Positions 1-64,000 of a stretch of DNA of 64,000 nt are shown here, one piece after another. The number at the start of each line of letters is the position of its first letter. Position 1 is the stretch's first letter. The notes beneath the pieces are model-generated. The model did no database searches. It saw nothing but the letters and a program-made list of their open reading frames with translations, and was not told the DNA's origin. The DNA is taken from assembly GCA_020637165.1 (NCBI GenBank), contig JACJWN010000006.1:186001-250000 (forward strand), given 5' to 3'. A program made the translations under genes and the position numbers. This stretch comes from Mycolicibacterium sp. GTDB taxonomy: Bacteria > Actinomycetota > Actinomycetes > Mycobacteriales > Mycobacteriaceae.

Positions 1-618
1 AGTCAACCCCCGGGCTGGTACCGATTCGAAGAGAGTGTCGAACTCGCCCAGATGTGCTGGGAGGCAATTGATCCTGGCACCACCAGTGCATTACCAGATG
101 GCAGTGATTTCCTAACCAATGCGATCAATCACCCTACAGGCCAGTTGGCAACATACTGGGTGGACAGAATCGGTCATTTATGGCGGGATGCCGCCGAGGG
201 CTGGAACGGCATCCCACCCGATTTGGCCGGCTATCTCGCGGAGCTGAGTGCGCATGACGACACGCGAAGCGAGGCCGTCAGAACCGTCTTCAGCGCCTAC
301 TTGGCGTTCTTCCACGCCGCAGATAGACAGTGGTGCAAGCAGTTCTTGATGCCGATGCTGGACTGGAGCGACCCACGCATGGCCCGGATAGCTTGGACGG
401 GATACCTGTCACAGGGGCGAGGCAGCGATGAACTCCTGGCAGATGGGTTCCTCGACCTGCTGATAGAGGCACTCGGTCATCGTCACGAGCTTTTTCCCGG
501 GGCCGCAAGCAATCTGACTCTGCTCCTTGCCAAGATTGCGGTCGAAGCTGGTGTCGACCCTGGCACGTGGATCAACACCTTTGTCACGGCCGGCTCAGCC
601 CCCTGCGTGTCAGGGTGA
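1..618 (+). pseudogene. Upstream fragment of a split SIR2-associated DUF4020-type gene
   Basis: The frame is open from base 1, so the gene starts outside the window. The fragment reads as the first part of a DUF4020-like C-terminal region: an 'NHPTGQLATYWVDRI'-type segment, then 'W..QFLMPMLDWSDPRMARIAWTGYL'. Native coding ends at about 591. The next 27 bases and the stop at 616-618 belong to an inserted IS. Removing 592-5159 joins this frame exactly to 5160-5624 and gives a continuous 'FVTATDLVEW' segment. DUF4020 is usually found at the C-terminus of SIR2-family proteins, some of them defence-related. The SIR2 part would lie upstream and is not visible. Family assignment is from remembered pattern, moderate certainty. 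Confidence 0.6.
587..591. repeat. Left copy of 5-bp direct repeat CGGCC (target duplication)
   Basis: CGGCC occurs here and at 5155-5159. Collapsing the two copies restores one reading frame across the split DUF4020-type gene, which supports this as the target-site duplication of the IS3-family insertion. Confidence 0.55.
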
Positions 619-632
619 GTTGAGTCCAGTGG
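608..632 (+). repeat. Left terminal inverted repeat of the IS3-family element
   Basis: It begins TGTCAGGGTG and contains TTGAGTCCAG. The reverse complement of 5126-5149 begins TGTCAAGGTG and contains TTGAGTCCAG, with one indel and a few mismatches. The TG...CA termini are typical of IS3-family elements. Confidence 0.6.
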
Positions 633-719
633 TTCATAGCAACCCGCCTGCAGGGCGAGATACGGATCAACGCAACGATGACGATTTCCAGCCTGGCTTC
701 AGCCGGGGAAAATGGGCAG

Positions 720-1054
720 ATGGGTTCACCACGTCCCCGTTCGGAAGGGCCGCAGCGGCGGCGTACGTTCAGTCCGGCTGAGAAGCTGGCGCATCTGGCG
801 GCCTACGAGCAGGCCTGCGAGACCAACGGGGGTGGGGCCTATCTGCGCGGTGAGGGCCTGTATTCCTCGCTGATCAGCGAGTGGCGCAAGCAACGCGACG
901 CCGGGGTGCTCGAGGGCAAGCCGGCCGGGGCCAAGGTCGGCAAGCTGACCGCCGAGCAGGCCGAGATCGCCCGCCTCAAGCGGGAGAACGCCCGGTTGAA
1001 TAAGCGGTTGACCAGCACCGAGGCCGCTTTGGAGATCATGGGAAAAGCACACGC
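720..1054 (+). pseudogene. IS3 transposase orfA, 5' part
   Basis: This encodes the N-terminal helix-turn-helix part of an IS3-family OrfA ('RRRTFSPAEKLAHL...', then 'SLISEWRKQRDAGVL'), followed by the leucine-rich 'EIARLKRENARLNKRL' helix. ATG 720 is chosen because the conserved part begins just after it; ATG 678 in the same frame is an alternative. The frame is broken at 1054, after 'EIMGKAHA', by the recombinase unit. Joining it to 4053-4112 adds 'LLESLSESAE', the usual end of this OrfA type, and a stop that overlaps the orfB start. Confidence 0.7.
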
Positions 1055-1055
1055 T

Positions 1056-1068
1056 TATGTCGGTGATC
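1056..1068 (+). repeat. Left inverted repeat of the recombinase unit
   Basis: TATGTCGGTGATC matches the reverse complement of 4035-4047 (TATGCAGGTGATC) at 11 of 13 positions and lies at the inferred left end of the unit. Confidence 0.45.
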
Positions 1069-1072
1069 GCTG

Positions 1073-2920
1073 TCAAGTGCGAGGCCGGTCGAGTCTGGTG
1101 AGCAGTTCGAGGTAGACGGTTTTGCGGCGGGGTTCGTCGCGTTCGGTGGCGTTGGCGAGCTGGTTGGCCAGGATCTGGCGGTGGTCCTCGGTGGTGGCGA
1201 AGTGGGTGCAGGTTTCGCAGATGGTTTCGTAGCGGCAGTCCAGAGCGGCGGGGCGGGTGCAGTGTCCGTTGCCGAGCAGCCTGGTGGTTTCGCCGCGTAG
1301 TCGTCGCATGTTTGGGCCCTCGGCTTCGGCGGGCAGGCTGGGGTTGCTTTCCGCGTAGAGGTTTTCGACTTGTGTTGTGACGGAGAAGTATTCGTCGGCG
1401 ACGGTGCGGTCGGAGATTCGGGCATAGGTCATCGTCATTGACATCGAAGTGTGTCCGAGCAGGGCGGCGATGGCTTCCAGGCTCATGCCGTTGTTGATGG
1501 CTTGGGTGGCCAGGGTGTGGCGCAGTTGGTGTGGGGTGACGTGGCCGATTCCGGCGGTGCGTGCGGCGGACTGGACGGCGTTGTCGACGCGGCGGCCGGG
1601 GATCGGCCGTCCGCGGTCGGTGAACATCAAGGTGCTGCCGGGCTGGGCGGGGTGGGCCGTGAGCCAGTGCGTGAGGAGTTCGTCGACCCGGGGGTGGAGT
1701 GGGATGTAGCGGTCGGTGTGGAGTTTGCCGACCGGGGTGCGTAGCCACCGAGCCGAGCCAATATCGGTGATAGCGTCGCGGGTCAGGCCGAGGAATTCTC
1801 CTTTGCGCAGGCCGGTGCGGGCGAGCACCTCCACGGCGAGGCGGTCGAATTCATCGGGCAGGGTGCGGGCGGCGCGTAGCAGGGCGGAGGCGTCGGCGTC
1901 GCAGAGGAACCGTGGGAGCGGTCGGTCGCGGATGGGCATGTCGCCGGCGAAGACGGGGTTGCGGGTGGGGGCGTCGGAATAGTCCCATTCGATGATGCGG
2001 TCGAAGAAGCTGCGCAGATGCCCCAGACGCATGCCGATGGTCGTTTTAGCAGGGCCGGGATTGCTGCGGTAGCCGACCCGGCTGGTCAGGAAGGTTTTGA
2101 ACCCTTCGATGTGGGTGCGGCTGATCTCGGCGACTGCCGCGATGTCGGGGTGGTGATCGATGAGGTAGACAGCCAGGTGGCGCAGGGTGGTGTCGATCAG
2201 TGCGACGCTGCCCGGTCGCATGCTGATCGTGACCTGGGTCAGATAGCGGCGCATCGTGGCGACCAGGCGTGGGGCGCGGGCGGCCAGCTCGTCCCAGTGC
2301 GCTGTGCGACTCGACGGTGACAGCCTGCCCGGCGGGGCATCTGGGAGTACACCCAGCCCGGCCAGGGTGGCTTTGAGCCCGTGTAGCGGAGTGGACCACG
2401 ACAGCGGAATCCTGCCGTCTGGGCGGGTGTGGGCAGTGGTGAGCTCGGCGACGGCAGCGCCGAATTGGTTGGGGTCCAGCGCTTCTGGTGATATCCCGGT
2501 AGTGGCGGTGACCTTGGCCAGAACGCCCCACTGGCGGCGTGTCTCGGCGGTGGTGAATCCCAGCGTGGCTGCGGTGCGCTCGAATGTGTCGGCGAAGTTC
2601 GGGTAGACGAGTGTGGCGTGGTGACCCCACGCGCTGCGACAGGACCGCACGTAGTGGGCTTCAGCGGGCCGCGCGGTGGCCAGCAGCAGGTAGGCGATCA
2701 GACCCCGGATCCCAAGGGAGGCAGAAAGACGCTGCGCGACTGGGGCGGAGGCCCATCCGGTCAGGTCGGTGAACTCCCTGATGTAGGCGCCGACGATGCT
2801 GTTCCTGTTCTTGCGCGCGATCTGCGAGCCGCCGGCCGCGATGAACCCCGCGGCGGCAGCTGACTCGCCGGACGGCCCAGCCGTGGTTTGCGGTCCCACG
2901 GTGACGGCGCGGAGACTCAC
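1073..2920 (-). CDS. TnpB-like tyrosine recombinase (615 aa)
   Basis: This is the second gene of the Tn554-like pair. It has a tyrosine-recombinase catalytic half with 'TGLRKGEFLGL' (first catalytic Arg), 'HQLRHTLAT' (His-x-x-Arg) and 'LLGHTSMSMTMTYARI' (His and nucleophilic Tyr). A cysteine-rich tail follows ('DCRYETICETCTHF'), as in TnpB proteins. The length is close to Tn554 TnpB. Translation starts with GTG at 2920, overlapping the stop of the upstream recombinase gene (GTGA), so the two are translationally coupled. It probably acts with its partner in DNA strand exchange at the unit's ends. Confidence 0.8.
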   Translation of the reverse strand: MSLRAVTVGPQTTAGPSGESAAAAGFIAAGGSQIARKNRNSIVGAYIREFTDLTGWASAPVAQRLSASLGIRGLIAYLLLATARPAEAHYVRSCRSAWGHHATLVYPNFADTFERTAATLGFTTAETRRQWGVLAKVTATTGISPEALDPNQFGAAVAELTTAHTRPDGRIPLSWSTPLHGLKATLAGLGVLPDAPPGRLSPSSRTAHWDELAARAPRLVATMRRYLTQVTISMRPGSVALIDTTLRHLAVYLIDHHPDIAAVAEISRTHIEGFKTFLTSRVGYRSNPGPAKTTIGMRLGHLRSFFDRIIEWDYSDAPTRNPVFAGDMPIRDRPLPRFLCDADASALLRAARTLPDEFDRLAVEVLARTGLRKGEFLGLTRDAITDIGSARWLRTPVGKLHTDRYIPLHPRVDELLTHWLTAHPAQPGSTLMFTDRGRPIPGRRVDNAVQSAARTAGIGHVTPHQLRHTLATQAINNGMSLEAIAALLGHTSMSMTMTYARISDRTVADEYFSVTTQVENLYAESNPSLPAEAEGPNMRRLRGETTRLLGNGHCTRPAALDCRYETICETCTHFATTEDHRQILANQLANATERDEPRRKTVYLELLTRLDRPRT

Positions 2921-3972
2921 GCCTCACCGCCGCTCGACGTACCGATCAACGACGAATCCAGGGCCGTGACTGCCTGGTGGTACTGGGTCGATAGCCAGGT
3001 GTCAGCCAAATGCAGGTAGATGCGGGTGGAGGCGATGTTGCGGTGCCCGGCCTGGGCTTGCACGGCCTCCAGCGACATGCCCGCCTCCCGCAGACGGGTC
3101 AGGCAGGTGTGGCGCAGCATGTGGCAGGTGACCTGTTCGATGCCGGCGCGGTGACGGGCGCCGCGCAGGATCTCATCGAGACCGGGAGCCGACAGTGGTT
3201 GCCCGCGGCGTGGCCCCTTCAACGTGACGAACACCCGGTCGGTGGATGTTGCGGTACCGTCGCGCTCCTCGTCGAGATAGCGGGCCAAGGCGGTGAAGAA
3301 TCCGGATGCGACCGGAACGATGCGATGGTGTCCGCCTTTGCCTTCGGTGATGATGACCCTGCGGTCGGCGAGGTTGATATCAGTCAGGCGCAGCCCGAGG
3401 ACCTCGCAACGGCGCAGCCCACCGAGCAACATTGCCAGGACCATCGCCCGGTCGCGGCGGGTACATAGCGCAGCGAGCAGCCGGGCCGCATCGGCGGGGG
3501 TCAGAACCCGAGGCAGGGTGCGGGGAGTTCGGATCAGCGGCGTGGCGCGGCCGCTTCGCTGCCGCGTGGCGGGAAGACGGACGCTCAACCCGGTGGGAAC
3601 CGGACTGGCGCTGACCAGATCACGGGCACACAGGTAGCCGTAGAGCCCCGACAGCGTCGCCAGACGTCGCGCGATAGTGCGCGCAGAGAGCCCCTTCTCG
3701 CCGTCAGCAAGGCGGACCACGTTGTCACCGCGCACCGGAAGTCGCTGGGCGGCAATGAAGTCCAGCACGTCGTTCCTGGTCACCTCGACGGGATCCTTGC
3801 CGACGACCGTGAAGAAGACCTTCAGGTCATAGCCGGCAGCCAGCACCGAGTTCGGGCGGCAGCGGGCAGCGACGAACCGCAGATAATCGTCGAGCAAATC
3901 GTGGCCGAGTCGAACCTCGACACCGGTGTCTCCCAGCGGTCGTCGCGACAGGCACGGCATGAATACAGACAT
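2917..3972 (-). CDS. TnpA-like tyrosine recombinase (351 aa)
   Basis: This is the first gene of the Tn554-like pair. It has an N-terminal SAM-like core-binding domain ('LLDDYLRFVAARCRPNS', then 'TRNDVLDFIAAQR'). The catalytic domain has 'LLGGLRRCEVLGL' (Arg), 'GKGGHHRIVP' (Lys), 'HMLRHTCLT' (His/Arg) and 'AGHRNIASTRIYLH' (His and nucleophilic Tyr), so all catalytic residues are present. It sits about 80 bp inside the right end of the unit, in the expected promoter-proximal place. Gene overlap with the 615 aa partner indicates a functional pair. Confidence 0.8.
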   Translation of the reverse strand: MSVFMPCLSRRPLGDTGVEVRLGHDLLDDYLRFVAARCRPNSVLAAGYDLKVFFTVVGKDPVEVTRNDVLDFIAAQRLPVRGDNVVRLADGEKGLSARTIARRLATLSGLYGYLCARDLVSASPVPTGLSVRLPATRQRSGRATPLIRTPRTLPRVLTPADAARLLAALCTRRDRAMVLAMLLGGLRRCEVLGLRLTDINLADRRVIITEGKGGHHRIVPVASGFFTALARYLDEERDGTATSTDRVFVTLKGPRRGQPLSAPGLDEILRGARHRAGIEQVTCHMLRHTCLTRLREAGMSLEAVQAQAGHRNIASTRIYLHLADTWLSTQYHQAVTALDSSLIGTSSGGEA

Positions 3973-4034
3973 GCAGACAGATCCCTCCAGGTCCCGCCCC
4001 GCTGACCGCGGTCGCCGTCAAATAGTCAGGCCAG

Positions 4035-4047
4035 GATCACCTGCATA
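4035..4047 (-). repeat. Right inverted repeat of the recombinase unit
   Basis: On the minus strand this reads TATGCAGGTGATC and pairs with 1056-1068. It lies five bases inside the inferred right junction. Confidence 0.45.
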
Positions 4048-4052
4048 TCCTT

Positions 4053-4112
4053 GCGCTCTTGGAGAGTCTCTCCGAGAGCGCGGAGCCGCCAAGCACGCCG
4101 AGACGGCGTTGA
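4053..4112 (+). pseudogene. IS3 transposase orfA, 3' part
   Basis: In the frame that continues 720-1054 this segment reads 'ALLESLSESAEPPSTPRRR' and stops with TGA at 4110-4112. The TGA overlaps the ATG of orfB (4112-4114) as TGATG, the normal orfA/orfB overlap of IS3-family elements. It has no start of its own and is separated from its 5' part by the recombinase unit. Confidence 0.65.
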
Positions 4113-5122
4113 TGGACGCCTGGGAGGCGTTGCGGGCACAGGGGATTCCCACCCGGGCGGCGGCGGAGTTGACCGGCATGAACCGCTCGACGGCGTTGCG
4201 TCGTTCAGCACGCAAGCCCAGTGAACGCACCGCGGCGGTGACGGTGCCGGTCAACAAGCTCACCGCCGCCGAGTGCGCCCGGGTTCTCGATGAGCTCAAC
4301 AGCGCCCGCTTCGTTGACTGCGCGCCGCTGCAGGTGTGGGCCACGCTGCTCGATGAGGGCACCTACCTGTGTTCGGTCTCGACGATGTATCGCATCCTGA
4401 CGGCGAACAAGCAGGTCAAGGAGCGTCGCCGGCTGGCCCGGCACCGCAAGGCGGTCTGCCCGGAGCTGGTGGCCACCGCCCCGCGGCAGGTGTACTCCTG
4501 GGACATCACCAAACTGGCCGGCCCGGCCAAGGGGATCTACTACGACGCCTACGTGATGATCGACATCTTCTCGCGCTACATCGTCGGGGTGCACGTGAAC
4601 GCCCGCGAGTGCGGGGTGCTGGCCACCGAGATGATGGAGCAGATCTTCGGCACCTACGGCATCCCGCACGTCGTGCACGCCGACCGGGGAACCTCGATGA
4701 CCAGCAACAGCGTCGCCGGGCTACTTGCCGAACTGGGGGTGACCCGCTCGCATTCACGGCCCAAGGTCTCCAACGACAACCCCTACAGCGAGTCCTGGTT
4801 CAAGACCCTCAAGTACGCCCCGGCCTTCCCGGAACGCTTCGCATCCATCCACCACGCACGGGACTTCATGGACGAATTCGTCGCCTGGTACAACCACGAG
4901 CACCGCCACAGCGGCATCGGCCTGCACACCCCCGCCGACGTCTTCTACGGCCTGGCCACCGAGAAGGACACCCAGCGCCGCGCCGTGCTCGCCGAGGCCC
5001 GAGCACGCCACCGGCACCGCTTCAGCGCCGATGCCGCACCCAAGATCATCGACCTACCCGAGACCGCCGCGATCAACCCGCCAAAACCGGCAGAACCGGA
5101 GAACAAGACGACAGCCGCCTAA
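4112..5122 (+). CDS. IS3-family transposase OrfB (DDE integrase core, 336 aa)
   Basis: The product starts 'MDAWEALRAQGIPTRAAAEL'. It has an HTH_21-like region, then an rve integrase core with the DDE acids in 'VYSWDITKL', 'VHADRGTSM' and 'NPYSESWFKTLK'. It ends with the 'YNHEHRHSGIGLHTPADVFYG' segment typical of IS3 OrfB. It is intact. In IS3 elements the active transposase is usually an OrfA-OrfB fusion made by a -1 frameshift, which cannot happen here while orfA is split. The 3' end is 27 bp before the right inverted-repeat terminus. Confidence 0.88.
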   Translation: MDAWEALRAQGIPTRAAAELTGMNRSTALRRSARKPSERTAAVTVPVNKLTAAECARVLDELNSARFVDCAPLQVWATLLDEGTYLCSVSTMYRILTANKQVKERRRLARHRKAVCPELVATAPRQVYSWDITKLAGPAKGIYYDAYVMIDIFSRYIVGVHVNARECGVLATEMMEQIFGTYGIPHVVHADRGTSMTSNSVAGLLAELGVTRSHSRPKVSNDNPYSESWFKTLKYAPAFPERFASIHHARDFMDEFVAWYNHEHRHSGIGLHTPADVFYGLATEKDTQRRAVLAEARARHRHRFSADAAPKIIDLPETAAINPPKPAEPENKTTAA

Positions 5123-5125
5123 CAC

Positions 5126-5149
5126 CCGCTGGACTCAAACACCTTGACA
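5126..5149 (-). repeat. Right terminal inverted repeat of the IS3-family element
   Basis: The reverse complement begins TGTCAAGGTG and contains TTGAGTCCAG, pairing with the left repeat at 608-632. Confidence 0.6.
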
Positions 5150-5154
5150 AATTC

Positions 5155-5159
5155 CGGCC
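5155..5159. repeat. Right copy of 5-bp direct repeat CGGCC
   Basis: This is the same five bases as 587-591. Joining base 591 to base 5160 gives an uninterrupted frame in the DUF4020-type gene. Confidence 0.55.
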
Positions 5160-5624
5160 ACGGACCTCGTCGAATGGGCCCAGGACGTCGGCCATGAACT
5201 CAGAGCGCTCGACCCGGCTGTGTCCGACGCCCAATGGGATCGCTGGATACAGCGCTACCTGACTGACCGCGTTGGCAGCATTCCCAAAGCCCTGACACCC
5301 GAGGAGGTATCCGCCACAGCATTGTGGGTTCCGTATCTATCAGACTCGATGGGTGCCGCCATCGACCTGCTTCTTCAAGTGCCATCGGCTGGATTGGATG
5401 CGCACACCTTGTTCCTGCACGAACTTCGAGACGAGCGGATCGAATGTGAGCCGGAAAGCCTTGCTCGGTTGGTCGGATCCCTCCTCAAGGCAACGACGGG
5501 TCAGTTTCACGCCTCTCTCGACGTGCAGCGCGTTTATCGGAAGTTCAGGGATTGCGGCGTCTCACCCGATGTTCTGCACGAAATTGCCGAAGCAGCCTTG
5601 GCATTGGGATTTTCGGTGCAGTGA
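5160..5624 (+). pseudogene. Downstream fragment of the split DUF4020-type gene
   Basis: This is the C-terminal 154 residues of the gene whose first part ends at 591. The frame runs 'TDLVEWAQDVGHELRALDP', then 'WDRWIQRYLTDRVGSIPKAL...EE...W', the W/Y/R-G-P pattern of the DUF4020 C-terminal half, to a stop at 5622-5624. An internal GTG at 5220 could start a short peptide, but the homologous frame begins upstream of it. The SF1 helicase gene follows after 62 bp on the same strand, so the intact gene was probably the first cistron of that operon. Confidence 0.6.
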
Positions 5625-5686
5625 ATGGTCTCGTCGATGAATCGGTATCTGATGTTTCGAACTCGGAAGCAACGCGGGAGTGACAA

Positions 5687-7783
5687 TTGCCAACACTAGC
5701 CATCGATAAGGGCTTCCTGTCGGACCTGGTGAAGCTTGAGAAACCCGTCGCCAAGCGAGTCGCTGAGGTGTTCGACGAGTTCGACGCCGCCACCCACACC
5801 GGGCTGCATTTGGAGAAGATCGCCAACGCCCGCAACCCCCGATTCCGGTCTATCCGCATCGACCAGGCCTGGCGGGGAATCGTGCTCGCCCCGCTCAGCG
5901 GCGACGTGTACACCCTGCTGAAGGTTCTGCACCACGACGACGCCTACGCGTGGGCGCAGCGCAGCAACGTCTCGGTCAACTCGGCCACCGGCGGTATTGA
6001 GATCCGCGACGAAGCCGAACTCGACCGCCAGATTCCCGAGCGGCAAGAAGCGGCGAAAGCCGCGGGCAGCCCGGTCTTCGCCCACATCAAAGACGGTGAG
6101 CTGGCCAAGCTCGGAATCGACGAGAAGGTCCTGGCCTTCGCCCGCACCGTCACCGACCCCGCTCAACTCGACGCCGCGAAATCCTTTCTGCCCGAGACGC
6201 AATGGGATGTGCTCTTCGGCCTGGCCGCCGGATTCACCCCCGAGGAAGTCTGGACCGACCTCGGCGCCCAGATCCTCTCCGAACCCGTGGACACCGAGGA
6301 CATCGACGCGGCCATCCTGCGCAGCAGCGACCGCGTCGTCCTGGTCAGCGGACCCGACGAACTGATGGACGTATTCGCCTACCCGCTGGCGACCTGGCGG
6401 GTATATCTCCACCCGACTCAGCGCGCCGTGGTCGATGTCTCCTACAAGGGCCCAGCCCGCGTGACCGGGGGTCCGGGCACCGGCAAGACGGTCGTCGCGC
6501 TGCACCGGGCAAGCCGATTGGCCAAGCGCGGAGAAGGCAAGGTACTCGTCACGACGTTCACCTCGACGCTGTCCGAGAACCTGCAGTCCGGCCTCGACAT
6601 GCTCATGGACGACGAGGAGGCCGAAAGCCGGATCGAGGTCTCCCACGTCGACCGGGTCGCTCACCGCGTATTCCGGCAGACCCACGGCGCACCGAGCATG
6701 CTCCCCGAGGTCGAAGAGAAGGAACTGTGGGCGGGCTTGGTCGCTGAACTCGGATTGAGCTTCAACCCCGTGTTCCTCGCTGAGGAATGGCGACAGGTGG
6801 TGCTGGCTCGTCAGATCACCACCGCCGACGAATACCTGAAAGCCAAGCGGACCGGACGTGGTCGTCCCCTCGGAGCAGCCCAGCGCGCGCAGGTCTGGCA
6901 GTTGATCTGGGAATTCGAAGACACCCTCACCCAGCAGGGACGGTGGACCTACGAGACCATCCGCCGCGAGGCCACCCGGTTGCTGGAGGAGTCGCCCGAC
7001 AAGCCGTTTCGTCACATCATTATCGACGAGGCCCAAGATCTCAGTCCCGACCAATGGCGTCTGCTGCGCGCCGCAGTGGCCGAAGCGCCCGATGACATCT
7101 TCATCGCCGGCGATACCCACCAACGCATTTATGACAACCGGGTCAGCCTGCGTGAGGTCGGCATCAAGATCGCGGGCCGTTCATCGCGGCTGAACATCAA
7201 TTACCGGACCACCGCAGAGATTCTCGGGTGGAGCCTGGGTCTGTTGCGAGGGGAGCCGATCGACGACATGGAAGGTGGCCTCGATTCCATCGCCGGCTGC
7301 AAGTCCTATGCGCACGGGCCGCCACCCGCCCTGAGTGGGCACAGCAGTCTCGGATCCGAGGCCGAGCACATCGCAGCCGTCATCAATGGCTGGATCGACA
7401 GCGGAATCGCGGCATCGGAGATCGGCCTGGCGGTCCGAGCGAAATGGTTGACGTCCAAGATCGAGGCCGTGCTCAAGCGGTCCGGGATCGACACCATCGA
7501 CCTGGCCAAAGCCTCCGATGACGACGACGCGGTCCGCGTCGGCACCATGCACCGTATGAAGGGTCTGGAGTTCCGCGGTATGTGCGTTGCCGGGGTAAAC
7601 GCCAAACTCGTACCCGCCGTCAACGCCGTCACCCCGGCCGAGGACGACAAGCAGACCCATCAGCAAGACCTGGAGCGCGAACGTTGCTTGCTTTTTGTGG
7701 CCTGCACCCGTGCCCGGGAGGAGCTACTCGTCACCTGGCACGGCGAACCCAGCCCGTTCCTCAACGCACTTGAAAAGAACTGA
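5687..7783 (+). CDS. SF1 (UvrD/Rep-type) helicase with RelE/ParE-like N-terminal domain (698 aa)
   Basis: Residues 1-95 look like a RelE/ParE-type toxin fold ('FLSDLVKLEKPVAKRVAEVF', then 'RIDQAWRGIVLAP...YTLLKVLHHDDAYAWA'). A linker follows, then an SF1A helicase: Q-motif 'LHPTQRAVVD' (241-250), Walker A 'GGPGTGKT' (261-268), Walker B 'IIIDEAQD' (444-451), 'NINYRTT' (503-509), 'VGTMHRMKGLEF' (618-629) and motif VI 'ACTRAREEL'. The start is TTG with GGGAG upstream. It lies between the split DUF4020-type gene and the GmrSD-like gene, 14 bp before the latter, so probably one operon. The defence role is inferred from context. Confidence 0.85.
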   Translation: MPTLAIDKGFLSDLVKLEKPVAKRVAEVFDEFDAATHTGLHLEKIANARNPRFRSIRIDQAWRGIVLAPLSGDVYTLLKVLHHDDAYAWAQRSNVSVNSATGGIEIRDEAELDRQIPERQEAAKAAGSPVFAHIKDGELAKLGIDEKVLAFARTVTDPAQLDAAKSFLPETQWDVLFGLAAGFTPEEVWTDLGAQILSEPVDTEDIDAAILRSSDRVVLVSGPDELMDVFAYPLATWRVYLHPTQRAVVDVSYKGPARVTGGPGTGKTVVALHRASRLAKRGEGKVLVTTFTSTLSENLQSGLDMLMDDEEAESRIEVSHVDRVAHRVFRQTHGAPSMLPEVEEKELWAGLVAELGLSFNPVFLAEEWRQVVLARQITTADEYLKAKRTGRGRPLGAAQRAQVWQLIWEFEDTLTQQGRWTYETIRREATRLLEESPDKPFRHIIIDEAQDLSPDQWRLLRAAVAEAPDDIFIAGDTHQRIYDNRVSLREVGIKIAGRSSRLNINYRTTAEILGWSLGLLRGEPIDDMEGGLDSIAGCKSYAHGPPPALSGHSSLGSEAEHIAAVINGWIDSGIAASEIGLAVRAKWLTSKIEAVLKRSGIDTIDLAKASDDDDAVRVGTMHRMKGLEFRGMCVAGVNAKLVPAVNAVTPAEDDKQTHQQDLERERCLLFVACTRAREELLVTWHGEPSPFLNALEKN

Positions 7784-7797
7784 ACAGGAGATTTTCG

Positions 7798-10062
7798 GTG
7801 ACCCGCCTTTCCACCCTGCTTGACGAAATCGACTCCGGCGTAGTGCTTCTGCCGGAGTTCCAGCGCGGCTACGTCTGGAACCGCGACCAGGTCCGCGGGC
7901 TCATGCGGTCGCTCTACCGCGGCTACCCCGTCGGGGGCCTCCTGGTGTGGGAGACGACGTCGGATGACATCAACGTGCGCGGCGCCACCCCCAGCAGCGG
8001 TGCTCGGCAACTTCTCCTTGACGGCCAACAGCGGGTCACTTCGATGTACGGCGTCGTAAGAGGTACTCCACCGCCCTTCTTCGAAGGCGATAAGACCTCG
8101 TTCACCGGGCTCTACTTCAACGTCGAGTCCGAGTCCTTCGAGTTCTACGCACCCACCAAGATGGCCGGTGACCCAACCTGGGTGAACGTCACCGAGTTAT
8201 TCAGTAAGGGCGTCACCAAGTACCTGCGGGCCTTCCCCGATGCCGACGACGACACCGTCGACATCTACATCGACAGATTGAACCGCATCACCCAGATAGC
8301 CAACCGCGACTTCAACTCCGAGAAAATCACCGGCGCAGACAAGACCGTCGACGAGGTCGTCGACATCTTCAACAAGGTGAACTCCGGCGGGACCAAGCTG
8401 TCCAAAGGCGACTTGGCGCTCGCCAAGCTCTGCGCGGAATGGCCGGAGGCTCGAAAGGAACTGCGCGACAACATCGACCGCTGGCGCGGGGCCGGCTTCA
8501 CGTTCTCCCTGGACTGGTTGTTGCGGAATGCCACCGCGGTCGCGACCGGCCGGGCGTTGTTCTCAAGTTTGTCGGATGTCTCCGCAGCTGATTTCAAGGT
8601 TGCGCTCGGCAAGTCGGTCAACCACATCGGCACCTTTCTCGATGCGGCATCGGGGCGGCTTGGCCTCGACCACGACCGGGTCCTGATGGGCCGTTATGCC
8701 ACACCGGTCATCACCAGGCTTCTGCACCTCAACGGCGGTGGGTTCGCCGACAGCGCCCACCGCGACAAAGTCCTCTACTGGTACGTCCACTCCGCACTGT
8801 GGGGCCGCTACAGTGGCTCGACCGAAACCTATCTGCAGCAGGACTACGAGGCCGTCGAACGGGGTGGCGTCGAGGCCCTGATCTCGACACTGGAACGCAT
8901 CCGGGGTGGCCGTCTGGCCGTGAGCCCTGAGGACTTCAGGGGCTCCACCATAGGGTCACGTTTCTATCCGCTCCTCTACCTGTTGACCCGTGTTGACGGT
9001 GCACGCGATTTCGGAAGCGGGCTGCAACTGCGAGCGGAACTTCTCGGCAAGCTGACCTCTTTGCAGGTGCACCACATCTTCCCCAAGGCGCTGCTGCACG
9101 AGCACAAGTTCGACCGCAACGAGATCAACGCGATCGCGAACTTCTGCTTCCTGACCCAGGACACCAACCTCAAGATCGGGAAGCGGAACCCGGCCGAATA
9201 CCTGGCCGAAGTCCAGGACAAGCACCCGGGAGCTCTGGAATCGCAATGGATTCCGACCGATCCCGACCTCTGGCGGGTCGAGCGCTATCGGGACTTCCTG
9301 GCCGCCCGTCGCGAGCTGCTGGCCGAGTCCGCCCAATCGTTCCTCGAGGGGCTGCGAAGCGACGGCGGGAAAGATGACGATACGGAGCTGGGACGGCTTC
9401 AAGTCACCGACGAGGTCGCCGACGACCCTCGCAGCGAGCAGTTCCGAGCGCTGATCGCGGAACTGGCAAGCCGCGGCTTCGCCACTCCCATCATTGACAC
9501 TGAGATTCCTGACCCCGTGAGTGGCACTGAACTCGCTGTTGCTGAGGCATTCTGGCCCAACGGCCTCCAGCACGGAGTCGGCTCGCCGGTGGTCCTGGAA
9601 CTCGACCCAGAGGATGCGGACCTGCCCCGACTCGAGGAGCTCGGGTACCAAGTATTCACCTCGGTCGACGCGCTCTTGGGCTTCATCGGGAACGAGAGCA
9701 TCAGCGCCGCCGGCGAGGAGCCGCTGGTCGACCTTGACAAACCTCCAGTGGAAAGTGGCGTCGCGGCTGAGTTCGGGCAACGGATGAAGGCTGTCTACGA
9801 CCGCGGCCGCGCCGAAGCAGGCTACAACGCTTCCTATTTCTTGAGCATGCTGGCACAACACGGCCCTGTGGAAACCGCACACCGACTCTTGGCGTCCCCC
9901 GCCATCTCCGACGGCTTCGCCGAACTCTGGGAACGTAAACGGCTCGACCTCACTGTCGAAGCCATCGTTGTCGATCCGAAGTTCTCGGAGTTGTTCACCG
10001 CGGATGAGATTGAGGTAGCGAGGAAGCGACTGGCGCAGTTCGGATACCAGCCGACTTCTTAG
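7798..10062 (+). CDS. GmrSD-like DUF262/DUF1524 nuclease with C-terminal extension (754 aa)
   Basis: The N-terminal DUF262 part has 'LLPEFQRGYVWNRDQV' (from residue 17) and 'LLLDGQQRVTSMY', a ParB/GmrS-like NTP-binding pattern. The DUF1524 part has an HNH-type motif 'LQVHHIFPKALL' (422-433) followed by 'NEINAIANFCFLT'. Proteins of this type act as type IV restriction enzymes on modified phage DNA. Residues after about 530 are extra: an acidic linker, a small alpha/beta region and a terminal segment ('HGPVETAHRLL', 'LDLTVEAIVVDPKFSELFT') of a kind I associate with accessory domains in other restriction proteins. The start is GTG with AGGAG upstream. Confidence 0.85.
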   Translation: MTRLSTLLDEIDSGVVLLPEFQRGYVWNRDQVRGLMRSLYRGYPVGGLLVWETTSDDINVRGATPSSGARQLLLDGQQRVTSMYGVVRGTPPPFFEGDKTSFTGLYFNVESESFEFYAPTKMAGDPTWVNVTELFSKGVTKYLRAFPDADDDTVDIYIDRLNRITQIANRDFNSEKITGADKTVDEVVDIFNKVNSGGTKLSKGDLALAKLCAEWPEARKELRDNIDRWRGAGFTFSLDWLLRNATAVATGRALFSSLSDVSAADFKVALGKSVNHIGTFLDAASGRLGLDHDRVLMGRYATPVITRLLHLNGGGFADSAHRDKVLYWYVHSALWGRYSGSTETYLQQDYEAVERGGVEALISTLERIRGGRLAVSPEDFRGSTIGSRFYPLLYLLTRVDGARDFGSGLQLRAELLGKLTSLQVHHIFPKALLHEHKFDRNEINAIANFCFLTQDTNLKIGKRNPAEYLAEVQDKHPGALESQWIPTDPDLWRVERYRDFLAARRELLAESAQSFLEGLRSDGGKDDDTELGRLQVTDEVADDPRSEQFRALIAELASRGFATPIIDTEIPDPVSGTELAVAEAFWPNGLQHGVGSPVVLELDPEDADLPRLEELGYQVFTSVDALLGFIGNESISAAGEEPLVDLDKPPVESGVAAEFGQRMKAVYDRGRAEAGYNASYFLSMLAQHGPVETAHRLLASPAISDGFAELWERKRLDLTVEAIVVDPKFSELFTADEIEVARKRLAQFGYQPTS

Positions 10063-10784
10063 GTGAAGTCAAGCCGGCAACTGACACCGGCGTGGTCGCT
10101 GAGCCTGCCCATTGCGTCAGTGCCGGACCAATCGCTGGCGGATCGGCACACGAGGCGGCCGTGGGTCGCGATGTGGTCGATATGTGGCCCGTTGGGCAGA
10201 TCGCCTGCGGTGTGCGTCGTCCAACCGGCGAGCACCTCCGCCAATCGTTCCGCGACACGAACGGGCTGCCTAACTCGGGGAATCCTCTGGTTGAAGTCTC
10301 CCGCGATGACCGTGGGCACGGAAGGGTCGAGGGTGGCGAGCAGATCGTCGAGCTGGTCGAGGTAGTGCAGGTGTTCCGACCAGGAGCTGGCGTCTGACCG
10401 CCCAGTAGTGACATGCGCATCCCGCCAAGGAATACAGACACCGGTAATCCGCACCGCGGAGACCTTCGTTGAGACAGTCGCGACGGCCAGCCGGCCAAGC
10501 GCCGCGCCCGAGGTGCCCACTGTCTCGAGGCCGAGCGGCAGTCGCGACCAGATGATCACCTTCCGCCGACCGGGCTTCAGCGGGTATCCCCAGTCCGCGC
10601 CGGCGTCGAGAACCTGACCGTCAGCAGGTAGCAAGTCGCGGTTGCCCTCGGTCACCACGATGATGTCAGCGCCCGTGGATTCCAGCTTTTCGGCTACCCG
10701 GGAACCTCGGTCGGTCCCTGGTGTCGCCCATTGCGTGTTCCATGTAGCCACGTTCAGCGCGGCGTTCACCGTCATGCTATCCAT
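10059..10784 (-). CDS. Endonuclease/exonuclease/phosphatase (EEP) family protein (241 aa)
   Basis: EEP-fold motifs are visible: 'NVATWNTQWA' near the start, 'IIVVTEGN' (metal-binding Glu), 'VPTVIAGDFNQRIP' (GDxN), 'HIDHIA' and C-terminal 'RLSDHAGVSC' (SDH). All the usual metal and catalytic residues appear present, so a phosphodiesterase or nuclease is likely; the substrate is unknown. It converges on the GmrSD-like gene with a 4-bp overlap and diverges from the small zinc-ribbon gene. It is similar in design to, but diverged from, the second EEP protein at 11281. Confidence 0.8.
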   Translation of the reverse strand: MDSMTVNAALNVATWNTQWATPGTDRGSRVAEKLESTGADIIVVTEGNRDLLPADGQVLDAGADWGYPLKPGRRKVIIWSRLPLGLETVGTSGAALGRLAVATVSTKVSAVRITGVCIPWRDAHVTTGRSDASSWSEHLHYLDQLDDLLATLDPSVPTVIAGDFNQRIPRVRQPVRVAERLAEVLAGWTTHTAGDLPNGPHIDHIATHGRLVCRSASDWSGTDAMGRLSDHAGVSCRLDFT

Positions 10785-10847
10785 CGTCTCATTCCCCTCT
10801 GAGCAGCGTTTATGGATTTGTCAGTCCCAGTAACTACTCTTGCAACC

Positions 10848-11267
10848 GTGGATACAGCAAACGACTCCCTCACCTCTGCTCTGGCAAAGGCACGCATACC
10901 GTCCGCCAACCATGCGTTCATCCGGAAGCTCACGGACGCGGTGGGCATTGCGGGCTATCGCGTGGTCGAGGCCTCGGAGACGTATGTCGCGGCCACCCGA
11001 TGTGACGGACTTCGCGACCTTCGTATCCATTCCGGCTACACGATTGGCTTCACCACCGAAGAAGAGGCCCGACGCGTCGGGGCCGGAGCAGACACCATCC
11101 GGAAAAGCTACAAACTCACCTCGACCTGGCTCGTCTCGCACCCTCAGCACGGCGACCTCGGTCTACGAGGCAAGAGCTCCCCTTCAGCACGTCGCGAAGC
11201 AGCGATGTGCCCAAAAGGCTGCGGCTATCCACTGTCGCTGACCGGCGTTTGCGATCACTGCGATTAA
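10848..11267 (+). CDS. Small protein with C-terminal zinc ribbon, unknown function
   Basis: The product is 139 aa from GTG 10848. The in-frame ATG at 10812 is an alternative but leaves only 27 bp to the divergent EEP gene. A TACTCT box at 10835-10840, seven bases before the GTG, fits a leaderless transcript. The N-terminal part ('FIRKLTDAVGIAGYRVVEAS') may bind nucleic acid. The C-terminus has four cysteines, 'CPKGCGYPLSLTGVCDHC', forming a zinc ribbon. It sits 13 bp before the second EEP gene on the same strand and could be its partner. I do not recognise the family. Confidence 0.6.
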   Translation: MDTANDSLTSALAKARIPSANHAFIRKLTDAVGIAGYRVVEASETYVAATRCDGLRDLRIHSGYTIGFTTEEEARRVGAGADTIRKSYKLTSTWLVSHPQHGDLGLRGKSSPSARREAAMCPKGCGYPLSLTGVCDHCD

Positions 11268-11280
11268 GGAGAACTACCCG

Positions 11281-12018
11281 ATGCTGAACCGTGTCACTGT
11301 TGCTGCGTGGAATGTTGGCCATCGAGCCAGACGTAAAGCGATTCCCGATGGGCTCGCCACTGCTTTGGAATCCCTGGACTCCGATGTCCTTGTGTTGACC
11401 GAGTTCGTCGATGGCGGCGCTGACCGAGATCAACTACGCGAAAGGCTCAGGGCTGCTGGCTATCACCAGGATCACCTCACGGAGCCTTTGCCGGTGCACA
11501 ACCAGGTCTTCGTGGCAAGCCGTCTGCCGTTCGACGTCGGCGACATAGCCCCGCCGACAACGGATTCCCACGCGACATCGAATTTCCTCCACGTGCGCCT
11601 GCACGACTCCGAGATCGAACTCGTCGGACTACGGGCACCGGACTACAAGGGCGCGGTCAAGAGCTCCTACTGGGGCGAGGTCGACGACATCCTCAACAAC
11701 ATCGGCGATCGAGCTGTCGTTGTGGCCGGCGATCTGAATGAGGATCCCTTCAAGGGAGTGTCAGAGTCGTTCAAGTCGCGCAGGTTTCACGGCCTTCAGG
11801 CGTTTTGCGCTGCCAGACCGGAAGGCCGATGGAGCTACATGAACCCTCACAAGGACACCAGTCGAAGCCGGATAGACCATGTGCTGCACACACCGCGCAT
11901 GCGGATAAACGAGGCCCGCTACGTCGACGAGATTGCAGGCTTTCGGCTGGCAGGCCCCGCCTCAAGCGCACCGTTGAGCGACCATGCCGCGCTTACTTTT
12001 ATAGCGGAAGTCAACTGA
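11281..12018 (+). CDS. Endonuclease/exonuclease/phosphatase (EEP) family protein (245 aa)
   Basis: This is the second EEP-fold protein of the island: 'VTVAAWNVGH', 'DVLVLTEFVD' (Glu), 'VVVAGDLNEDP' (GDxN), 'SRIDHVLHTP' and 'PLSDHAALTF' (SDH). An AGGAGA sequence precedes the ATG. It is probably cotranscribed with the zinc-ribbon protein just upstream. Its last 8 bp overlap the end of the convergent DUF1998 helicase gene. Having two EEP genes within 1 kb of each other in a defence island is unusual. The substrate cannot be told from sequence. Confidence 0.8.
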   Translation: MLNRVTVAAWNVGHRARRKAIPDGLATALESLDSDVLVLTEFVDGGADRDQLRERLRAAGYHQDHLTEPLPVHNQVFVASRLPFDVGDIAPPTTDSHATSNFLHVRLHDSEIELVGLRAPDYKGAVKSSYWGEVDDILNNIGDRAVVVAGDLNEDPFKGVSESFKSRRFHGLQAFCAARPEGRWSYMNPHKDTSRSRIDHVLHTPRMRINEARYVDEIAGFRLAGPASSAPLSDHAALTFIAEVN

Positions 12019-15000
12019 TCGGCGCAGGCGCCTTGCCGAGTATCTGCAACACCGCGCTTCGTGAGAGCTGCTCATGGAAGCGCGCGTTTCGGTAGTTCCT
12101 CAGACACCCGTAGCACGAAGTCTCCGGTCCGCAATCACATTCACTCACCCGACTGAGCGCAGCAGTCATGACGAGTTCTATGTTCTCGGCGATCTTTCTG
12201 GCCGAGCCCGCGCCGCCGGGCACGGTGTCGAAGAGGACGATGCTGCGCTTGTGATCGGGCGTCCAGGACAGTGCTCCGTCGATGTCATCACGGCTGATCT
12301 CCAAGGCGTACGAGGCGCCCTCCAGCAAGGCATACAGGGACGACAGCCAGTTGGCTTCGAAGTCGCGTAAGTAAGGGACGCCATCGAAGGTGAACTCGGC
12401 CACGTCCGACTGATAGCGGTGCCCCAGGGAAATACGTTCCAGGGGGCCGTCGCACTCGGCGCCGTTATCTGGTCGGTGGTGCTTGCGCCGTCGGCTACCC
12501 CGTTCGACGGGCCTGGCCCAATAGCACCATTCGCACAACTGAAAACCCTCTCCGTTGCCGTCTGAGACTGCGGCCAACCAGGCTCGCACTCCCGCTCGCG
12601 CAGACACCCTCAAGCCATTCGGGCCCGACCACCGGTAGAGACCGATCTCGTCGCCGTGCGACTCCACGTAAGAACCGCCATGCCAGTGCCTCTCCGGCGG
12701 GGCACTCCCGACATCGCGGGCGTCGGCCGCGGCCACGAACCCAAACTCGGGGACGACAAGGGTTCCCGTTGCTTTGAACGGTTCGTGACAGCTGGGGCAG
12801 AGGGGATCGTCTCCGAGATTCGCGCCCTGCTCGAAACGTCCGCAGGTCGGGCAGATTCGATACGGATGCCGTACAAGCTCCTTGCCTGGGCGCTTCCTCA
12901 ATCCGTCGGAGGTCCACAGCTTTCCGCCCGCGACGACCTGGTTGCCTGGAGCGTAGTCATAGATGGCGAGGCTGAGGTCGCGGTCGAGTTCGAGCTTCCT
13001 GCCCACTGCATCAACAGCATTCAGGGTGTTGAGCTCCACGGTGTCAACGGGGAAGCCGTACTTAGGAAGGATGTTGCGGTTGGCCAGGAATCCGAGGAGA
13101 TCTCGTCCGGTGATTGTTCGCTTGGTGTCCTCCAGCCTCTTGGCCAGGCCGAACTTCCGTTCCTTCACTGTTTCGTCGATCCGCTGCTCGATAGCAGTCA
13201 CATCACCGGTGAGCTCCTTTTCGACGGATTGAAGGAGCTCGACGAGTTGTTCCACCCAACTGCCGTCGTCGAGACCGACCTCGGAGTGGACACTGTCGGG
13301 AAGCGCTCTGCGCAGAGCCGTGTCGACGTCGGCCGGGATCGGGTTCAGGAAATCTGCAACTCCGCTGGCCGCCGATGGACTGTTCTCGGCTGCCGGTAAG
13401 AAGAAGGCACCAGCTGTCTTCCATTTCTCATCGTGGAGTTCAGCGCGATGTCGGAAGTATGCAGCGAGGGCAACGGAGTGCGCATGCCTGCGCGCGATGC
13501 GCGGGTTGTCCAGCGGAATCCAAGGGATGCGCATTCGGCCCGCAATCATCGACACCGGTTCTTGGTACTTGGCCAGATCGTGCGCCGACCGGTTCGCGTA
13601 GGTGACGACGAGAGCCGCCGAGGCGGCCCGGCGGCCGGCACGCCCCGCCCGCTGAACGTAGTTCGCGGTCTTGGGCGGCATGTTGCGCATCACGACTGAC
13701 TGCAAGTCGCCCACATCGACGCCGAGTTCGAACGTCGTCGAACAGGAGAGCACGTTCACCTTGCCGCTGATGAATTCGCGTTGTATGTGGGCGGCCTCCT
13801 CCGCGTTCCACTGCGCGGTATGTTCCCGCGCGCTCAAGGGGGCGTCGGCCATCGTTTGGTAGACGACACGGTAATGGTTGGTATCGGCTGCTGGGCTGGG
13901 GATTTCATAGGACTTGAGCTGTCCTGTGCACCGACTATTGGGGCAGACGTTCCGGACAGTGAATGCCGTCAACAGCCGACAGGTGTCGCATTGGTGCCAA
14001 TCGCAGTCGATCCCCTCGGAGACTACGAGCTTCGAATGGTCAACCTGGAAGACCTGACCGCCGAGTGCGCGGTCGGACTCCCCCATGAGCAAGCCAGCGC
14101 TTTCGATGATTTTCCAGCAGCCCTCCAGAATCTCCTCGGCGCTTTTGGGACTGTTGATGGCTTCGAGCACCTTGCGGAGAAAAGTGACACGCCCGTTGGT
14201 AGTGCCGGTTCCGCTCGGACTCCAACTGATGATCTGCTTGGCTCTGTTCGAACCCGTGGAACGCATCCGCACTCGGGTGTTGCGGGGGGCGAATCGCTCG
14301 TTCTTGATGTCGACGCGTTCGAGTGCGGTGATGGCGCCCTGATGTCGGACGGTTTTGACGAGCTCGTTCAGCAGCGCCCAGGACTCCTCTTCTGTCAGAC
14401 CCAGTGCGGTCAGTCCCCGCAACTGAATCGGCGCGCGCTGATTGAGCCCGATGCGCATCAGCCCCAGGCCTTCGAGAGATTGGCGCGTTTCCAGCGTCAT
14501 CAACTCTCCGGTGATCCATTCATTTACGGCCTGGGTGATCTCGATGTTGCCCATCTCCGCGGCGAAGTGGCCGGCTTCGGAGGCCTTCTCCCGTGTCAGG
14601 ATCGCCAAATCCCGGACGGTGATCTCCCCTGACGACGCTGCCGGATCGCGCAGGGCCTGAGTGATGTAGTGCCGCTCCAGCATGCGAGTGTACGTGCGGT
14701 CGAGATACGGCGCAGCAAAGGCCGCAGCTTGTCGGGAGTCGCTGAACATCAGCAGTTTTCGCCCGCGACCCACCAGGTCAGCCGCTTCGCCGACCGCTTC
14801 GGGAAGCTGTTGATACAGCGCTGTGGTCACCACCGCGGGCGCCGCGTTGACATCAGTGCGCAGCCGTCGGATCACTTGTCGCATCTGAGCGCCGCACTCA
14901 GTACACCTGCTCATCACGCGAGCAGCACGGGGATGTTCACGAACGTTGAGCATTTGGCCGCCGCTGCACCCCGGTGCCGCGCAACTCGTCGCGCTGGCGT

Positions 15001-16666
15001 GATTCAGCGCGCCGCAACCCGCGCACAGCTGCCTTGCCGTGGGGTCGCTCTTGGCGGGCTTCAGTTCCTCGTCGGCAAGGGTGATCTCATCCTCGTCGAG
15101 AACCACTTCGCCCTGTGCGTCGGCGACAACGAGCCAGTTCACCGATGCGTCAGCCTTTTTGGAGGGCACGAAGTATTCGTGCTTGTCCTGGTGTACTCGT
15201 TCGCCGGCCAAGTGGACGGCGCCGCAGCGATTACAGGTGCCGAACTCGAAGACAGCGCGACCGGTTTCAGGATCTACCTCGTGGCGACCAAGAAAAATCC
15301 GCGGGCCGTCCTCGTTGAAGCTGACGAACGCCCCTTCGGTGGCGCGCACGAAATAGTGGTAGCGAGCGGACAAGACGGGATGGCCGCTGTCGTCCAGCGT
15401 GCTGCTGCCGAGCTCCACCAGAGCATCGAGCTTCTCGGTGGACTGGGGGTCATCCGGCCAGAGCAGTTCACGCAGCTCTCTCACCGGGACAGGACCGTTG
15501 CTGAGTGCCTCCTTCAGAGCCACAATCGACTGTTCGGCCGACAGCGCCGCGGCCACATCGGCGCCGTTCGGGGTCAGGTCCGCGGAATCGACTGCGCCCC
15601 TGCGGAACGCGAGGCGGTCGTCATCGGAGAGGCGCCACTGTGAGGCCGTCAAGTGGCTCTTGCGTACCGGCTCGACGAGGTCCTGCCGAGCCGAGTCGTC
15701 GTCGCGGTACTCGAAAGGCGCATCAAAGAGATTGGCGGCGAACTGCATGGCCTCACCACGGGGGTCGTTACGCACCGATCCGGTGAGCGAAGCCGACGTC
15801 GCGATGCACTGAAGCGCCGATTCGGGCGCGACCCGTTGCTTGAGCCGACGCATGAGCAGCGCGACCTCGGTTCCCTGAGCGCCGTCGTAGACGTGCGCTT
15901 CATCCATCACGATGAACCGCCAGGTGCCGGCGTTCGGGCCGTCGAAGAGGTCAAGATCAGCCGGTCGGATCAGCAGGTATTCCAGCATCGCGTAGTTGGT
16001 GAGAAGCAGATGCGGCGGGGTGCTGCGCATCTCTTGGCGGCTGAGGAGCTCGTTGGGGAGTCGGGTGGCCCCCGGGTTGGTTTGAAGGAACTTCGCCTCG
16101 GCGCTGGCGAGGTCTTCGGCCGTCTCGCCGGTGTAGCGGCCGAAGGTGATCTCGGGAACGGCGCCCAGCAGTGCTCGCAGCCGCTTGAGCTGGTCGTTGG
16201 CCAGGGCGTTCATCGGGTAGAGCAGCAGCGCACGCACACCCGGGCCCAAGCGGCCTTCGGCGTGCTCCGCGATCAGATGATTGATGATCGGGATCAGGAA
16301 GCTCTCGGTCTTGCCTGAGCCGGTGCCGGTGCTCACAACAAGATTGCGTCCCGCCACGAACTTGCGGATGGCCTTCTCTTGATGGATGTAGAGGGGCTGG
16401 TCCAAGGGAAGCGCCGCACTGTCCAGTGCTGCAAACCCGGGGTGAAGTACACCCTCAGCGATCAATTCCCGGCAGGTCGCACCCGTTGCGTAGGGCGGGG
16501 TCATCTCCAGAATGGGGCCCTTGGTCAGCAAGTCGCTGCTGTCGACCTCGGCATCGAAGGAGGTCGCAAGCTTCTCGTCCCTGGGCGCGAGGAGCGTCTT
16601 GAGGTAGCGCTTGTAGCTGCCTTCGATCCCTTTCGCCGCCTCCAATGGATCCAGCCGGTCGATCAT
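12011..16666 (-). CDS. DEAD/DEAH helicase with DUF1998 (MZB) C-terminus, DruE-like (1551 aa)
   Basis: This is an SF2 helicase: Walker A 'VSTGTGSGKT' (111-120), 'LLLYPMNALANDQ', 'TNYAMLEYLLIRP', 'MDEAHVYDGAQG' (DEAH 255-258), then 'STTFELGVDVGDL' and 'YVQRAGRAGRR'. Cysteine clusters ('CNRCG', 'CAGCG') lie mid-protein. The C-terminus 'LFDTVPGGAGSARK' with 'CDCGPETSCYGCLRNYRN' is the DUF1998/MZB zinc region. This architecture is shared by YprA/MrfA repair helicases, DISARM DrmA and Druantia DruE. The length and the adjacent large partner favour a type III Druantia-like DruE. The ATG follows the partner's stop directly (TAGATG), implying translational coupling. Confidence 0.8.
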   Translation of the reverse strand: MIDRLDPLEAAKGIEGSYKRYLKTLLAPRDEKLATSFDAEVDSSDLLTKGPILEMTPPYATGATCRELIAEGVLHPGFAALDSAALPLDQPLYIHQEKAIRKFVAGRNLVVSTGTGSGKTESFLIPIINHLIAEHAEGRLGPGVRALLLYPMNALANDQLKRLRALLGAVPEITFGRYTGETAEDLASAEAKFLQTNPGATRLPNELLSRQEMRSTPPHLLLTNYAMLEYLLIRPADLDLFDGPNAGTWRFIVMDEAHVYDGAQGTEVALLMRRLKQRVAPESALQCIATSASLTGSVRNDPRGEAMQFAANLFDAPFEYRDDDSARQDLVEPVRKSHLTASQWRLSDDDRLAFRRGAVDSADLTPNGADVAAALSAEQSIVALKEALSNGPVPVRELRELLWPDDPQSTEKLDALVELGSSTLDDSGHPVLSARYHYFVRATEGAFVSFNEDGPRIFLGRHEVDPETGRAVFEFGTCNRCGAVHLAGERVHQDKHEYFVPSKKADASVNWLVVADAQGEVVLDEDEITLADEELKPAKSDPTARQLCAGCGALNHASATSCAAPGCSGGQMLNVREHPRAARVMSRCTECGAQMRQVIRRLRTDVNAAPAVVTTALYQQLPEAVGEAADLVGRGRKLLMFSDSRQAAAFAAPYLDRTYTRMLERHYITQALRDPAASSGEITVRDLAILTREKASEAGHFAAEMGNIEITQAVNEWITGELMTLETRQSLEGLGLMRIGLNQRAPIQLRGLTALGLTEEESWALLNELVKTVRHQGAITALERVDIKNERFAPRNTRVRMRSTGSNRAKQIISWSPSGTGTTNGRVTFLRKVLEAINSPKSAEEILEGCWKIIESAGLLMGESDRALGGQVFQVDHSKLVVSEGIDCDWHQCDTCRLLTAFTVRNVCPNSRCTGQLKSYEIPSPAADTNHYRVVYQTMADAPLSAREHTAQWNAEEAAHIQREFISGKVNVLSCSTTFELGVDVGDLQSVVMRNMPPKTANYVQRAGRAGRRAASAALVVTYANRSAHDLAKYQEPVSMIAGRMRIPWIPLDNPRIARRHAHSVALAAYFRHRAELHDEKWKTAGAFFLPAAENSPSAASGVADFLNPIPADVDTALRRALPDSVHSEVGLDDGSWVEQLVELLQSVEKELTGDVTAIEQRIDETVKERKFGLAKRLEDTKRTITGRDLLGFLANRNILPKYGFPVDTVELNTLNAVDAVGRKLELDRDLSLAIYDYAPGNQVVAGGKLWTSDGLRKRPGKELVRHPYRICPTCGRFEQGANLGDDPLCPSCHEPFKATGTLVVPEFGFVAAADARDVGSAPPERHWHGGSYVESHGDEIGLYRWSGPNGLRVSARAGVRAWLAAVSDGNGEGFQLCEWCYWARPVERGSRRRKHHRPDNGAECDGPLERISLGHRYQSDVAEFTFDGVPYLRDFEANWLSSLYALLEGASYALEISRDDIDGALSWTPDHKRSIVLFDTVPGGAGSARKIAENIELVMTAALSRVSECDCGPETSCYGCLRNYRNARFHEQLSRSAVLQILGKAPAPIS

Positions 16667-19600
16667 CTAGTCCTTTCCAATGACGTTGCCGCGCCGGTCA
16701 TATAACACGACCGCTTCGGCGATCAGTAGGTCGTTGGCGACCATCGTCGGGCACAACAGCGCGAGCTGCGCCCATACTCCGAGCAAGCCGGAGTTGAAAT
16801 AGCTTTCTTTCATCCGCCCATAGGCCATCAACCGCGCGGCGACAGCCAAGGTCAGCGACTGCAATGACATCAGTGCCCACGGATGTTGTGATTCGTCAAT
16901 GGCGCTGACCGCCTCAGCCCGGGCGGCAATGACCTGGTAAGACCGTGGAAACGAAACATTCTTGATCGGGTTGATCAGGAACGCCGTCTGCTGAGCGAAA
17001 CTCGATGACCATCCGCTGTCCATCCACTCGAAGCGGCGCAGCAGCGTCTCGCACAGCGCGGCGCGAAGGTTGTCCGGATGCAGAAGCGGCAGAGGTACCT
17101 GCTGAAGTTCGCGAAGTTCCGCTTCCAGATGGATGAGAGGTTCCGCCCTCCGCTTCACGGTTGCGGAGTCAATACAGGAGTCGATGAACCCGGGAGTGGC
17201 GCCGGACGCCAATAGCTCAATCAGCGCGTCACCGCCGCGCTCGCGCAAATAGGCGAGCGTCTCAGCTCTTTCCGTGGAAACCTCATCCCGCCGCCGGTAG
17301 AGCGAGGTGAGATCGGCGAGTTCGACCATGCAGCCGAACCAGGGATGGGCGTGCAGCTCGTTGAGGGTCTCGTCGATCGCGAAATTGCGCGTGATCAGTC
17401 TGCTTCTGGTGACCAGCGCCATCTTTGCGCCTACCGCAATTGTGCTGTCGCCCAGGCATTCCAAGGCCCTCCGCGGCTCGGCCTGCAGCAGTTCGGTCAG
17501 TCCAGCGAACCGCTTGGCCTTCCCGTCGGCGGCAAGCCAGGCCAGCGCATCCCAGACTTCGGGCACGAAACCAATGTCGACGGGCGCCGAGCTCTGGCTT
17601 CCCAAGTACCGCGACAGCCGGTTTTGATCGGAGTTTCCCTCTTCACTCCAGCCGAGTTGCTCAATCAGGAACGAGTCAGCAGGAGCCTGCGGAGGAGGCT
17701 CGGTCAAAATCCAGGGGTCGTCGACGAAAAGTTGGCAGCGCAGAGACCCGCGTTCGATCAGATGTTCAGGTAGTTGCGCCGCGCCGTCTTCGACCGGTAT
17801 GACCTCGGGAGGTTTCCACGGTGTCGTGGTGTTCCAAACCCGGACCGCAAGGTCTGAAACTTCGGCGATATCGGCGAACTCCAAACGGTCCCCGATTAAT
17901 TGGACTCCCGAGGCGAGTTGGGGAGACTGAGCCCTGAGGACCGCAACGTTCAGCGGTCCACCGTCGGTATGCAGGGTGGCTTCAAGCCGGCCCCCGGGGT
18001 GGGTGCGCACCGTGTCGGCGAACTGCTGAAGGCGAGACTCGAAAATGTCACCTCGCCGCCGGCGCGGCCGGCTGTCGACCTGGAGAAGCTCACCCCTGCT
18101 GGAGACGTAACGGAACTCTGCGCGCTCAATCCCGGGTGCCCACACCGCGGCGAAGCGGTTCTGAGCGAACTCTCCGGGGTCGCAAATCTCGGGAATCATT
18201 CGCCACGGGGAGGGTGTTCCGACTTGACCGCTTCGCATCTCGACGTGAGGGGGTGTGAGAAGCAATTGCTGTTCGATCTCCCCACCGCCCACCGTGATGG
18301 TGGTGCTGAGATCCCTGTCACCGAAGTCGATGGGGCCCGCGGGCAAGACTGGCTGGGCTGGCGATTCCACTGTTGCAGTGCAGGTACTTAACCGCCCGTC
18401 GTCGGGAACCCGGATTACCGGATGGAATCGCGTTGCCACTCCCTCGGCGATGAAGAAGACCCCTCGGACGTCCAGACCCATCGGCCCTGTGACGAGTATT
18501 TCGAACAGCCCGAGTTGACGTTCAGGCGACTCGGCGAAGGGATCGATGCGAATCTGAACATTGGATGCAACCACCGAGTGATTGAAGAGCCAGTCCTGGG
18601 CGCCGGAATGACGAACTCGGACAGTCCATTTCGGCGCCGGATCAGCGGTCGTCGCCGGCAGTGTCACTACTGGGCTGTCCGCATAGACCATGCGGCCTTC
18701 GATGGTCGTCAACCCGGGAATTGGTGAACCCGGGTGCAGGTGGGGCCGCTCGGCCCGGTAGACCCGGCGGGGTGCGCCGATAAGTTCGCCGCTCTTGGAC
18801 AGCTGGAGTCCGTGGACGTTGTCGAGCTCAATGAAGGCGCTGCGCCAACCGTGCCACCCTGCCGGGCATCCCTCATCATTCAGGGTGACCGGCTTCAGCG
18901 TCGTCGGGTCGACAAGTTCGTGGCCCTCGGGGAACACCGCCCACGCGGTCTCCTTCATCCCGTCGCGGCGCGGCACCAGCTGGCCAGTGCCGCTGAAGAT
19001 CAGCAAGGGGTCGGCAGGCGAGATCAGTGGCAGAGCAAGCCCTTCCGCGCCCCGGGCGACGATCACCTCGTGGACCGGCTCCGGCACTGTGACGGTTGCC
19101 GTTGCAGTCCGGTCATCGGCGCCCCACTGGCGAATCGCGTGCACTTCTCGGACATCGCCGTCGAACGAGACGCGCCAGGGTACTTCCGCGTCATCAGCAG
19201 GACTCGGCAGAACCAGGATGATCTCGTCGTCAGCCGACGAATAGGTGATGGAGGGTCGGCTCGTACCGGCGGTGGTGAGGCGACGGCGGTCCAGAGTGAG
19301 CGGTGCTTCTCTGAGTTGGCGAACGATCTCATCGACCATCACCGTCGGAAGGCCCGTCGTTGAGGCGTCGAGAGTTTCCTGCAGCAGCGACGGATCGGCC
19401 GTTGCAGCCTCCATGAACTCGATGATGCGATCGAGGATGTCCAGTGCGAATTCGGCGCCGTAGGTGAAGAAGTCGAGTACCGGCTTGTCCAGTGCCGTGC
19501 TTCGATGTTCCTTGCCGGGCTCCAGGACCCATTCCATCAGGGCCACCCCGTTCGCGGGGCGCCCCTGAACGATGTGGTGATGAGCCAGTTGGAGAAGATC

Positions 19601-20041
19601 CCGCAGGCAGTGGATGGGAATGCCCGAGTGCAGCGTGAACATTGTCACGTATTTGCGGGCGTCGCCCTTCTCGACGTCGGGGAATCGAGCCAGGGCGAAC
19701 TTGTCGAGCAGGCCGACGACGCTTCCCCGGATCGCCTGCTCGAAATCCTGGTCGCGGCTGAGGCCCAGTTCCTGCCAGAAGCTGTCCCAGTACGCCCCAT
19801 GGTCGTACGCCAGTGATGCATGCCCGACGAGGATCGCCAGTGAGAGACCTGGATACTTCTTGATGATTTCTTGCGGCGATAGACCGCGTTTGCGGAGCTC
19901 ACTTGCCGCAGCACCGAACTTGCGCTGAGCCTCGCGGATCTCTTCTTCGGTGAAGTCCGTCTCGATGGCCAGATTGACGGACTTCAGGCGTTGCCGCCAT
20001 TCGTAGTCGGCGTCGAACATCCAATCTGACAGCGACATCAC
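16667..20041 (-). CDS. Large protein of unknown fold, DruH-like partner of DUF1998 helicase (1124 aa)
   Basis: No catalytic motif is recognised. It begins with charged helices ('DADYEWRQRLKSVNLAIETD', then 'EEEIREAQRKFGAAASELRK'), has a beta-rich middle with repeated 'V.V' strands, and a helical C-terminal half. Type III Druantia is defined as DruH followed by DruE, where DruH is a large protein without known domains. The order, strand, size and direct coupling to the DUF1998 helicase fit that layout. The DruH call is by context, not by a visible motif. The roughly 250 bp upstream to 20290 should hold its promoter and contain no gene. Confidence 0.65.
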   Translation of the reverse strand: MMSLSDWMFDADYEWRQRLKSVNLAIETDFTEEEIREAQRKFGAAASELRKRGLSPQEIIKKYPGLSLAILVGHASLAYDHGAYWDSFWQELGLSRDQDFEQAIRGSVVGLLDKFALARFPDVEKGDARKYVTMFTLHSGIPIHCLRDLLQLAHHHIVQGRPANGVALMEWVLEPGKEHRSTALDKPVLDFFTYGAEFALDILDRIIEFMEAATADPSLLQETLDASTTGLPTVMVDEIVRQLREAPLTLDRRRLTTAGTSRPSITYSSADDEIILVLPSPADDAEVPWRVSFDGDVREVHAIRQWGADDRTATATVTVPEPVHEVIVARGAEGLALPLISPADPLLIFSGTGQLVPRRDGMKETAWAVFPEGHELVDPTTLKPVTLNDEGCPAGWHGWRSAFIELDNVHGLQLSKSGELIGAPRRVYRAERPHLHPGSPIPGLTTIEGRMVYADSPVVTLPATTADPAPKWTVRVRHSGAQDWLFNHSVVASNVQIRIDPFAESPERQLGLFEILVTGPMGLDVRGVFFIAEGVATRFHPVIRVPDDGRLSTCTATVESPAQPVLPAGPIDFGDRDLSTTITVGGGEIEQQLLLTPPHVEMRSGQVGTPSPWRMIPEICDPGEFAQNRFAAVWAPGIERAEFRYVSSRGELLQVDSRPRRRRGDIFESRLQQFADTVRTHPGGRLEATLHTDGGPLNVAVLRAQSPQLASGVQLIGDRLEFADIAEVSDLAVRVWNTTTPWKPPEVIPVEDGAAQLPEHLIERGSLRCQLFVDDPWILTEPPPQAPADSFLIEQLGWSEEGNSDQNRLSRYLGSQSSAPVDIGFVPEVWDALAWLAADGKAKRFAGLTELLQAEPRRALECLGDSTIAVGAKMALVTRSRLITRNFAIDETLNELHAHPWFGCMVELADLTSLYRRRDEVSTERAETLAYLRERGGDALIELLASGATPGFIDSCIDSATVKRRAEPLIHLEAELRELQQVPLPLLHPDNLRAALCETLLRRFEWMDSGWSSSFAQQTAFLINPIKNVSFPRSYQVIAARAEAVSAIDESQHPWALMSLQSLTLAVAARLMAYGRMKESYFNSGLLGVWAQLALLCPTMVANDLLIAEAVVLYDRRGNVIGKD

Positions 20042-20290
20042 GACGGCTCCCCACCCCCTGGTCTTCGTTCACAGCCAACTCTAGGGAACATGTCCGACGG
20101 ATTTGCCTAAGCCGAACCCGGTGGTGTCGTTGACCCGGCTCTTGAGGCCATCTGGCCAGGTCCTCGCGACTTGTCGGTGGCCACGGTTAGGTTCTGGGAG
20201 CAATTTTAGGAACAGCACGCGTTGCTGCCAGGGGTACAAGGGGGATCAGATGCCGACACATCACGCTATCGACTACGGGAGGGGAGCTCT

Positions 20291-20707
20291 GTGAGCGGGC
20301 ACGAGGACGGCGTGGCCGAGCGGGCCGGTTCGTCTCCCTTCCCGGTTGATTCCTGGGAGACCCCGCCCACTGCGGCGCCCAGGCCGATCCCGCCCCCACC
20401 GACCGTGCCGGCGGGCTGGTATCCCGATCCGGACAACACCACCGGATTCCGATACGGCGGCGCGCCCAGCATGCGCTACTTCGACGGCGTGCAATGGACC
20501 GAGCAACGCGCTCCGATGCCGCGGTCTCATCAGAACCGCCAACAACAGCCGATTGTCATCGCCCAGAACATCGCGTCGGCCGCACCGCCGGTGGTGGTGT
20601 ACAACAGCGGCACCAACCATGGACTGCATCTAGTGCTGTCGATTTTGACGTGCGGTATGTGGCTGCCGGTGTGGCTCATCATCGTGATCGTCAACGGTGG
20701 TCGATGA
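20291..20707 (+). CDS. DUF2510 membrane protein (138 aa)
   Basis: It has a DUF2510 motif, 'AGWYPDPDNTTGFRYGG...MRYFDGVQWTEQ', after a proline-rich stretch. A single C-terminal membrane segment follows ('LVLSILTCGMWLPVWLIIVIV'-like), so the proline-rich part is probably cytosolic and membrane-tethered. The start at GTG 20291 is preferred because of GGGAGGGGAG just upstream; the frame is open further upstream from ATG 20222. Such proteins are common near actinobacterial integrases. Function is not known. Confidence 0.65.
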   Translation: MSGHEDGVAERAGSSPFPVDSWETPPTAAPRPIPPPPTVPAGWYPDPDNTTGFRYGGAPSMRYFDGVQWTEQRAPMPRSHQNRQQQPIVIAQNIASAAPPVVVYNSGTNHGLHLVLSILTCGMWLPVWLIIVIVNGGR

Positions 20708-20893
20708 CGGCGCGCCGAATTCTTCGGCGCCGCGATGGAACGGTTGGGAAGCGTCAGGACCCTTCCAGGTGTACTCCCGAGATTCTTGGCAGATGAAGCG
20801 CTGCGGTGGTTGTTATAACTCCTGGCTGCCAGTGAAAGTTGATGTGCAAGGCCGAGTTACGGCCGGTAGACACAACATTTTTGAGGAGCCACA

Positions 20894-21073
20894 GTGATCG
20901 ACATACAGACCATGGAACGAATCTCCATCACCGTTGTCGAAGCAGCGGCGATGACAGGGCTCAAGCAGCCGGCCATCTACAGGCTTGTTAAGAGCGGCGA
21001 AATCGAGTCGCGGCGGTTGGGCGGCCGAATCCTGATACCGCTCGCGCCGCTGAAGAAACAGTTCGGCTTGTGA
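20894..21073 (+). CDS. xis: Excisionase-like MerR-type HTH protein (59 aa)
   Basis: This is a short ORF starting GTG, with GAGGAG upstream. It contains 'ITVVEAAAMTGLKQPAIYRLVKSGEI', then 'RRLGGRILIPLAPLKKQ', the winged MerR-like fold of mycobacteriophage and island excisionases. The stop overlaps the integrase start as GTGA (21070-21073), so the two are translationally coupled. It should bend DNA at the attachment site and direct the integrase towards excision. Confidence 0.75.
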   Translation: MIDIQTMERISITVVEAAAMTGLKQPAIYRLVKSGEIESRRLGGRILIPLAPLKKQFGL

Positions 21074-22413
21074 ACGGCTCGGTCAAGAAACGCGGCAAGA
21101 CTTGGTATTACAAGTTCCGCAACCCGCAGATCAATCCCGCAACGGGCAAGCACTCGTGGATCACCAAGGGCGGCTTCCGGACTAGAGCGGAAGCCTCCGA
21201 CGCCCAGAGGGCGGCAATCGAGGAGGCTCAGCAGGGCAAGTTCGTCGACCCGTCCGACCGGACGGTCGCCGAGTTCATCGCCGAATGGCTGGAGTTCAAG
21301 AAGCTGACCACCAGCCCGACGACTGTCCAGGGCTACACCGACGAGATGAACCTGTACGTACTCCCCCGCGTCGGCGGCCTGAAGTTGCAGAAGCTCGACG
21401 AGTCGCGCATCTTGCAGCTCTATGTCGAGCTACGCAAGGAGGGCCGGATCAAGCCCGATAACAACCGCCCGATGTACGAGTTCTGGGCGGCAGGAGTGGC
21501 CAACGGCGCACCGCCCACCCCCCGTGAGATTTCCGAGGCTTGCGGCACAACGATCCATGCTGCTCGTGCGGCCGTACGCAGGTACAAGCGGGGAAACGCC
21601 CCTAAGGCTAAGCCGCCCGGCCTGGAGCCCAAGACACTTCGCAACATCCACGCCGCACTTCGCGCCGCCCTCGCCGACGCCGTCGCGCTGAAGTACATCA
21701 AGTACAACCCCGCGGCGGCTATCAAAGCGCCGCGGCTGGAACGCAATCAGCGGCCGGTGTGGACGCCGGCACAGACCCGAGCTTTCCTCCGCGTCCTTCC
21801 CTCCGCCCGGCTGGAGGCGCTGTTCATGCTCGATTTGACCACCGGCATCCGGCGCGGGCAGCTATGCGGGCTGCGCTGGCCGAACGTCAACTTGGACAGG
21901 GGGACGATCACTCTCAGCAACAGCCGTATCGTCCTGCACGGCCGCACTAGCGAGAAGCCTGGGGGCAAGACCGCCAATGCCGACAAGACCATCGCCATCG
22001 ACAGCCGCACGGTAGCGGCCCTTCGGCGCTGGCGCACCGAGCAGGATGAGATCCGGCTGCTACGCGGGCCCGACTACGAAGGTGAGGATCTGATTTTCAC
22101 CAACGAGTTTGGCCGGCCGCTGCACCCGCAGAATCTGGTCGACCTAATCGAGAAGTACGCCGCCGAGGCAGGCGTCCCTCGGATCACCTTCCACGATCTG
22201 CGGCACACCTACGCCACCGCAGCCCTGGAGGGCGGAGTCCCCATGAAGGTCGTCAGCGAACGGATCGGTCATTCCAATGTCAGCTTCACCATGCAGACCT
22301 ACGCCCACGTGCGATCCGACGCCGACCACCAGGCCGCCCAGCAAGCCGCGGACTTCCTCCTCGGCGACACCGGCGAGGAGACCGGCGATGTCCCGCCGAC
22401 CGATCTGCCGTGA
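21070..22413 (+). CDS. int: Tyrosine integrase of the tRNA-Met island (447 aa)
   Basis: The N-terminal arm-binding domain ('GSVKKRGKTWYYKFRNP') is followed by a core-binding domain and a catalytic domain with R261/R262 ('TGIRRGQLCGLRW'), H375 and R378 ('FHDLRHTYAT'), H401 ('IGHSNVS') and nucleophile Y411 ('MQTYAH'). The usual Glu after the first Arg is Gln. Residues about 126-185 hold an extra segment resembling a helix-turn-helix ('PTPREISEACGTTIHAARAA'), absent from most relatives I know. The start is GTG, overlapping the excisionase. It ends 87 bp from tRNA-Met, its probable target. Confidence 0.9.
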   Translation: MNGSVKKRGKTWYYKFRNPQINPATGKHSWITKGGFRTRAEASDAQRAAIEEAQQGKFVDPSDRTVAEFIAEWLEFKKLTTSPTTVQGYTDEMNLYVLPRVGGLKLQKLDESRILQLYVELRKEGRIKPDNNRPMYEFWAAGVANGAPPTPREISEACGTTIHAARAAVRRYKRGNAPKAKPPGLEPKTLRNIHAALRAALADAVALKYIKYNPAAAIKAPRLERNQRPVWTPAQTRAFLRVLPSARLEALFMLDLTTGIRRGQLCGLRWPNVNLDRGTITLSNSRIVLHGRTSEKPGGKTANADKTIAIDSRTVAALRRWRTEQDEIRLLRGPDYEGEDLIFTNEFGRPLHPQNLVDLIEKYAAEAGVPRITFHDLRHTYATAALEGGVPMKVVSERIGHSNVSFTMQTYAHVRSDADHQAAQQAADFLLGDTGEETGDVPPTDLP

Positions 22414-22460
22414 CCACGCCCCGACAAAGCTTGTGACCAAAAGTGTGACCATTTGGCACG

Positions 22461-22496
22461 AAAACGGCCCCCGGAGTGATCTCCGAGGGCCGTTTT
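22461..22496. terminator. Bidirectional intrinsic terminator between int and tRNA-Met
   Basis: A long hairpin: AAAACGGCCC(C)CGGAG, loop TGAT, CTCCGAGGGCCGTTTT, with A and T runs on both sides. It can end the integrase transcript and the tRNA-Met transcript coming from the other strand. Confidence 0.75.
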
Positions 22497-22499
22497 ACC

Positions 22500-22576
22500 T
22501 GGTAGCGGGGACAGGATTTGAACCTGCGACCTCTGGGTTATGAGCCCAGCGAGCTACCGAGCTGCTCCACCCCGCG
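22500..22576 (-). tRNA. tRNA-Met (CAT), 77 nt including encoded CCA
   Basis: The minus-strand sequence begins CGCGGGGTGGAGCAGC and ends CCCCGCTACCA. The acceptor stem pairs CGCGGGG with CCCCGCT, apart from the first pair (C1 unpaired, as in initiator tRNA). The anticodon loop is CTCATAA with anticodon CAT, the T-arm is GGTTCAAATCC, and the anticodon stem starts with a run of three G:C pairs (GGG/CCC). An initiator identity is therefore likely. The 3' half is the probable attB of the island. Confidence 0.9.
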
Positions 22577-22647
22577 TCGAGTGCTCTGCAAGGTTACCCA
22601 CTGCGGACCGACTCGGCCAAATCGGCAGCTAGAGACTGTGAAAGGCC

Positions 22648-24327
22648 TCACCGCATGATGATGTTGGCCGGCAGACCGGCCACCACCGCGGCGATGTTGT
22701 GAGTGGCGACCCGCACCGAGGACGCGCCATCAGAAGGCGCCGCCTCCGAGGACCCGCCACCAGCCCGCGGATACTCGCTGTGCCCCCGCGCACCCTCCAA
22801 ACCCCACATCCCCTGGGTCTCCATCTGCACGAACGCCGCGTTCTCAGCCGGATTGGGCCCGAACTCCCCCGCCCCGCTCAGCTCAGCCACCCCCAGCAGT
22901 GCGTCATCGACGGGCCCGGGGATCACCGGCGCCAATGCCCTCAGGATCGGCGGGCCGTCGAACACCCACCGGATCGGGTCGTCGGGCGTGGCCATCACGT
23001 ACACATGCCCGCGTTCCAACCCCAGGTCCGCGGGCGCCGAAGCCTCGATGCCGGGTGATCCGTAGAAAACCGCATCACTGACACCGTGCTCCCCCGGCTG
23101 CTGCAGCGCCAGGCCGGTGGTCAGAGAGCCGTAGGAGTGCCCGATCGCAGTCATGTGCGCCGGGCCGACGTCGCGGGCGGCCTGAAGCCCCGCGTAGAAG
23201 CGGGACAGATCCTGCGCCGCTCCCCCGGCGACGCGGTCGTGGCCCACCCCGACAGCGCCCTCGGCCATGGCCATCAGGCCCTCGCCGGGCCGGATCTGCG
23301 GGGCGTCGTAGCCGATCCAGCCGATGCTGGCCACGGTCTCGCGGTGGCGCCCTGGGGTACGGGCGAGCTGCCCGGTGGCCAGCCCGCGCAGGGCGATCGC
23401 CTCGCCCATCATGGCCTCCACGCTGCCGGCGACGGTGGTGTTGAGGCCCGGGATGGTCACCGAGATGTGAGTGGCGGTGTCGGGGTCGCCGGCGGCGAAG
23501 GCGGCGTGCAGCCGCTCACCGGCGGTGTCGAGCAGCAGCAGCCGGACGCCTGGATGGTCGGCCAGCGCCCGATCCAGCGCCTGGAGGTCCACTAGATCCG
23601 GTGAGCCGGTCGCCGCGGCGCGCTGCAACTCCTCGGCGAGGTGGCGGCGGTTGTAGTGGTCCTTGCCGGGCGCGAAGGGCCCGCCGGCGGGCATACCGGG
23701 ATGGTTGCCGATGCCCGGGTCGCGTTGGTAGAGGAGGTCACGCTCGGCGGTGGACAGCCGCTCCCACAGGTCGTGGAACGCCCGTGGATCCTCGGGCAGC
23801 GCGGCGGGCAGCGTGGGCAATGCCGACGGCACCGCGGGAGCCGCCGACCCATCGGAGAGCAGCCCGCCTGCCAACTCAGCGTCTACCGAATCGGCCTGTT
23901 CCACAAGCGAATCCAGCCGGGCTTGCAGTGCGGGCATCGAAGAACGCCGCACCGGGACGCCAGCCCCAGCGGCAAGGGCGGGAACCACGCGGTTGGCCGC
24001 CGCGTCGACCTCCCACCCGTACAGCGCAGCGTCCACCTTCAGCCGCCGCAGATCTGAGGTGATCGCTTCGACACCGTCGGCGGCCCGTCGAGCGGACTGG
24101 GCGACACCCTCCGCGTCCCGACGACTCCCCTCAAGCTCATGCCGCAGTGCCTCCAGAGCCTCCCTCGACGCCGTTGCCGCCCGACCCTCCCACGAGCCGG
24201 ACCCCGGCAAGCCCGCCAGCCCCTCGACGGCCGAGGACATCGCCTGCGCCCGGGACTCCGCGGCCGCAGCGACCTCGCGCAAAGCCTCGGAATCCCAGCG
24301 CTCAATGTCAGCGACGGTGAGGCTCAC
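22648..24327 (-). CDS. DUF1023 alpha/beta hydrolase with WXG100-like N-terminus (559 aa)
   Basis: The N-terminal 120 residues are helical and WXG100/EspA-like ('MSLTVADIERWDSEAL', then 'GSWEGRAATASREAL'). The C-terminal DUF1023 hydrolase has nucleophile motif 'IGHSYGSLTTG', preceded by 'SIGWIGYDAPQ', and a late 'GHSEYP' that could give the catalytic His. The start is GTG and overlaps the stop of the WXG100-like gene (GTGA), so they form a two-gene operon. Proteins of this design may be substrates of, or linked to, type VII secretion. It faces tRNA-Met and lies outside the island. Confidence 0.8.
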   Translation of the reverse strand: MSLTVADIERWDSEALREVAAAAESRAQAMSSAVEGLAGLPGSGSWEGRAATASREALEALRHELEGSRRDAEGVAQSARRAADGVEAITSDLRRLKVDAALYGWEVDAAANRVVPALAAGAGVPVRRSSMPALQARLDSLVEQADSVDAELAGGLLSDGSAAPAVPSALPTLPAALPEDPRAFHDLWERLSTAERDLLYQRDPGIGNHPGMPAGGPFAPGKDHYNRRHLAEELQRAAATGSPDLVDLQALDRALADHPGVRLLLLDTAGERLHAAFAAGDPDTATHISVTIPGLNTTVAGSVEAMMGEAIALRGLATGQLARTPGRHRETVASIGWIGYDAPQIRPGEGLMAMAEGAVGVGHDRVAGGAAQDLSRFYAGLQAARDVGPAHMTAIGHSYGSLTTGLALQQPGEHGVSDAVFYGSPGIEASAPADLGLERGHVYVMATPDDPIRWVFDGPPILRALAPVIPGPVDDALLGVAELSGAGEFGPNPAENAAFVQMETQGMWGLEGARGHSEYPRAGGGSSEAAPSDGASSVRVATHNIAAVVAGLPANIIMR

Positions 24328-24722
24328 GGCGGGTCGAACGCCCCGGCGCGGGAGTGCTCGGTCTCAGCGAACGCCCGCACGCACTCACCCACCGCAGCAG
24401 ACAACTCGCGCAGACGGGCCAGCAGCGCGGCACCGTCGTCAGCCCACCGCTGCGCCACAACGCTCAGCGCCGATGCCGAAAGCCCCTGCCAGCCAGGAGA
24501 AGCCGCCGAGCAGCGCCCGTCGGCATCCGCGAAAGCACCGGCGAGGTCTTCGCCAACACCGGTGACGGCCAGCGCCGCAGCCGCGAGATCATCGACGGAC
24601 ACCTCGAGCGATGGCCCAGACGGATACGCCGGAGCCCCTGGAACCGAGCCGGCCCACGGATACGGCCCAGCCCACCCATACGACACCGCCCACGGATACG
24701 GCCCAGCCCACCCATACGACAC
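24324..24722 (-). CDS. WXG100-like small helical protein (132 aa)
   Basis: The core resembles WXG100 proteins: 'SVDDLAAAALAVTGVGEDLAGAF', then 'SPGWQGLSASALSVVAQRW', a W-x-G between helices. It is paired with the DUF1023 hydrolase. The annotated N-terminus (GTG 24722) carries two copies of a Tyr/Pro/Trp-rich repeat encoded by the 36-bp tandem repeat. Typical members lack this, and a GTG at 24602 would give a more usual protein of 93 aa. The start is therefore uncertain. Confidence 0.6.
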   Translation of the reverse strand: MSYGWAGPYPWAVSYGWAGPYPWAGSVPGAPAYPSGPSLEVSVDDLAAAALAVTGVGEDLAGAFADADGRCSAASPGWQGLSASALSVVAQRWADDGAALLARLRELSAAVGECVRAFAETEHSRAGAFDPP

Positions 24723-24724
24723 CG
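24653..24724 (+). repeat. Two perfect tandem copies of a 36-bp unit
   Basis: Units at 24653-24688 and 24689-24724 are identical and begin CCCACGGATACGGCCCAGCC. A partial third copy (CCCATGGATA) follows. The repeat is a multiple of three, so copy-number changes would keep the frame of the WXG100-like gene on the minus strand. Confidence 0.85.
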
Positions 24725-24811
24725 CCCATGGATAACAGCGGGCCGAAACCCCCGCCAGTCACCCCGGGAAGGGCCACCGTCACCCCGGGATGACCAACGC
24801 CTCCATGTGAC

Positions 24812-27788
24812 CTACTTGGCCGCGTCGAACTTGCCCATCGCCTCCTCGAGACGCTGCAGCGCCGCGCCGTATTGGGCGAAGTTGCCAGACTGCTGGGCGT
24901 CGCGGGCCGCCGTCATCGCCGACTGCACCTCCTGCAGGGCAGCGGCTTTGGCCGCCGATAGCGTCACCCCTCCCGGCGGCAGCGTGGCCACCGGGGCCGG
25001 AGTCGACTCCGGCGTCTCGTCCGGCACGGCCGCCGGTTTGCCGTCGGCGGGCGGCTTGCCGGCCGGCGCACCGGGCCCCGGGGCCGGGCCGGTGGCCGTC
25101 GCGCCCGCACCGGGGCCGAAGATGCCGTCCAGTGCTTGGCTGACGGTCGGGCCGTAGCCCACCTTGTCGTTGTAGAGCATCGCCACCCGGATCAGGCGCG
25201 GATAACTCGACGCGGCATCCGAGGTGCCCGGCGAGGCGTACACCGGGGCCACATAGAGCAAGCCGCCTTGGCCGACCGGCAGGGTCAGCAGGTTGCCCCA
25301 CCGGATGCGGTTCTGGCCGTCGCGGCCGATCACGCCGAGGTCCTGGGACACCGCGGTGTCGGTGGAGATCGCGTTGAACGCCAGCTTGGGGCCGTTGACC
25401 TGACCGGGGATGGTCAGCACGGTGATCCGGCCGTAGGTGTCCGGGTCACTACTGGCGCTGACGTAGGCGGCGAGGAAGTCGCGGCGGAACCGGTTCATCG
25501 CCGTAGTCAGCTGGAACGACGCCGAATTGTCGTTCTTGGCAAGGTTTTTCGCCACGATGTAGTACGGCGGCTGGAAACTCGACGCGGTCGGGTTCGGGTC
25601 CAGCGGGACGTCCCAGAAGTCCGAGGTGGAGAAGAACGTCACCGGGTCGTCGACGTGGTACTTGGCCAGCAGCGCCCGCTGCACCTTGAAAAGGTCCTCC
25701 GGGTAGCGCAGGTGCTCGGCCAGCTCCGGGGTGATGTCACTCTTGGGCTTGACCGTGCCCGGGAAGGTCTTCATCCAGGCGGCCAGCACCGGATCCTTCT
25801 CGTCCTGGGCGTATAGCGTCACCGTGCCGTCGTAGGCGTCGACGGTGGCCTTCACCGAAGTTGCGGATGTAGGACACCTGCTTGTCCGGGCGCAGCCGGT
25901 TGATCGCCACCTCGGTGAGTCCGCCGTCGCCGAGCTCAGCGAGGGTCAGCTCCGAGTACGGGTAGTTGTCCAGCGTGGTGTAGCCGTCGATGATCCACAC
26001 CATCTGCTTGTTCACGATCGCCGGATACACCGTGGTGTTTGCGGGTCAGCCAAGGCGCGACCGCCTTGACCCAGTCGGCCGGGTTCCGATTGAACAGGAT
26101 GCGGCTGTTGGGGCCGATCACCGGAGAACAGGAAGTTGCGTTCGGCGAACTTCGCGGCGAACACCGAGCGGGCCACCCAGTTGCCGATGGGCACCCGCCC
26201 ACCGGTGTAGGTGTAGTTCTTGGTCTCGGTGTTGGTCTCGTAGTCGTACTTTCGCGGTGATTTGCCGTTCTTGCCGACGATCCGCGTAATCCTCGGGCGC
26301 GGAGGCGATCACCGGGCGAAGTAGATCCGCGGCTGGTCCAGCGGCGCCGGGCCGGGCGAGACGACGCTGCCGTTGGCGCCGACCACGCTGGCCAGGAACT
26401 CCGGGTAGCCGCCGTTCTGGTTGGTCGTTGGCGATCCCGCGCACGGTGTTGGCCGGGCTGGCGATGAAGCCGTTGCCGTGGGTGTAGACGGTGTGCCGGT
26501 TGATCCAGTCCGCTGATTTGTCGATCAGCCGCGACAGGTTGAGCTCGCGGGCGGCCACCACGTAGTCGCGCAGCGCGCCGTCGGTCTCGTAGCGGTCGAT
26601 GGAGAGCTGATCGGGAAGAAGTAGAAGTTCTTGCCCTGCTGGAACTGGGTGAACGCCGGGCTGATGACGTTGGGGTCGAGCAGCCGGATGCTGGAGGTGG
26701 TCGAGCGGTCGGCGGCCACCTGCTTGGCGTCGGTGGCGGCGTTGCCGCTGAGTCGCGGTAGGTGACCGTCTCATCGGTGAGCCCGTAGGCCTGCCGGGTG
26801 GCGGTGATGCTGCGCGAGATGAACTCGCTCTCCTTCTGCGCCGCATTCGGCTTGACGCTGAACTGTTCGACGATCAGCGCCAGCCGCCCGATGATCAGCG
26901 AGCTGACCAGCAGCAGCACCAGGCCGATCGCCAGGATGCGCAGATCGTGCAGGAACAGCGCCGAGAACACCGCCGCCGCGCAGATCACCGCGATCGCCAT
27001 CAGGATCAACTTGGCGGGCAGACGGCGTTGATGTCGGTGTAGCCGGCGCCGGTGAACGGCTTGGCCATCCGGTGTGCGACAGCAGCTCGTAGCAGGTCCA
27101 GCCAGTAGGCCACCGCCTTAGTAGCACCAGCACCCGACCAGGCTGATCAGCTGGATGCAGGCCGCGCGGCTCAGCGCGCCGGACCTGCCGCCGCCAGCCG
27201 GATGCCGCCGAAGACGTAGTGGGTGACCAGGTTGGCCAGGAACGCCAGGAACAGCGCGACGAACAGGAAGCTCAGCACCATCCGGTAGAAGGGCAGGTCG
27301 AAGGCGTAGAAGCCGAGATCCTTGCCGAACTGCGGGTCGGCGATGCCGAAGCTGTCGCCGTGCAGCCACAGTTGCACCCGCGGCCAGTAGCTCTGGGCTA
27401 CCAGGCCGGCCAGCAGCCCGACCACTGCGGGGATCCCCACGCCGAAGGCCCGCAGCTTGCTCATCACCGCGGTGCGGTAGCGGGCCACCGGGTCGTTGGG
27501 ACCGGCGGTGGGTACGAACACCGGCCGGGTGCGGTAGGCCAGCGCCAGCCCGCCGAACACGATCGCCCCGACCAGCACCGCGGCCACCAGGAAGACCACG
27601 ACCCGGGTGAACAGCACGGTGGTGAACACCGAGCGGTAGCCGAGTTCGCCGAACCACAGCCAGTCGACGTAGGTGTCGATGAAACGGGGGCCCACCAGCA
27701 GAATGGCGATGACGGCGATCCCGATCCCGAGGAGGATACGGCTGCGCCGGGTCAGCGCGGGCATTCTGGCGGGCGGTCGGACGGTCAC
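24812..27788 (-). pseudogene. UPF0182 membrane protein (Rv3193c-like), multiple frameshifts
   Basis: The 5' part (27788 to about 27190) encodes '[20 protein letters not shown]', '[16 protein letters not shown]' and several membrane helices. The 3' part (25855 to 24812) is intact ('[15 protein letters not shown]', '[12 protein letters not shown]'). Between them the homologous protein is spread over all three minus-strand frames ('[18 protein letters not shown]', '[16 protein letters not shown]', '[19 protein letters not shown]'), changing frame every few tens of bases by what look like single-base losses. The intact protein would be close to 990 aa. The codon-level sequence is otherwise well kept, so this may be base-calling error rather than decay. 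Confidence 0.8.
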
Positions 27789-27838
27789 AGGGGTGCTCCG
27801 AAATTCACGAAGCCAACTCTACGCATTCGCTCAGGCGG

Positions 27839-28870
27839 CTAGCAGCGTGGCGGAGTGCCCCCCGAGGTCAGCTCCTTGAGGGCGTCGACGGTCTGCGGCA
27901 ACGTCTCGGCCTTGACCAGCTCCATGGAGTTGTCCCGCACGGTGCGGGCCTCGTCGCAGTTCTCGGCCGGAACCAGGAACACCGTGGCCCCGGCGTCCTG
28001 GGCGGCGACCATCTTGTGGGTGATGCCGCCGATCGGCCCGACGGCGCCGTCCGGCCCGATGCTGCCGGTGCCGGCGATGAACTTCGAGCCGTTGAGATCA
28101 CCGGTGGTCAGCTTGTCCACCACCGCGAGGCTGAACATCAGCCCGGCCGACGGGCCGCCGATATTGGCCAGGTTGAAGTCGACGGTGAACGGGGCCCACG
28201 GGGCGTCGAGCACGGCGATACCGAGGTAGCCGTAGTCACGGTCCTCGTTGCGGCCCAGCGTGATGGTGGTTTTCCCGGACTCGGCGTTGCGGCGGCGGAA
28301 GTCGACGACGATCTCCTGGCCGGGTTTGGTGGCCTTGAGTAGACCGCTGAAGGCCTCGACGTCGGCGACCTTGGTGCCGTTGACGGCGTCGATCGCATCG
28401 CCGAGCTGCAGTTTGCCCGCCGAGGGCCCCGGATCGTTGACCAGGTTGACGGTGACGGCCTTGGGGTAGTTCAGGTAGTTCAGGGCGGCGTACTCGGCGT
28501 TGTCCTCGGAGCGCTGAAAGTCGGCGTCCTGGGATTTCTTGATGTCGTCGCGGGACTTCTCCGGCGGGAACACCAGGTCGCGCGGCACCAACTGGTCGGC
28601 CCCGGAGGCCCACAACGCCAGCGCCTGGCCCAGGGTCAGCCCGTCACGCTGGGAGACCGTCGTCATGTTGAGGTTGCCCGAGGTGGGTTTGGTCGGGGTG
28701 CCCGAGATGGCGACGACGGGCTTGCCCTCGAACTCGCCGAGGGTGTTGAACGTCGGACCCGGGCCCAGCGCGACGTACGGGACCGTCACCGCGGCCAGCA
28801 GCACGCCGAAGACGACGATGGGCACCAGGGCCACCATCAGCGTCAGAATCCGCCTGTTCACGACGCCCAC
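27839..28870 (-). CDS. Lon-like PDZ-domain secreted/membrane protease (Rv3194c-like, 343 aa)
   Basis: One N-terminal membrane anchor ('ILTLMVALVPIVVFGVLLAAV', residues 8-28) is followed by a PDZ domain (about 145-205, 'GDAIDAVNGTKVADVEAF') and a Lon-type protease domain with the Ser-Lys dyad S241 ('GGPSAGLMF') and K286 ('GGITHKMVAA'). It would act on the outer face of the membrane. It sits between the UPF0182 gene and the divergent DUF2342 gene, as in M. tuberculosis. Confidence 0.88.
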   Translation of the reverse strand: MGVVNRRILTLMVALVPIVVFGVLLAAVTVPYVALGPGPTFNTLGEFEGKPVVAISGTPTKPTSGNLNMTTVSQRDGLTLGQALALWASGADQLVPRDLVFPPEKSRDDIKKSQDADFQRSEDNAEYAALNYLNYPKAVTVNLVNDPGPSAGKLQLGDAIDAVNGTKVADVEAFSGLLKATKPGQEIVVDFRRRNAESGKTTITLGRNEDRDYGYLGIAVLDAPWAPFTVDFNLANIGGPSAGLMFSLAVVDKLTTGDLNGSKFIAGTGSIGPDGAVGPIGGITHKMVAAQDAGATVFLVPAENCDEARTVRDNSMELVKAETLPQTVDALKELTSGGTPPRC

Positions 28871-28893
28871 CCTAACGGCGGTACCGTGGAGCC

Positions 28894-30288
28894 ATGTCTG
28901 ACCTGCCGTTCGGCTTCTCCTCCGGCGACGACCCCGAGCGGAACAAGGGCGATAAGAACCCCAACCCCGCTGGCGCCAACCCCTTCGGCCTCGGCGGCGG
29001 GGCCGGTTTCAACCCGGCTGACCTGGGCCAGCTGTTCTCCCGGCTCGGCGAGATGTTCGCCGGGGCGGGCAGCGCGATGGCCTCGGGCAAGGGCGGCGCG
29101 GTGAACTATGACCTGGCCCGCAAGCTGGCCTCGAGTTCCATCGGGTTCAGCGCGCCGGTCTCGGAGTCCACCGCCAAGGCCGTCACCGACGCGGTGCACT
29201 TGGCCGACACCTGGCTCGACGGCGCCACCGCGCTGCCGGCCGGGGCCACCCGCGCGGCGGCCTGGTCCCCGCAGGACTGGGTGGACAACACCCTGGAGAC
29301 CTGGAAGCGGCTGTGCGACCCGATGGCCGAGCAGATCTCGACGGTGTGGACCTCGGCGCTGCCCGAAGAGGCCAAGGCGATGGCCGGGCCGCTGATGGCG
29401 CTGATGACCCAGATGGGCTCGATGGCCTTCGGCTCGCAGCTCGGCCAGGCGTTGGGCCACCTGTCCAAGGAGGTGCTGACCTCCACCGACATCGGTCTTC
29501 CGTTGGGCCCCAAGGGTGTTGCCGCGCTGATGCCCACGGCCATCGAGGAACTCTCCGAGGGCCTCGAGCAGCCGCGCAGCGAGATCCTGACCTTCCTGGC
29601 CGCCCGCGAGGCCGCTCACCACCGGCTGTTCAGCGGAGTCCCGTGGCTGTCCTCGCAATTGCTCGGTGCGGTCGAGGCCTACGCCAAGGGCATGAAGATC
29701 GACATGAGCGGGATCGAGCAGATGGCCGCAGGTCTGGACCCGAGCGCCATGACCGACCCGTCGAAGATGGAGGAACTGCTCTCCCAGGGCATGTTCGAAC
29801 CCAAGGCCACCCCCGAGCAGACCGCCGCGCTGGAGCGCCTGGAGACGCTGCTGGCCCTGGTCGAGGGCTGGGTGCAGACGGTGGTGACCGCCGCCCTCGG
29901 CGACCGGATCCCCGGCACCGTCGCGCTCTCGGAGATGCTGCGCCGGCGCCGAGCCACTGGCGGGCCGGCCGAACAGACCTTCGCCACCCTGGTCGGCCTG
30001 GAGCTGCGCCCGCGCAAGATGCGCGAGGCCACCGTGCTGTGGGAGCGGCTGACCGAGGCGGTCGGTATGGACGCCCGCGACGCGGTGTGGGCGCATCCGG
30101 ATCTGCTGCCCACGACCGAGGACCTCGACGAGCCGGCCGGGTTCATCGACCGGGTGATCGGCGGGGATATCACCGGCATCGATATCGACGCAGCGATCGC
30201 CGAGTTCGAGAAGGAGCTCGGCGGTTCTGCAGAGGGCGGCCCTACCAAAGAAGACGGCCCCGACCAGAACGGTCCTGTGGATAGCTGA
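28894..30288 (+). CDS. DUF2342 zinc-dependent metalloprotease-like protein (Rv3195-like, 464 aa)
   Basis: A Gly/Asn/Pro-rich start ('GDKNPNPAGANPFGLGGG') is followed by the DUF2342 body, with 'LTFLAAREAAHHRLFSGVPW', where the His pair after Glu resembles a zinc-protease helix. The C-terminus has 'LEGWVQTVVTAALGDRIPG'-like helices and ends in an acidic tail. It diverges from the Lon-like protease by 23 bp and is followed by the cyclodehydratase-like gene. The family is annotated as zinc-dependent metalloprotease, but biochemical evidence is thin. Confidence 0.85.
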   Translation: MSDLPFGFSSGDDPERNKGDKNPNPAGANPFGLGGGAGFNPADLGQLFSRLGEMFAGAGSAMASGKGGAVNYDLARKLASSSIGFSAPVSESTAKAVTDAVHLADTWLDGATALPAGATRAAAWSPQDWVDNTLETWKRLCDPMAEQISTVWTSALPEEAKAMAGPLMALMTQMGSMAFGSQLGQALGHLSKEVLTSTDIGLPLGPKGVAALMPTAIEELSEGLEQPRSEILTFLAAREAAHHRLFSGVPWLSSQLLGAVEAYAKGMKIDMSGIEQMAAGLDPSAMTDPSKMEELLSQGMFEPKATPEQTAALERLETLLALVEGWVQTVVTAALGDRIPGTVALSEMLRRRRATGGPAEQTFATLVGLELRPRKMREATVLWERLTEAVGMDARDAVWAHPDLLPTTEDLDEPAGFIDRVIGGDITGIDIDAAIAEFEKELGGSAEGGPTKEDGPDQNGPVDS

Positions 30289-30323
30289 ATTCACGCCGTG
30301 CCCGCCGGTGCCACAGTGTCCGG

Positions 30324-31172
30324 ATGCGGTACGCGCTCGACCCGGCGATGCCGGTGCTGCTTCGCCCGGACGGCCTGGTGCAGATCGGCTGGGATCCTTT
30401 GCGCGCGGTGCTGGTTCGTCCGCCCACGGGTTGCACGCCTAGGGGTCTGGCCGGGTTACTGCGTGCGTTGAGCGCGCCGATGCCGCTGCCCTCGATGCGG
30501 CGGCTGGCCGGCGCCGGCGGACTCTCCGATAAAGCCGCGGTGGACGGACTGCTGGAGCAGCTGGTGGCGGCACGGGTGCTGCGCGCCGAGACCGATGGTG
30601 GCGGGCGGACGCTGTCGATCCGGGTGCACGGCCGCGGGCCACTGTCGGAACTGCTGGTCGAGGGGCTGCGCTGCTCGGGATCGCGGGTGAGTCAGACCAG
30701 CCACGCCCACGCCGCCGCGGCGGGCGCGGATCTGGTGGTGCTGAGCGACGCCCTGGTCGCCGACCCGCGGCTGGTGCGCGATCTGCAGTCCGAGGGTGTG
30801 CCGCACCTGCCGGTGCGGGTGCGTGACGGGGTCGGCGTGGTGGGCCCGCTGGTGATCCCCGGCGTGAGCAGCTGCCTGACATGCGCGGATTTCCATCGGT
30901 CCGACCGTGACCCGGCCTGGCCGGCGCTGGCCGCCCAGCTGTGCGAGGTGGTCGGGACCGCCGACCGCCCGACGCTGCTGGCCACCGCGGCGCTGGCTTT
31001 GAGCCAGTTGCAGCAGATCATCCGGGGCTGCGCCGGCTCCCCCGACCCCTCGGCTCCCCCGGTAACGCTCAATACGACCGTCGAAACCGACGTCGCCACC
31101 CAGAGCATCCGGGTCCGGCGTTGGGAACGTCACCCGCTGTGCGGCTGCTGGGCCCAGAACCGCGAGGGCTGA
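30324..31172 (+). CDS. Cyclodehydratase / E1-like protein (Rv3196-like, 282 aa)
   Basis: It resembles the N-terminal half of TOMM cyclodehydratase C-type proteins. A peptide-clamp-like N-terminus ('LVQIGWDPLRAVLVRPP', then 'LLRALSAPMPLPSMRRLAG') is followed by an E1-like part ('HGRGPLSELLVEGLRCSGS', 'ADLVVLSDALVADPRLVRDL', 'GVVGPLVIPGVSSCLTCAD'). Cys pairs 'CLTC' and 'CGC' could bind zinc. No YcaO partner or precursor peptide is seen nearby. The stop at 31170-31172 directly abuts the left repeat of the inverted-repeat cassette. Confidence 0.75.
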   Translation: MRYALDPAMPVLLRPDGLVQIGWDPLRAVLVRPPTGCTPRGLAGLLRALSAPMPLPSMRRLAGAGGLSDKAAVDGLLEQLVAARVLRAETDGGGRTLSIRVHGRGPLSELLVEGLRCSGSRVSQTSHAHAAAAGADLVVLSDALVADPRLVRDLQSEGVPHLPVRVRDGVGVVGPLVIPGVSSCLTCADFHRSDRDPAWPALAAQLCEVVGTADRPTLLATAALALSQLQQIIRGCAGSPDPSAPPVTLNTTVETDVATQSIRVRRWERHPLCGCWAQNREG

Positions 31173-31208
31173 GGACCACTAATAGTTTTGCCCGCCTTCA
31201 AGCGACAA
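31173..31208 (+). repeat. Left 36-bp inverted repeat
   Basis: It begins GGACCACTAATAGTTTTGCC and ends AGCGACAA. It matches the reverse complement of 31558-31593 at 35 of 36 positions (A versus G at position 28). Confidence 0.9.
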
Positions 31209-31221
31209 GGACCGATCTGCG

Positions 31222-31587
31222 TTGAGTGACAGCGCGTTGAATTACAGGCCCGCCCGCACCATCACGACCGGGAACCGCATCGTGCTGCGCGGGACCGAGC
31301 TGCGCTACGCCCTGATCCGGCTGATCGCGCTGGTCGGCCCAGCGACCGTCCCCGAACTCCTCGACGGACTGGAGCACTGGGGATTCGCGGTGGCGGGGCG
31401 GCCGTCGAAGACGGTCTCGGATGCCCTGCGCTGGGAACGGCGCCGTGGCAGGGTCCGTCGGCGCGACCGGGGGCTCTACAGCATCGGGGAGATGCCGCGG
31501 TCCACCGAGCACCGCATCATCCGGCGCGTGAAGGAGATGCGCTACGAGGTCTGGAAGTTGTCGCTCGAAGGCGGGCAAAACTATTAG
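31222..31587 (+). CDS. Winged-helix-like protein inside inverted repeats (121 aa)
   Basis: The start is TTG with an ACAAGGA-type ribosome site. The middle looks like a winged helix: 'LRYALIRLIALVGPATVPEL', then 'GRPSKTVSDALRWERRRGRV' and 'RDRGLYSIGEMPRSTEHRI'. It resembles the N-terminal HTH of some mycobacterial hypothetical proteins. The last ten residues ('SLEGGQNY') and the stop are encoded by the right 36-bp repeat, so gene and repeat have evolved together. Possible roles are a regulator or a DNA-binding factor for the cassette ends. Function is unknown. Confidence 0.7.
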   Translation: MSDSALNYRPARTITTGNRIVLRGTELRYALIRLIALVGPATVPELLDGLEHWGFAVAGRPSKTVSDALRWERRRGRVRRRDRGLYSIGEMPRSTEHRIIRRVKEMRYEVWKLSLEGGQNY

Positions 31588-31593
31588 TGGTCC
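31558..31593 (-). repeat. Right 36-bp inverted repeat
   Basis: The reverse complement begins GGACCACTAATAGTTTTGCC, as in the left copy. It overlaps the 3' end and stop of the enclosed gene. Confidence 0.9.
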
Positions 31594-31669
31594 CCAGAGC
31601 TCGGCGGGCCGCGGCCCAGCCAAAAACCCTGGAATACCCCGAAACGTTGACCTACCTGGCGCGTCGGGG

Positions 31670-33010
31670 ATGATGGAGGGCGTGGCTGACGACATCAAGC
31701 GCGGCAGCGCCCGCCGCAACGCCAAGCTGGCCAGCATCCCGGTGGGCATCGCGGGCCGGGCGGCGCTCGGCGCGGCCAAACGGCTGACCGGCAAGTCCCG
31801 CGACGAGGTCAACGCCGAGCTGATGGATAAGGCCGCCCAGCAGCTGTTCAGCGTGCTCGGCGAGCTCAAGGGCGGCGCCATGAAAGTGGGCCAGGCGCTC
31901 TCGGTGCTGGAGGCCGCCATCCCCGAGCAGTACGGCGCCCCCTACCGCGAGGCCCTGACCAAACTGCAGAAGGACGCCCCGCCGCTGCCGGCGGCCAAGG
32001 TGCACCGGGTGCTCGACGGGCAGCTCGGCACCAAGTGGCGCGAGCGGTTCACCGAGTTCGACGACACCCCGGTGGCCTCGGCCAGCATCGGCCAGGTGCA
32101 CAAGGGGGTGTGGCGCGACGGACGCCCCGTCGCGGTCAAGATCCAGTACCCCGGCGCCGACGAGGCGCTGCGCGCCGACCTCAAGACCATGCGGCGGCTG
32201 ACCAGCGTGCTCAGGCAACTGGCCCCCGGCGCCGACGTCCAGGGCGTGGTCGACGAACTCGTCGAACGCACCGAGATGGAACTGGACTACCGGCTGGAGG
32301 CCAACAACCAACGCGCGTTCGCCAAGGCCTACGAGGGCCACCCGCACTTCCTGATCCCGCATGTGGTGGGCAGCGCGCCGAAGGTGATGGTCAGCGAGTG
32401 GATCGACGGCGGCATCCCGCTCGCCGAGATCATCCGCCACGGCACTCAAGAGCAGCGGGACATCAGCGGCACAAGGCTTTTCGAGCTGACCTTCGACGCG
32501 CCCAAGCGGGTCGGCATGATGCACGGCGACGCCCACCCGGGCAATTTCATGCTGCTGCCCGACGGCAGGATGGCCGTCATCGACTTCGGCGCGGTGGCAC
32601 CGCTGCCCGACGGGCTGCCGGTCGAGATGGGCATGATGATCCGGCTGGCCCGGGAGAAGCAGTACGACCTGCTGCTGCCCACCATGGAGAAGGTGGGCTT
32701 CGTCCGTAAGGGCGAGCAGCTCTCGATCGAGGACATCGACGAGATGCTGGCCCAGTACGTCGAGCCCGTCGAGGTCCCGGTGTTTCACTACACCCGCAGA
32801 TGGCTGCAGCGCCACGCCGCCTCCAACATGGAACGTACCCCGCAGAACCTGAAGATGGCCCGTCAGATGGACCTGCCGGCCCAGCTGGCGATCCCGCTGC
32901 GGGTGATCGGCTCCAATGTGGCGATCTCCTGCCAGCTGGACTGCCACGTGCCGGTGCGCGAAATGGCCGAGGAACTGATCCCCGGCTTCGCCGAACCCCA
33001 TCCGATCTGA
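31670..33010 (+). CDS. ABC1/UbiB-family atypical kinase (Rv3197-like, 446 aa)
   Basis: UbiB/ABC1 hallmarks: 'GGAMKVGQALSVLE' (KxGQ), 'PVASASIGQVHKGVW' (Ala-rich nucleotide loop), 'VAVKIQYPG' (Lys), 'ERTEMELDYRLEA' (ExD), 'MMHGDAHPGNFMLL' (catalytic Asp/Asn) and 'AVIDFGAVAPL' (DFG). It is an unusual kinase-fold ATPase; the actinobacterial substrate is not established. In mycobacteria it lies upstream of whiB7. The start could also be GTG 31682, as the conserved part begins after it. Confidence 0.88.
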   Translation: MMEGVADDIKRGSARRNAKLASIPVGIAGRAALGAAKRLTGKSRDEVNAELMDKAAQQLFSVLGELKGGAMKVGQALSVLEAAIPEQYGAPYREALTKLQKDAPPLPAAKVHRVLDGQLGTKWRERFTEFDDTPVASASIGQVHKGVWRDGRPVAVKIQYPGADEALRADLKTMRRLTSVLRQLAPGADVQGVVDELVERTEMELDYRLEANNQRAFAKAYEGHPHFLIPHVVGSAPKVMVSEWIDGGIPLAEIIRHGTQEQRDISGTRLFELTFDAPKRVGMMHGDAHPGNFMLLPDGRMAVIDFGAVAPLPDGLPVEMGMMIRLAREKQYDLLLPTMEKVGFVRKGEQLSIEDIDEMLAQYVEPVEVPVFHYTRRWLQRHAASNMERTPQNLKMARQMDLPAQLAIPLRVIGSNVAISCQLDCHVPVREMAEELIPGFAEPHPI

Positions 33011-33016
33011 GGTGCC

Positions 33017-34039
33017 GTGAATCAACCGAGCTTCGAGCGGATCATTCAGATCGGATCGGGCTATTCCGCGGCGAAGGTCCTGCTGTCGGCCGTCGGCCTG
33101 GGACTGTTCACCGAACTCGCCGCGCAGCCGATGACCGCGGCGCAGATCGCCGAGCGGTTCGGGCTGGTGCCGCGGCCGGCCCGCGACTTCCTCGACGCCC
33201 TGGTCTCGCTGAAGCTGCTCGACCGCGACGGGGACGGACCCGAGGCCCGCTACGCCAACACCGCCGAGACGGGGCACTTCCTCGACGAGAACAGCCCGAC
33301 CTACCTCGGCGGCCTGCTGAAGATCTGGGATCAGCGCAACTACCGCTCCTGGGCGGATCTGACCGAGGCCCTGCAGACCGGTCAGGCCCAGAGCGAGATC
33401 AAATACACCGGCACGTCGTTCTTCGAGACCATGTACGCCGAACCGAGCCGGCTGGAAGCGTTCATGTCGGCCATGGACTCCTCGTCACGGGTCAACTTCG
33501 AACTGCTCGCCGAGCGTTTCCCCTTCGACCGCTACCGCACGCTGTGCGATGTCGGCGGGGCCGACGCCGTGCTGTCCCGGATCGTCGCCAACCGGCACCC
33601 ACACCTTCAGATCACCAGCTGGGATCTGCCCAAGGTGACCAAGATCGCGGCCCGGAAGATCGACGCCGAGGGTCTCGGCGGCCGGGTGCGCGCACAGGCG
33701 GGCAGCTTCCTGACCGACCCGCTGCCGTCCGCCGACGTGATCACGATGGGCATGATCCTGCACGACTGGGACCTCGAGCGGAAGAAACTGCTCGTCGCCA
33801 AGGCCTACGAGGCGCTGCCCGAGGGCGGGGCGTTCATCGTCATCGAATCGCTCATCGACGACGCCCGGCGGGAGAACACCTTCGGGCTGATGATGTCGCT
33901 GAACATGCTCATCGAATTCGGTGACGCTTTCGACTACACCGCCGCGGACTTCCAGCAGTGGTGCACCGAGGCGGGATTCCGCTCCTTCGAGGTGATCCCG
34001 CTGGACGGCCCGTCCAGTGCCGCGGTGGCGTACAAGTGA
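33017..34039 (+). CDS. SAM-dependent O-methyltransferase (340 aa)
   Basis: A dimerisation/winged-helix N-terminus ('SGYSAAKVLLSAVGLGLFTEL', then 'TAAQIAERFGLVPRPARDFL') is followed by a type 2 O-methyltransferase domain ('LCDVGGADAVLSRIVANRHP', 'SWDLPKVTKIA', 'VITMGMILHDWD', 'PEGGAFIVIESLIDD'). It resembles CrtF/TcmN-type enzymes acting on hydroxylated aromatics or polyketides. The SAM glycine motif reads DVGGADA rather than DVGGGxG. It starts at GTG six bases after the kinase gene and converges on whiB7 with 13 bp between. It is absent from this place in M. tuberculosis, so it is accessory here. Confidence 0.82.
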   Translation: MNQPSFERIIQIGSGYSAAKVLLSAVGLGLFTELAAQPMTAAQIAERFGLVPRPARDFLDALVSLKLLDRDGDGPEARYANTAETGHFLDENSPTYLGGLLKIWDQRNYRSWADLTEALQTGQAQSEIKYTGTSFFETMYAEPSRLEAFMSAMDSSSRVNFELLAERFPFDRYRTLCDVGGADAVLSRIVANRHPHLQITSWDLPKVTKIAARKIDAEGLGGRVRAQAGSFLTDPLPSADVITMGMILHDWDLERKKLLVAKAYEALPEGGAFIVIESLIDDARRENTFGLMMSLNMLIEFGDAFDYTAADFQQWCTEAGFRSFEVIPLDGPSSAAVAYK

Positions 34040-34052
34040 ACCGCTGATCCGC

Positions 34053-34283
34053 TCAGGCCGCCGCGTCCCCCTTGCGCGGGCGGCCGCGCGGGCGTTTGCG
34101 GGCCAGCACGGCCCCGCCGGCCAGGATCTCCCCGCCCCACACGCCCCAGGGCTCGGCTCGCTCCAGCGCACCGGCGAGGCACTGCAACCGGATCGGGCAT
34201 CCGCCGCACAGCGCCTTGGCCCGCTCGAGCTCGGCCGGGGCCTCGGCGAACCACAGATCGGGTTCGCGATTACACGCCAGCAT
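34053..34283 (-). CDS. whiB7: WhiB7 antibiotic-response regulator (76 aa)
   Basis: An Fe-S-binding WhiB protein with four cysteines (C4, C26, C29, C35, the last three in 'CGGCPIRLQC'), the sigma-A contact segment 'EPWGVWGGE' (44-52) and a C-terminal AT-hook 'RGRPRK' (66-71) that is diagnostic for WhiB7. It is slightly shorter at the N-terminus than M. tuberculosis WhiB7 (about 92 aa). ATG 34283 is supported by GGAGAGGAGG just upstream. It activates intrinsic resistance genes together with SigA. Expression is controlled by the leader at 34328-34473. Confidence 0.93.
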   Translation of the reverse strand: MLACNREPDLWFAEAPAELERAKALCGGCPIRLQCLAGALERAEPWGVWGGEILAGGAVLARKRPRGRPRKGDAAA

Positions 34284-34327
34284 GGGCGCCTCCTCTCCCT
34301 GAATGTGCGAACTCTGGTCTGGACATG

Positions 34328-34358
34328 AAAAAAGGCCACGGACGTTCGTCCGTGGCCT
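34328..34358 (-). terminator. whiB7 leader attenuator
   Basis: In the transcript, AGGCCACGGAC, loop GAAC, GTCCGTGGCCT, then six Us. It is an 11-bp perfect stem 45 bases before the whiB7 start. A second copy of CGTCCGTGG (minus-strand reading of 34394-34402, inside the upstream ORF) can pair with the 5' arm and would form a competing antiterminator. Confidence 0.85.
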
Positions 34359-34376
34359 GGAGGGTTTCTGCGTGCG

Positions 34377-34436
34377 CTAGCAGACGCTCCTGTCCACGGA
34401 CGGACGGGCGGCGGCATGACGCGCGGCGAACAACAT
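34377..34436 (-). CDS. whiB7 upstream leader peptide (19 aa)
   Basis: The ORF reads MLFAARHAAARPSVDRSVC and stops at TAG, 18 bases before the attenuator stem. The ATG is only seven bases after the -10 box, so the transcript is probably leaderless. Stalled or altered translation of such upstream ORFs is known to relieve attenuation of whiB7 when ribosome-targeting drugs are present. The 3' part of the ORF contains the antiterminator arm, which is the arrangement that model needs. Confidence 0.75.
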   Translation of the reverse strand: MLFAARHAAARPSVDRSVC

Positions 34437-34443
34437 GGGGATG

Positions 34444-34473
34444 AGGGTAGGGGGTCGCTCGCGGAAGGCGCAA
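34444..34473 (-). promoter_or_regulatory. whiB7 promoter (-35 TTGCGC, 18 bp, -10 TACCCT)
   Basis: The -35 is at 34468-34473 and the -10 at 34444-34449. An AT-rich run (AAAAA on the minus strand, 34478-34482) lies four bases upstream of the -35. That is the arrangement described for WhiB7-activated promoters, where the AT-hook binds the AT-rich step, so autoactivation is likely. Confidence 0.65.
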
Positions 34474-34518
34474 CCGGTTTTTGACCAGCGGTTTCGACCC
34501 GTGGCCGATACTGACTTC

Positions 34519-35091
34519 ATGCATGGCCAGCGTCGAGCGCCGACGATCCGACTGGCGACTCAGGCCGACATCCCCGCCCTGATGGCACTGAACAGGCGCT
34601 ATTACGTCGGCCACCTTGACCCCTCCGAGCGCTCCGAGGGCTTCCTGTCGGTCCTGCTGTCAACGGAGTGGTTCAACGACGCCGTCGACGCCAAGGGGAT
34701 TCATGTCGCCGAGGTGGACGGCGACATCGTCGGATTCATCGGGATGATCGAGGCTCCTTCACGCACCGCGGTCCCGGACGGCACGATCACCGCCACAGTG
34801 ATCGATTTGACCCGGGTGGTCGAGTTCAACGGGAAGCCAATCGCAGCGCAGCGCTGGGCATTTCGCGGGCCGGTCCTGGTTGACGAGTCGGCTCGCGGGA
34901 TGGGCATCTATTCGGCTTTCAACGCCGTGATGCGCGAGGCCTACGGCGACCGGTTCGACGTCGGTGTGCTCTTCGTGTCCGCCGACAACCCGCGGTCGCT
35001 GCACACCACGACCACCAAACTGGGAGCCACACCTCTCGCCGATTTCGACGTCGACGGCCGTCGGTACTGGCTACTGGCGTTCGAATTCTGA
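34519..35091 (+). CDS. GNAT-family N-acetyltransferase (190 aa)
   Basis: A GNAT fold is seen: 'TIRLATQADIPALMALNRRY' at the start, 'GIHVAEVDGDIVGFIGMIEA' (beta 2-4), 'GPVLVDESARGMGIYSAFNAV' (acetyl-CoA loop, altered Q/RxxGxG) and 'DNPRSLHTTTTKLGA' near the end. ATG 34519 is chosen because the conserved fold begins there; upstream in-frame codons run into the whiB7 leader. It diverges from whiB7. The substrate is unknown. A place in drug resistance is possible given the position but not shown by the sequence. Confidence 0.75.
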   Translation: MHGQRRAPTIRLATQADIPALMALNRRYYVGHLDPSERSEGFLSVLLSTEWFNDAVDAKGIHVAEVDGDIVGFIGMIEAPSRTAVPDGTITATVIDLTRVVEFNGKPIAAQRWAFRGPVLVDESARGMGIYSAFNAVMREAYGDRFDVGVLFVSADNPRSLHTTTTKLGATPLADFDVDGRRYWLLAFEF

Positions 35092-35101
35092 ACGCCGGCG
35101 G

Positions 35102-38050
35102 TCACACCTCGGTCCGCTCCGATGCGGAGGGCACAACCGGTTTTTCAACAGCCTCGTCGAGGTGCAGCAACGCCCGCACCGACGGCCTGGTTCCGTAGGG
35201 CCGCAGCATGGCGCTGGCGGGACGCGGACGCACCTTCAGCGGCCACCAGAACCAGCGGCCCATCAGCGCCGCGATCGAGGGCGTCATGAACGAGCGCACG
35301 ATCAGGGTGTCGAACAGCAGGCCGAGCCCGATGGTGGTGCCGATCTGGCCGAGCACCAGCAGATTGCTGAAGATGAACGATCCCATGGTGGCGGCGAACA
35401 CCAGCCCCGCCGAGGTGACCACCGCCCCCGTGGAGCCCATCGTGCGGATGATTCCGGTGTTCAGCCCGGCGGCGATCTCCTCCTTCAGCCGGGAGATCAC
35501 CAACAGGTTGTAGTCGGAACCGACCGCCAGCAGCAGGATGACGGCCAGCGCCAGCACGATCCAGTACAGGTCGATGCCGAAGATCTTCTCCCACACCAGA
35601 ACCGACAGCCCGAACGAGGCGCCCAGCGACAGCGCCACGGTGCCGACGATCACCACCGCGGCCACCAGGCTGCCGGTGATGAACATCATGATGAGCAGGA
35701 TCAGGCACAGCGCCGAGATGCCGGCGATCAGCAGGTCGTACTTTGCGCCATCCTGAATGTCCTTGTAGGTCGAGGCGGTGCCCGCCAGGTAGATGTTCGA
35801 GCCGGCCAGCGGGGTGCCCTTGAGCGCCTCGCGCACCGACTTGTCGATGGCCGGGATATGCGAAATGCCCTCCGGCGTGGCCGGATCCCCCTCGTGGGTG
35901 ATGATCATCCGGGCGGCGTGGCCGTCCGCCGAGAGGAACATCGACAGGCCGCGCTGGAACTCGGCATTGTCGAACACCTCCGGGGGCAGGTAGAACGAGC
36001 TGTCGTCCTTGGCCTCGTCGAAGGCCTGCCCCATCGCGTTGGCGTTCTTCAGCGCCTCGGCGGACTGGTCCAGCAGCCCGGACTGGGTGGCGTAGTTCTT
36101 CTCGGCCAGCGCCTTATTGCGCTCCTGGGAGGCGATCTGCTCGGGGATCAGCGCAAGGATCTCCGGCTGGACGGCGGTCAGCTTGTCCAACGCGGCGGTG
36201 ATGTCGTTGAACTGGTTACTGAGCTTGTCGACGCCATCGAGGGCGTCGAACAGCGAGCGGAACGTCGCGCAGACCGGGATGTCGAAACAGTGCGGCTCCC
36301 AATAGAAATAGTTGCGAATCGGCCGGAAGAAATCGTCGACGTTGGCGATCTTGTCGCGCAGGTCATTGATGGTCCCGACGGTCTCGTGGAACACCCGGGC
36401 CTGCTCATCGGTGGCCTCGCTGAGCTGCTGCTGGGCCGCGTACTGACGTTTGAGCAGCGCGATGGAGTTAGTGATCTCGTCCACCTGGGACAGCAGATTC
36501 TCGGCCTGGGCCTGCTGGAACGGCAGCGTCTCGATCTGCGTGGTGCTCTGCATGCTGAGTTGGAACGGGATCGAACTGTGCTCCAGCGGGGTACCCAGCG
36601 GCCGGGTGATCGACTGCACCATGGCCACCCCCGGGGTGCGGAAAACCTCCCTGGCGATCTTCTCCAGCACCAGCATGCTGGCCGGATTGCGCATGTCGTG
36701 GTCGGTCTCGATCATCAGCATCTCGGGGTTGAGTCGGGCCGCCGAGAAGTGGCGTTCGGCCGCGGCGTAGCCGACGTTGGCCGGCGAACTGGCCGGAAGG
36801 TAGGACCGGACGTTGTAACTGGTCTTGTAGCCGGGCAGCGCCAGGAGGCCGATCAGTGCCACCCCGACGGAGACCGCCAAGACAGGCCCGGGCCAGCGCA
36901 CGATCGTCGTGCCGACCCGCCGCCATCCCCGGGTGCGCATCGACCGCTTGGGGTCCAGCAGCCCGAAATGGCTGGCCATGGTCAGCACCGCCGGGGCCAG
37001 CGTCAGCGCGCCGAGCAGTGCCACCGCGATACCGATCGCGGCGGGAACGCCGAGGCTGTTGAAGTAGGGCAGCCGGGTGAAGGTCAGGCAGTACAGCGCG
37101 CCGACGATGGTCAGGCCCGAACCGAGCACGACGTGCGAGGTGCCGCGGTAGGTGGTGTAGAACGCCTCCTCCCGGCTCTCCCCCGCATGCCGGGCCTCGT
37201 GGTAGCGGCCGAGCAGGAAGATGGCGTAGTCGGTGCCCGCCGCGATGGACAGCAGGGTCAGCAGGTTGGTCGAGTACACCGACAGCCCAATGATGTCGTT
37301 GTGGGCCAGCACGGCGACCACGCCACGCGCCGAGGCCACCTCCAACAGCACCATCACCAGCGTCAGCACCACGCTGACCAGCGAGCGGTAGACCCACAGC
37401 AGCATCAGGAAGATCACCCCGAAGGTGATCATCGTGACTCTCTCGGAACCCTTTGAGCCGACGTCGAACTGGTCGGCGACCAGCGGGGAGGCGCCGGTGA
37501 CGTAGGCCTTGACACCCGGTGGCGCCGGGGTCTCGGCGACGATCTTGCGAACGGCCCGGACCGATTCGTCGGACAGCCCCTCGCCCTGATTTCCGGCGAG
37601 GTAGACCTGGGTGTAGGCGGCCTTGCCGTCCGGACTCTGCGACCCGGCCGCGGTGAGCGGGTCACCCCAGAAGTTCTGGACGTGCTGGACGTGTTCGGTG
37701 TCGCGGGTCAGCTTGCCGATCAGCGTGTCGTAGTAATCGTGCGCCGCGGCGCCCAGCGGTTGATCGCCCTCCAGCACGATCATCGCCGCACTGTCGGAGT
37801 TGAACTCGTTGAACACCTTCCCGATGTGCTTCATCGCGATCATCGACGGTGCGTCCTGGGCGCTGAGCGCCACGTTGTGCGCCTCGGCGACCTTCTCCAG
37901 CCGGGGCACCGAGGAGTTGGTCAGCGCGGCCAGGGCCAGCCAGGCCAGGAAGATCGGCACGCTCAGCCGCCGGATGGTCGTGGCCACGCTGCGCCCCAGG
38001 CGCGAATCCGCGCTGCGCCCGAAGCGGGACTCCTTGCCGCGCCGGCTCAT
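35102..38050 (-). CDS. MmpL-family RND transporter, copy 1 (982 aa)
   Basis: It has twelve membrane segments in two RND halves, each with its conserved charged TM motif ('GTDYAIFLLGRYHEAR' and 'GSDYNLLVISRLKEE'). Between them lies a long helical periplasmic insert with two cysteines ('PHCFDIPVC'), typical of MmpL4/MmpL5. Such proteins export lipids, siderophores or drugs by proton exchange. It starts inside the mmpS stop (ATGA overlap). The whole five-gene set (mmpS-mmpL-tetR-mmpS-mmpL) could be one transcript. Confidence 0.9.
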   Translation of the reverse strand: MSRRGKESRFGRSADSRLGRSVATTIRRLSVPIFLAWLALAALTNSSVPRLEKVAEAHNVALSAQDAPSMIAMKHIGKVFNEFNSDSAAMIVLEGDQPLGAAAHDYYDTLIGKLTRDTEHVQHVQNFWGDPLTAAGSQSPDGKAAYTQVYLAGNQGEGLSDESVRAVRKIVAETPAPPGVKAYVTGASPLVADQFDVGSKGSERVTMITFGVIFLMLLWVYRSLVSVVLTLVMVLLEVASARGVVAVLAHNDIIGLSVYSTNLLTLLSIAAGTDYAIFLLGRYHEARHAGESREEAFYTTYRGTSHVVLGSGLTIVGALYCLTFTRLPYFNSLGVPAAIGIAVALLGALTLAPAVLTMASHFGLLDPKRSMRTRGWRRVGTTIVRWPGPVLAVSVGVALIGLLALPGYKTSYNVRSYLPASSPANVGYAAAERHFSAARLNPEMLMIETDHDMRNPASMLVLEKIAREVFRTPGVAMVQSITRPLGTPLEHSSIPFQLSMQSTTQIETLPFQQAQAENLLSQVDEITNSIALLKRQYAAQQQLSEATDEQARVFHETVGTINDLRDKIANVDDFFRPIRNYFYWEPHCFDIPVCATFRSLFDALDGVDKLSNQFNDITAALDKLTAVQPEILALIPEQIASQERNKALAEKNYATQSGLLDQSAEALKNANAMGQAFDEAKDDSSFYLPPEVFDNAEFQRGLSMFLSADGHAARMIITHEGDPATPEGISHIPAIDKSVREALKGTPLAGSNIYLAGTASTYKDIQDGAKYDLLIAGISALCLILLIMMFITGSLVAAVVIVGTVALSLGASFGLSVLVWEKIFGIDLYWIVLALAVILLLAVGSDYNLLVISRLKEEIAAGLNTGIIRTMGSTGAVVTSAGLVFAATMGSFIFSNLLVLGQIGTTIGLGLLFDTLIVRSFMTPSIAALMGRWFWWPLKVRPRPASAMLRPYGTRPSVRALLHLDEAVEKPVVPSASERTEV

Positions 38051-38481
38051 CCGGATTTGTCCAGACAGGAGACGTAGCCGCTGGGGATGTCGACCACGCG
38101 CTGCACCTTGACCTCACCGTCGATAATGATCCGGCACCCCAGGAAACTGCCGTCGCTCTGGGCCATGACGTTGGCGATCACCGCCGGAGTGGTCGTGGAG
38201 TCCCGATAGGACCAGGGCAACGTGGCGGTCTCGACGTGCTGCGGGTTGGCATGGACGTCGGTGTAGCTGATCATCGCTATCGCCCCCCGGTCGCCGAACA
38301 CTTCGAATACGACGTCCTTGGGGTTGAACGGGACGATCTCGTCGGCTCCCCCGCCCGGGGTGGCGGTGCTGTGGTGGGAGCCGAACTCGCCGTGCAGGCG
38401 GTAAACGGCGAAACCGCCGACGCCGACCACTAAGACCGCGACGATCGGCATCCAGCCTCGCCTGACCAGCCTCCCGAGCAC
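38047..38481 (-). CDS. MmpS-family accessory protein, copy 1 (144 aa)
   Basis: One N-terminal membrane segment ('MPIVAVLVVGVGGFAVYRLHG') is followed by an MmpS beta domain ('PFNPKDVVFEVFG', 'ISYTDVHANPQHV', 'LPWSYRDSTTTP', 'GCRIIIDGEVKVQR') ending 'CLDKSG'. It partners MmpL copy 1, with which it overlaps by 4 bp. The start is GTG 38481; ATG 38451 is possible. Confidence 0.88.
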   Translation of the reverse strand: MLGRLVRRGWMPIVAVLVVGVGGFAVYRLHGEFGSHHSTATPGGGADEIVPFNPKDVVFEVFGDRGAIAMISYTDVHANPQHVETATLPWSYRDSTTTPAVIANVMAQSDGSFLGCRIIIDGEVKVQRVVDIPSGYVSCLDKSG

Positions 38482-38484
38482 AGA

Positions 38485-38510
38485 CGATAGAGTACTGAAC
38501 CGTACCGTTT
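38485..38510. promoter_or_regulatory. Candidate TetR operator upstream of mmpS copy 1
   Basis: The 40 bp between tetR and mmpS contains AGTACTGAACCGTACCG, with two GTAC palindromes and inverted AAC/GTT ends. A related AGTAC...GTACT motif lies before mmpS copy 2 (42398-42408). The shared motif next to both pairs suggests a common repressor, probably the TetR encoded between them. Weak by itself. Confidence 0.35.
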
Positions 38511-38520
38511 CGTGCGGGAT

Positions 38521-39075
38521 TTACCGCCTCAGACTCGGCATCATCACCTCGTCGACGAGGGCGGTCACCGTACTCCGGGTGGCCGGACGGTCCGCGATGA
38601 CCGCGCGGAACACCAGATAGCCCGGCAGCAGGTCCCAGAGGTCGTCGTTGATCGCCTCGGGGTTGATCTCGCCGCGCTCCACGGCCTGGACCAGAACGTG
38701 TCTGACGAGTTTCTTGCGCCGGGCGAGGATCTGGTGCCGCATGACCTGATTGAGGGCGGGATTGCGGGTGGTCTCGACCAGCACGGCGCGCATGGTCGGC
38801 GCGTGCGCCCGGGCCTGCCGGGCGATCATCTCGCCGATCTCGATCAGATCGGTGCGCAGGTCGCCGGTCTCGGGGGCCTTGTCCAGCTGGTTGACACCCT
38901 CCATCACCGCCGCGAGCACCAGTTCGGCCTTGGTGGGCCAGCGCCGGTACATGGTGGCCTTGCTGGCCCTCGCGGTGGCGGCGACCTCGTCGACGGTCAA
39001 ACCGTCATAACCACGTTCCTGCAGCAGTTGCAGTGTGACGGCGAGCAGCTCACTCTCGCGCGCCGTATGGGTCAT
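38521..39075 (-). CDS. TetR-family regulator between the two mmpS/mmpL pairs (184 aa)
   Basis: TetR HTH: 'LLQERGYDGLTVDEVAATARASKATMYRRWPTK' region (split helix-turn-helix, residues about 15-50), then a ligand-binding helical domain. The start ATG at 39075 overlaps the TGA of the upstream mmpL (ATGA), so it is coupled to the efflux genes. It probably represses both mmpS/mmpL pairs. The shared AGTAC/GTAC motif upstream of both is the candidate site. Confidence 0.85.
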   Translation of the reverse strand: MTHTARESELLAVTLQLLQERGYDGLTVDEVAATARASKATMYRRWPTKAELVLAAVMEGVNQLDKAPETGDLRTDLIEIGEMIARQARAHAPTMRAVLVETTRNPALNQVMRHQILARRKKLVRHVLVQAVERGEINPEAINDDLWDLLPGYLVFRAVIADRPATRSTVTALVDEVMMPSLRR

Positions 39076-41939
39076 CCGTCGCTGCCCAGCAGCTTGCGCA
39101 CCGACGGCCGGGTTCCATACGGCCGCAACATGATGCTGGCCGGGCGCGGCCGCACCTTCAGCGGCCACCAGAACCACCGGCCCAGCAGCGCGGCGATCGA
39201 GGGTGTCATGAACGAGCGCACGATCAGGGTGTCGAAGATCAGGCCGACGCCGATGGTGGTGCCGATCTGGGCCAGCACCATCAGGTCCCCGACGACGAAA
39301 CCGCACATGGTGAAGGCGAACACCAGTCCCGCCGCGGTGACCACCGACCCCGTCCCGGCCATCGTCCGGATCAGCCCGGTGTTCAGGCCCGCGCCGATCT
39401 CCTCCTTGAACCGGGAGATCACCAGCAGGTTATAGTCCGACCCCACCGCCAGCAGGATGATGATGGCCAGCGCCAGCACGATCCAGTACAGCTGGATACC
39501 CAGCAGGTGCTGCCAGATCAGCACCGACAGCCCGAACGAGGCACCCAGCGAGAGCACCACCGTGCCGACGATGACCATCGCGGCCACCACGCTGCGGGTC
39601 ACGAACATCATGATCAGCAGGATCAGGCTGACCGCGGCGATGATGACCATCATCAGGTCGTACTTGGCCATATCGCGGGCGTCCTTGTAGGCCGAGGCGG
39701 TGCCGCTGATGTAGATGCTCGACCCGGCCAGCGGGGTGCCCTTGAGGGCTTCCTGGGCGGACTGGCGGATCGGGTCGATATGCGAGATGCCCTTGGTCGT
39801 GGCCGGATCGGTGTCGTGGGTGATGATCATCCGCGCGGCGTGGCCGTCCGGGGACAGGAACAGCTTCATACCGCGCTTGAACTCGGAGTTGTCGAACACC
39901 TCCGGCGGGAGGTAGAAGGTGCTGTCGTCCTTGGCCTCGTCGAAGGCCTGCCCCATCGCGTCGGCGTTCTTCAGCGCCTCGGCCGACTGCTCCAGCAGCC
40001 CGGACTGGGTGGCGTAGTTCTTCTCCACCAGCGCCTTGTTGCGTTCCTGGGAGGCGATCTGCTCGGGGATCAGCGCCAGGATCTCCGGCTGCACGGCGGT
40101 CAGTTTGTCGATGGCCGCGGTGATCCCGTCGAACTGGGTGGTGAGTCTGTCGATGCCGTCCAGGGCGTCGAACAGCGACCGGAACGTCCAACAGACCGGG
40201 ATGTCGTAACAGTGCGGTTCCCAGTAGAAATAGTTGCGGATCGGCCGGAAGAAGTCGTCGACGTTGGCGATCTTGTCGCGCAGTTCGTTCATGGTGTCGA
40301 CGGTCTCGTGGAACACCCGGGACTGCTCGTCGGTGGCATCGCTGAGCTGCTGCTGGGCGACGTACTGGCGCTTGAGCAGGTCGATGGAGGTGCTGATCTC
40401 GCTGATCTGATCCAGCAGATCCTGTGCCTGGGACTGCTGGAAGGGCAGGTTCTGAATCTGGGCGGAACTCTGCGCGCTCATCTGGAAGCCCAGCGAGCTG
40501 TGATCCAGCGGTGTGCCCAGCGGCCGGGTGATGGACTGCACCATGGCCACCCCCGGCGTGCGGAAGACCTCCTTGGCGATCTTCTCCAGGACGATCATGT
40601 TGGCCGGGGTGCGCAGATCCTTGTCGGATTCGACCATCAGCACCTCGGGGTTGAGTCGGGCCGCCGAGAAGTGCCGTTCGGCCGCCGCGTAGCCCACCTT
40701 GGCCGGCGCCCAGTCCGGCATGTAGTGCCGGGCGTCGTAGCTGGTCTTGTACCCGGGCAGCGCCAGCAGCCCGATCAGGGCCACCGCGATCGAGGTCACC
40801 AGGACCGGCCCCGGCCAGCGCACGATGGCGGTGCCGATGCGCCGCCAGCCGCGGGTCCGCATGGCACGTTTGGGGTCGAACAGGCCGATGTGGCTGCCCA
40901 TGGTGATGACGGCCGGCGTCAGGGTCAGCGAGGCCACCAGGGTGACCAGCACGCCCAGGCCTGCCGGAATGCCCAGGCTCTGGAAGTAGGGCGTGCGGGT
41001 GAAGCGAAGGCAGAACACCGCGGCGGCGACGGTCAGGCCGGACCCGATGATGACGTGCGCGGTGGAGCGGTACATCGTGTAGTAGGCCGCCTGGCGATCC
41101 TCCCCGGCCTGGCGCGCCTCCTGATAGCGGCCCAGCAGGAAGATCGCGTAGTCGGTGGCGGCCGCGATCGCCAGCAGCGTCAGCAGATTGGTCGCATACG
41201 TCGACAGCGGGATGACGCCGACGTGGCCGAGGAAGGCGACCAGCCCGCGGGCGGCGGCCACCTGGATCGCGACGGCCAGCAGGGTGAGCAGCGTGGTGGT
41301 GATGGACCGGTAGACGATGAGCAGCATCAGTGCGATGACGCCGAAGGTCAGCCCGGTGACCTTGAGGTGGCCGCCCTCGCCGACCGCGAACTCGTCGGCC
41401 ACCAGCGCGGCCGGGCCGCTGACGTAGGCCTTCACTCCCGGCGGGGACGGGGTGTCAGCGACGATCTCGCGGACCGAGGCCACCGACTCGTTGGCCTGGC
41501 TGCTGCCGGCGTCGCCGTCCAGATACACCTGGATGAGGGCGGCCTTGCCGTCATTGCTCTGCGAACCCGCCGCGGTCAGCGGGTCACCCCAGAAGTACTG
41601 CACGTGCTGGACGTGGGCGGTGTCGGCCTGCATCCGCTCCACCAGGGCGTCGCCGAAGCGGTGGGCGGCGTCGCCCAGCGGCTGATCGCCCTCGATGACC
41701 AGGGTGACCAGGCTGTCGGTGTCGTACTCGCCGAACGTCGTTCCGACGCGCTTGGCCGCGATGAGCGACGGGGCGTCCTTGGCGCTCTGGGCGACGTTGT
41801 GGATGCGCCCGATCTCCTCCAGCGGCGGGATCAGGGCGTTACTCGAGGCCGCCAGCGCCAGCCAGATGATCGCGATCGGGATGGACAGCCGCCGGATCAG
41901 GCGCGGCACGAAGGAGGGGCCGCCGTTCCCTGTGCTCAT
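39072..41939 (-). CDS. MmpL-family RND transporter, copy 2 (955 aa)
   Basis: It has the same design as copy 1: 'IPIAIIWLALAASSNALIPP' first membrane segment, 'ATDYAIFLLGRYQEAR' and 'GSDYNLLVISRFKEE' charged motifs, and the two-cysteine helical insert ('PHCYDIPVC'). It is closely related to copy 1 throughout, so the pairs arose by duplication or are old paralogues brought together. ATG 41939 overlaps the mmpS stop. Its own stop overlaps the tetR start. Confidence 0.9.
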   Translation of the reverse strand: MSTGNGGPSFVPRLIRRLSIPIAIIWLALAASSNALIPPLEEIGRIHNVAQSAKDAPSLIAAKRVGTTFGEYDTDSLVTLVIEGDQPLGDAAHRFGDALVERMQADTAHVQHVQYFWGDPLTAAGSQSNDGKAALIQVYLDGDAGSSQANESVASVREIVADTPSPPGVKAYVSGPAALVADEFAVGEGGHLKVTGLTFGVIALMLLIVYRSITTTLLTLLAVAIQVAAARGLVAFLGHVGVIPLSTYATNLLTLLAIAAATDYAIFLLGRYQEARQAGEDRQAAYYTMYRSTAHVIIGSGLTVAAAVFCLRFTRTPYFQSLGIPAGLGVLVTLVASLTLTPAVITMGSHIGLFDPKRAMRTRGWRRIGTAIVRWPGPVLVTSIAVALIGLLALPGYKTSYDARHYMPDWAPAKVGYAAAERHFSAARLNPEVLMVESDKDLRTPANMIVLEKIAKEVFRTPGVAMVQSITRPLGTPLDHSSLGFQMSAQSSAQIQNLPFQQSQAQDLLDQISEISTSIDLLKRQYVAQQQLSDATDEQSRVFHETVDTMNELRDKIANVDDFFRPIRNYFYWEPHCYDIPVCWTFRSLFDALDGIDRLTTQFDGITAAIDKLTAVQPEILALIPEQIASQERNKALVEKNYATQSGLLEQSAEALKNADAMGQAFDEAKDDSTFYLPPEVFDNSEFKRGMKLFLSPDGHAARMIITHDTDPATTKGISHIDPIRQSAQEALKGTPLAGSSIYISGTASAYKDARDMAKYDLMMVIIAAVSLILLIMMFVTRSVVAAMVIVGTVVLSLGASFGLSVLIWQHLLGIQLYWIVLALAIIILLAVGSDYNLLVISRFKEEIGAGLNTGLIRTMAGTGSVVTAAGLVFAFTMCGFVVGDLMVLAQIGTTIGVGLIFDTLIVRSFMTPSIAALLGRWFWWPLKVRPRPASIMLRPYGTRPSVRKLLGSDG

Positions 41940-42379
41940 CCGGACTTGTCCAGACAGTAGACGTAGGCGTCGGGCATGGTGACCGTGCGCTCGGCCTTGA
42001 CCACCCCGTCGATCGTGATCCGGCAACCCAGGGTGCTCCCATTGCTCTGCGCCTGGACGTTGACCAGCACCGCCGGGGTGGTCGTCGAGTCGTTGTAGGA
42101 CCACGGCAGCGGGGCGTTGTCGACGCGCTGCGGGTGGGCCTCAACGTCGGTGTAGGTGATGGTGGCCGTCGCCCCGGGCTGGCCGAACACTTCGAGCTGA
42201 ACGCGCTTGGGGTTGAACGGGACGATCTGGTCGGCGGCTCCGGCCGGCGTCGCGACGTCCAGCGTGCCGAAGGCCCCGTGCAGCCGGTAGACGGCGAAGG
42301 CGGCCAGCGCGACGACCCCGATCGTCACCCAGACCAGCCAGCCACGGGCGAACGCTGAGGTCAGGGATCGACGCTTCAC
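41936..42379 (-). CDS. MmpS-family accessory protein, copy 2 (147 aa)
   Basis: A membrane segment ('WLVWVTIGVVALAAFAVYRL') is followed by an MmpS domain ('PFNPKRVQLEVFG', 'ITYTDVEAHPQRV', 'LPWSYNDSTTTP', 'GCRITIDGVVKAER') ending 'CLDKSG' like copy 1. GTG 42379 is preferred because GGAGG lies eight bases upstream; GTG 42412 in frame has no clear ribosome site. It is the first gene of the five-gene efflux cluster. Confidence 0.85.
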   Translation of the reverse strand: MKRRSLTSAFARGWLVWVTIGVVALAAFAVYRLHGAFGTLDVATPAGAADQIVPFNPKRVQLEVFGQPGATATITYTDVEAHPQRVDNAPLPWSYNDSTTTPAVLVNVQAQSNGSTLGCRITIDGVVKAERTVTMPDAYVYCLDKSG

Positions 42380-42397
42380 CCGACGGCCTCCACGCGC

Positions 42398-42408
42398 AGT
42401 ACGGTACT
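42398..42408. promoter_or_regulatory. Candidate operator upstream of mmpS copy 2
   Basis: AGTACGGTACT is an inverted repeat with 5-bp arms around one base, 18 bp before the chosen mmpS start. It is similar to the AGTAC/GTAC motif before mmpS copy 1. Confidence 0.35.
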
Positions 42409-42436
42409 TCACCGTCGCGTCGGCGGCCGCCTCAGA

Positions 42437-42841
42437 TCAGGCGCGCGCCGGTGACGGATTCCTGTCGAGCATCAGCTGTCCGGCGATGATCAGGCTGGCG
42501 AAGGCGAAGATCAGTGCCGAGGCGACCCAGGCCAGCGCCTGGCCGGTGTGGCCGTAGAGGCGGGGCACGAATCCGATCGCGAGGCCGTCGAAGAGCATCG
42601 CCCCGGCGGCCGCCCAGATGAAGGTCCCGCGCTGATCCAGATGGCGCACCCGGGCAATCCATTGCAGGAACCACACGGTGGGCGGCGCCGCCAGCGCACC
42701 GGCCAGATAGGCGACGGCCCGCCACTGCCCCTCGAGAAACAGTACGTCGGGCAGCAGGCTGATGATGACGGCGAATCCGAGTGCGACGAGCGCACCCACC
42801 ACCAAACCGGTGACCGTTGTCGTGGCACCCCGTTCGTCCAT
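42437..42841 (-). CDS. Small membrane protein with four helices, unknown function (134 aa)
   Basis: Four hydrophobic segments are visible: '[20 protein letters not shown]', '[20 protein letters not shown]', '[20 protein letters not shown]' and '[20 protein letters not shown]'. It resembles small conserved actinobacterial membrane proteins of the DUF5367 kind, though that name is uncertain. ATG 42841 is chosen because the upstream frame runs through the palindromic operator. It is divergent from a tetR gene with 72 bp between, so it is the probable target of that repressor. Confidence 0.7.
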
Positions 42842-42860
42842 CGTCCAGACCCCTCCCGCA

Positions 42861-42880
42861 TTTGTAGTGAGAACTACAAA
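42861..42880. promoter_or_regulatory. TetR operator palindrome TTTGTAGT-GAGA-ACTACAAA
   Basis: A perfect inverted repeat with 8-bp arms and a 4-bp centre, midway between the divergent membrane-protein and tetR genes. This is the classic position for a TetR autoregulatory site. Confidence 0.75.
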
Positions 42881-42913
42881 CAGCGTAGGCGGTCCGGTGA
42901 CTACGATCAAGCG

Positions 42914-43453
42914 GTGGGCTACAAGCACTCTCGGGAGGAGCTCCTCGAGGCGGCGGCCACCCTGGCGACGACATCGGGAATCGGTGCCCTGACCTTCAGC
43001 AGGGTCGGCGCGAGCCTCGGCATCAGCGACCGAACCGTCGTCTACTACTTCCCCACCAAGTCCGACATGATCGCCGCGGTCATCGGCGCGCTGGGCGATC
43101 GCCTGCAGGGGACGCTGGCCGGCGCCTTCGGCGACACCGCCCTGCCCATGGTCGAGTTGCAGCGCAAGGCCTGGCCGGTGCTGGCCTCCCCGGCCGCCGA
43201 CCCGATTCTCGCGGTGTTCTTCGAGATCATCGGGCTGGCCAGCGCCCGTCGCGAGCCCTACGCCGCCCTTGCGCCCCGGCTCCTGGGCGCCTGGGTGGAC
43301 TGGATCGAGCCGCGGATCGCCGCCCCCACCCCGGCCGAACGCCGCCGGCAGGCGCTGGCCACCGTCGCCGCACTCGACGGTTTGCTGCTGGTGCGCCGGA
43401 TCGCGGGCTCCCGGGCGGCCGGTGCGGCGGCCCGGGAACTCGGCCTGGCCTGA
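42914..43453 (+). CDS. TetR-family regulator (179 aa)
   Basis: The HTH region reads '[20 protein letters not shown]', then '[20 protein letters not shown]'. The rest is a helical ligand domain. The start is GTG 42914, just after the operator; longer in-frame extensions would cross the operator and the divergent gene. It probably represses itself and the divergent four-helix membrane protein. Confidence 0.83.
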
Positions 43454-43605
43454 GTCGCCCCGGGTTTGTCCCCCGATCGGGGGACCCCCGGATTCACCCT
43501 GCGACCAGTCCGTTCGGTGGATATGGCAAGGTGCGCGGGGACGGAAAAATTACTCCCATCAGAGCGGCTGGATCCCCCAGCGGCCCAGGGTTCAGGAGCA
43601 TGATC

Positions 43606-43902
43606 ATGAAGAAGGCAGCGGTTCTCCTCGGAGGCGCACTGGCCGCCGCGTCGTTGGCACTGGCCGGACCCGCCTACGCCACCCCGGATACACCGGCGGG
43701 CGTCCTCTCTGCGAACGCCACCGCCGCCGCGGCACCCGGCCACATCGGCTCCAGCGCGCCCAAGAGCTCAATCTGCGTCCAGGACTCCGGCAACAAGAAC
43801 TACGGGGCCCGTGTCGGCACCGCCACGGCCGCCGGGTCCTACAGCCGGGTCGCCACCGACGGCATCATCCGCCCCTCCGGCCCGTCGACCATCGGGGCCT
43901 AA
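43606..43902 (+). CDS. Small secreted protein (98 aa)
   Basis: A signal peptide is clear: 'MKKAAVLLGGALAAASLALAG' then 'PAYA' with cleavage before 'TPDTPAG'. The mature protein is about 73 aa, Ala/Gly/Ser-rich, with one Cys. ATG 43606 has CAGGAG six bases upstream; ATG 43600 is too close to that site. The family is not recognised. Confidence 0.65.
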   Translation: MKKAAVLLGGALAAASLALAGPAYATPDTPAGVLSANATAAAAPGHIGSSAPKSSICVQDSGNKNYGARVGTATAAGSYSRVATDGIIRPSGPSTIGA

Positions 43903-43919
43903 CATCCCCTTCTGACTCC

Positions 43920-43947
43920 GCCGGGGTTCTGTGACCAAAACCCCGGC
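43920..43947. terminator. Hairpin after the secreted-protein gene
   Basis: GCCGGGGTT and AACCCCGGC form a 9-bp stem around a 10-base loop, 18 bp after the stop. There is no T-run, so it would be a mycobacterial-type terminator at best. Confidence 0.45.
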
Positions 43948-44123
43948 TGAGTGGTGGATGAACCACTCCTCGTCGAGGGCGAGAAACCGCCAGTCCGCAA
44001 CGGTGCCGACCGCAACGATCGCAAAACGAAAAGCCATCGCTTCCCACCCCCAGCCCCCGATCCCCCGCAACCCCCACGCTATGTCGAGGGTCTGACATTC
44101 ATCTCGCGGCGGCCGGCCGCCGA

Positions 44124-44696
44124 TCAGCTCCGCCGGAGCAGGTACCACCGGCCCGCAATGGTCTTGCGGATGACTGTGCGGTCGATGATGAAATCTTTCG
44201 GCTTGGTCGATTCGATGGTGAAGCTTGGGCTGAACGCGTCGTCGATCTCCGTTGGTTTAATGCCGATACCCTGCCACATCATCACCGGAGTGCCGGGAGT
44301 GAGCAGCGCCGCTAATTCTTTGACGTACAACGGTTTCGAGGCCTGCGGCAGTGTGTGGAACATTCCCATGTCCAGGGCCAGGTCGATCGGCGCTGCTATG
44401 CCGAGCCGGGTCAATCTGGTGGCATCGCCCTGAATGAATCGGGCGCCCCGGGTGCGCTTGGCGTTGCGTCGAGCGGTGCGAATCGCGGGAGCGGCGAAAT
44501 CGATGCCCGTTGCTAACCAGCCGTGCTTGGCCAGATAGATCACGTTCGCACCGGTTCCACATCCGATGTCAAGGGCATGTCCGGGCTTGAGCGGATCAGC
44601 TCCTTCGATCGCCTGCCGCAATTCGTCTGGCGGTGGGGTGTCCCAGACAGGTCTGCCGAGCCGATAGAGCGTGTCGAAGAAGAGGCGTCGCGACAT
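44124..44696 (-). CDS. Class I SAM-dependent methyltransferase (190 aa)
   Basis: A Rossmann SAM motif 'ALDIGCGTGANVIYLAKHGW' (about 41-60) is followed by 'ATGIDFAAPAIRTARRNA' and 'FIQGDATRL'. It resembles TPMT/TehB-type small methyltransferases. The downstream flank (43948-44123) has no gene. It lies 31 bp after the frameshifted monooxygenase on the same strand, so it may be in its operon. Substrate unknown. Confidence 0.8.
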   Translation of the reverse strand: MSRRLFFDTLYRLGRPVWDTPPPDELRQAIEGADPLKPGHALDIGCGTGANVIYLAKHGWLATGIDFAAPAIRTARRNAKRTRGARFIQGDATRLTRLGIAAPIDLALDMGMFHTLPQASKPLYVKELAALLTPGTPVMMWQGIGIKPTEIDDAFSPSFTIESTKPKDFIIDRTVIRKTIAGRWYLLRRS

Positions 44697-44727
44697 TGTT
44701 CCTCCTGGCCGGTTCTAGGGGTCGGGT

Positions 44728-46265
44728 TTAGGGCTCAATCCGGGGCTGCGCCGGTCCACCGAACGCCAGACCCCACCGCCCGACGAATTCGGTCAGTTCA
44801 CCGGACGTGTCGGCACTGTCCGCCGCCAGGGCGACGTAGCCGTCCGGGCGAACGAGATAGGCCGCATCGCGGCCGACCCCGGCTTCGCGTGTTTTCTCAT
44901 TCCAGGGGAACCGGTGAATTGGCAGGCCGAGTTGTTGGGCGGTCTCGAGAAGTGCCGGGCTCGCATCGCCGTAGATATGAAGCTGCCAGTCCAGTGACTG
45001 CAACGGTGCGAAGTTGTCACTCTCGGCGTTGACGATCCAGGGCAGCCGATCCCCGCCGTGAACGACACCACCCCTTCCCCGATTGAAGTCGCAGACTCGG
45101 TACGAGATCCTCGTCTGCGACACCGTCTTGAACATCAATCTGCGCGGTCGCGAGAACTTCGCCAGTGTCGCAACCACTTTCGGAAGAACATGTACGCGTG
45201 CGACCTGGGCCGCCTTGCCGTTGTCCACGAGGAACTGGAAAACGCGGTCGGTCGTCGCGATCAGGGACCTCGCGAAGGGACTCCTCTCAGCCTCATAGGT
45301 GTCCAACAGTCTCTGATCCGCACGCCCGTGCAGGACCTCGGCAAACTTCCAGGACAGGTTCACCGCGTCGCCAATCCCGGTGTTCATCCCCTGCCCACCG
45401 GCCGGGCTGTGAATGTGCCCGGCGTCGCCGGCGATGAACACCCGACCGCGGCGAAATCGATCCGCGACTCGATGGTGTACCTGGTAAGTGGAGAACCAGT
45501 TGACCTCTCCGACCTGGACACCCAGCAGATGCTCGATGTGAGCACGCAGGTCCTCGAAGCCGATGGGCTCACTGATCCTGAGATCCGGGGGCACGACGCC
45601 GATCAGACGTTGGGTTCCGGTCGAGCGCACCGGAATCTTCAAAGCCATACCTGCTTCACGGAACCCGACAAAATCTCGTCGCCACCGGCCCCACTGACAG
45701 CGGCGTCGGCCACATAGAACAGGCCTTCCGAGGATCCACCGGCAAAGCCGATCCCGAGGGCCTCCCGCACCGTGCTGTGCGCCCCATCGCACCCGACGAC
45801 ATAGGCGAAACGTGACTGCTCGGCCGACGTCCCGTCGTCAATGGTGACGGTGACGGCGTCGCCGTCGTCGCGCAGATCTTTCAGCGTCGCACCCCATTGC
45901 ACTTCAACACCGAGTCGACCGAGCCGGTCAAGGAGAAATCGTTCATGCTCGTCTTGGGGGTAGGCGAGCATGAACGGGTAGGGGCTGATGCCCTTTCCCA
46001 TGTCAGCCAGCGAGAACCGGGCGACATCACGCTCTCCGGCGCGGAAGTGGACGGAATCGGCGACCACGCCGTTCTGCACCACCTCATCGCCGAAGCCGAA
46101 TTGCCGATAGAACTCCAGAGTCCGCGCATGCAGGCCCATCGCGCGGGATTCCCTGGCGGGTCCTTCCTTACTGTCGATGATCCGCACCGGAACGCCACGA
46201 CGAGCCAGGCCCAAAGCCATCACCAGGCCGGTGGGTCCCGCCCCGACGATCAGAATCGACTCCAT
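44728..46265 (-). pseudogene. FAD-dependent aromatic monooxygenase with one frameshift
   Basis: The 5' frame begins 'MESILIVGAGPTGLVMALGL' (GxGxxG FAD motif) and includes 'AYVVGCDGAHSTVREALGI' (DG motif). It goes out of frame after 'AGGDEI'. The next frame continues 'VGFREAGMALKIPVRS...RLIGVVPP', then 'GRVFIAGDAGHIHSPAGGQG' (second FAD motif) to a thioredoxin-like C-terminus. Adding one T to the TTTT run (AAAA at 45670-45673, plus strand) gives 'GDEIFVGFRE' and one roughly 512 aa PHBH/PheA-type protein. ATG 46265 has GGAGG upstream. Divergent from a tetR gene. Confidence 0.8.
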
Positions 46266-46291
46266 CAGCGTGACCTCCACTATCATTAAAA

Positions 46292-46307
46292 ATGACTGAC
46301 TAGTCAT
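46292..46307. promoter_or_regulatory. TetR operator palindrome ATGACT-GACT-AGTCAT
   Basis: Perfect 6-bp arms with a 4-bp centre, in the 93-bp gap between the divergent monooxygenase and tetR genes. Likely binding site of that TetR. Confidence 0.65.
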
Positions 46308-46358
46308 CAATATAGACCTTTTATGACCGGTAAGTCACTTTTAACGAGGAGGTCTCCA

Positions 46359-47039
46359 GTGGTGAACGCCGAAAGCAGGCGCGGTCGCGGTCCCAGCCCA
46401 CACAAGACCGCCCAGACGCGGCAGGCGGTGGCCCGTGCTGCACTCGAACTGTTCATCGAGCAGGGCTACCGGGGCACCCCGATGAGTGACGTCGCCGAGC
46501 GGGCGGGTGTCGCCAAAGGGACCGTCTACCGGTATTTCGCGGACAAGCAGGCGTTGTTCGCCGGCGTGATCAGCGACGTCCTGGACGACAGGGTGGCAGC
46601 GCTCCGAGCAGCCGAACCGGGTGAGGGCGAGTCGCTGCGCAACTTCCTCAGCCGCGTGGTCACCCCCCTGTTGGCGACGGTCGAGGGATCGCCGTGGATG
46701 GGGCTCATCCGACTGGTCATGACCGAGGGGCGCGAATCACCCGAAGTGGCGGCCATTTACCGAGAACGCGTGCTCGACCCGGTCGCCGAGCAGATTCGGC
46801 GCTGGGCGCACGCCGCCGCCGAACGCGGCGAGATCGACAGCGACGCCCTGGACCGCGTACCTCTGCTGATGCTGTCCCCGGCGGTCCTGGCCACGATGTG
46901 GACGGGGCTGTACCCCGACGAGCCGATGAGTATCGCTGAGACCTTCGAGAGCTTCCTGGATCTGGCGCTGGGGACTGGGTCGGCCGGCGATCGTTCGGAC
47001 CCGGCTCAATCCAGCGATCCCGGTTCGCGTCAGCCGTGA
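46359..47039 (+). CDS. TetR-family regulator (226 aa)
   Basis: A Ser/Arg-rich leader ('ESRRGRGPSPHKTAQTRQAV') is followed by the TetR HTH ('ALELFIEQGYRGTPMSDVAE', 'RAGVAKGTVYRYFADKQALF') and a helical ligand domain. AGGAGG at 46348-46353 supports GTG 46359 or 46362 over the upstream ATG 46323. It is divergent from the frameshifted monooxygenase and probably controls it. Confidence 0.83.
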   Translation: MVNAESRRGRGPSPHKTAQTRQAVARAALELFIEQGYRGTPMSDVAERAGVAKGTVYRYFADKQALFAGVISDVLDDRVAALRAAEPGEGESLRNFLSRVVTPLLATVEGSPWMGLIRLVMTEGRESPEVAAIYRERVLDPVAEQIRRWAHAAAERGEIDSDALDRVPLLMLSPAVLATMWTGLYPDEPMSIAETFESFLDLALGTGSAGDRSDPAQSSDPGSRQP

Positions 47040-47101
47040 CAGTGCTGGGGGCATCACCTGGCCCGTATCCACCGCAGCGGCACCGGACTATCGTCAGCGT
47101 C

Positions 47102-47611
47102 ATGACCGGATCGGCATTCCCGCATTCGCGGTGGGGTTCTGACTCAGGACCGCTACGCAAGGTCGTCGACGGTTTCGCGGCCACCCCGTTGGGGTCGCGG
47201 TTCATCCGCGCCCTGGTTCCGCTGGACCGGCGAGTGCTCAAAGCCACCAAGGGCCGCTACACCGCACTCGGCCCGCTGGGCTTGCAGATCCTCGTCCTGA
47301 CGACGATCGGCCGTAAATCGGGTCAGCGCCGCGAGTCGCCGTTGTTGTACACCCGCGACGGCGATCGCCTGTATCTCTTCGGGAGCAACTTCGGGCAATC
47401 CACGCACCCGGCGTGGTCGTCAAACCTGCTGGCCAATCCGGATGCCTGGGTCACCATGGGCGGCAAGGAGATTCCGGTCCGTGCGCGCCAACTGTCCGGG
47501 GACGAATACGACCGCGCCGACGCGAGGTTCATGACCTACCTCAAGGCCTATCCGGCCTATCGCACCCGCACCGATCGCGACATCCGGATCTTCGAGCTGG
47601 CGCCGCGCTGA
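47102..47611 (+). CDS. Ddn-like F420-dependent nitroreductase-family protein (169 aa)
   Basis: A deazaflavin-dependent split beta-barrel: 'LGLQILVLTTIGRKSGQRRE', then 'LLYTRDGDRLYLFGSNFGQS' and 'HPAWSSNLLANPDAWVTMGG'. This is the pattern of M. tuberculosis Ddn-family proteins, which use F420H2 for quinone or nitro reduction. ATG 47102 is chosen; an upstream in-frame ATG at 47036 would overlap the tetR end. It is convergent with uvrD2. Confidence 0.85.
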   Translation: MTGSAFPHSRWGSDSGPLRKVVDGFAATPLGSRFIRALVPLDRRVLKATKGRYTALGPLGLQILVLTTIGRKSGQRRESPLLYTRDGDRLYLFGSNFGQSTHPAWSSNLLANPDAWVTMGGKEIPVRARQLSGDEYDRADARFMTYLKAYPAYRTRTDRDIRIFELAPR

Positions 47612-47660
47612 TCGGGATCGTGCCGCCGCCATCTCCGCCCGGACGGCGCTGGGGCACGCC

Positions 47661-49733
47661 CTAACCGCGTGAGCGCACCAAATCCAGGACGTCGGCGCCG
47701 AACTGCTCCAACTTGCGTGCCCCGATGCCCGGGATGGCTACCAGCGCGGCGTCGTCGGCGGGCAGCGACTCGGCGATGGCGATCAGGGTGTTGTCGGTGA
47801 AAACCACATACGCCGGGACGTTGAGCTCCCGAGCGGTAGCCAGCCGCCATTCCTTGAGCCGGGCCAGCAGAGCCTCGTCGACGTCGACCGAACAGCTTTC
47901 GCAGCGCCGCAACATGATCGAGGGCGCGGTGGTCAGCACCGCGTTGCACACCCGGCACTGGGGCGTCGCCCCGCGCTGGCGGCGCGGTTTGGCCGGCCCG
48001 GACGGGGAAGCCTCGACGCGGGTCTGCGGGGCGATGCCGTTGAGGAAGCGCGACGGCTTGCGGCTCTGCCGGCCACCCGGAGCGCGGGCCGCCGCCCAGC
48101 TGAGCTCCAGATGCTTCCGGGCGCGGGTGACGCCGACGTAGAGCAGCCGCCGCTCCTCCTCCACAGCCTCGCTGTCCGCTCCGTGGGCCAGGGCATGGCT
48201 GATCGGCAGCGTCCCGTCGGCCAGGCCGACCAGGAACACCGCGTCCCACTCCAGGCCCTTCGCGGCGTGCAGCGAGGCCAGCGTCACCCCCTGCACCGTC
48301 GGCGGGTGGCGGGCATCGGCGCGCACCCGCAGTTCGGCGACCAGCGGGGCCAGATCCAGTCCCGGCCGGGCGGCGACCTCCTCGTCGACCAGCTCGGCAA
48401 GCGCGCTCAACGCCTCCCACCGCTCCCGGGCCTTGGCGCCCGCCGGCGCCTCGGGTGTGAGCCCCAGCGGTTCGAGCAGGGCCCGCACCACCTCCGGCAG
48501 CTCCCCCTCCGCTCCCCTATCGGCGGCGCGCTGCAGTGCCACCAGGGATTGGCGGATCTCCTGGCGGGCGAAGAAGCCCTCCCCGCCGCGCACCTGGAAC
48601 GGCACGCCGGCCTCGGTCAGCGCTTCCTCGTAGACCTCGGACTGGGCGTTGATCCGGTAGAGCACCGCTATCTCGGCCGCCGGGGTTCCGGCGTCGATCA
48701 GCGCGGTGACCGAGCGGGCGACGGCGGCGGCTTCGGCGGCCTCGTCGGGGTGGTCGCGGAACACCGGCTCCGGACCGGGAGGCTGCTGGCCGATGAGGTG
48801 CAGCCGGGAACCGGCCATCCGGCCCCGGGCCGCGGCGATCACCCGGTTGGCCAGCGACACGACTTGGGGGGTGGAGCGGTAGTCGCGCTCGAGACGGACC
48901 ACCGTGGCCTCCGGGAAAGTGCGGGAGAAGTCCAGCAGGTAGCGCGGGGAGGCGCCGGTGAACGAGTAGATGGTCTGGTTGGCGTCTCCGACGACGGTGA
49001 GGTCGTCACGGTCGCCGAGCCAGGCCTGCAGCACCCGCTGCTGCAGCGGGGTGACGTCCTGGTACTCGTCGACGACGAAGCAGCGGTAGCGGTCGCGGAA
49101 CTCCGCGGCCACCGCCGGATCGTTCTCGATGGCGGCGGCGGTGTGCAGCAGCAGGTCGTCGAAGTCCAGCAGCGCCACGCCGTCGCGGTCGGCCTTGAGT
49201 TTTTCGTAGCCCGCGTAGACCGCGGCCACCTTCTGCGCGTCCAGCGGGATGTCGCGGGCGGCCTTGGCGACCTCCGCACCGTAGGTCTCGGGGGTGATCA
49301 GCGAGGCCTTGGCCCATTCGATCTCCCCGGCGAGGTCACGGACGTCGTCGGTGCTGACCTGCAGCCGGGCCCGGTTGGCGGCCTGGGCCACCACGGCGAA
49401 CTTCTTGTCCAGCAGCTGCCAGGAGGTGTCGCCGACCACCCGCGGCCAGAAGTACTGCAGCTGGCGCCGCGCCGCGGCGTGGAAGGTCAGCGCCTGCACG
49501 CCGCCGACGTCCATGGCCCGCAGCCGGCTGCGCATCTCCCCGGCCGCCCGCGAGGTGAAGGTGACCGCCAGCACCTGTCCCGCCGCGACGTGACCGTTGG
49601 CGACCAGGTGGGCGATGCGGTGGGTGATGGTGCGGGTCTTGCCGGTACCGGCCCCGGCCAGCACGCACAGCGGCCCACGGGCGGCCAGCACGGCTTCGCG
49701 CTGTTCGTCGTCGAGCCCCGCCATGGCCTCCAT
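47661..49733 (-). CDS. uvrD2: UvrD2 SF1 helicase with HRDC domain (690 aa)
   Basis: Helicase motifs: '[20 protein letters not shown]' (Walker A), '[19 protein letters not shown]' (DEYQD), '[12 protein letters not shown]', '[18 protein letters not shown]' and '[17 protein letters not shown]'. A Cys4 site ('[22 protein letters not shown]' region) and a C-terminal HRDC domain ('[20 protein letters not shown]') identify UvrD2, which is essential in M. tuberculosis. The longest frame starts at 49793, only 5 bp from the divergent mycoredoxin ATG; 49733 fits the known N-terminus better. Confidence 0.92.
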
Positions 49734-49798
49734 CTTGGCAGCCGGTACCGACGGTCCCGACCGGCGGTCGGCGCCGGCGATTGCTAAGTTCAACGCCC

Positions 49799-50044
49799 AT
49801 GAGCGACTCCGAGCTGATCATGTACAGCACCGTGTGGTGCGGCTACTGCCGTCGGCTCAAAACCATGCTGAAGTCCGAAGGCATCCCGTTCCGCGAGGTC
49901 GACATCGAACACGACCCCGAGGCGGCGGACTTCGTGATGTCGGTCAACCACGGCAACCAGACGGTGCCGACGCTGCGGTTCGCCGACGGCTCGGCGCTGA
50001 CCAACCCGTCGCTGGCCGAGGTCAAGACCAAACTGGGGGTCTAG
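49799..50044 (+). CDS. mrx1: Mycoredoxin (glutaredoxin-like, 81 aa)
   Basis: A glutaredoxin fold with CxxC 'WCGYC' (residues 13-17), '[16 protein letters not shown]' and cis-Pro region '[13 protein letters not shown]'. Mycoredoxin-1 reduces mycothiol mixed disulfides. Divergent from uvrD2 as in M. tuberculosis (Rv3198A), where nudC is the next gene on the other side; here a 10-kb accessory block separates them. The next gene (MFS) overlaps its stop by 4 bp on the opposite strand. Confidence 0.93.
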
Positions 50045-51552
50045 CCCCCGGCCGGAACCGCACCGCGGTCCCGCCGGAACAGCACCCCGATCACCACCGC
50101 CGCGACCACGGCGATGGCGGCCATGGTCAGGTTCAGCGCGTCGGCGACGTGCAGCATGCTCGTGGTCGCCTCGGAGATGACCCATCGGGTGCGCTCGGGA
50201 TCCAATGCGCTGGACCCCGGTGTGGCACTGAGGACGTCGCCGGCCTGTTCGGGGGTGATGCCGCTGCCGGCCAGATGCGCACCGGCGTCCCGGACGAACA
50301 GGATGATGCCGAACATCGAGAACAGCGCCGACCCCAGACCGTTGAAGGTGCCGCCGACGGCCGCCTTGACGGCCGAGACCACACCGCCGAGGGAGCTCGG
50401 CGCGCTGGACATCATGACCGTCGCCTGAGGGGTCTGGATGATCGCGCCGCCCATCGCCGTCAGCGCCAGTACCGCCCCGACCACGGCGATCGGGGTCTCG
50501 GCGCTGAAGACCAGCCGGACCAGCATGCTCGCGGCCAGCACCAGCAGGCCCGCCACGACGACGGTGCCGTTGCCCAGGCGGGTCGCGGCCTTCCCGGCGG
50601 CCACGGCCACCAGCGCGGACGCCAGGGTGGCCGGAATGGACAGCAGCGCGAACACCCACGTCGACTGGTCGCGGATGACGACGAGGTAGAAGGTGACCAT
50701 GATCGCCGATCCGCCCTGAACCAGGTTGCTGACCGCACCCGCGCCCACCACGGCGCTGAACCGCGGCGAGCCGAAGATCCGCAGATCCAGTGCCGGCTCG
50801 TCGCAGCGCATCTCCCACCAGACGAACGCGGCCCCGGCGAGCAGCCCGGCCAGGATCGGGACCACCGACGCGGGGCGCAGCCCGCCCTGCAATTGTGAGA
50901 CCCCGTAGCTGACGCCGATCAGCGATGCGGCGATGAGAAGCAGCCCGACGACGTCGGTCCGCCCGGGCGAGCGCGGGGTCTCCGGGACGTAGCGCAGGGT
51001 GATCACCAGAACCAGGATGGCCAGCACCGGTGTGACGAGAAGCCCACTGCGCCAGCCGAGGCGCTCGGCCAGCAGCCCGCCGACCGTCGCCGGCAGCACG
51101 CCGAATGCGTACACCGCGGCCAGGTACCGGGCGATCGCGCCGGCCCGCCGCTGCGGTGGGAAGACCGCGTTCATGATGGCCAGCGACAGTCCGGTCAGGA
51201 AGGCGAACGCCACCCCCATGCAGGCCCGGGCGATCATCAGGACCGCGACGTTGGGGGCGCCCGCACCGAGCAACCCGAACACCACCGCACCGCAGGCGCC
51301 GGCGACGAACATCCGCTTCATGCCGTATCTGTCGCCGAGGACTCCAGCGCCGAGCACCGACGCGCCGAGCGTCAGCGTCGCCAGGGACGAGACGAAAATG
51401 GTTGTGCCGGGGGCGAATTGAAGTCCGTTGCGGACGAGGGAGATGTTGGCCGCCAGAATCCGCAAGTCCCCCACGGCCACCGCGCTGCCCAGGCCCATGG
51501 CCACCGTCGTCATGACAGCGGCCAGTCCGCTGACCTGCGGGATCTGGGGCAC
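50041..51552 (-). CDS. MFS drug exporter, DHA2/14-TM type (503 aa)
   Basis: It has many membrane segments with the MFS loop 2-3 motif 'GDRYGMKRMFVAGAC' and a motif C-like 'AVYAFGVLPATVGGLLAE'. The length and 14 predicted segments match the DHA2 (EmrB/QacA) group. It is a proton-driven exporter, substrate unknown. The start is GTG 51552. No adjacent regulator is visible. Confidence 0.83.
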   Translation of the reverse strand: MPQIPQVSGLAAVMTTVAMGLGSAVAVGDLRILAANISLVRNGLQFAPGTTIFVSSLATLTLGASVLGAGVLGDRYGMKRMFVAGACGAVVFGLLGAGAPNVAVLMIARACMGVAFAFLTGLSLAIMNAVFPPQRRAGAIARYLAAVYAFGVLPATVGGLLAERLGWRSGLLVTPVLAILVLVITLRYVPETPRSPGRTDVVGLLLIAASLIGVSYGVSQLQGGLRPASVVPILAGLLAGAAFVWWEMRCDEPALDLRIFGSPRFSAVVGAGAVSNLVQGGSAIMVTFYLVVIRDQSTWVFALLSIPATLASALVAVAAGKAATRLGNGTVVVAGLLVLAASMLVRLVFSAETPIAVVGAVLALTAMGGAIIQTPQATVMMSSAPSSLGGVVSAVKAAVGGTFNGLGSALFSMFGIILFVRDAGAHLAGSGITPEQAGDVLSATPGSSALDPERTRWVISEATTSMLHVADALNLTMAAIAVVAAVVIGVLFRRDRGAVPAGG

Positions 51553-51654
51553 TTGGTGATGCTATGCCCGGGGCAGGCCCCTCCACGGCGGAGTCACCAA
51601 GTCACCCAGAGACCGGCGCTGACCAGTGCCAGCGACGTCGCGTTGACCACTTCA

Positions 51655-52020
51655 TCAGCCAAGCGCTGCCCATAGCAGGGCCGCCGACCCCACCATCTCG
51701 ACAAGGGTATAGAACCAGTTCGGATAAAAAGCCCTCGGCCGATCCACCACACCGGAGACCAACCGTCCGAATGCCATTCCTCCCAATGCGGCCGCAACCG
51801 TGATGAGAATCCCCTCCCTGGCTGGGTGACCAGTGGCAGCCAACACAAGCATGCCGGCGATGGCCAAGCCGAATCCGCCGTACACCGCGCGCACCTCGGC
51901 GCGAGACTCGGCAACCGGCAGGGTGATGCCGAAGGCACCGATCAGGGCGGCCGGCCGAGCCAACGCAAAAATACCCATGCCAAGGAAGAACACGGCTGCG
52001 ATAACGATGACGACGGTCAT
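51655..52020 (-). CDS. DUF4345-like small membrane protein (121 aa)
   Basis: Four membrane segments with the conserved 'SRAEVRAVYGGFGLAIAGML' motif after the first helix and 'GMAFGRLVSGVVD' later, as in DUF4345/DUF4267 proteins. Function is unknown. The frame is intact and ends at the expected point. Confidence 0.75.
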   Translation of the reverse strand: MTVVIVIAAVFFLGMGIFALARPAALIGAFGITLPVAESRAEVRAVYGGFGLAIAGMLVLAATGHPAREGILITVAAALGGMAFGRLVSGVVDRPRAFYPNWFYTLVEMVGSAALLWAALG

Positions 52021-52207
52021 GGCTCCACTCCTTCAGCACGACGACGCACGTCGATCCGGCACCCGTCCTTGGTTTTGCACCGTGCGCAACACGACATCCA
52101 TGTCCATAGTGGCGAAAGCCGCATCCCAGCAGCGGCGGTTTCGTCACCCGGGGGGAACCCCCGAGAAGGTGATGGGCCGACACACCCTTCCCGGCCTCCT
52201 CGTTGAC

Positions 52208-52226
52208 TTAGGTATGCCTTACCTTA
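52208..52226. promoter_or_regulatory. IdeR/DtxR iron box
   Basis: TTAGGTATGCCTTACCTTA matches the IdeR consensus TTAGGTTAGGCTAACCTAA at about 14 of 19 positions, with an inverted-repeat form. It lies 57 bp before the chosen start of the DUF2470 gene, so that gene is probably repressed by iron. Confidence 0.65.
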
Positions 52227-52282
52227 TATGTGCGCAATTGGTCCCACTCTCGCGCGACTGGCGAATTCAGGTAGGAGGTCAG

Positions 52283-53047
52283 GTGGGAAATAACCCAGGG
52301 GGCGACCGGCCGACGGCCGCGGAGCGGGTGCGAACGGTCATCGCGCGCTCGACAGCCGCTCACGTTGCCGCCCCAAGCAGTCCACCGGTGCCGTGTCGCA
52401 TTCACCATCTCCTGCGCGACGGCACACTCGCGTTGACGATGCCCCGCGACTCACCGGTCTCCAAGGCCGACCCGGATGAGCCGGTAGCCCTGGAACTGCT
52501 TGATCATGGGCCGGTGACGGTCGGGGATTCGGTGCGGGCTCTGGTGTGGATTCGCGGTGCGCTCCGAGTCGTGCCCCCAGGAGCGATTCGTTCGATGATC
52601 CTCGACATCGCCGCGACGAACCCGGACCCGGGCCTGCTCGACGTCGGCTGCCGTGACGCCCTGGTCCTGCTGACGGTCCAGTCTGTCGTCTTTGCCGACG
52701 GCACCGGTGCCGCGGTGGTCGACCACGCCGATGTCCGGGATGCGCAACCCGACCCGTTCTGTCAGGTTGAGGTGGCCTGGGTTCACCACCTACAAGCGCA
52801 CCATCCGGACATGGTCGAGAGACTGCGACTTCGCCTGCCGCGTAAGGCCCGGTGCGGCCAGGTCCGATTGGTGGGGCTCGACCGGTACGGGTTGCAGCTG
52901 AAAACCCAAGAACCCGAGGGCCATTGGGATCATCGGGTTCCGTTCTTCGCGCCGGTCTCCGATGAGGCGTCGCTGTGTCGCGCATTGAGGGCGCTGATGG
53001 CCGATCCGTTTGCCCGCGGACTCACAGCGGGCAACGGGAGGTCTTGA
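52283..53047 (+). CDS. DUF2470-domain protein, probably iron-regulated (254 aa)
   Basis: The N-terminal half resembles pyridoxamine-oxidase-like/HugZ proteins ('RTVIARSTAAHVAAP', 'VTVGDSVRALVWIRGALRVV'). The C-terminal DUF2470 has 'HHLQAHHPDMVERLRLRLP', then 'VRLVGLDRYGLQLKTQEPEG' and 'HRVPFFAPVSDEASLCRALR'. Such proteins are linked to haem use. GTG 52283 has AGGAGG upstream. The IdeR box at 52208-52226 supports an iron/haem role. The last bases overlap a VapC remnant on the other strand. Confidence 0.78.
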   Translation: MGNNPGGDRPTAAERVRTVIARSTAAHVAAPSSPPVPCRIHHLLRDGTLALTMPRDSPVSKADPDEPVALELLDHGPVTVGDSVRALVWIRGALRVVPPGAIRSMILDIAATNPDPGLLDVGCRDALVLLTVQSVVFADGTGAAVVDHADVRDAQPDPFCQVEVAWVHHLQAHHPDMVERLRLRLPRKARCGQVRLVGLDRYGLQLKTQEPEGHWDHRVPFFAPVSDEASLCRALRALMADPFARGLTAGNGRS

Positions 53048-53057
53048 TATCGGGGTT

Positions 53058-53120
53058 GGCGTGTGCCTGGTGTTCGGTCAGGTCAGCGCGGTGCGCATAG
53101 ACCAGCACATTGACATCACG
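53058..53120 (-). pseudogene. VapC toxin remnant (first ~21 codons only)
   Basis: Reads 'RDVNVLVYAHRADLTEHQAHA', nearly the same as the N-terminus of the intact VapC at 59765-60193, then diverges. The initiating ATG has been lost (GACGCG in place of GATGCG). The toxin body is missing and the 3' end of the DUF2470 gene occupies its place. Confidence 0.75.
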
Positions 53121-53373
53121 GCAGCGCGTCGAAGTGAGCGCCCTCGTCGAACGCCTCAGCTACCACTGCATTCGACGAGAGGTCCACACCGGCACGCCGT
53201 CCGCCACTTCCGATCGCGTGAACGGTGCAGGGCTGGGTGGCGCGTCGGTTGCCGGTGTCCATCCCCATGCGTACCGCATTCTCCAAGACGGCGGCGGCAG
53301 TCCGTCCCGACTGCGCAGCTGAGGCTTTGACCTCCCGATAGAGGTCGTCGGAGATCCGAATGGTCGTCCACAT
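53116..53373 (-). CDS. Orphan VapB-type antitoxin (85 aa)
   Basis: A ribbon-helix-helix antitoxin: 'MWTTIRISDDLYREVKASAA', then 'GRTAAAVLENAVRMGMDTGN'. It is closely similar along its whole length to the VapB at 60180-60437 and ends 'FDALP'. ATG 53373 is chosen to match the paralogue; the TTG at 53391 is an alternative. The cognate toxin downstream is reduced to a stub, so this is an antitoxin without toxin that might cross-neutralise the second VapC. Confidence 0.8.
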   Translation of the reverse strand: MWTTIRISDDLYREVKASAAQSGRTAAAVLENAVRMGMDTGNRRATQPCTVHAIGSGGRRAGVDLSSNAVVAEAFDEGAHFDALP

Positions 53374-53967
53374 GCCCTTAGCATCAGCCAACGATGTATT
53401 GCACCGCCCCGAGGCGATTCAGATTGAGGCTAAGCAGGTGCTTCCCGCGACGAAAGTGTTTGCACCAGTAGGGAAGCGAAGTCGGGCCCGATTGATTACC
53501 AGCGCGAAGCCGCCCGCCAATCCACTTTGAGACAAGTCGGACCAGGGAATGATTACAGCCACTTTGGTGAAGTTGAGTGCGGAACGTTCTAAATCGGAGG
53601 TGCCCGCCGTTCACCGAGACGGGCGTGCTCTGTTCTGTGTGTTCGGTTGAGAAGTTCGGTGCCGCAACCTTACTGCTGTTCCCCCGCCGTTCGTCGATGC
53701 CCGCAGTCGCAGCGTCCCGTACCGCTGCTTTTCAACCACTGTTAAAACGCTTGGTGTATCTCAAGCGCATCTCACCCCGCCTTGAAAGAGAGATCTCCCA
53801 TTGGGCGGCAATGACTTCATCGGCGCTCAGCTTCGCCAGCATTCCGCGCGAATTCCGGGTGGGTACTCGTTTCGTTTTCTCGGGCGATTGGTGCGGGACT
53901 GGGGTAGCGTCGAGAGATTCGCGGAGCGTGCGGGCCTTGAGTGTCGGACTGGGGAGAGGTTTCTGAT
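53374..53967. other. 594-bp region without a supported gene
   Basis: A plus-strand frame (53577-53966) is open but has no recognisable motif, an atypical composition for mycobacterial coding sequence and overlaps the ribosome site of the next gene. I see no repeat or RNA structure of note. It should hold the promoter of the PGRS/YVTN gene. Confidence 0.4.
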
Positions 53968-56595
53968 ATGGCTGATCCGATGGTGGTGCCGAAGGCGAAT
54001 TCCGGAAGTGTGAGATGGCGCCGTCCAGTGCGTGGGAGGGGTCGTGCGATCGAGCGGTGCGTATCGCGGGTCGATACGGCATCCCCGCCCGGCTTCGCCC
54101 GATACGTCGGACGGGTCGGCGCTTTGGCTGTTGCGGTGGGTGTGGGGTCGGCGGTCGCGGCAATGCCTACCTGCTTTGCTGACGCGCGCGGCTCGGCAGA
54201 TTCTGGCGCTGACGCCGCCGCGCAGTCTGTAGACGCCCCGAGGGACGCGCGGGCGGTTGCGCGCTCCCACCGTGTCGGCGATAGCCGCGCTGGGCTCGCG
54301 GAATCGAGAACAACCGTCGCTGACGAAGGCAGTGGCACGAGGACCAGCGATGGCGGAGTGGCTGAGCCCGCCACCGAACCGGCCTCGGTGCCGGCCGGCA
54401 AGCGCGGGCGGGTCCGGTTGGGGGTGCCCGCCTCGAACGAACCGGACTTCACCGACACGCCGGGCCCGGCTTCTCCGGCCGCGGCAGGGTCCTCGGCGGT
54501 AGAGGTCCAGGCTGCGGTGAGCGCGCCGGTCGGGCGGGCAAGGGTGTCCGAGGCTTTGGTGATCGGCGCGGTGGGGGCGGCGGAGGATTCGTCGGGTTCG
54601 GCCGGTGCGGCGGCGGTGGTCGAGCAGGTCGTGGCGCCGGTGGCGGAGGTCCCGGTGATGACGGCTGAGCCGGCGGCGCAGGCGGCCCAGCCCAGTGGCA
54701 CGATCGAGGCAGGCTCGGATCTGCTGTCAGGGGTGGGTCGGGGCGCTGAGGGCGGCTCGCCTGTGGCACTGCCGCTGATGTGGGCTGCGGCTGCGGCGTC
54801 GCGGCGCGACAACCGCCAGACCAGCGTGGCTGCGCGCGCCGCGGCTGGGGTTGGAAGTGGCGAGCCGGTCGATGCGGGTGCGGGTCGGATCGAGGCTGCG
54901 GCGGCGGCCGCGGAGGGGGCTGCAGAGGCGTCGAACCCCATCGCTGATCTGTTCCGGTTTTTCATCGGTGATGGCACCGCCGACAATCCCAACGCCGGCA
55001 TCCTGTTCGGCAACGGCTACAGCTGGACCGACCAGACCTGCCCGGCCGGCACGTCATGCGACGGCGGCAACGGCGGCCTGATCGGCAACGGCGGCAACGG
55101 CTTCAACGGCGGTGCCGGCGGCAGCGCGGGCTGGTTCGGCAGCGGCGGTGACGGCGGCTTTGCACTTGACCCGGGCATTGCCGGCGGTGACGGCGGCAGC
55201 GGGGGACTGTTCGTCGGCAACGGCGGCAACGGCGGTGCCGGCGCGAGCGGTTCGGGGGTGATCGCCGCCGGCGACGGAGGTGACGGGGGCAACGTCGGAT
55301 TCCTGTCGTGGTGGGGCGACGGCGGCGCCGGTGGTTCCGGCGGCAAGGGCGCCACTGGGGCGGTGGGTCTGCTGCCAGGGACGGTCGGCGGCAAGGGCGG
55401 TCTCGGCGGTTCCGGTGGCGCTGGCGGTAACGGCAGCCTGCTGATCGGTCAGGGGGGCAAGGGCGGCGCCGGCGGGGCGGGCGGTCTCGGCGGCTCGGGT
55501 GCGGCTGACGCCATCGGTGGTCAGGGCGGCGCCGGTGGTCAGGGCGGTCAGGGCGGGATCGGCTTTTTCTTCACCCCCGCCCCCGGCGGTGACGGTGGCG
55601 CCGGGGGAACCGGAGGCAGCGGTCCCGCTTCGCGGGCCTACGTGGCGAACACCGGCGGCAACACGGTATCGGTGATCGACACCACCACCAACGACGTCGT
55701 GCAGGTATTCGGAGTCGGCGAGAGCCCGATCGGGGTGGTGGTCACCCCCTACGGCAAGCCCGGCGCGGCCGGCAATTCCGGGGGGAGCGACGGATCGGGA
55801 GGTACCGGCGGGGTGGGCGGCGGCGGGGGCAGTCGCATCTACGTGACGAATCAGTCTTCCGATTCGGTCTCGGTGATCGACACCGCTACCAACACCGTGA
55901 CAGCCACGATCACCGGCTTCGACAGGCCGGTCGGAGTGACGGTCAGTCCCGACGGCAGCCTCGTCTACGTCACGAACTACGACGCGGACAGCCTGGCGGT
56001 GATCGAATCGGCCACCAACACGGTGACTACCACCATCCCGGTAGGTAGCTTTCCCATAGGTGCGGCGGTCAACCCGCTGGGCACCCTCATCTACGTCGCC
56101 AACTCCTCGAGCGTGTCGGTCATCAACGCGGGCGCCGAGGCCGTCGTCTCCACCATCGGTGACCAGGACAGGGCCTTCGAGGCCGCGGTGAGCCCGGGCG
56201 GCAGTCGCCTATATGTCACCGAACGCAGTTCGGACACCGTCGGGGTGTACAACACCACCACCAACGCCCTCGTCGCGACATACGGCGTCGGTAACAGACC
56301 GGAGGGGATCGCCATCAACCCCGCAGGCACCCGGGTGTATGTGGTCAACTATGGCGACAGCACTGTCTCGGTCATCAACACCGCCACGAACGTCGTCACC
56401 ACCATCCCCCTGCAACTGCTCCCCGACGCGGGGGCGACGGGAATCGCGGTCAACTCGGCCGGTACCCGGGTCTACGTCACCAACTCGGCCCTCGATCTCG
56501 TCCACGTCATCGATACCGACACCAACACCGTCGTCGACCTCATCAGGGTCGGTGACTCACCGCGGGGGATCGCACTGAGTAGTCGAGCGTCCTGA
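53968..56595 (+). CDS. PGRS-like glycine-rich protein with YVTN beta-propeller (875 aa)
   Basis: An Arg-rich N-terminus and a hydrophobic signal/anchor (residues about 50-68) precede an Ala/Gly/Ser-rich low-complexity stretch. Then comes '[20 protein letters not shown]', 'GNGYSW' (the linker motif of PE_PGRS proteins), and a GGNGG/GGAGG repeat region (about 363-555). YVTN-type propeller repeats fill the C-terminus ('[20 protein letters not shown]', '[20 protein letters not shown]'), broken by one more Gly-rich block. There is no PE domain. ATG 53968 has GGGGAGAGG upstream. Likely surface-exposed or secreted. Confidence 0.8.
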
Positions 56596-57710
56596 GACCC
56601 CCGCCGCGGGCTCGGCCATGCGGCGTTGCATTAGCAATGAACGGGAGAATCCATGTGCATCGGATGTGAGTGGGCGCCGCATTTCGCCCGCTGAGGGCCG
56701 CAGCCCACGGGCGAAGGTAATGAATACCTTGGAAACACCGCTCTGAGCATCGCCTGACACCTGCACAACCTTCAATCCGCGAATCGTACGTATGGAGTCC
56801 TACGTATGTTCGTGAACTCAAGACGTCGATCACCCATTCGGAGCTCCAAGTTGGGGCGAACCGGTTGGTCTACGTTCATTACATGCAGCAGGGCCGGCAC
56901 ACTTGACGCTTGGGCACCAGGTGGCCCCTCGGACCGAGTCACATTGACCGGAATCGGTCGTGGCGGTGAGTCTCAGCCAGGGATCGGGTTCACACACCCG
57001 GCGGGACAGCGTGCTGAGTATCTGGGATGGCGGCCAACTTAACAAAGCGGCATTTATGCAACCTTCCGTCCGGGAACCGCTGGAGCGAGTTCAGCGACAC
57101 TTCCAGCAGCAGCAAGGGAACATGAACCGCCCGTATGTCTTTAGGTTGCTGGCTCGGTGCTGGCTGACAGGATCGGTGTCGCCGTCTTTGTTGCGTGTGA
57201 CTCGTGAATCGCCCGGCCCCCGCGAGGGGTGCTCTTCCCGGGATCTGTCCACCTGGCCGTGGGCGGCGGCGCCGGCCCGGTCTTGCTTCGGTGGCTTGAT
57301 GAGAAGCCTGCCCGACTCGTTGCCGCGAGTCGTGGCCCTTTACAGGCCTGCCCCGTAGTGCTTTCCTCCGGGCTGACGCCGCCGACGACGTCGTCTACAG
57401 GAAGGAACCCACGTCGCCTTGGCTATCGCCGCAGAGCAGTACGCGTTTGTCATCGCCGCCGAATGGCGCGACAAAGGGTGATGGAAGCACGGCGCGGGTG
57501 GCGAGCCCGCGACGCCCGAGTCGCCGCAAGCGAACACTGGGCTCCGCCCCGTTGTGGCGGTGACACTCGCCAGTCGGTGCAGCCGGGCACGTTCTTGCAC
57601 TCGCAGTGGTTTGGGTTGATAGTACGAATCGCCCTGGATCCGGTGGCGGCTCGGGCTATTGCATATCGACCGAGCCTCTACCATCCACAGGCAGTTCAGT
57701 GAAGCCTGGT
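56596..57710. other. 1.1-kb region without a supported gene
   Basis: Short open frames exist on both strands but none has a recognisable motif or a convincing start. Two near copies of TACGTATG lie at about 56784-56805. The 3' part (57200-57500) has coding-like base composition and might be a decayed gene, but I cannot name it. Confidence 0.4.
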
Positions 57711-59216
57711 TTACCGCCACTGCGGATAGCAGGAACCCAGCGGAAGGAGCACCGGGTCATAGCGGCCCGGGGTTTTGGACATGCGGACCTGCTCGGTGAC
57801 GCCCTGATAGTGCCCCAGAGGGGTGTCGGCGGTGAACAATTCGGGTGGCAGGAAGGCGTGTTCGGTTCCGGTACCGGCGGTGTGGATGGCGTAGTCGAGG
57901 TCGAAGACGCCCATGCTGAGGATCCACAGTGCGGTGCGGGTCAGTGAGCAGTCGACCCGCCAGCTGCCGCCCTCGATCGATCGCCGGCGCAGGGCCTCGG
58001 CTATCCCACCCGCGATCAACCAGCCCACCAGGTTGTCGTTGACGACGGGAACCGGCGGCACCGAGGGCATCTGGTCGTCGCCGCCGCCCTCCAGGTTCAT
58101 GATGCCGGTGACGGATCCGGCGACCTGGTCGAACCCGACACGATCGCCCCATGGACCCGCCCCGCCGTGCAGGTTCACCGTCGCGTAGACGATGCCCGGC
58201 CTGGTGGCGGCTGCTTCTTCTGCGGACAGCCCGATCTTGGCCAGGTAACCGGGGCGGCGGTTGGCGAAAAAGACATCGGCATCGGCCAACAGCTTCATGA
58301 TCTGCGCGTGACCCTGGGGGTGGTACGGATCGACGCGTGCCGACCGGTGGCCCACATTGGTGGAGAAGAACGTCGGCTGCTGTTCGATCTCGGTGATCCG
58401 CCAGAGGTTCAAAACGTCGGCACCGTGCAACGCCAGCGCGCGACCGATACCGGCCCCGGCGACCACATGGCCCATGCCCAGCGCGCGCACCCCGGACAGC
58501 GGCAACTCGGCGCCCATCGACAGGGGCATCGGTTCAGTCTCGGCGATCTTGGTGATCTTCACCAACGGGAGTTCCCGCAGGACCTGCCGATACTGCAACG
58601 TCTTGAGAAACTCCCGCGTGCTGCGCACCATGGGCATGACGACTCCGGACGCGGCCCCGGCCTCTTCGAGGGTTTCACCATTCCAGCCTGCGATTGCCTT
58701 GGCGACCGCGGCGGGTTCCTCCGGCGCCTGGAGCAACTCGCAGGTGCGCGCGGCCAGTTTGGGGTACGGGTTCAGCGGCATCACCCACCGGCCGTCGGCG
58801 GTGCGGTAGAAGCTCTCTATCGAGAACGCCGAGTTGGGCGCCGAAAGCGCAACGGGCGGAAGCCCATTGACCAGCTCCCACTTGAACTCGTAGAACGGGC
58901 ACAACCGTCGGGGGCACACCCGCAGGTCAATGGACATGTCCTGCTCGGATCCACCGCGGTGCTGCCACAGGTAGGCCATTGCCGCCGACTTGGCCATCAA
59001 CGAGATCGCGGTGGCGCCGGCGAGCCGAATGGTGCTGGCCACGATGGGATCGGCGCCGTCGAATCTCACGGTGCCACCGAGATCGGACGTGGTGAATCCG
59101 TAGTCGGCGAGGACGGTGTCGAATTCACGATCAATGTCGAATTCGTCGTCGGTTGCCGGGTTCTCGATCGAATGCTGAATCTTCTGCGTCAGCGGATGCG
59201 GGTCGGACATGGCCAT
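57711..59216 (-). CDS. CaiB/BaiF (family III) CoA-transferase (501 aa)
   Basis: Family III signatures: 'LSGVRALGMGHVVAGAGIGRALALHGADVLNL', the usual CaiB N-terminal pattern but placed mid-protein, and 'DADVFFANRRPGYLAKIGLS', 'PGIVYATVNLHGGAGPWGDR', 'GFDQVAGSVTGIM'. An extra N-terminal half (about 230 aa) resembles a second, degenerate CaiB lobe, as in double-lobed actinobacterial members. ATG 59216 or 59210 is preferred over the longer frame from 59264. It may activate a carboxylic acid for catabolism. No pathway partners nearby. Confidence 0.8.
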   Translation of the reverse strand: MAMSDPHPLTQKIQHSIENPATDDEFDIDREFDTVLADYGFTTSDLGGTVRFDGADPIVASTIRLAGATAISLMAKSAAMAYLWQHRGGSEQDMSIDLRVCPRRLCPFYEFKWELVNGLPPVALSAPNSAFSIESFYRTADGRWVMPLNPYPKLAARTCELLQAPEEPAAVAKAIAGWNGETLEEAGAASGVVMPMVRSTREFLKTLQYRQVLRELPLVKITKIAETEPMPLSMGAELPLSGVRALGMGHVVAGAGIGRALALHGADVLNLWRITEIEQQPTFFSTNVGHRSARVDPYHPQGHAQIMKLLADADVFFANRRPGYLAKIGLSAEEAAATRPGIVYATVNLHGGAGPWGDRVGFDQVAGSVTGIMNLEGGGDDQMPSVPPVPVVNDNLVGWLIAGGIAEALRRRSIEGGSWRVDCSLTRTALWILSMGVFDLDYAIHTAGTGTEHAFLPPELFTADTPLGHYQGVTEQVRMSKTPGRYDPVLLPLGSCYPQWR

Positions 59217-59423
59217 TGGTGTCGCCCTAAGGCTCTCTCGTTGGGAAGATCGCGAACCGGACACGTGCGTTGCAGATGATGCCAGCTTGAATCACCAGCT
59301 GCAATAGGAGTTCGGATGTTGTTCTGCCGCAACAGGTTAGACGTTACCAGCTGATACCCGTCATTACACGCCGGCCACGCACCGAAACAGCAACAATGCA
59401 CCGTTCCCACCCTCGATCCACTG

Positions 59424-59786
59424 ATGGTTCAGGACGTCTGGCGGTTGGCGCTGGAGGAAACGCTCCCGCGCAGCGGTGGTGATTGGAAGTGGTTGCGGAT
59501 TCATCGCACCATGGAGTGGGTCGACTCCAATGACGAAGCCCACCAACACGACCTGCTTCGCTTCTTCGACCACTACCTCAGCGGCAAAGACAACGACTGG
59601 CTGAGCACCCCGCAAGTGCGGTATTCACTGCTCGACTTGGAAGGCAACGACCGGGTCGATATTCCCGCCGACACATTTCCACCCCCGGGCTTCAGCAGTG
59701 TCCGGTACTACCTGGATGGTGGATCCCAGGCTCTGAGTTACCCAGTAGCCGTCACGAGGTGCCGTCAGTCGAGCGGATGCCGGTAG
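59424..59786 (+). pseudogene. CocE/NonD-family hydrolase remnant
   Basis: Encodes an internal piece of a CocE/NonD serine hydrolase: 'KWLRIHRTMEWVDSNDEAHQ', 'DLLRFFDHYLSGKDNDW', 'TPQVRYSLLDLEGNDRVDIP' and 'SVRYYLDGGSQALSY'. Full proteins are about 550-700 aa; both the catalytic N-terminal domain and the C-terminus are missing. It ends where the VapBC locus begins, so insertion of that locus or a deletion truncated it. Confidence 0.7.
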
Positions 59787-60193
59787 CGGAGGCCGCGAAA
59801 CCGAGAGAATCCGCGATCGGCGCTGAGCCATGTGGCGTTGTTCTCCACTGCGTACGCGGCGAGGTAAGCGTCCGCAATGTCATTGCCCGTGACACCGGCC
59901 TCGTCGACCAGACGGCGGAACAGAGACCAGTGTCGCTCGCCAGCTCTCAACCGCATCACCGCGGGCGCGGTGAGCAAGCTGTCGATGGCCTGCCATACCT
60001 CTCCGGCCGGAGAAGGCACGGAGAAAACCCGCCGATTCGTCATCACCCGAAGAAATCCGCCGCACACCGCGTCGGGCAGACCCAATGGCTCCTCGGCGTT
60101 GGCGAGGTCCTCGAGAAGGCCCCGGTAGGCCTGGTGTTCAGGCATGTCCGCGCGGTGGGCATAGACCAGCACATTGACGTCAACGCAGCGCAT
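59765..60193 (-). CDS. VapC PIN-domain toxin (142 aa)
   Basis: A PIN domain: N-terminal Asp in 'MRCVDVNVLVYAHRAD', then 'LGLPDAVCGGFLRVMTNRRV' and the acidic cluster 'GNDIADAYLAAYAVENNATW' followed by 'LSADRGFSRF'. It is a predicted Mg-dependent ribonuclease. ATG 60193 lies inside the antitoxin gene (14-bp overlap), the common arrangement. Upstream in-frame codons belong to the antitoxin gene. The pair is intact. Confidence 0.87.
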   Translation of the reverse strand: MRCVDVNVLVYAHRADMPEHQAYRGLLEDLANAEEPLGLPDAVCGGFLRVMTNRRVFSVPSPAGEVWQAIDSLLTAPAVMRLRAGERHWSLFRRLVDEAGVTGNDIADAYLAAYAVENNATWLSADRGFSRFRGLRYRHPLD

Positions 60194-60437
60194 CGAATGG
60201 CACGCCCTCATCGAGTACCTCAGTGATGGCCGCATTCGATGTCAGGTCGACACCGGCACGCAGTCCACCACTTCCGATTGCCCGAACGGTGTAACGCCGG
60301 GTGGCGTCGCGGTCACCGGTATCCAGTCCCCTTCGCACAGCGTCCTCCAAGACGGCTGCGATCGTGCGACCCGACCGCGCCGCCGAGGCCTTGACATCCC
60401 GATAGAGGTCATCGGAGATCCGAATGGTCGTCCGCAT
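60180..60437 (-). CDS. VapB-type antitoxin (85 aa)
   Basis: Ribbon-helix-helix N-terminus 'MRTTIRISDDLYRDVKASAA', then 'GRTIAAVLEDAVRRGLDTGD', and a C-terminal toxin-binding part ending 'FDALR'. It is paralogous to the orphan antitoxin at 53116-53373. It overlaps vapC and should autoregulate the operon from the upstream gap (60438-60658), which holds no gene. Confidence 0.85.
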   Translation of the reverse strand: MRTTIRISDDLYRDVKASAARSGRTIAAVLEDAVRRGLDTGDRDATRRYTVRAIGSGGLRAGVDLTSNAAITEVLDEGVPFDALR

Positions 60438-60658
60438 GATGGCATTTTAGCATCAGGATGAGATGTATTGATGCCGCGCTTTCGCGCCCCCACGACCGGG
60501 CTTCAGTTCTTGTGCCCAAAGGTTGAGGCATCCGGCGAACGCCGTCTTGGCTCCCGTCGAGTCCGCGAATCCTTGTCGCTGCAAGGCGGGCAAATTCATC
60601 GGTACCACTTCAACGACGGCCCGGACGACTATCAGCGCCCCGGACGCCCGGGCGCAAC

Positions 60659-61582
60659 TCACCCGCCGTGATAGGCCCAGGACTCGATGATCTCCCGGGC
60701 GATGGAGATGGACCCGGGCAGCAGCAGCCGCGAGGACGAGTCGCTGCTCCAGTCCCCCTCCTGCAGGGCCGCGCGAACCTCCGCTCGGGTGAACCAGGCC
60801 GCCTCGGCGATCTCGCCGTCGTTGAAGGAGAACTCCTGATCGGGGTCGGCCACGGCGTGGAAGCCCACCATCAGCGAACGGGGGAAGGGCCACGGCTGGC
60901 TGCCCAGGTAGTGCACATCACGCACCGTCAGCCCGATCTCTTCGTTGATCTCGCGCGCCACGCAGGTCTCGAAGGACTCGCCGGCCTCGACAAACCCGGC
61001 CAGCAGCGAGAACAGCCGCGGCGGCCACACCGTCTGGCGGGCCAGCACCGCGCGGTCTCCCCCGTCGTGCACCAGGCAGATCACGGCCGGGTCGACGCGG
61101 GGAAACTCCTCGTCCCCGGTGAGGATGTTGCGCCGCGACCAGCCGGCCTTTACCGGACGGGTGGGACTACCGTCCACCGGCGAAAACCGTGCCCTGTCAT
61201 GCCAATTCAACAGCGCCAGTGCGCAGGCCACCAGTTGGGCGCTGACGTCGTCGAAGCGCACCCCGCCGCGGCGAGGTTCGACCACGCGCGCTGCCCTCCC
61301 ATCGGCCGGCTCGGCCAGCGGTGCGCGCACAGCCCAGACGTGCCGGCCATCGGCGAGCAGGCCCAGGAAGACCGCCTCAGCCGGCGGGGCCGCACCCAAC
61401 TCCGCAGCCGGGCCGAGCGCAACCTGTTCGTCGACGACGAGCACCTGGTTGCGCTCGTCGACCCGCAGCACCCGCGCCTCCTGCCAGCCGGCGACGGCGG
61501 CGTCGATATCGGTGCGCAGGTGGTCAGCGCGGTCCGCCCCGATGCGGGAGAGCAGCGGGGCGTTGCGCAATCGGAAACTCAC
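60659..61582 (-). CDS. nudC: NudC NAD+/NADH pyrophosphatase (307 aa)
   Basis: A Nudix box 'GFVEAGESFETCVAREINEEIG' region (GX5EX7REUXEEXGU) is followed by the NudC-specific 'SQPWPFPRSLMVGF'. The N-terminal NADH-binding domain is present; the usual Cys4 zinc site is not evident, as in other mycobacterial NudC. Known to hydrolyse NADH, NAD-capped RNA and isoniazid-NAD adducts. Three bases separate it from the potassium channel gene upstream, so the two form an operon. Confidence 0.93.
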   Translation of the reverse strand: MSFRLRNAPLLSRIGADRADHLRTDIDAAVAGWQEARVLRVDERNQVLVVDEQVALGPAAELGAAPPAEAVFLGLLADGRHVWAVRAPLAEPADGRAARVVEPRRGGVRFDDVSAQLVACALALLNWHDRARFSPVDGSPTRPVKAGWSRRNILTGDEEFPRVDPAVICLVHDGGDRAVLARQTVWPPRLFSLLAGFVEAGESFETCVAREINEEIGLTVRDVHYLGSQPWPFPRSLMVGFHAVADPDQEFSFNDGEIAEAAWFTRAEVRAALQEGDWSSDSSSRLLLPGSISIAREIIESWAYHGG

Positions 61583-61584
61583 CG

Positions 61585-62667
61585 CTACTCGGCCCCGCTG
61601 GCGTACTTGACGTAGATGAGCCGGTCATCGCGTTCCAGCGCGTCGGCGTCCGGTGCGTCTGCCCGAATCAGCCGGCCCTCGCGGACCACGCCCAGGACGA
61701 TGTCGGGGAGATGCCGCGGCGAACCACCGATCTCGGTGTTGTCCACGACCCGTTCGGCGATCACCAGCCCGGCGTCCGGGGTGAGCAGGTCCTCGATCAT
61801 CTCCACGACCGTGGGCCTGGAGGTGGCCAGGCCCAGCAACCGCCCGGCGGTGTCCGAGGAGACCACCACCGAGTCCGCCCCGGACTGCAGCAGCAGGTGG
61901 CGGTTCTCCGCCTCACGCACCGAGGCGATAATGGTGGCCTTCGGCGCCAGTTCGCGGGCGGTCAGCGTGACCAGGACCGCGGTGGGGTCATTGTCGGTGG
62001 CCACCACGATCGCGCTCGCGTGCTGCGCCCCCGCCAGTCGCAGCACGTCGGATTTGTTGGCGTCACCGCGCACGGTGATCAGACCCGCCGCATTCGCCCG
62101 ATCCAGCGCACCCTCGTCGGTGTCGACGACGACGATATCGGCCGGGGCGGTACCGTCGCCGATCATCGCCGTCACCGCGGTGCGGCCCTTGGTGCCGTAG
62201 CCGACGACGACGGTATGGTCGCGCACTTTCTTCCTCCATCGGTGAATGCTGAATGCCTGCCGCGAGGTGACGGTCAGGGTCTCCACGGTGGTGCCGATCA
62301 GGACAATCAGGAAGGTGAACCGCAGCGGGGTGATCACCAGGACGTTGATCAGGCGGGCCCGCTCGGAGAAGGGGGCGATGTCGCCGTAGCCCGTGGTCGA
62401 CAGCGACACCGTGGCGTAGTAGAAGCAGTCCAGGAATGTCAGGGGCTTGCCGGTGGCGTTGTTGTAGCCGTCCCGGTCGAGGTAGACGACCAACGCCGCA
62501 GTGAACAGCGCAGCCAGCGCGTAGAACACCCGAAGCGCGATGTGGCGGCCCGGGCTGACGAAGTTCTTGGGCGGAATCTTGAGGTAATCGACAAGCGCGG
62601 CATCGGGCTTGGCGGCGAGGCTTTCGTCGATCGCCGCCAGCCGGCGCCTCAGACGGCGGTCAGCCAC
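61585..62667 (-). CDS. Potassium channel with TrkA-N (RCK) domain (Rv3200c-like, 360 aa)
   Basis: Two membrane helices flank the K+ selectivity filter 'TTGYGD' (91-96). A linker helix leads to a TrkA-N/RCK domain with NAD-binding 'VVVGYGTKGRTAVTAMIG' and 'DIVVVDTDEGAL', then a C-terminal TrkA-C-like part ending near 'RDDRLIYVKYASGAE'. Located in the membrane with cytosolic RCK rings. Same order as M. tuberculosis. Confidence 0.93.
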   Translation of the reverse strand: MADRRLRRRLAAIDESLAAKPDAALVDYLKIPPKNFVSPGRHIALRVFYALAALFTAALVVYLDRDGYNNATGKPLTFLDCFYYATVSLSTTGYGDIAPFSERARLINVLVITPLRFTFLIVLIGTTVETLTVTSRQAFSIHRWRKKVRDHTVVVGYGTKGRTAVTAMIGDGTAPADIVVVDTDEGALDRANAAGLITVRGDANKSDVLRLAGAQHASAIVVATDNDPTAVLVTLTARELAPKATIIASVREAENRHLLLQSGADSVVVSSDTAGRLLGLATSRPTVVEMIEDLLTPDAGLVIAERVVDNTEIGGSPRHLPDIVLGVVREGRLIRADAPDADALERDDRLIYVKYASGAE

Positions 62668-62737
62668 GACAACCCGTCATCGGCTGATCCGCTGAATTCC
62701 GCCGGGGGGAAAGCCCAAACACGGCCATTATGTAACC

Positions 62738-63148
62738 ATGCCGCAGCCATCCGCTGAACCCGCCAGCCAACGTCCCGCCTACCGGATGGGGGCGATGCTG
62801 ATCGGAATCGGCGCCGGCCACTTCCTGGCGCCCAAGCCGTTCGACGACATCGTTCCCGACGAACTGCCGGGTAGCCCGCGGTTCTACACGCTGGCCTCCG
62901 GGGTGGCCGAGGTGGGTGTCGGGGCGATGCTTCTGGTGCCGCGGACCCGGCGAACCGGTGCGCTGGCCGCGGCCGCATTGTTTCTGGCGGTCTTTCCGGC
63001 CAACCTCAATATGGTCCGGCTCTGGTGGAACAAACCGGGCGCGGCGAAGTGGCCGATGCGGATCGGCGCGCTGGCCCGGCTGCCGCTTCAGGTGCCGATG
63101 ATCACCCAGGCGCTGGCGATCCGGCGCAACGCTCCGCGCCGGGGCTGA
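62738..63148 (+). CDS. DoxX-like membrane protein (136 aa)
   Basis: Four membrane segments with DoxX-like pattern: 'RMGAMLIGIGAGHFLAPKPF', 'LASGVAEVGVGAMLLVPRTR', 'GALAAAALFLAVFPANLNMV' and a final 'LARLPLQVPMITQALAI'. It runs opposite to its neighbours and its last 47 bp overlap the end of adnB. Confidence 0.78.
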   Translation: MPQPSAEPASQRPAYRMGAMLIGIGAGHFLAPKPFDDIVPDELPGSPRFYTLASGVAEVGVGAMLLVPRTRRTGALAAAALFLAVFPANLNMVRLWWNKPGAAKWPMRIGALARLPLQVPMITQALAIRRNAPRRG

Positions 63149-64000
63149 GCAGCGCCGCCAGATCCTCGGCGCCGGGCAAGGCGTCCGGAGTGACGGTGCG
63201 CCCGGAGCGCACGTAGTGGAACGCCGCGCGCACCTGCGACGCCTCGCAGCCGCTGAGCCCCGCCCAGGCCAGCCGGTAGACCCCCAACTGGACCGCGGCG
63301 TGGCGCCGAGCCTCTGCGGTGCCGGGCGGTTCACCGGTCTTCCAGTCCACGACGGTGACCCCGCCGTCGGGTTCGCCGAACACCGCGTCGATTCGCCCGC
63401 GGACCACGGTTCCGGCCAGTTCCATTTCGAACGGGACCTCCACGGCGACCGGGGTTCGCAGCGCCCACGCCGACGCGCGGAAGGCCTCCTGCAGCGCGTC
63501 GAGCTGGTCGGGGTCGGCGGTCTGCGGATCCCCCGCGCCGGGCAGATCGTCGAGGTCGAACAGCCGCTCGGCACCGTAGAAACGCTGCACCCAGTCGTGG
63601 AAGGCCGTGCCCAGGGCGGCGTGCGGGTCCGGGCGGGCGGGCAGCCGCCGGGTCAGCCGGCGCGCCGCTCCCCGCGGGTCCCGATCGAGTTCGACCAGGG
63701 CGCTGACCGAGACTTGCGCGGGCAGCACCACCGGCCGGGGTTCGGCCGCCCGGGCACGTTCGGCCAGCAGTGCGTCGACATCGGCGACCCAGCCCTGCGG
63801 GTCGGCGCCGCCGGCCGCGGGCGGCCGGGCCATCGCGGCGGCCACCAACTGCGCGCCGCGTTCGATCTCGGCACGTCGGCCGCGCAGCGGGTCGACCGGC
63901 CACACCGCTTCGACGGTCTCCTCCCGCAGCGGATTCGGCTCGCCGTCCTCCGGTTCGGGTTCCCAGGACTCGATCACCCCGCACGCCTCGCCGTCGTCGG
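63102..64000 (-). CDS. adnB: AdnB helicase-nuclease, C-terminal part (truncated by window)
   Basis: The frame is open to the window edge, so only about 300 C-terminal residues are seen. It holds the RecB-type nuclease domain: 'RGRIDAVFGEPDGGVTVVDWKTG' region, with the Asp and D-x-K catalytic motif, preceded by 'ALGTAFHDWVQRFYGAERLF' (His motif). In M. tuberculosis Rv3201c/AdnB occupies this place and resects double-strand breaks with AdnA. The helicase motifs lie outside the window. Confidence 0.88.
   Translation of the reverse strand, partial: DDGEACGVIESWEPEPEDGEPNPLREETVEAVWPVDPLRGRRAEIERGAQLVAAAMARPPAAGGADPQGWVADVDALLAERARAAEPRPVVLPAQVSVSALVELDRDPRGAARRLTRRLPARPDPHAALGTAFHDWVQRFYGAERLFDLDDLPGAGDPQTADPDQLDALQEAFRASAWALRTPVAVEVPFEMELAGTVVRGRIDAVFGEPDGGVTVVDWKTGEPPGTAEARRHAAVQLGVYRLAWAGLSGCEASQVRAAFHYVRSGRTVTPDALPGAEDLAALLSPGAERCAGSPAPG

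What the first reader, a model, noticed from the sequence alone, without database searches (positions are those of the whole stretch)
1..5624. Three-layer nested insertion: DUF4020 gene split by an IS3 element, itself split by a Tn554-like recombinase pair
Removing 592-5159 joins two DUF4020-type halves in frame, with CGGCC as the direct repeat. Removing 1055-4052 restores IS3 orfA, whose stop then overlaps the orfB start (TGATG). Order of events: gene, IS, recombinase unit. The recombinase unit chose a conserved site in an IS ('GKAHA/LLE'), a strategy that would give it many safe targets and mobility with the IS.
Basis: partly seen in the sequence, partly recalled or inferred. Interest (0 to 1): 0.75.

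Follow-up and report, generated by a model that had tools for sequence, protein, structure and literature searches.

The report
Transposon that targets other transposons' genes
In a Mycobacterium relative, a small two-gene mobile element sits inside the transposase gene of another mobile element, which itself sits inside a broken anti-virus defence gene; the close relatives examined strike the same spot, and much of the wider family strikes fixed spots in other mobile elements' enzymes.

Summary
The three layers are real. An IS3-family element (601-5156, 3-bp repeats GCC) splits a gene like the anti-phage sirtuin gene dsr1. Inside its orfA lies a 3,000-bp, cargo-free pair of tyrosine-recombinase genes. 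Three identical 1,556-bp copies in the same genome are natural empty sites; in relatives the two gene halves are contiguous.

The pair belongs to the Tn554-related actinobacterial class of Van Houdt et al. 2012, whose section on it describes no targets. All 11 insertions examined in the window's clade lie at one codon of an IS3 orfA, at the orfA/orfB overlap. Other clades hit other motifs: IS3 orfB, IS21 istA, an ISL3 transposase, and the GH motif of tyrosine recombinases, including TnpB of sister elements. Target class follows phylogeny. Nests recur, and two were found duplicated with edges at IS ends, so riding with the IS is plausible. The 6-bp spacer on the TnpA side stays with the element, unlike in SE elements. 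About half of 80 relatives (38) have no assigned target gene. Activity and mechanism are inferred.

The parts
1..600 (+). Piece of a dsr1-like anti-phage sirtuin gene; continues upstream outside the window, where it is also frameshifted and 5'-truncated
   Evidence: NF041818 Dsr1 E 3.6e-15, PADLOC Dsr1 E 8e-16, contiguous with the 3' piece in relative L148
598..600 (.). 3-bp target repeat GCC, left
   Evidence: IS ends set by three intact copies with 3-bp repeats GCG, CAT, ATC
601..5156 (+). IS3-family element (1,556 bp) carrying the 3,000-bp insert; ends CCCTGCGTGTCA...AATTCCG with imperfect inverted repeats
   Evidence: NF033516 transpos_IS3 166.9 bits, above cut-off 160, for orfB
678..1054 (+). 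IS3 orfA, 5' part, up to codon motif GKA
   Evidence: HTH_Tnp_1 E 1.4e-4, just below its cut-off; intact orfA in an empty copy
1049..1054 (.). Target-derived 6-bp spacer (t) at the TnpB-side junction: ACACGC
   Evidence: identical to the empty copies; junction tables
1055..1068 (.). TnpB-side end arm TTATGTCGGTGATC
   Evidence: similar arm, commonly TTATGC.GGTGATC with variants, in relatives
1073..2920 (-). tnpB-like long tyrosine recombinase, 615 aa, N-terminal extension of about 200 aa, C-terminal four-Cys motif
   Evidence: Phage_integrase E 5e-29; alignment A3
2917..3972 (-). tnpA-like tyrosine recombinase, 351 aa, overlaps tnpB by 4 bp
   Evidence: Phage_integrase E 1e-36; R187, H284, R287, H310, Y319 invariant in 6 sequences (catalytic roles recalled)
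4035..4048 (.). TnpA-side end arm (reverse complement ATATGCAGGTGATC)
   Evidence: similar arm, commonly ATATGC.GGTGATC with variants, in relatives
4049..4054 (.). Element-owned 6-bp spacer (s): CCTTGC (GCAAGG read from the TnpA side)
   Evidence: same in L027 (same target spacer) and L028 (different target spacer)
4055..4112 (+). IS3 orfA, last codons and stop; TGA overlaps the orfB ATG
4112..5122 (+). IS3 orfB (rve integrase core), 336 aa, open
   Evidence: rve E 4e-19, transpos_IS3 E 7e-49
5157..5159 (.). 3-bp target repeat GCC, right
5160..5624 (+). 3' piece of the dsr1-like gene (DUF4020)
   Evidence: DUF4020 E 7e-5; contiguous with 1-600 in L148

Best explanation
The 3,000-bp unit is a self-contained, cargo-free site-specific transposon of the Tn554-related actinobacterial class. 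Its two tyrosine recombinases recognise a DNA stretch conserved in IS3 elements, the orfA/orfB overlap. The element is a parasite of another mobile element. It inserts at one codon of orfA, exchanging strands at the edge of a 6-bp spacer, keeping its own spacer on the TnpA side and taking the target's spacer on the TnpB side. It cuts the body of orfA off from orfB, so it should disable the IS in cis while leaving the IS ends intact; intact IS copies could then move the composite in trans. Here the composite lies in a dsr1-like defence gene that is also damaged elsewhere. Shown by sequence: anatomy, natural empty sites, same-site use by the clade members examined, target class following phylogeny, duplicated nests in other genomes. 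Inferred: recombinase activity, strand order, loss of IS function, trans-mobilisation.
For: Natural empty copies of the same IS. Similar element ends in relatives. All 11 insertions examined in the clade (window, L027-L031, L131, L132, L160-L162) are at the same place in an orfA; 9 have both junctions, L030 and L031 only one. The orfA rows are one side of a branch: TnpA 97/94 for 8 rows, 92/82 for 9 rows, and TnpB support 92. Host genes partly checked with Pfam and NCBIfam. Without unassigned rows the 7 labels need 7 changes over 77 TnpA rows, 6 being the least possible; with unassigned rows counted as a label, 12 against a shuffled mean of 50.1. Spacers: the first two bases of s and t agree in 46 of 52 elements, and in 32 of 38 unique pairs against at most 21 in 10,000 shuffles; three later copies do not agree, so 46 of 55. 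Duplicated nests with edges at IS ends.
Against: No activity was measured. At the limits used the element is single-copy in this genome. The two-base agreement fails in 9 of 55. Of the 80 named loci, 9 have no assigned target and 29 short-TnpB loci show no mobile-element gene by eye (their flanks were not run against family models). Several assignments are by eye: host peptides of L035, L044 and L051 gave no relevant hit, and some others only weak ones. The short-TnpB label rests on TnpB length, spacers and tree place, so it is not independent of phylogeny. IS21 targeting needs 3 changes on the TnpA tree. In each duplicated nest only one copy shows a clear 3-bp repeat, so in-trans movement is inferred.
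Confidence: 0.85

Rival explanations
1. The element moves exactly like Tn554 and the SE elements: the 6-bp spacer picked up at the donor site is carried to the other end at each jump.
For: Same general layout (one ordinary, one long recombinase), 6-bp spacer, target specificity, target 6 bp kept at one junction (PMC10214605 passages; PMC9345347 passages).
Against: Here the TnpA-side spacer is constant within lineages while the target spacer varies: TGTTTG in 13 of 15 tyrosine-recombinase-targeting elements, with 7 kinds of target spacer, none of them TGTTTG. In Mycobacterium sp. SM1 six copies with identical TnpA match carry TGTTTG in 5 of 6 with 4 kinds of target spacer; three of the six sit in near-identical flanks, so they are not six independent events.
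Confidence: 0.15
2. The IS with the pair already inside inserted into the dsr1-like gene as one unit, rather than gene, then IS, then pair.
For: Composite units occur twice with edges at IS ends in two other genomes: 7.27 kb in G359 (99.88% identical) and 4.3 kb in G830 (99.84%). The 3-bp repeat flanks the whole composite, which fits either order.
Against: The pair breaks orfA, so movement would need help from other copies. Nothing in the window decides the order.
Confidence: 0.4
3. Coincidence: a recombinase pair with low specificity happened to land in an IS.
For: Only one copy in this genome; IS genes are common and tolerant targets.
Against: Same place in 11 of 11 clade members examined, in different IS3 elements; target class follows two gene trees.
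Confidence: 0.02

Closest known systems
Tn554-related actinobacterial transposons, Famint36/41 type without TnpC (Van Houdt et al. 2012, PMC3414803; section 10 and passages read)
   Same: One long (611-828 aa) and one short (about 350 aa) tyrosine recombinase, adjacent, no TnpC. R. erythropolis PR4 pREL1, in their Table 2, holds a 51% match to the window's TnpB inserted in an IS3 orfA. pREL1 is listed twice there; I take this copy for the Famint36/41 one because no third gene follows it.
   Different: The section read describes no target sites, ends or nesting for this type.
Tn554
   Same: Two tyrosine recombinases, fixed target, 6-bp footprint, no target duplication (PMC10214605 passages, PMC3414803 section 10).
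   Different: Has TnpC and cargo (cargo recalled); unique target; spacer said to be carried to the other side at each jump.
Strand-biased circularizing integrative elements (SE-6945, SE-6283)
   Same: One ordinary and one large recombinase, 6-bp spacer, few preferred targets; SE-6945 preferred insJ of an IS3-family element or yjjNt in E. coli (PMC9345347 passages).
   Different: Four core genes; spacer shifts sides. In K-12 MG1655 IS150 the insJ 6-mer given in the paper occurs in insJ only on the other strand, 124 nt before the AAAAAAG run, so it does not look like the same site.
Recombinase-in-trio (RIT) elements
   Same: Some lie in a transposase gene or in radC (PMC3414803 passages).
   Different: Three recombinases.
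Tn5053-family res-site hunters (PMC7765201; search listing and start of abstract only)
   Same: Transposons that target a site of other mobile elements.
   Different: DDE-type machinery and a non-coding resolution site as target (recalled).

Membership tests
IS3 family (outer element) | orfB with rve core scoring above the IS3 model cut-off | tested here: met
   NF033516 166.9 bits against cut-off 160
IS3 family (outer element) | Inverted-repeat ends, 3-bp target repeats, overlapping orfA/orfB | tested here: met
Tn554-related actinobacterial class (Famint36/41 type) | Adjacent long and short tyrosine recombinases, no TnpC, actinobacterial host | tested here: met
   615 and 351 aa, no room for a third gene in 1055-4054; 51% match on the listed pREL1
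Tn554 proper | TnpA, TnpB and TnpC | tested here: not met
   No third gene
Tn554 proper | Sequence relationship of the recombinases to Tn554 TnpA/TnpB | not tested
   Stated for the class in PMC3414803; no Tn554 protein was compared here
SE elements | Four core genes intA, tfp, intB, srap | tested here: not met
   Two genes only
SE elements | Donor spacer transferred to the opposite junction at each jump | tested here: not met
   TnpA-side spacer constant while target spacers vary in relatives; by comparison only, no transposition observed
RIT elements | Three consecutive recombinase genes | tested here: not met
Dsr1 anti-phage sirtuin (interrupted gene) | Match to the full-length family model above its cut-off | tested here: inconclusive
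   Two pieces match in order but are fragments far below cut-off 1400; the 3' piece alone gave no Dsr1 match

The most novel reading that the evidence does not exclude
Actinobacteria host a guild of hyperparasitic transposons. Lineages home on different conserved DNA motifs inside other mobile elements' recombination genes (the IS3 orfA/orfB overlap, an IS3 orfB motif, IS21 IstA, an ISL3 transposase, tyrosine recombinases including sister elements). This builds food chains of nested elements that can be copied as units. The N-terminal extension of TnpB, missing in the short-TnpB group that shows no gene targets, may select the target.
Probability: 0.6. Interest if true: 0.8.

Novelty: new variant of a known kind. 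Interest (0 to 1): 0.7.

Why it matters
The element class was named in 2012, but the text I read gives no targets for it. Target choice by conserved motifs in other mobile elements' enzymes would give a natural set of site-specific recombinases with different, legible DNA targets. It would make target switching in tyrosine recombinases testable and show a regular predator-prey layer among mobile elements. The element-owned spacer also bears on how Tn554-like elements move, which PMC10214605 (passages) calls unresolved.

Tried and rejected
Rejected: SE-6945's insJ insertion as the same site. Held less likely: SE/Tn554-type spacer transfer. Labels of two nested rows (L038_10109m, L057_7354m) were wrong and corrected; row L063_6320m was dropped there. 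In the tree, L023, L141 and L146 were left out, and rows with TnpB matches under 380 aa or TnpA matches under 250 aa were not used. Viral contigs gave one distant hit, not followed up. A PDB sequence search gave 14 matches, 13 named as Xer, integron or other integrase proteins and one chain whose listed name is unrelated. Seven of nine plasmid records were not examined. The target of the short-TnpB group was not found. Literature searches; I looked at the listings and the starts of abstracts and saw no description of this targeting; most subscription journals are not held.
Full report
Observation. The IS at 601-5156 is fixed by three intact copies in the same genome. These are 1,556 bp, identical to each other, flanked by 3-bp repeats GCG, CAT and ATC, and 97.1% (left arm) and 94.2% (right arm) identical to the window IS. 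The window copy is 4,556 bp = 1,556 + 3,000, with repeats GCC. The insert lies in orfA; the empty copies run straight through the site. Because GC is shared, the insert is 1055-4054 or 1053-4052.

The interrupted gene. An upstream piece (E 1.6e-37; PADLOC Dsr1 E 4e-26) and the piece at 1-591 (E 3.6e-15) match Dsr1 in order. The 3' piece matches DUF4020 and alone gave no Dsr1 match. Of 248 genomes of the genus, 7 including the window's own have a match to 1-591 at 1e-8. In L148 the open frame is 1,166 aa and the two window halves are contiguous; the same order is seen in L149-L153 at 33-49% identity. The window's gene also has a frameshift upstream. Its 5' end abuts a 556-bp remnant of the same IS, identical to the window copy's right end, in reverse orientation at C29:183227-183783.

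The inserted pair. TnpA (351 aa) and TnpB (615 aa) overlap by 4 bp, both with a Phage_integrase domain. The expected catalytic residues are invariant in the sequences aligned (TnpA, 6 sequences; TnpB R372, H464, R467, H490, Y499, 15 sequences; their roles are recalled). There is no third gene and no cargo. Arms TTATGTCGGTGATC and ATATGCAGGTGATC begin at the two ends and have close counterparts in relatives.

Relatives. A scan of genome contigs gave 220 stretches and 153 relatives, of which the best 80 were kept. In the genus 12 of 396 genomes have a match at 1e-70. With the closer alignment 3 of 394 in the class (1e-100) and 4 of 397 in the order (1e-130) have one; each count includes the window's own genome. 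I assigned targets to the 80 loci from flanks: IS3 orfA 5, IS3 orfB 9, tyrosine recombinase 12, IS21 istA 12, ISL3 2, an AAA ATPase 2, short-TnpB group without a recognised gene 29 (flanks not run against models), unassigned 9.

Family models were run on part of these flanks. IS3 orfA: hits for 5 of 5 loci, but the orfA pieces of L027 and L031 are below cut-off (the L027 orfB piece is just above the IS3 cut-off, 160.4 against 160), and L030 was tested on its orfB side. IS3 orfB: hits for 5 of 6 tested, those of L033, L034 and L040 weak and below cut-off; L051 none. Tyrosine recombinase: 4 of 6 tested; L035 and L044 none relevant. ISL3: 1 of 1. IS21: L049, L052, L058, L065 by Mu-transpos_C_2, L054, L060, L065, L077 by the IS21 model below its cut-off, L055 and L056 only weak helix-turn-helix or rve hits; L041, L057, L093 not tested. 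AAA: weak for L050 and L048. L083, tested, gave none. The rest are by eye.

Same site. In gene orientation the orfA insertions with a left flank follow (L/M)-(K/G/R)-(K/A/T), at the same codon phase. In the 7 measured elements with a right flank, 7-18 codons of orfA remain beyond the site, and another frame is open past it (a different frame in L030). L160-L162 were read by eye. In L028, L029 and L132 the site abuts an AAAAAAG run. PMC6211511 (passages) states that well-characterised IS3 subgroups fuse OrfA and OrfB by -1 frameshifting at A6G/C/A. The window's IS has the TGATG overlap and no such run at the site, so I claim the orfA/orfB overlap, not the slippery run, as the common target.

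Phylogeny. In the corrected TnpA tree (86 rows) IS3orfA is one side of a branch (97/94), as is IS3orfB (98/95); IS21 needs 3 changes and the tyrosine-recombinase label 4 when unassigned rows count as a label. Without unassigned rows, 7 changes suffice for 77 rows and 7 labels. A TnpB tree (70 rows, quick method) agrees: IS3orfA 1 change with support 92, IS3orfB 1 with 100, and 6 changes over 62 assigned rows. Matches to the window's TnpB begin at residue 166-224 in all 22 short-group rows measured, and at 1-56 in 50 of 51 others, one at 113; matches under 380 aa were not counted.

Spacers. In 52 elements with both junctions the first two bases agree in 46 (five doubtful ends were kept, L050 skipped at a contig edge, several elements are near-copies). 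The three G830 copies add 0 of 3. The TnpA-side spacer is lineage-constant while the target spacer varies. This fits an exchange that starts at the spacer edge nearest the TnpB arm and needs only a short match there; the strand order is inference.

Nests and hitch-hiking. In G359 an IS3 carries an orfB-targeting pair whose TnpB carries a second, recombinase-targeting pair. This 7,273-bp nest occurs twice at 99.88% identity, with flanks changing exactly at the IS ends; one copy has a GTG repeat, the other none that I could see. In G830 a 4.3-kb IS3::pair of the window's own clade occurs twice (99.84%); one copy has a TCG repeat. In L141 and L023 pairs again sit in TnpB of other pairs.

Known or new. 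The element class is known (PMC3414803). In the eight searches listed I saw no description of these targets, within an open-access library. I file it as a new variant of a known kind.

Noticed in passing
5687-10062: Next to the broken dsr1-like gene lie a UvrD/GajB-like helicase gene and a GmrSD_N-domain gene (PADLOC HEC-05-like), so this looks like a defence island.
   Followed up: partly
L009:16228-16784 (C29:183227-183783): A 556-bp remnant of the same IS, identical to the window copy's right end, lies in reverse orientation at the truncated 5' end of the dsr1-like gene.
   Followed up: partly
L072, L075, L090, L103, L105: Elements of the short-TnpB group carry two or three tandem copies of the end motif 22-32 bp apart at the TnpB end; their targets are unknown.
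   Followed up: no
L051:3121-6083: An IS3-orfB-targeting element seems to be inserted in the opposite orientation at the same site, whose spacer GTGCAC is a palindrome (by eye). Its host peptide gave no family hit.
   Followed up: no
TnpB residues 554-571 (within 1073-2920, minus strand): Four invariant cysteines (554, 562, 568, 571) near the TnpB C terminus suggest a zinc-binding tail.
   Followed up: no
L023: A triple nest in G045: an IS3 orfB holds a pair, whose TnpB holds another pair, next to an IS110-like transposase gene (by eye).
   Followed up: partly
L131:3779-6728: The element on Rhodococcus erythropolis pREL1, a plasmid listed in the 2012 survey, is itself inserted in an IS3 orfA.
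   Followed up: yes
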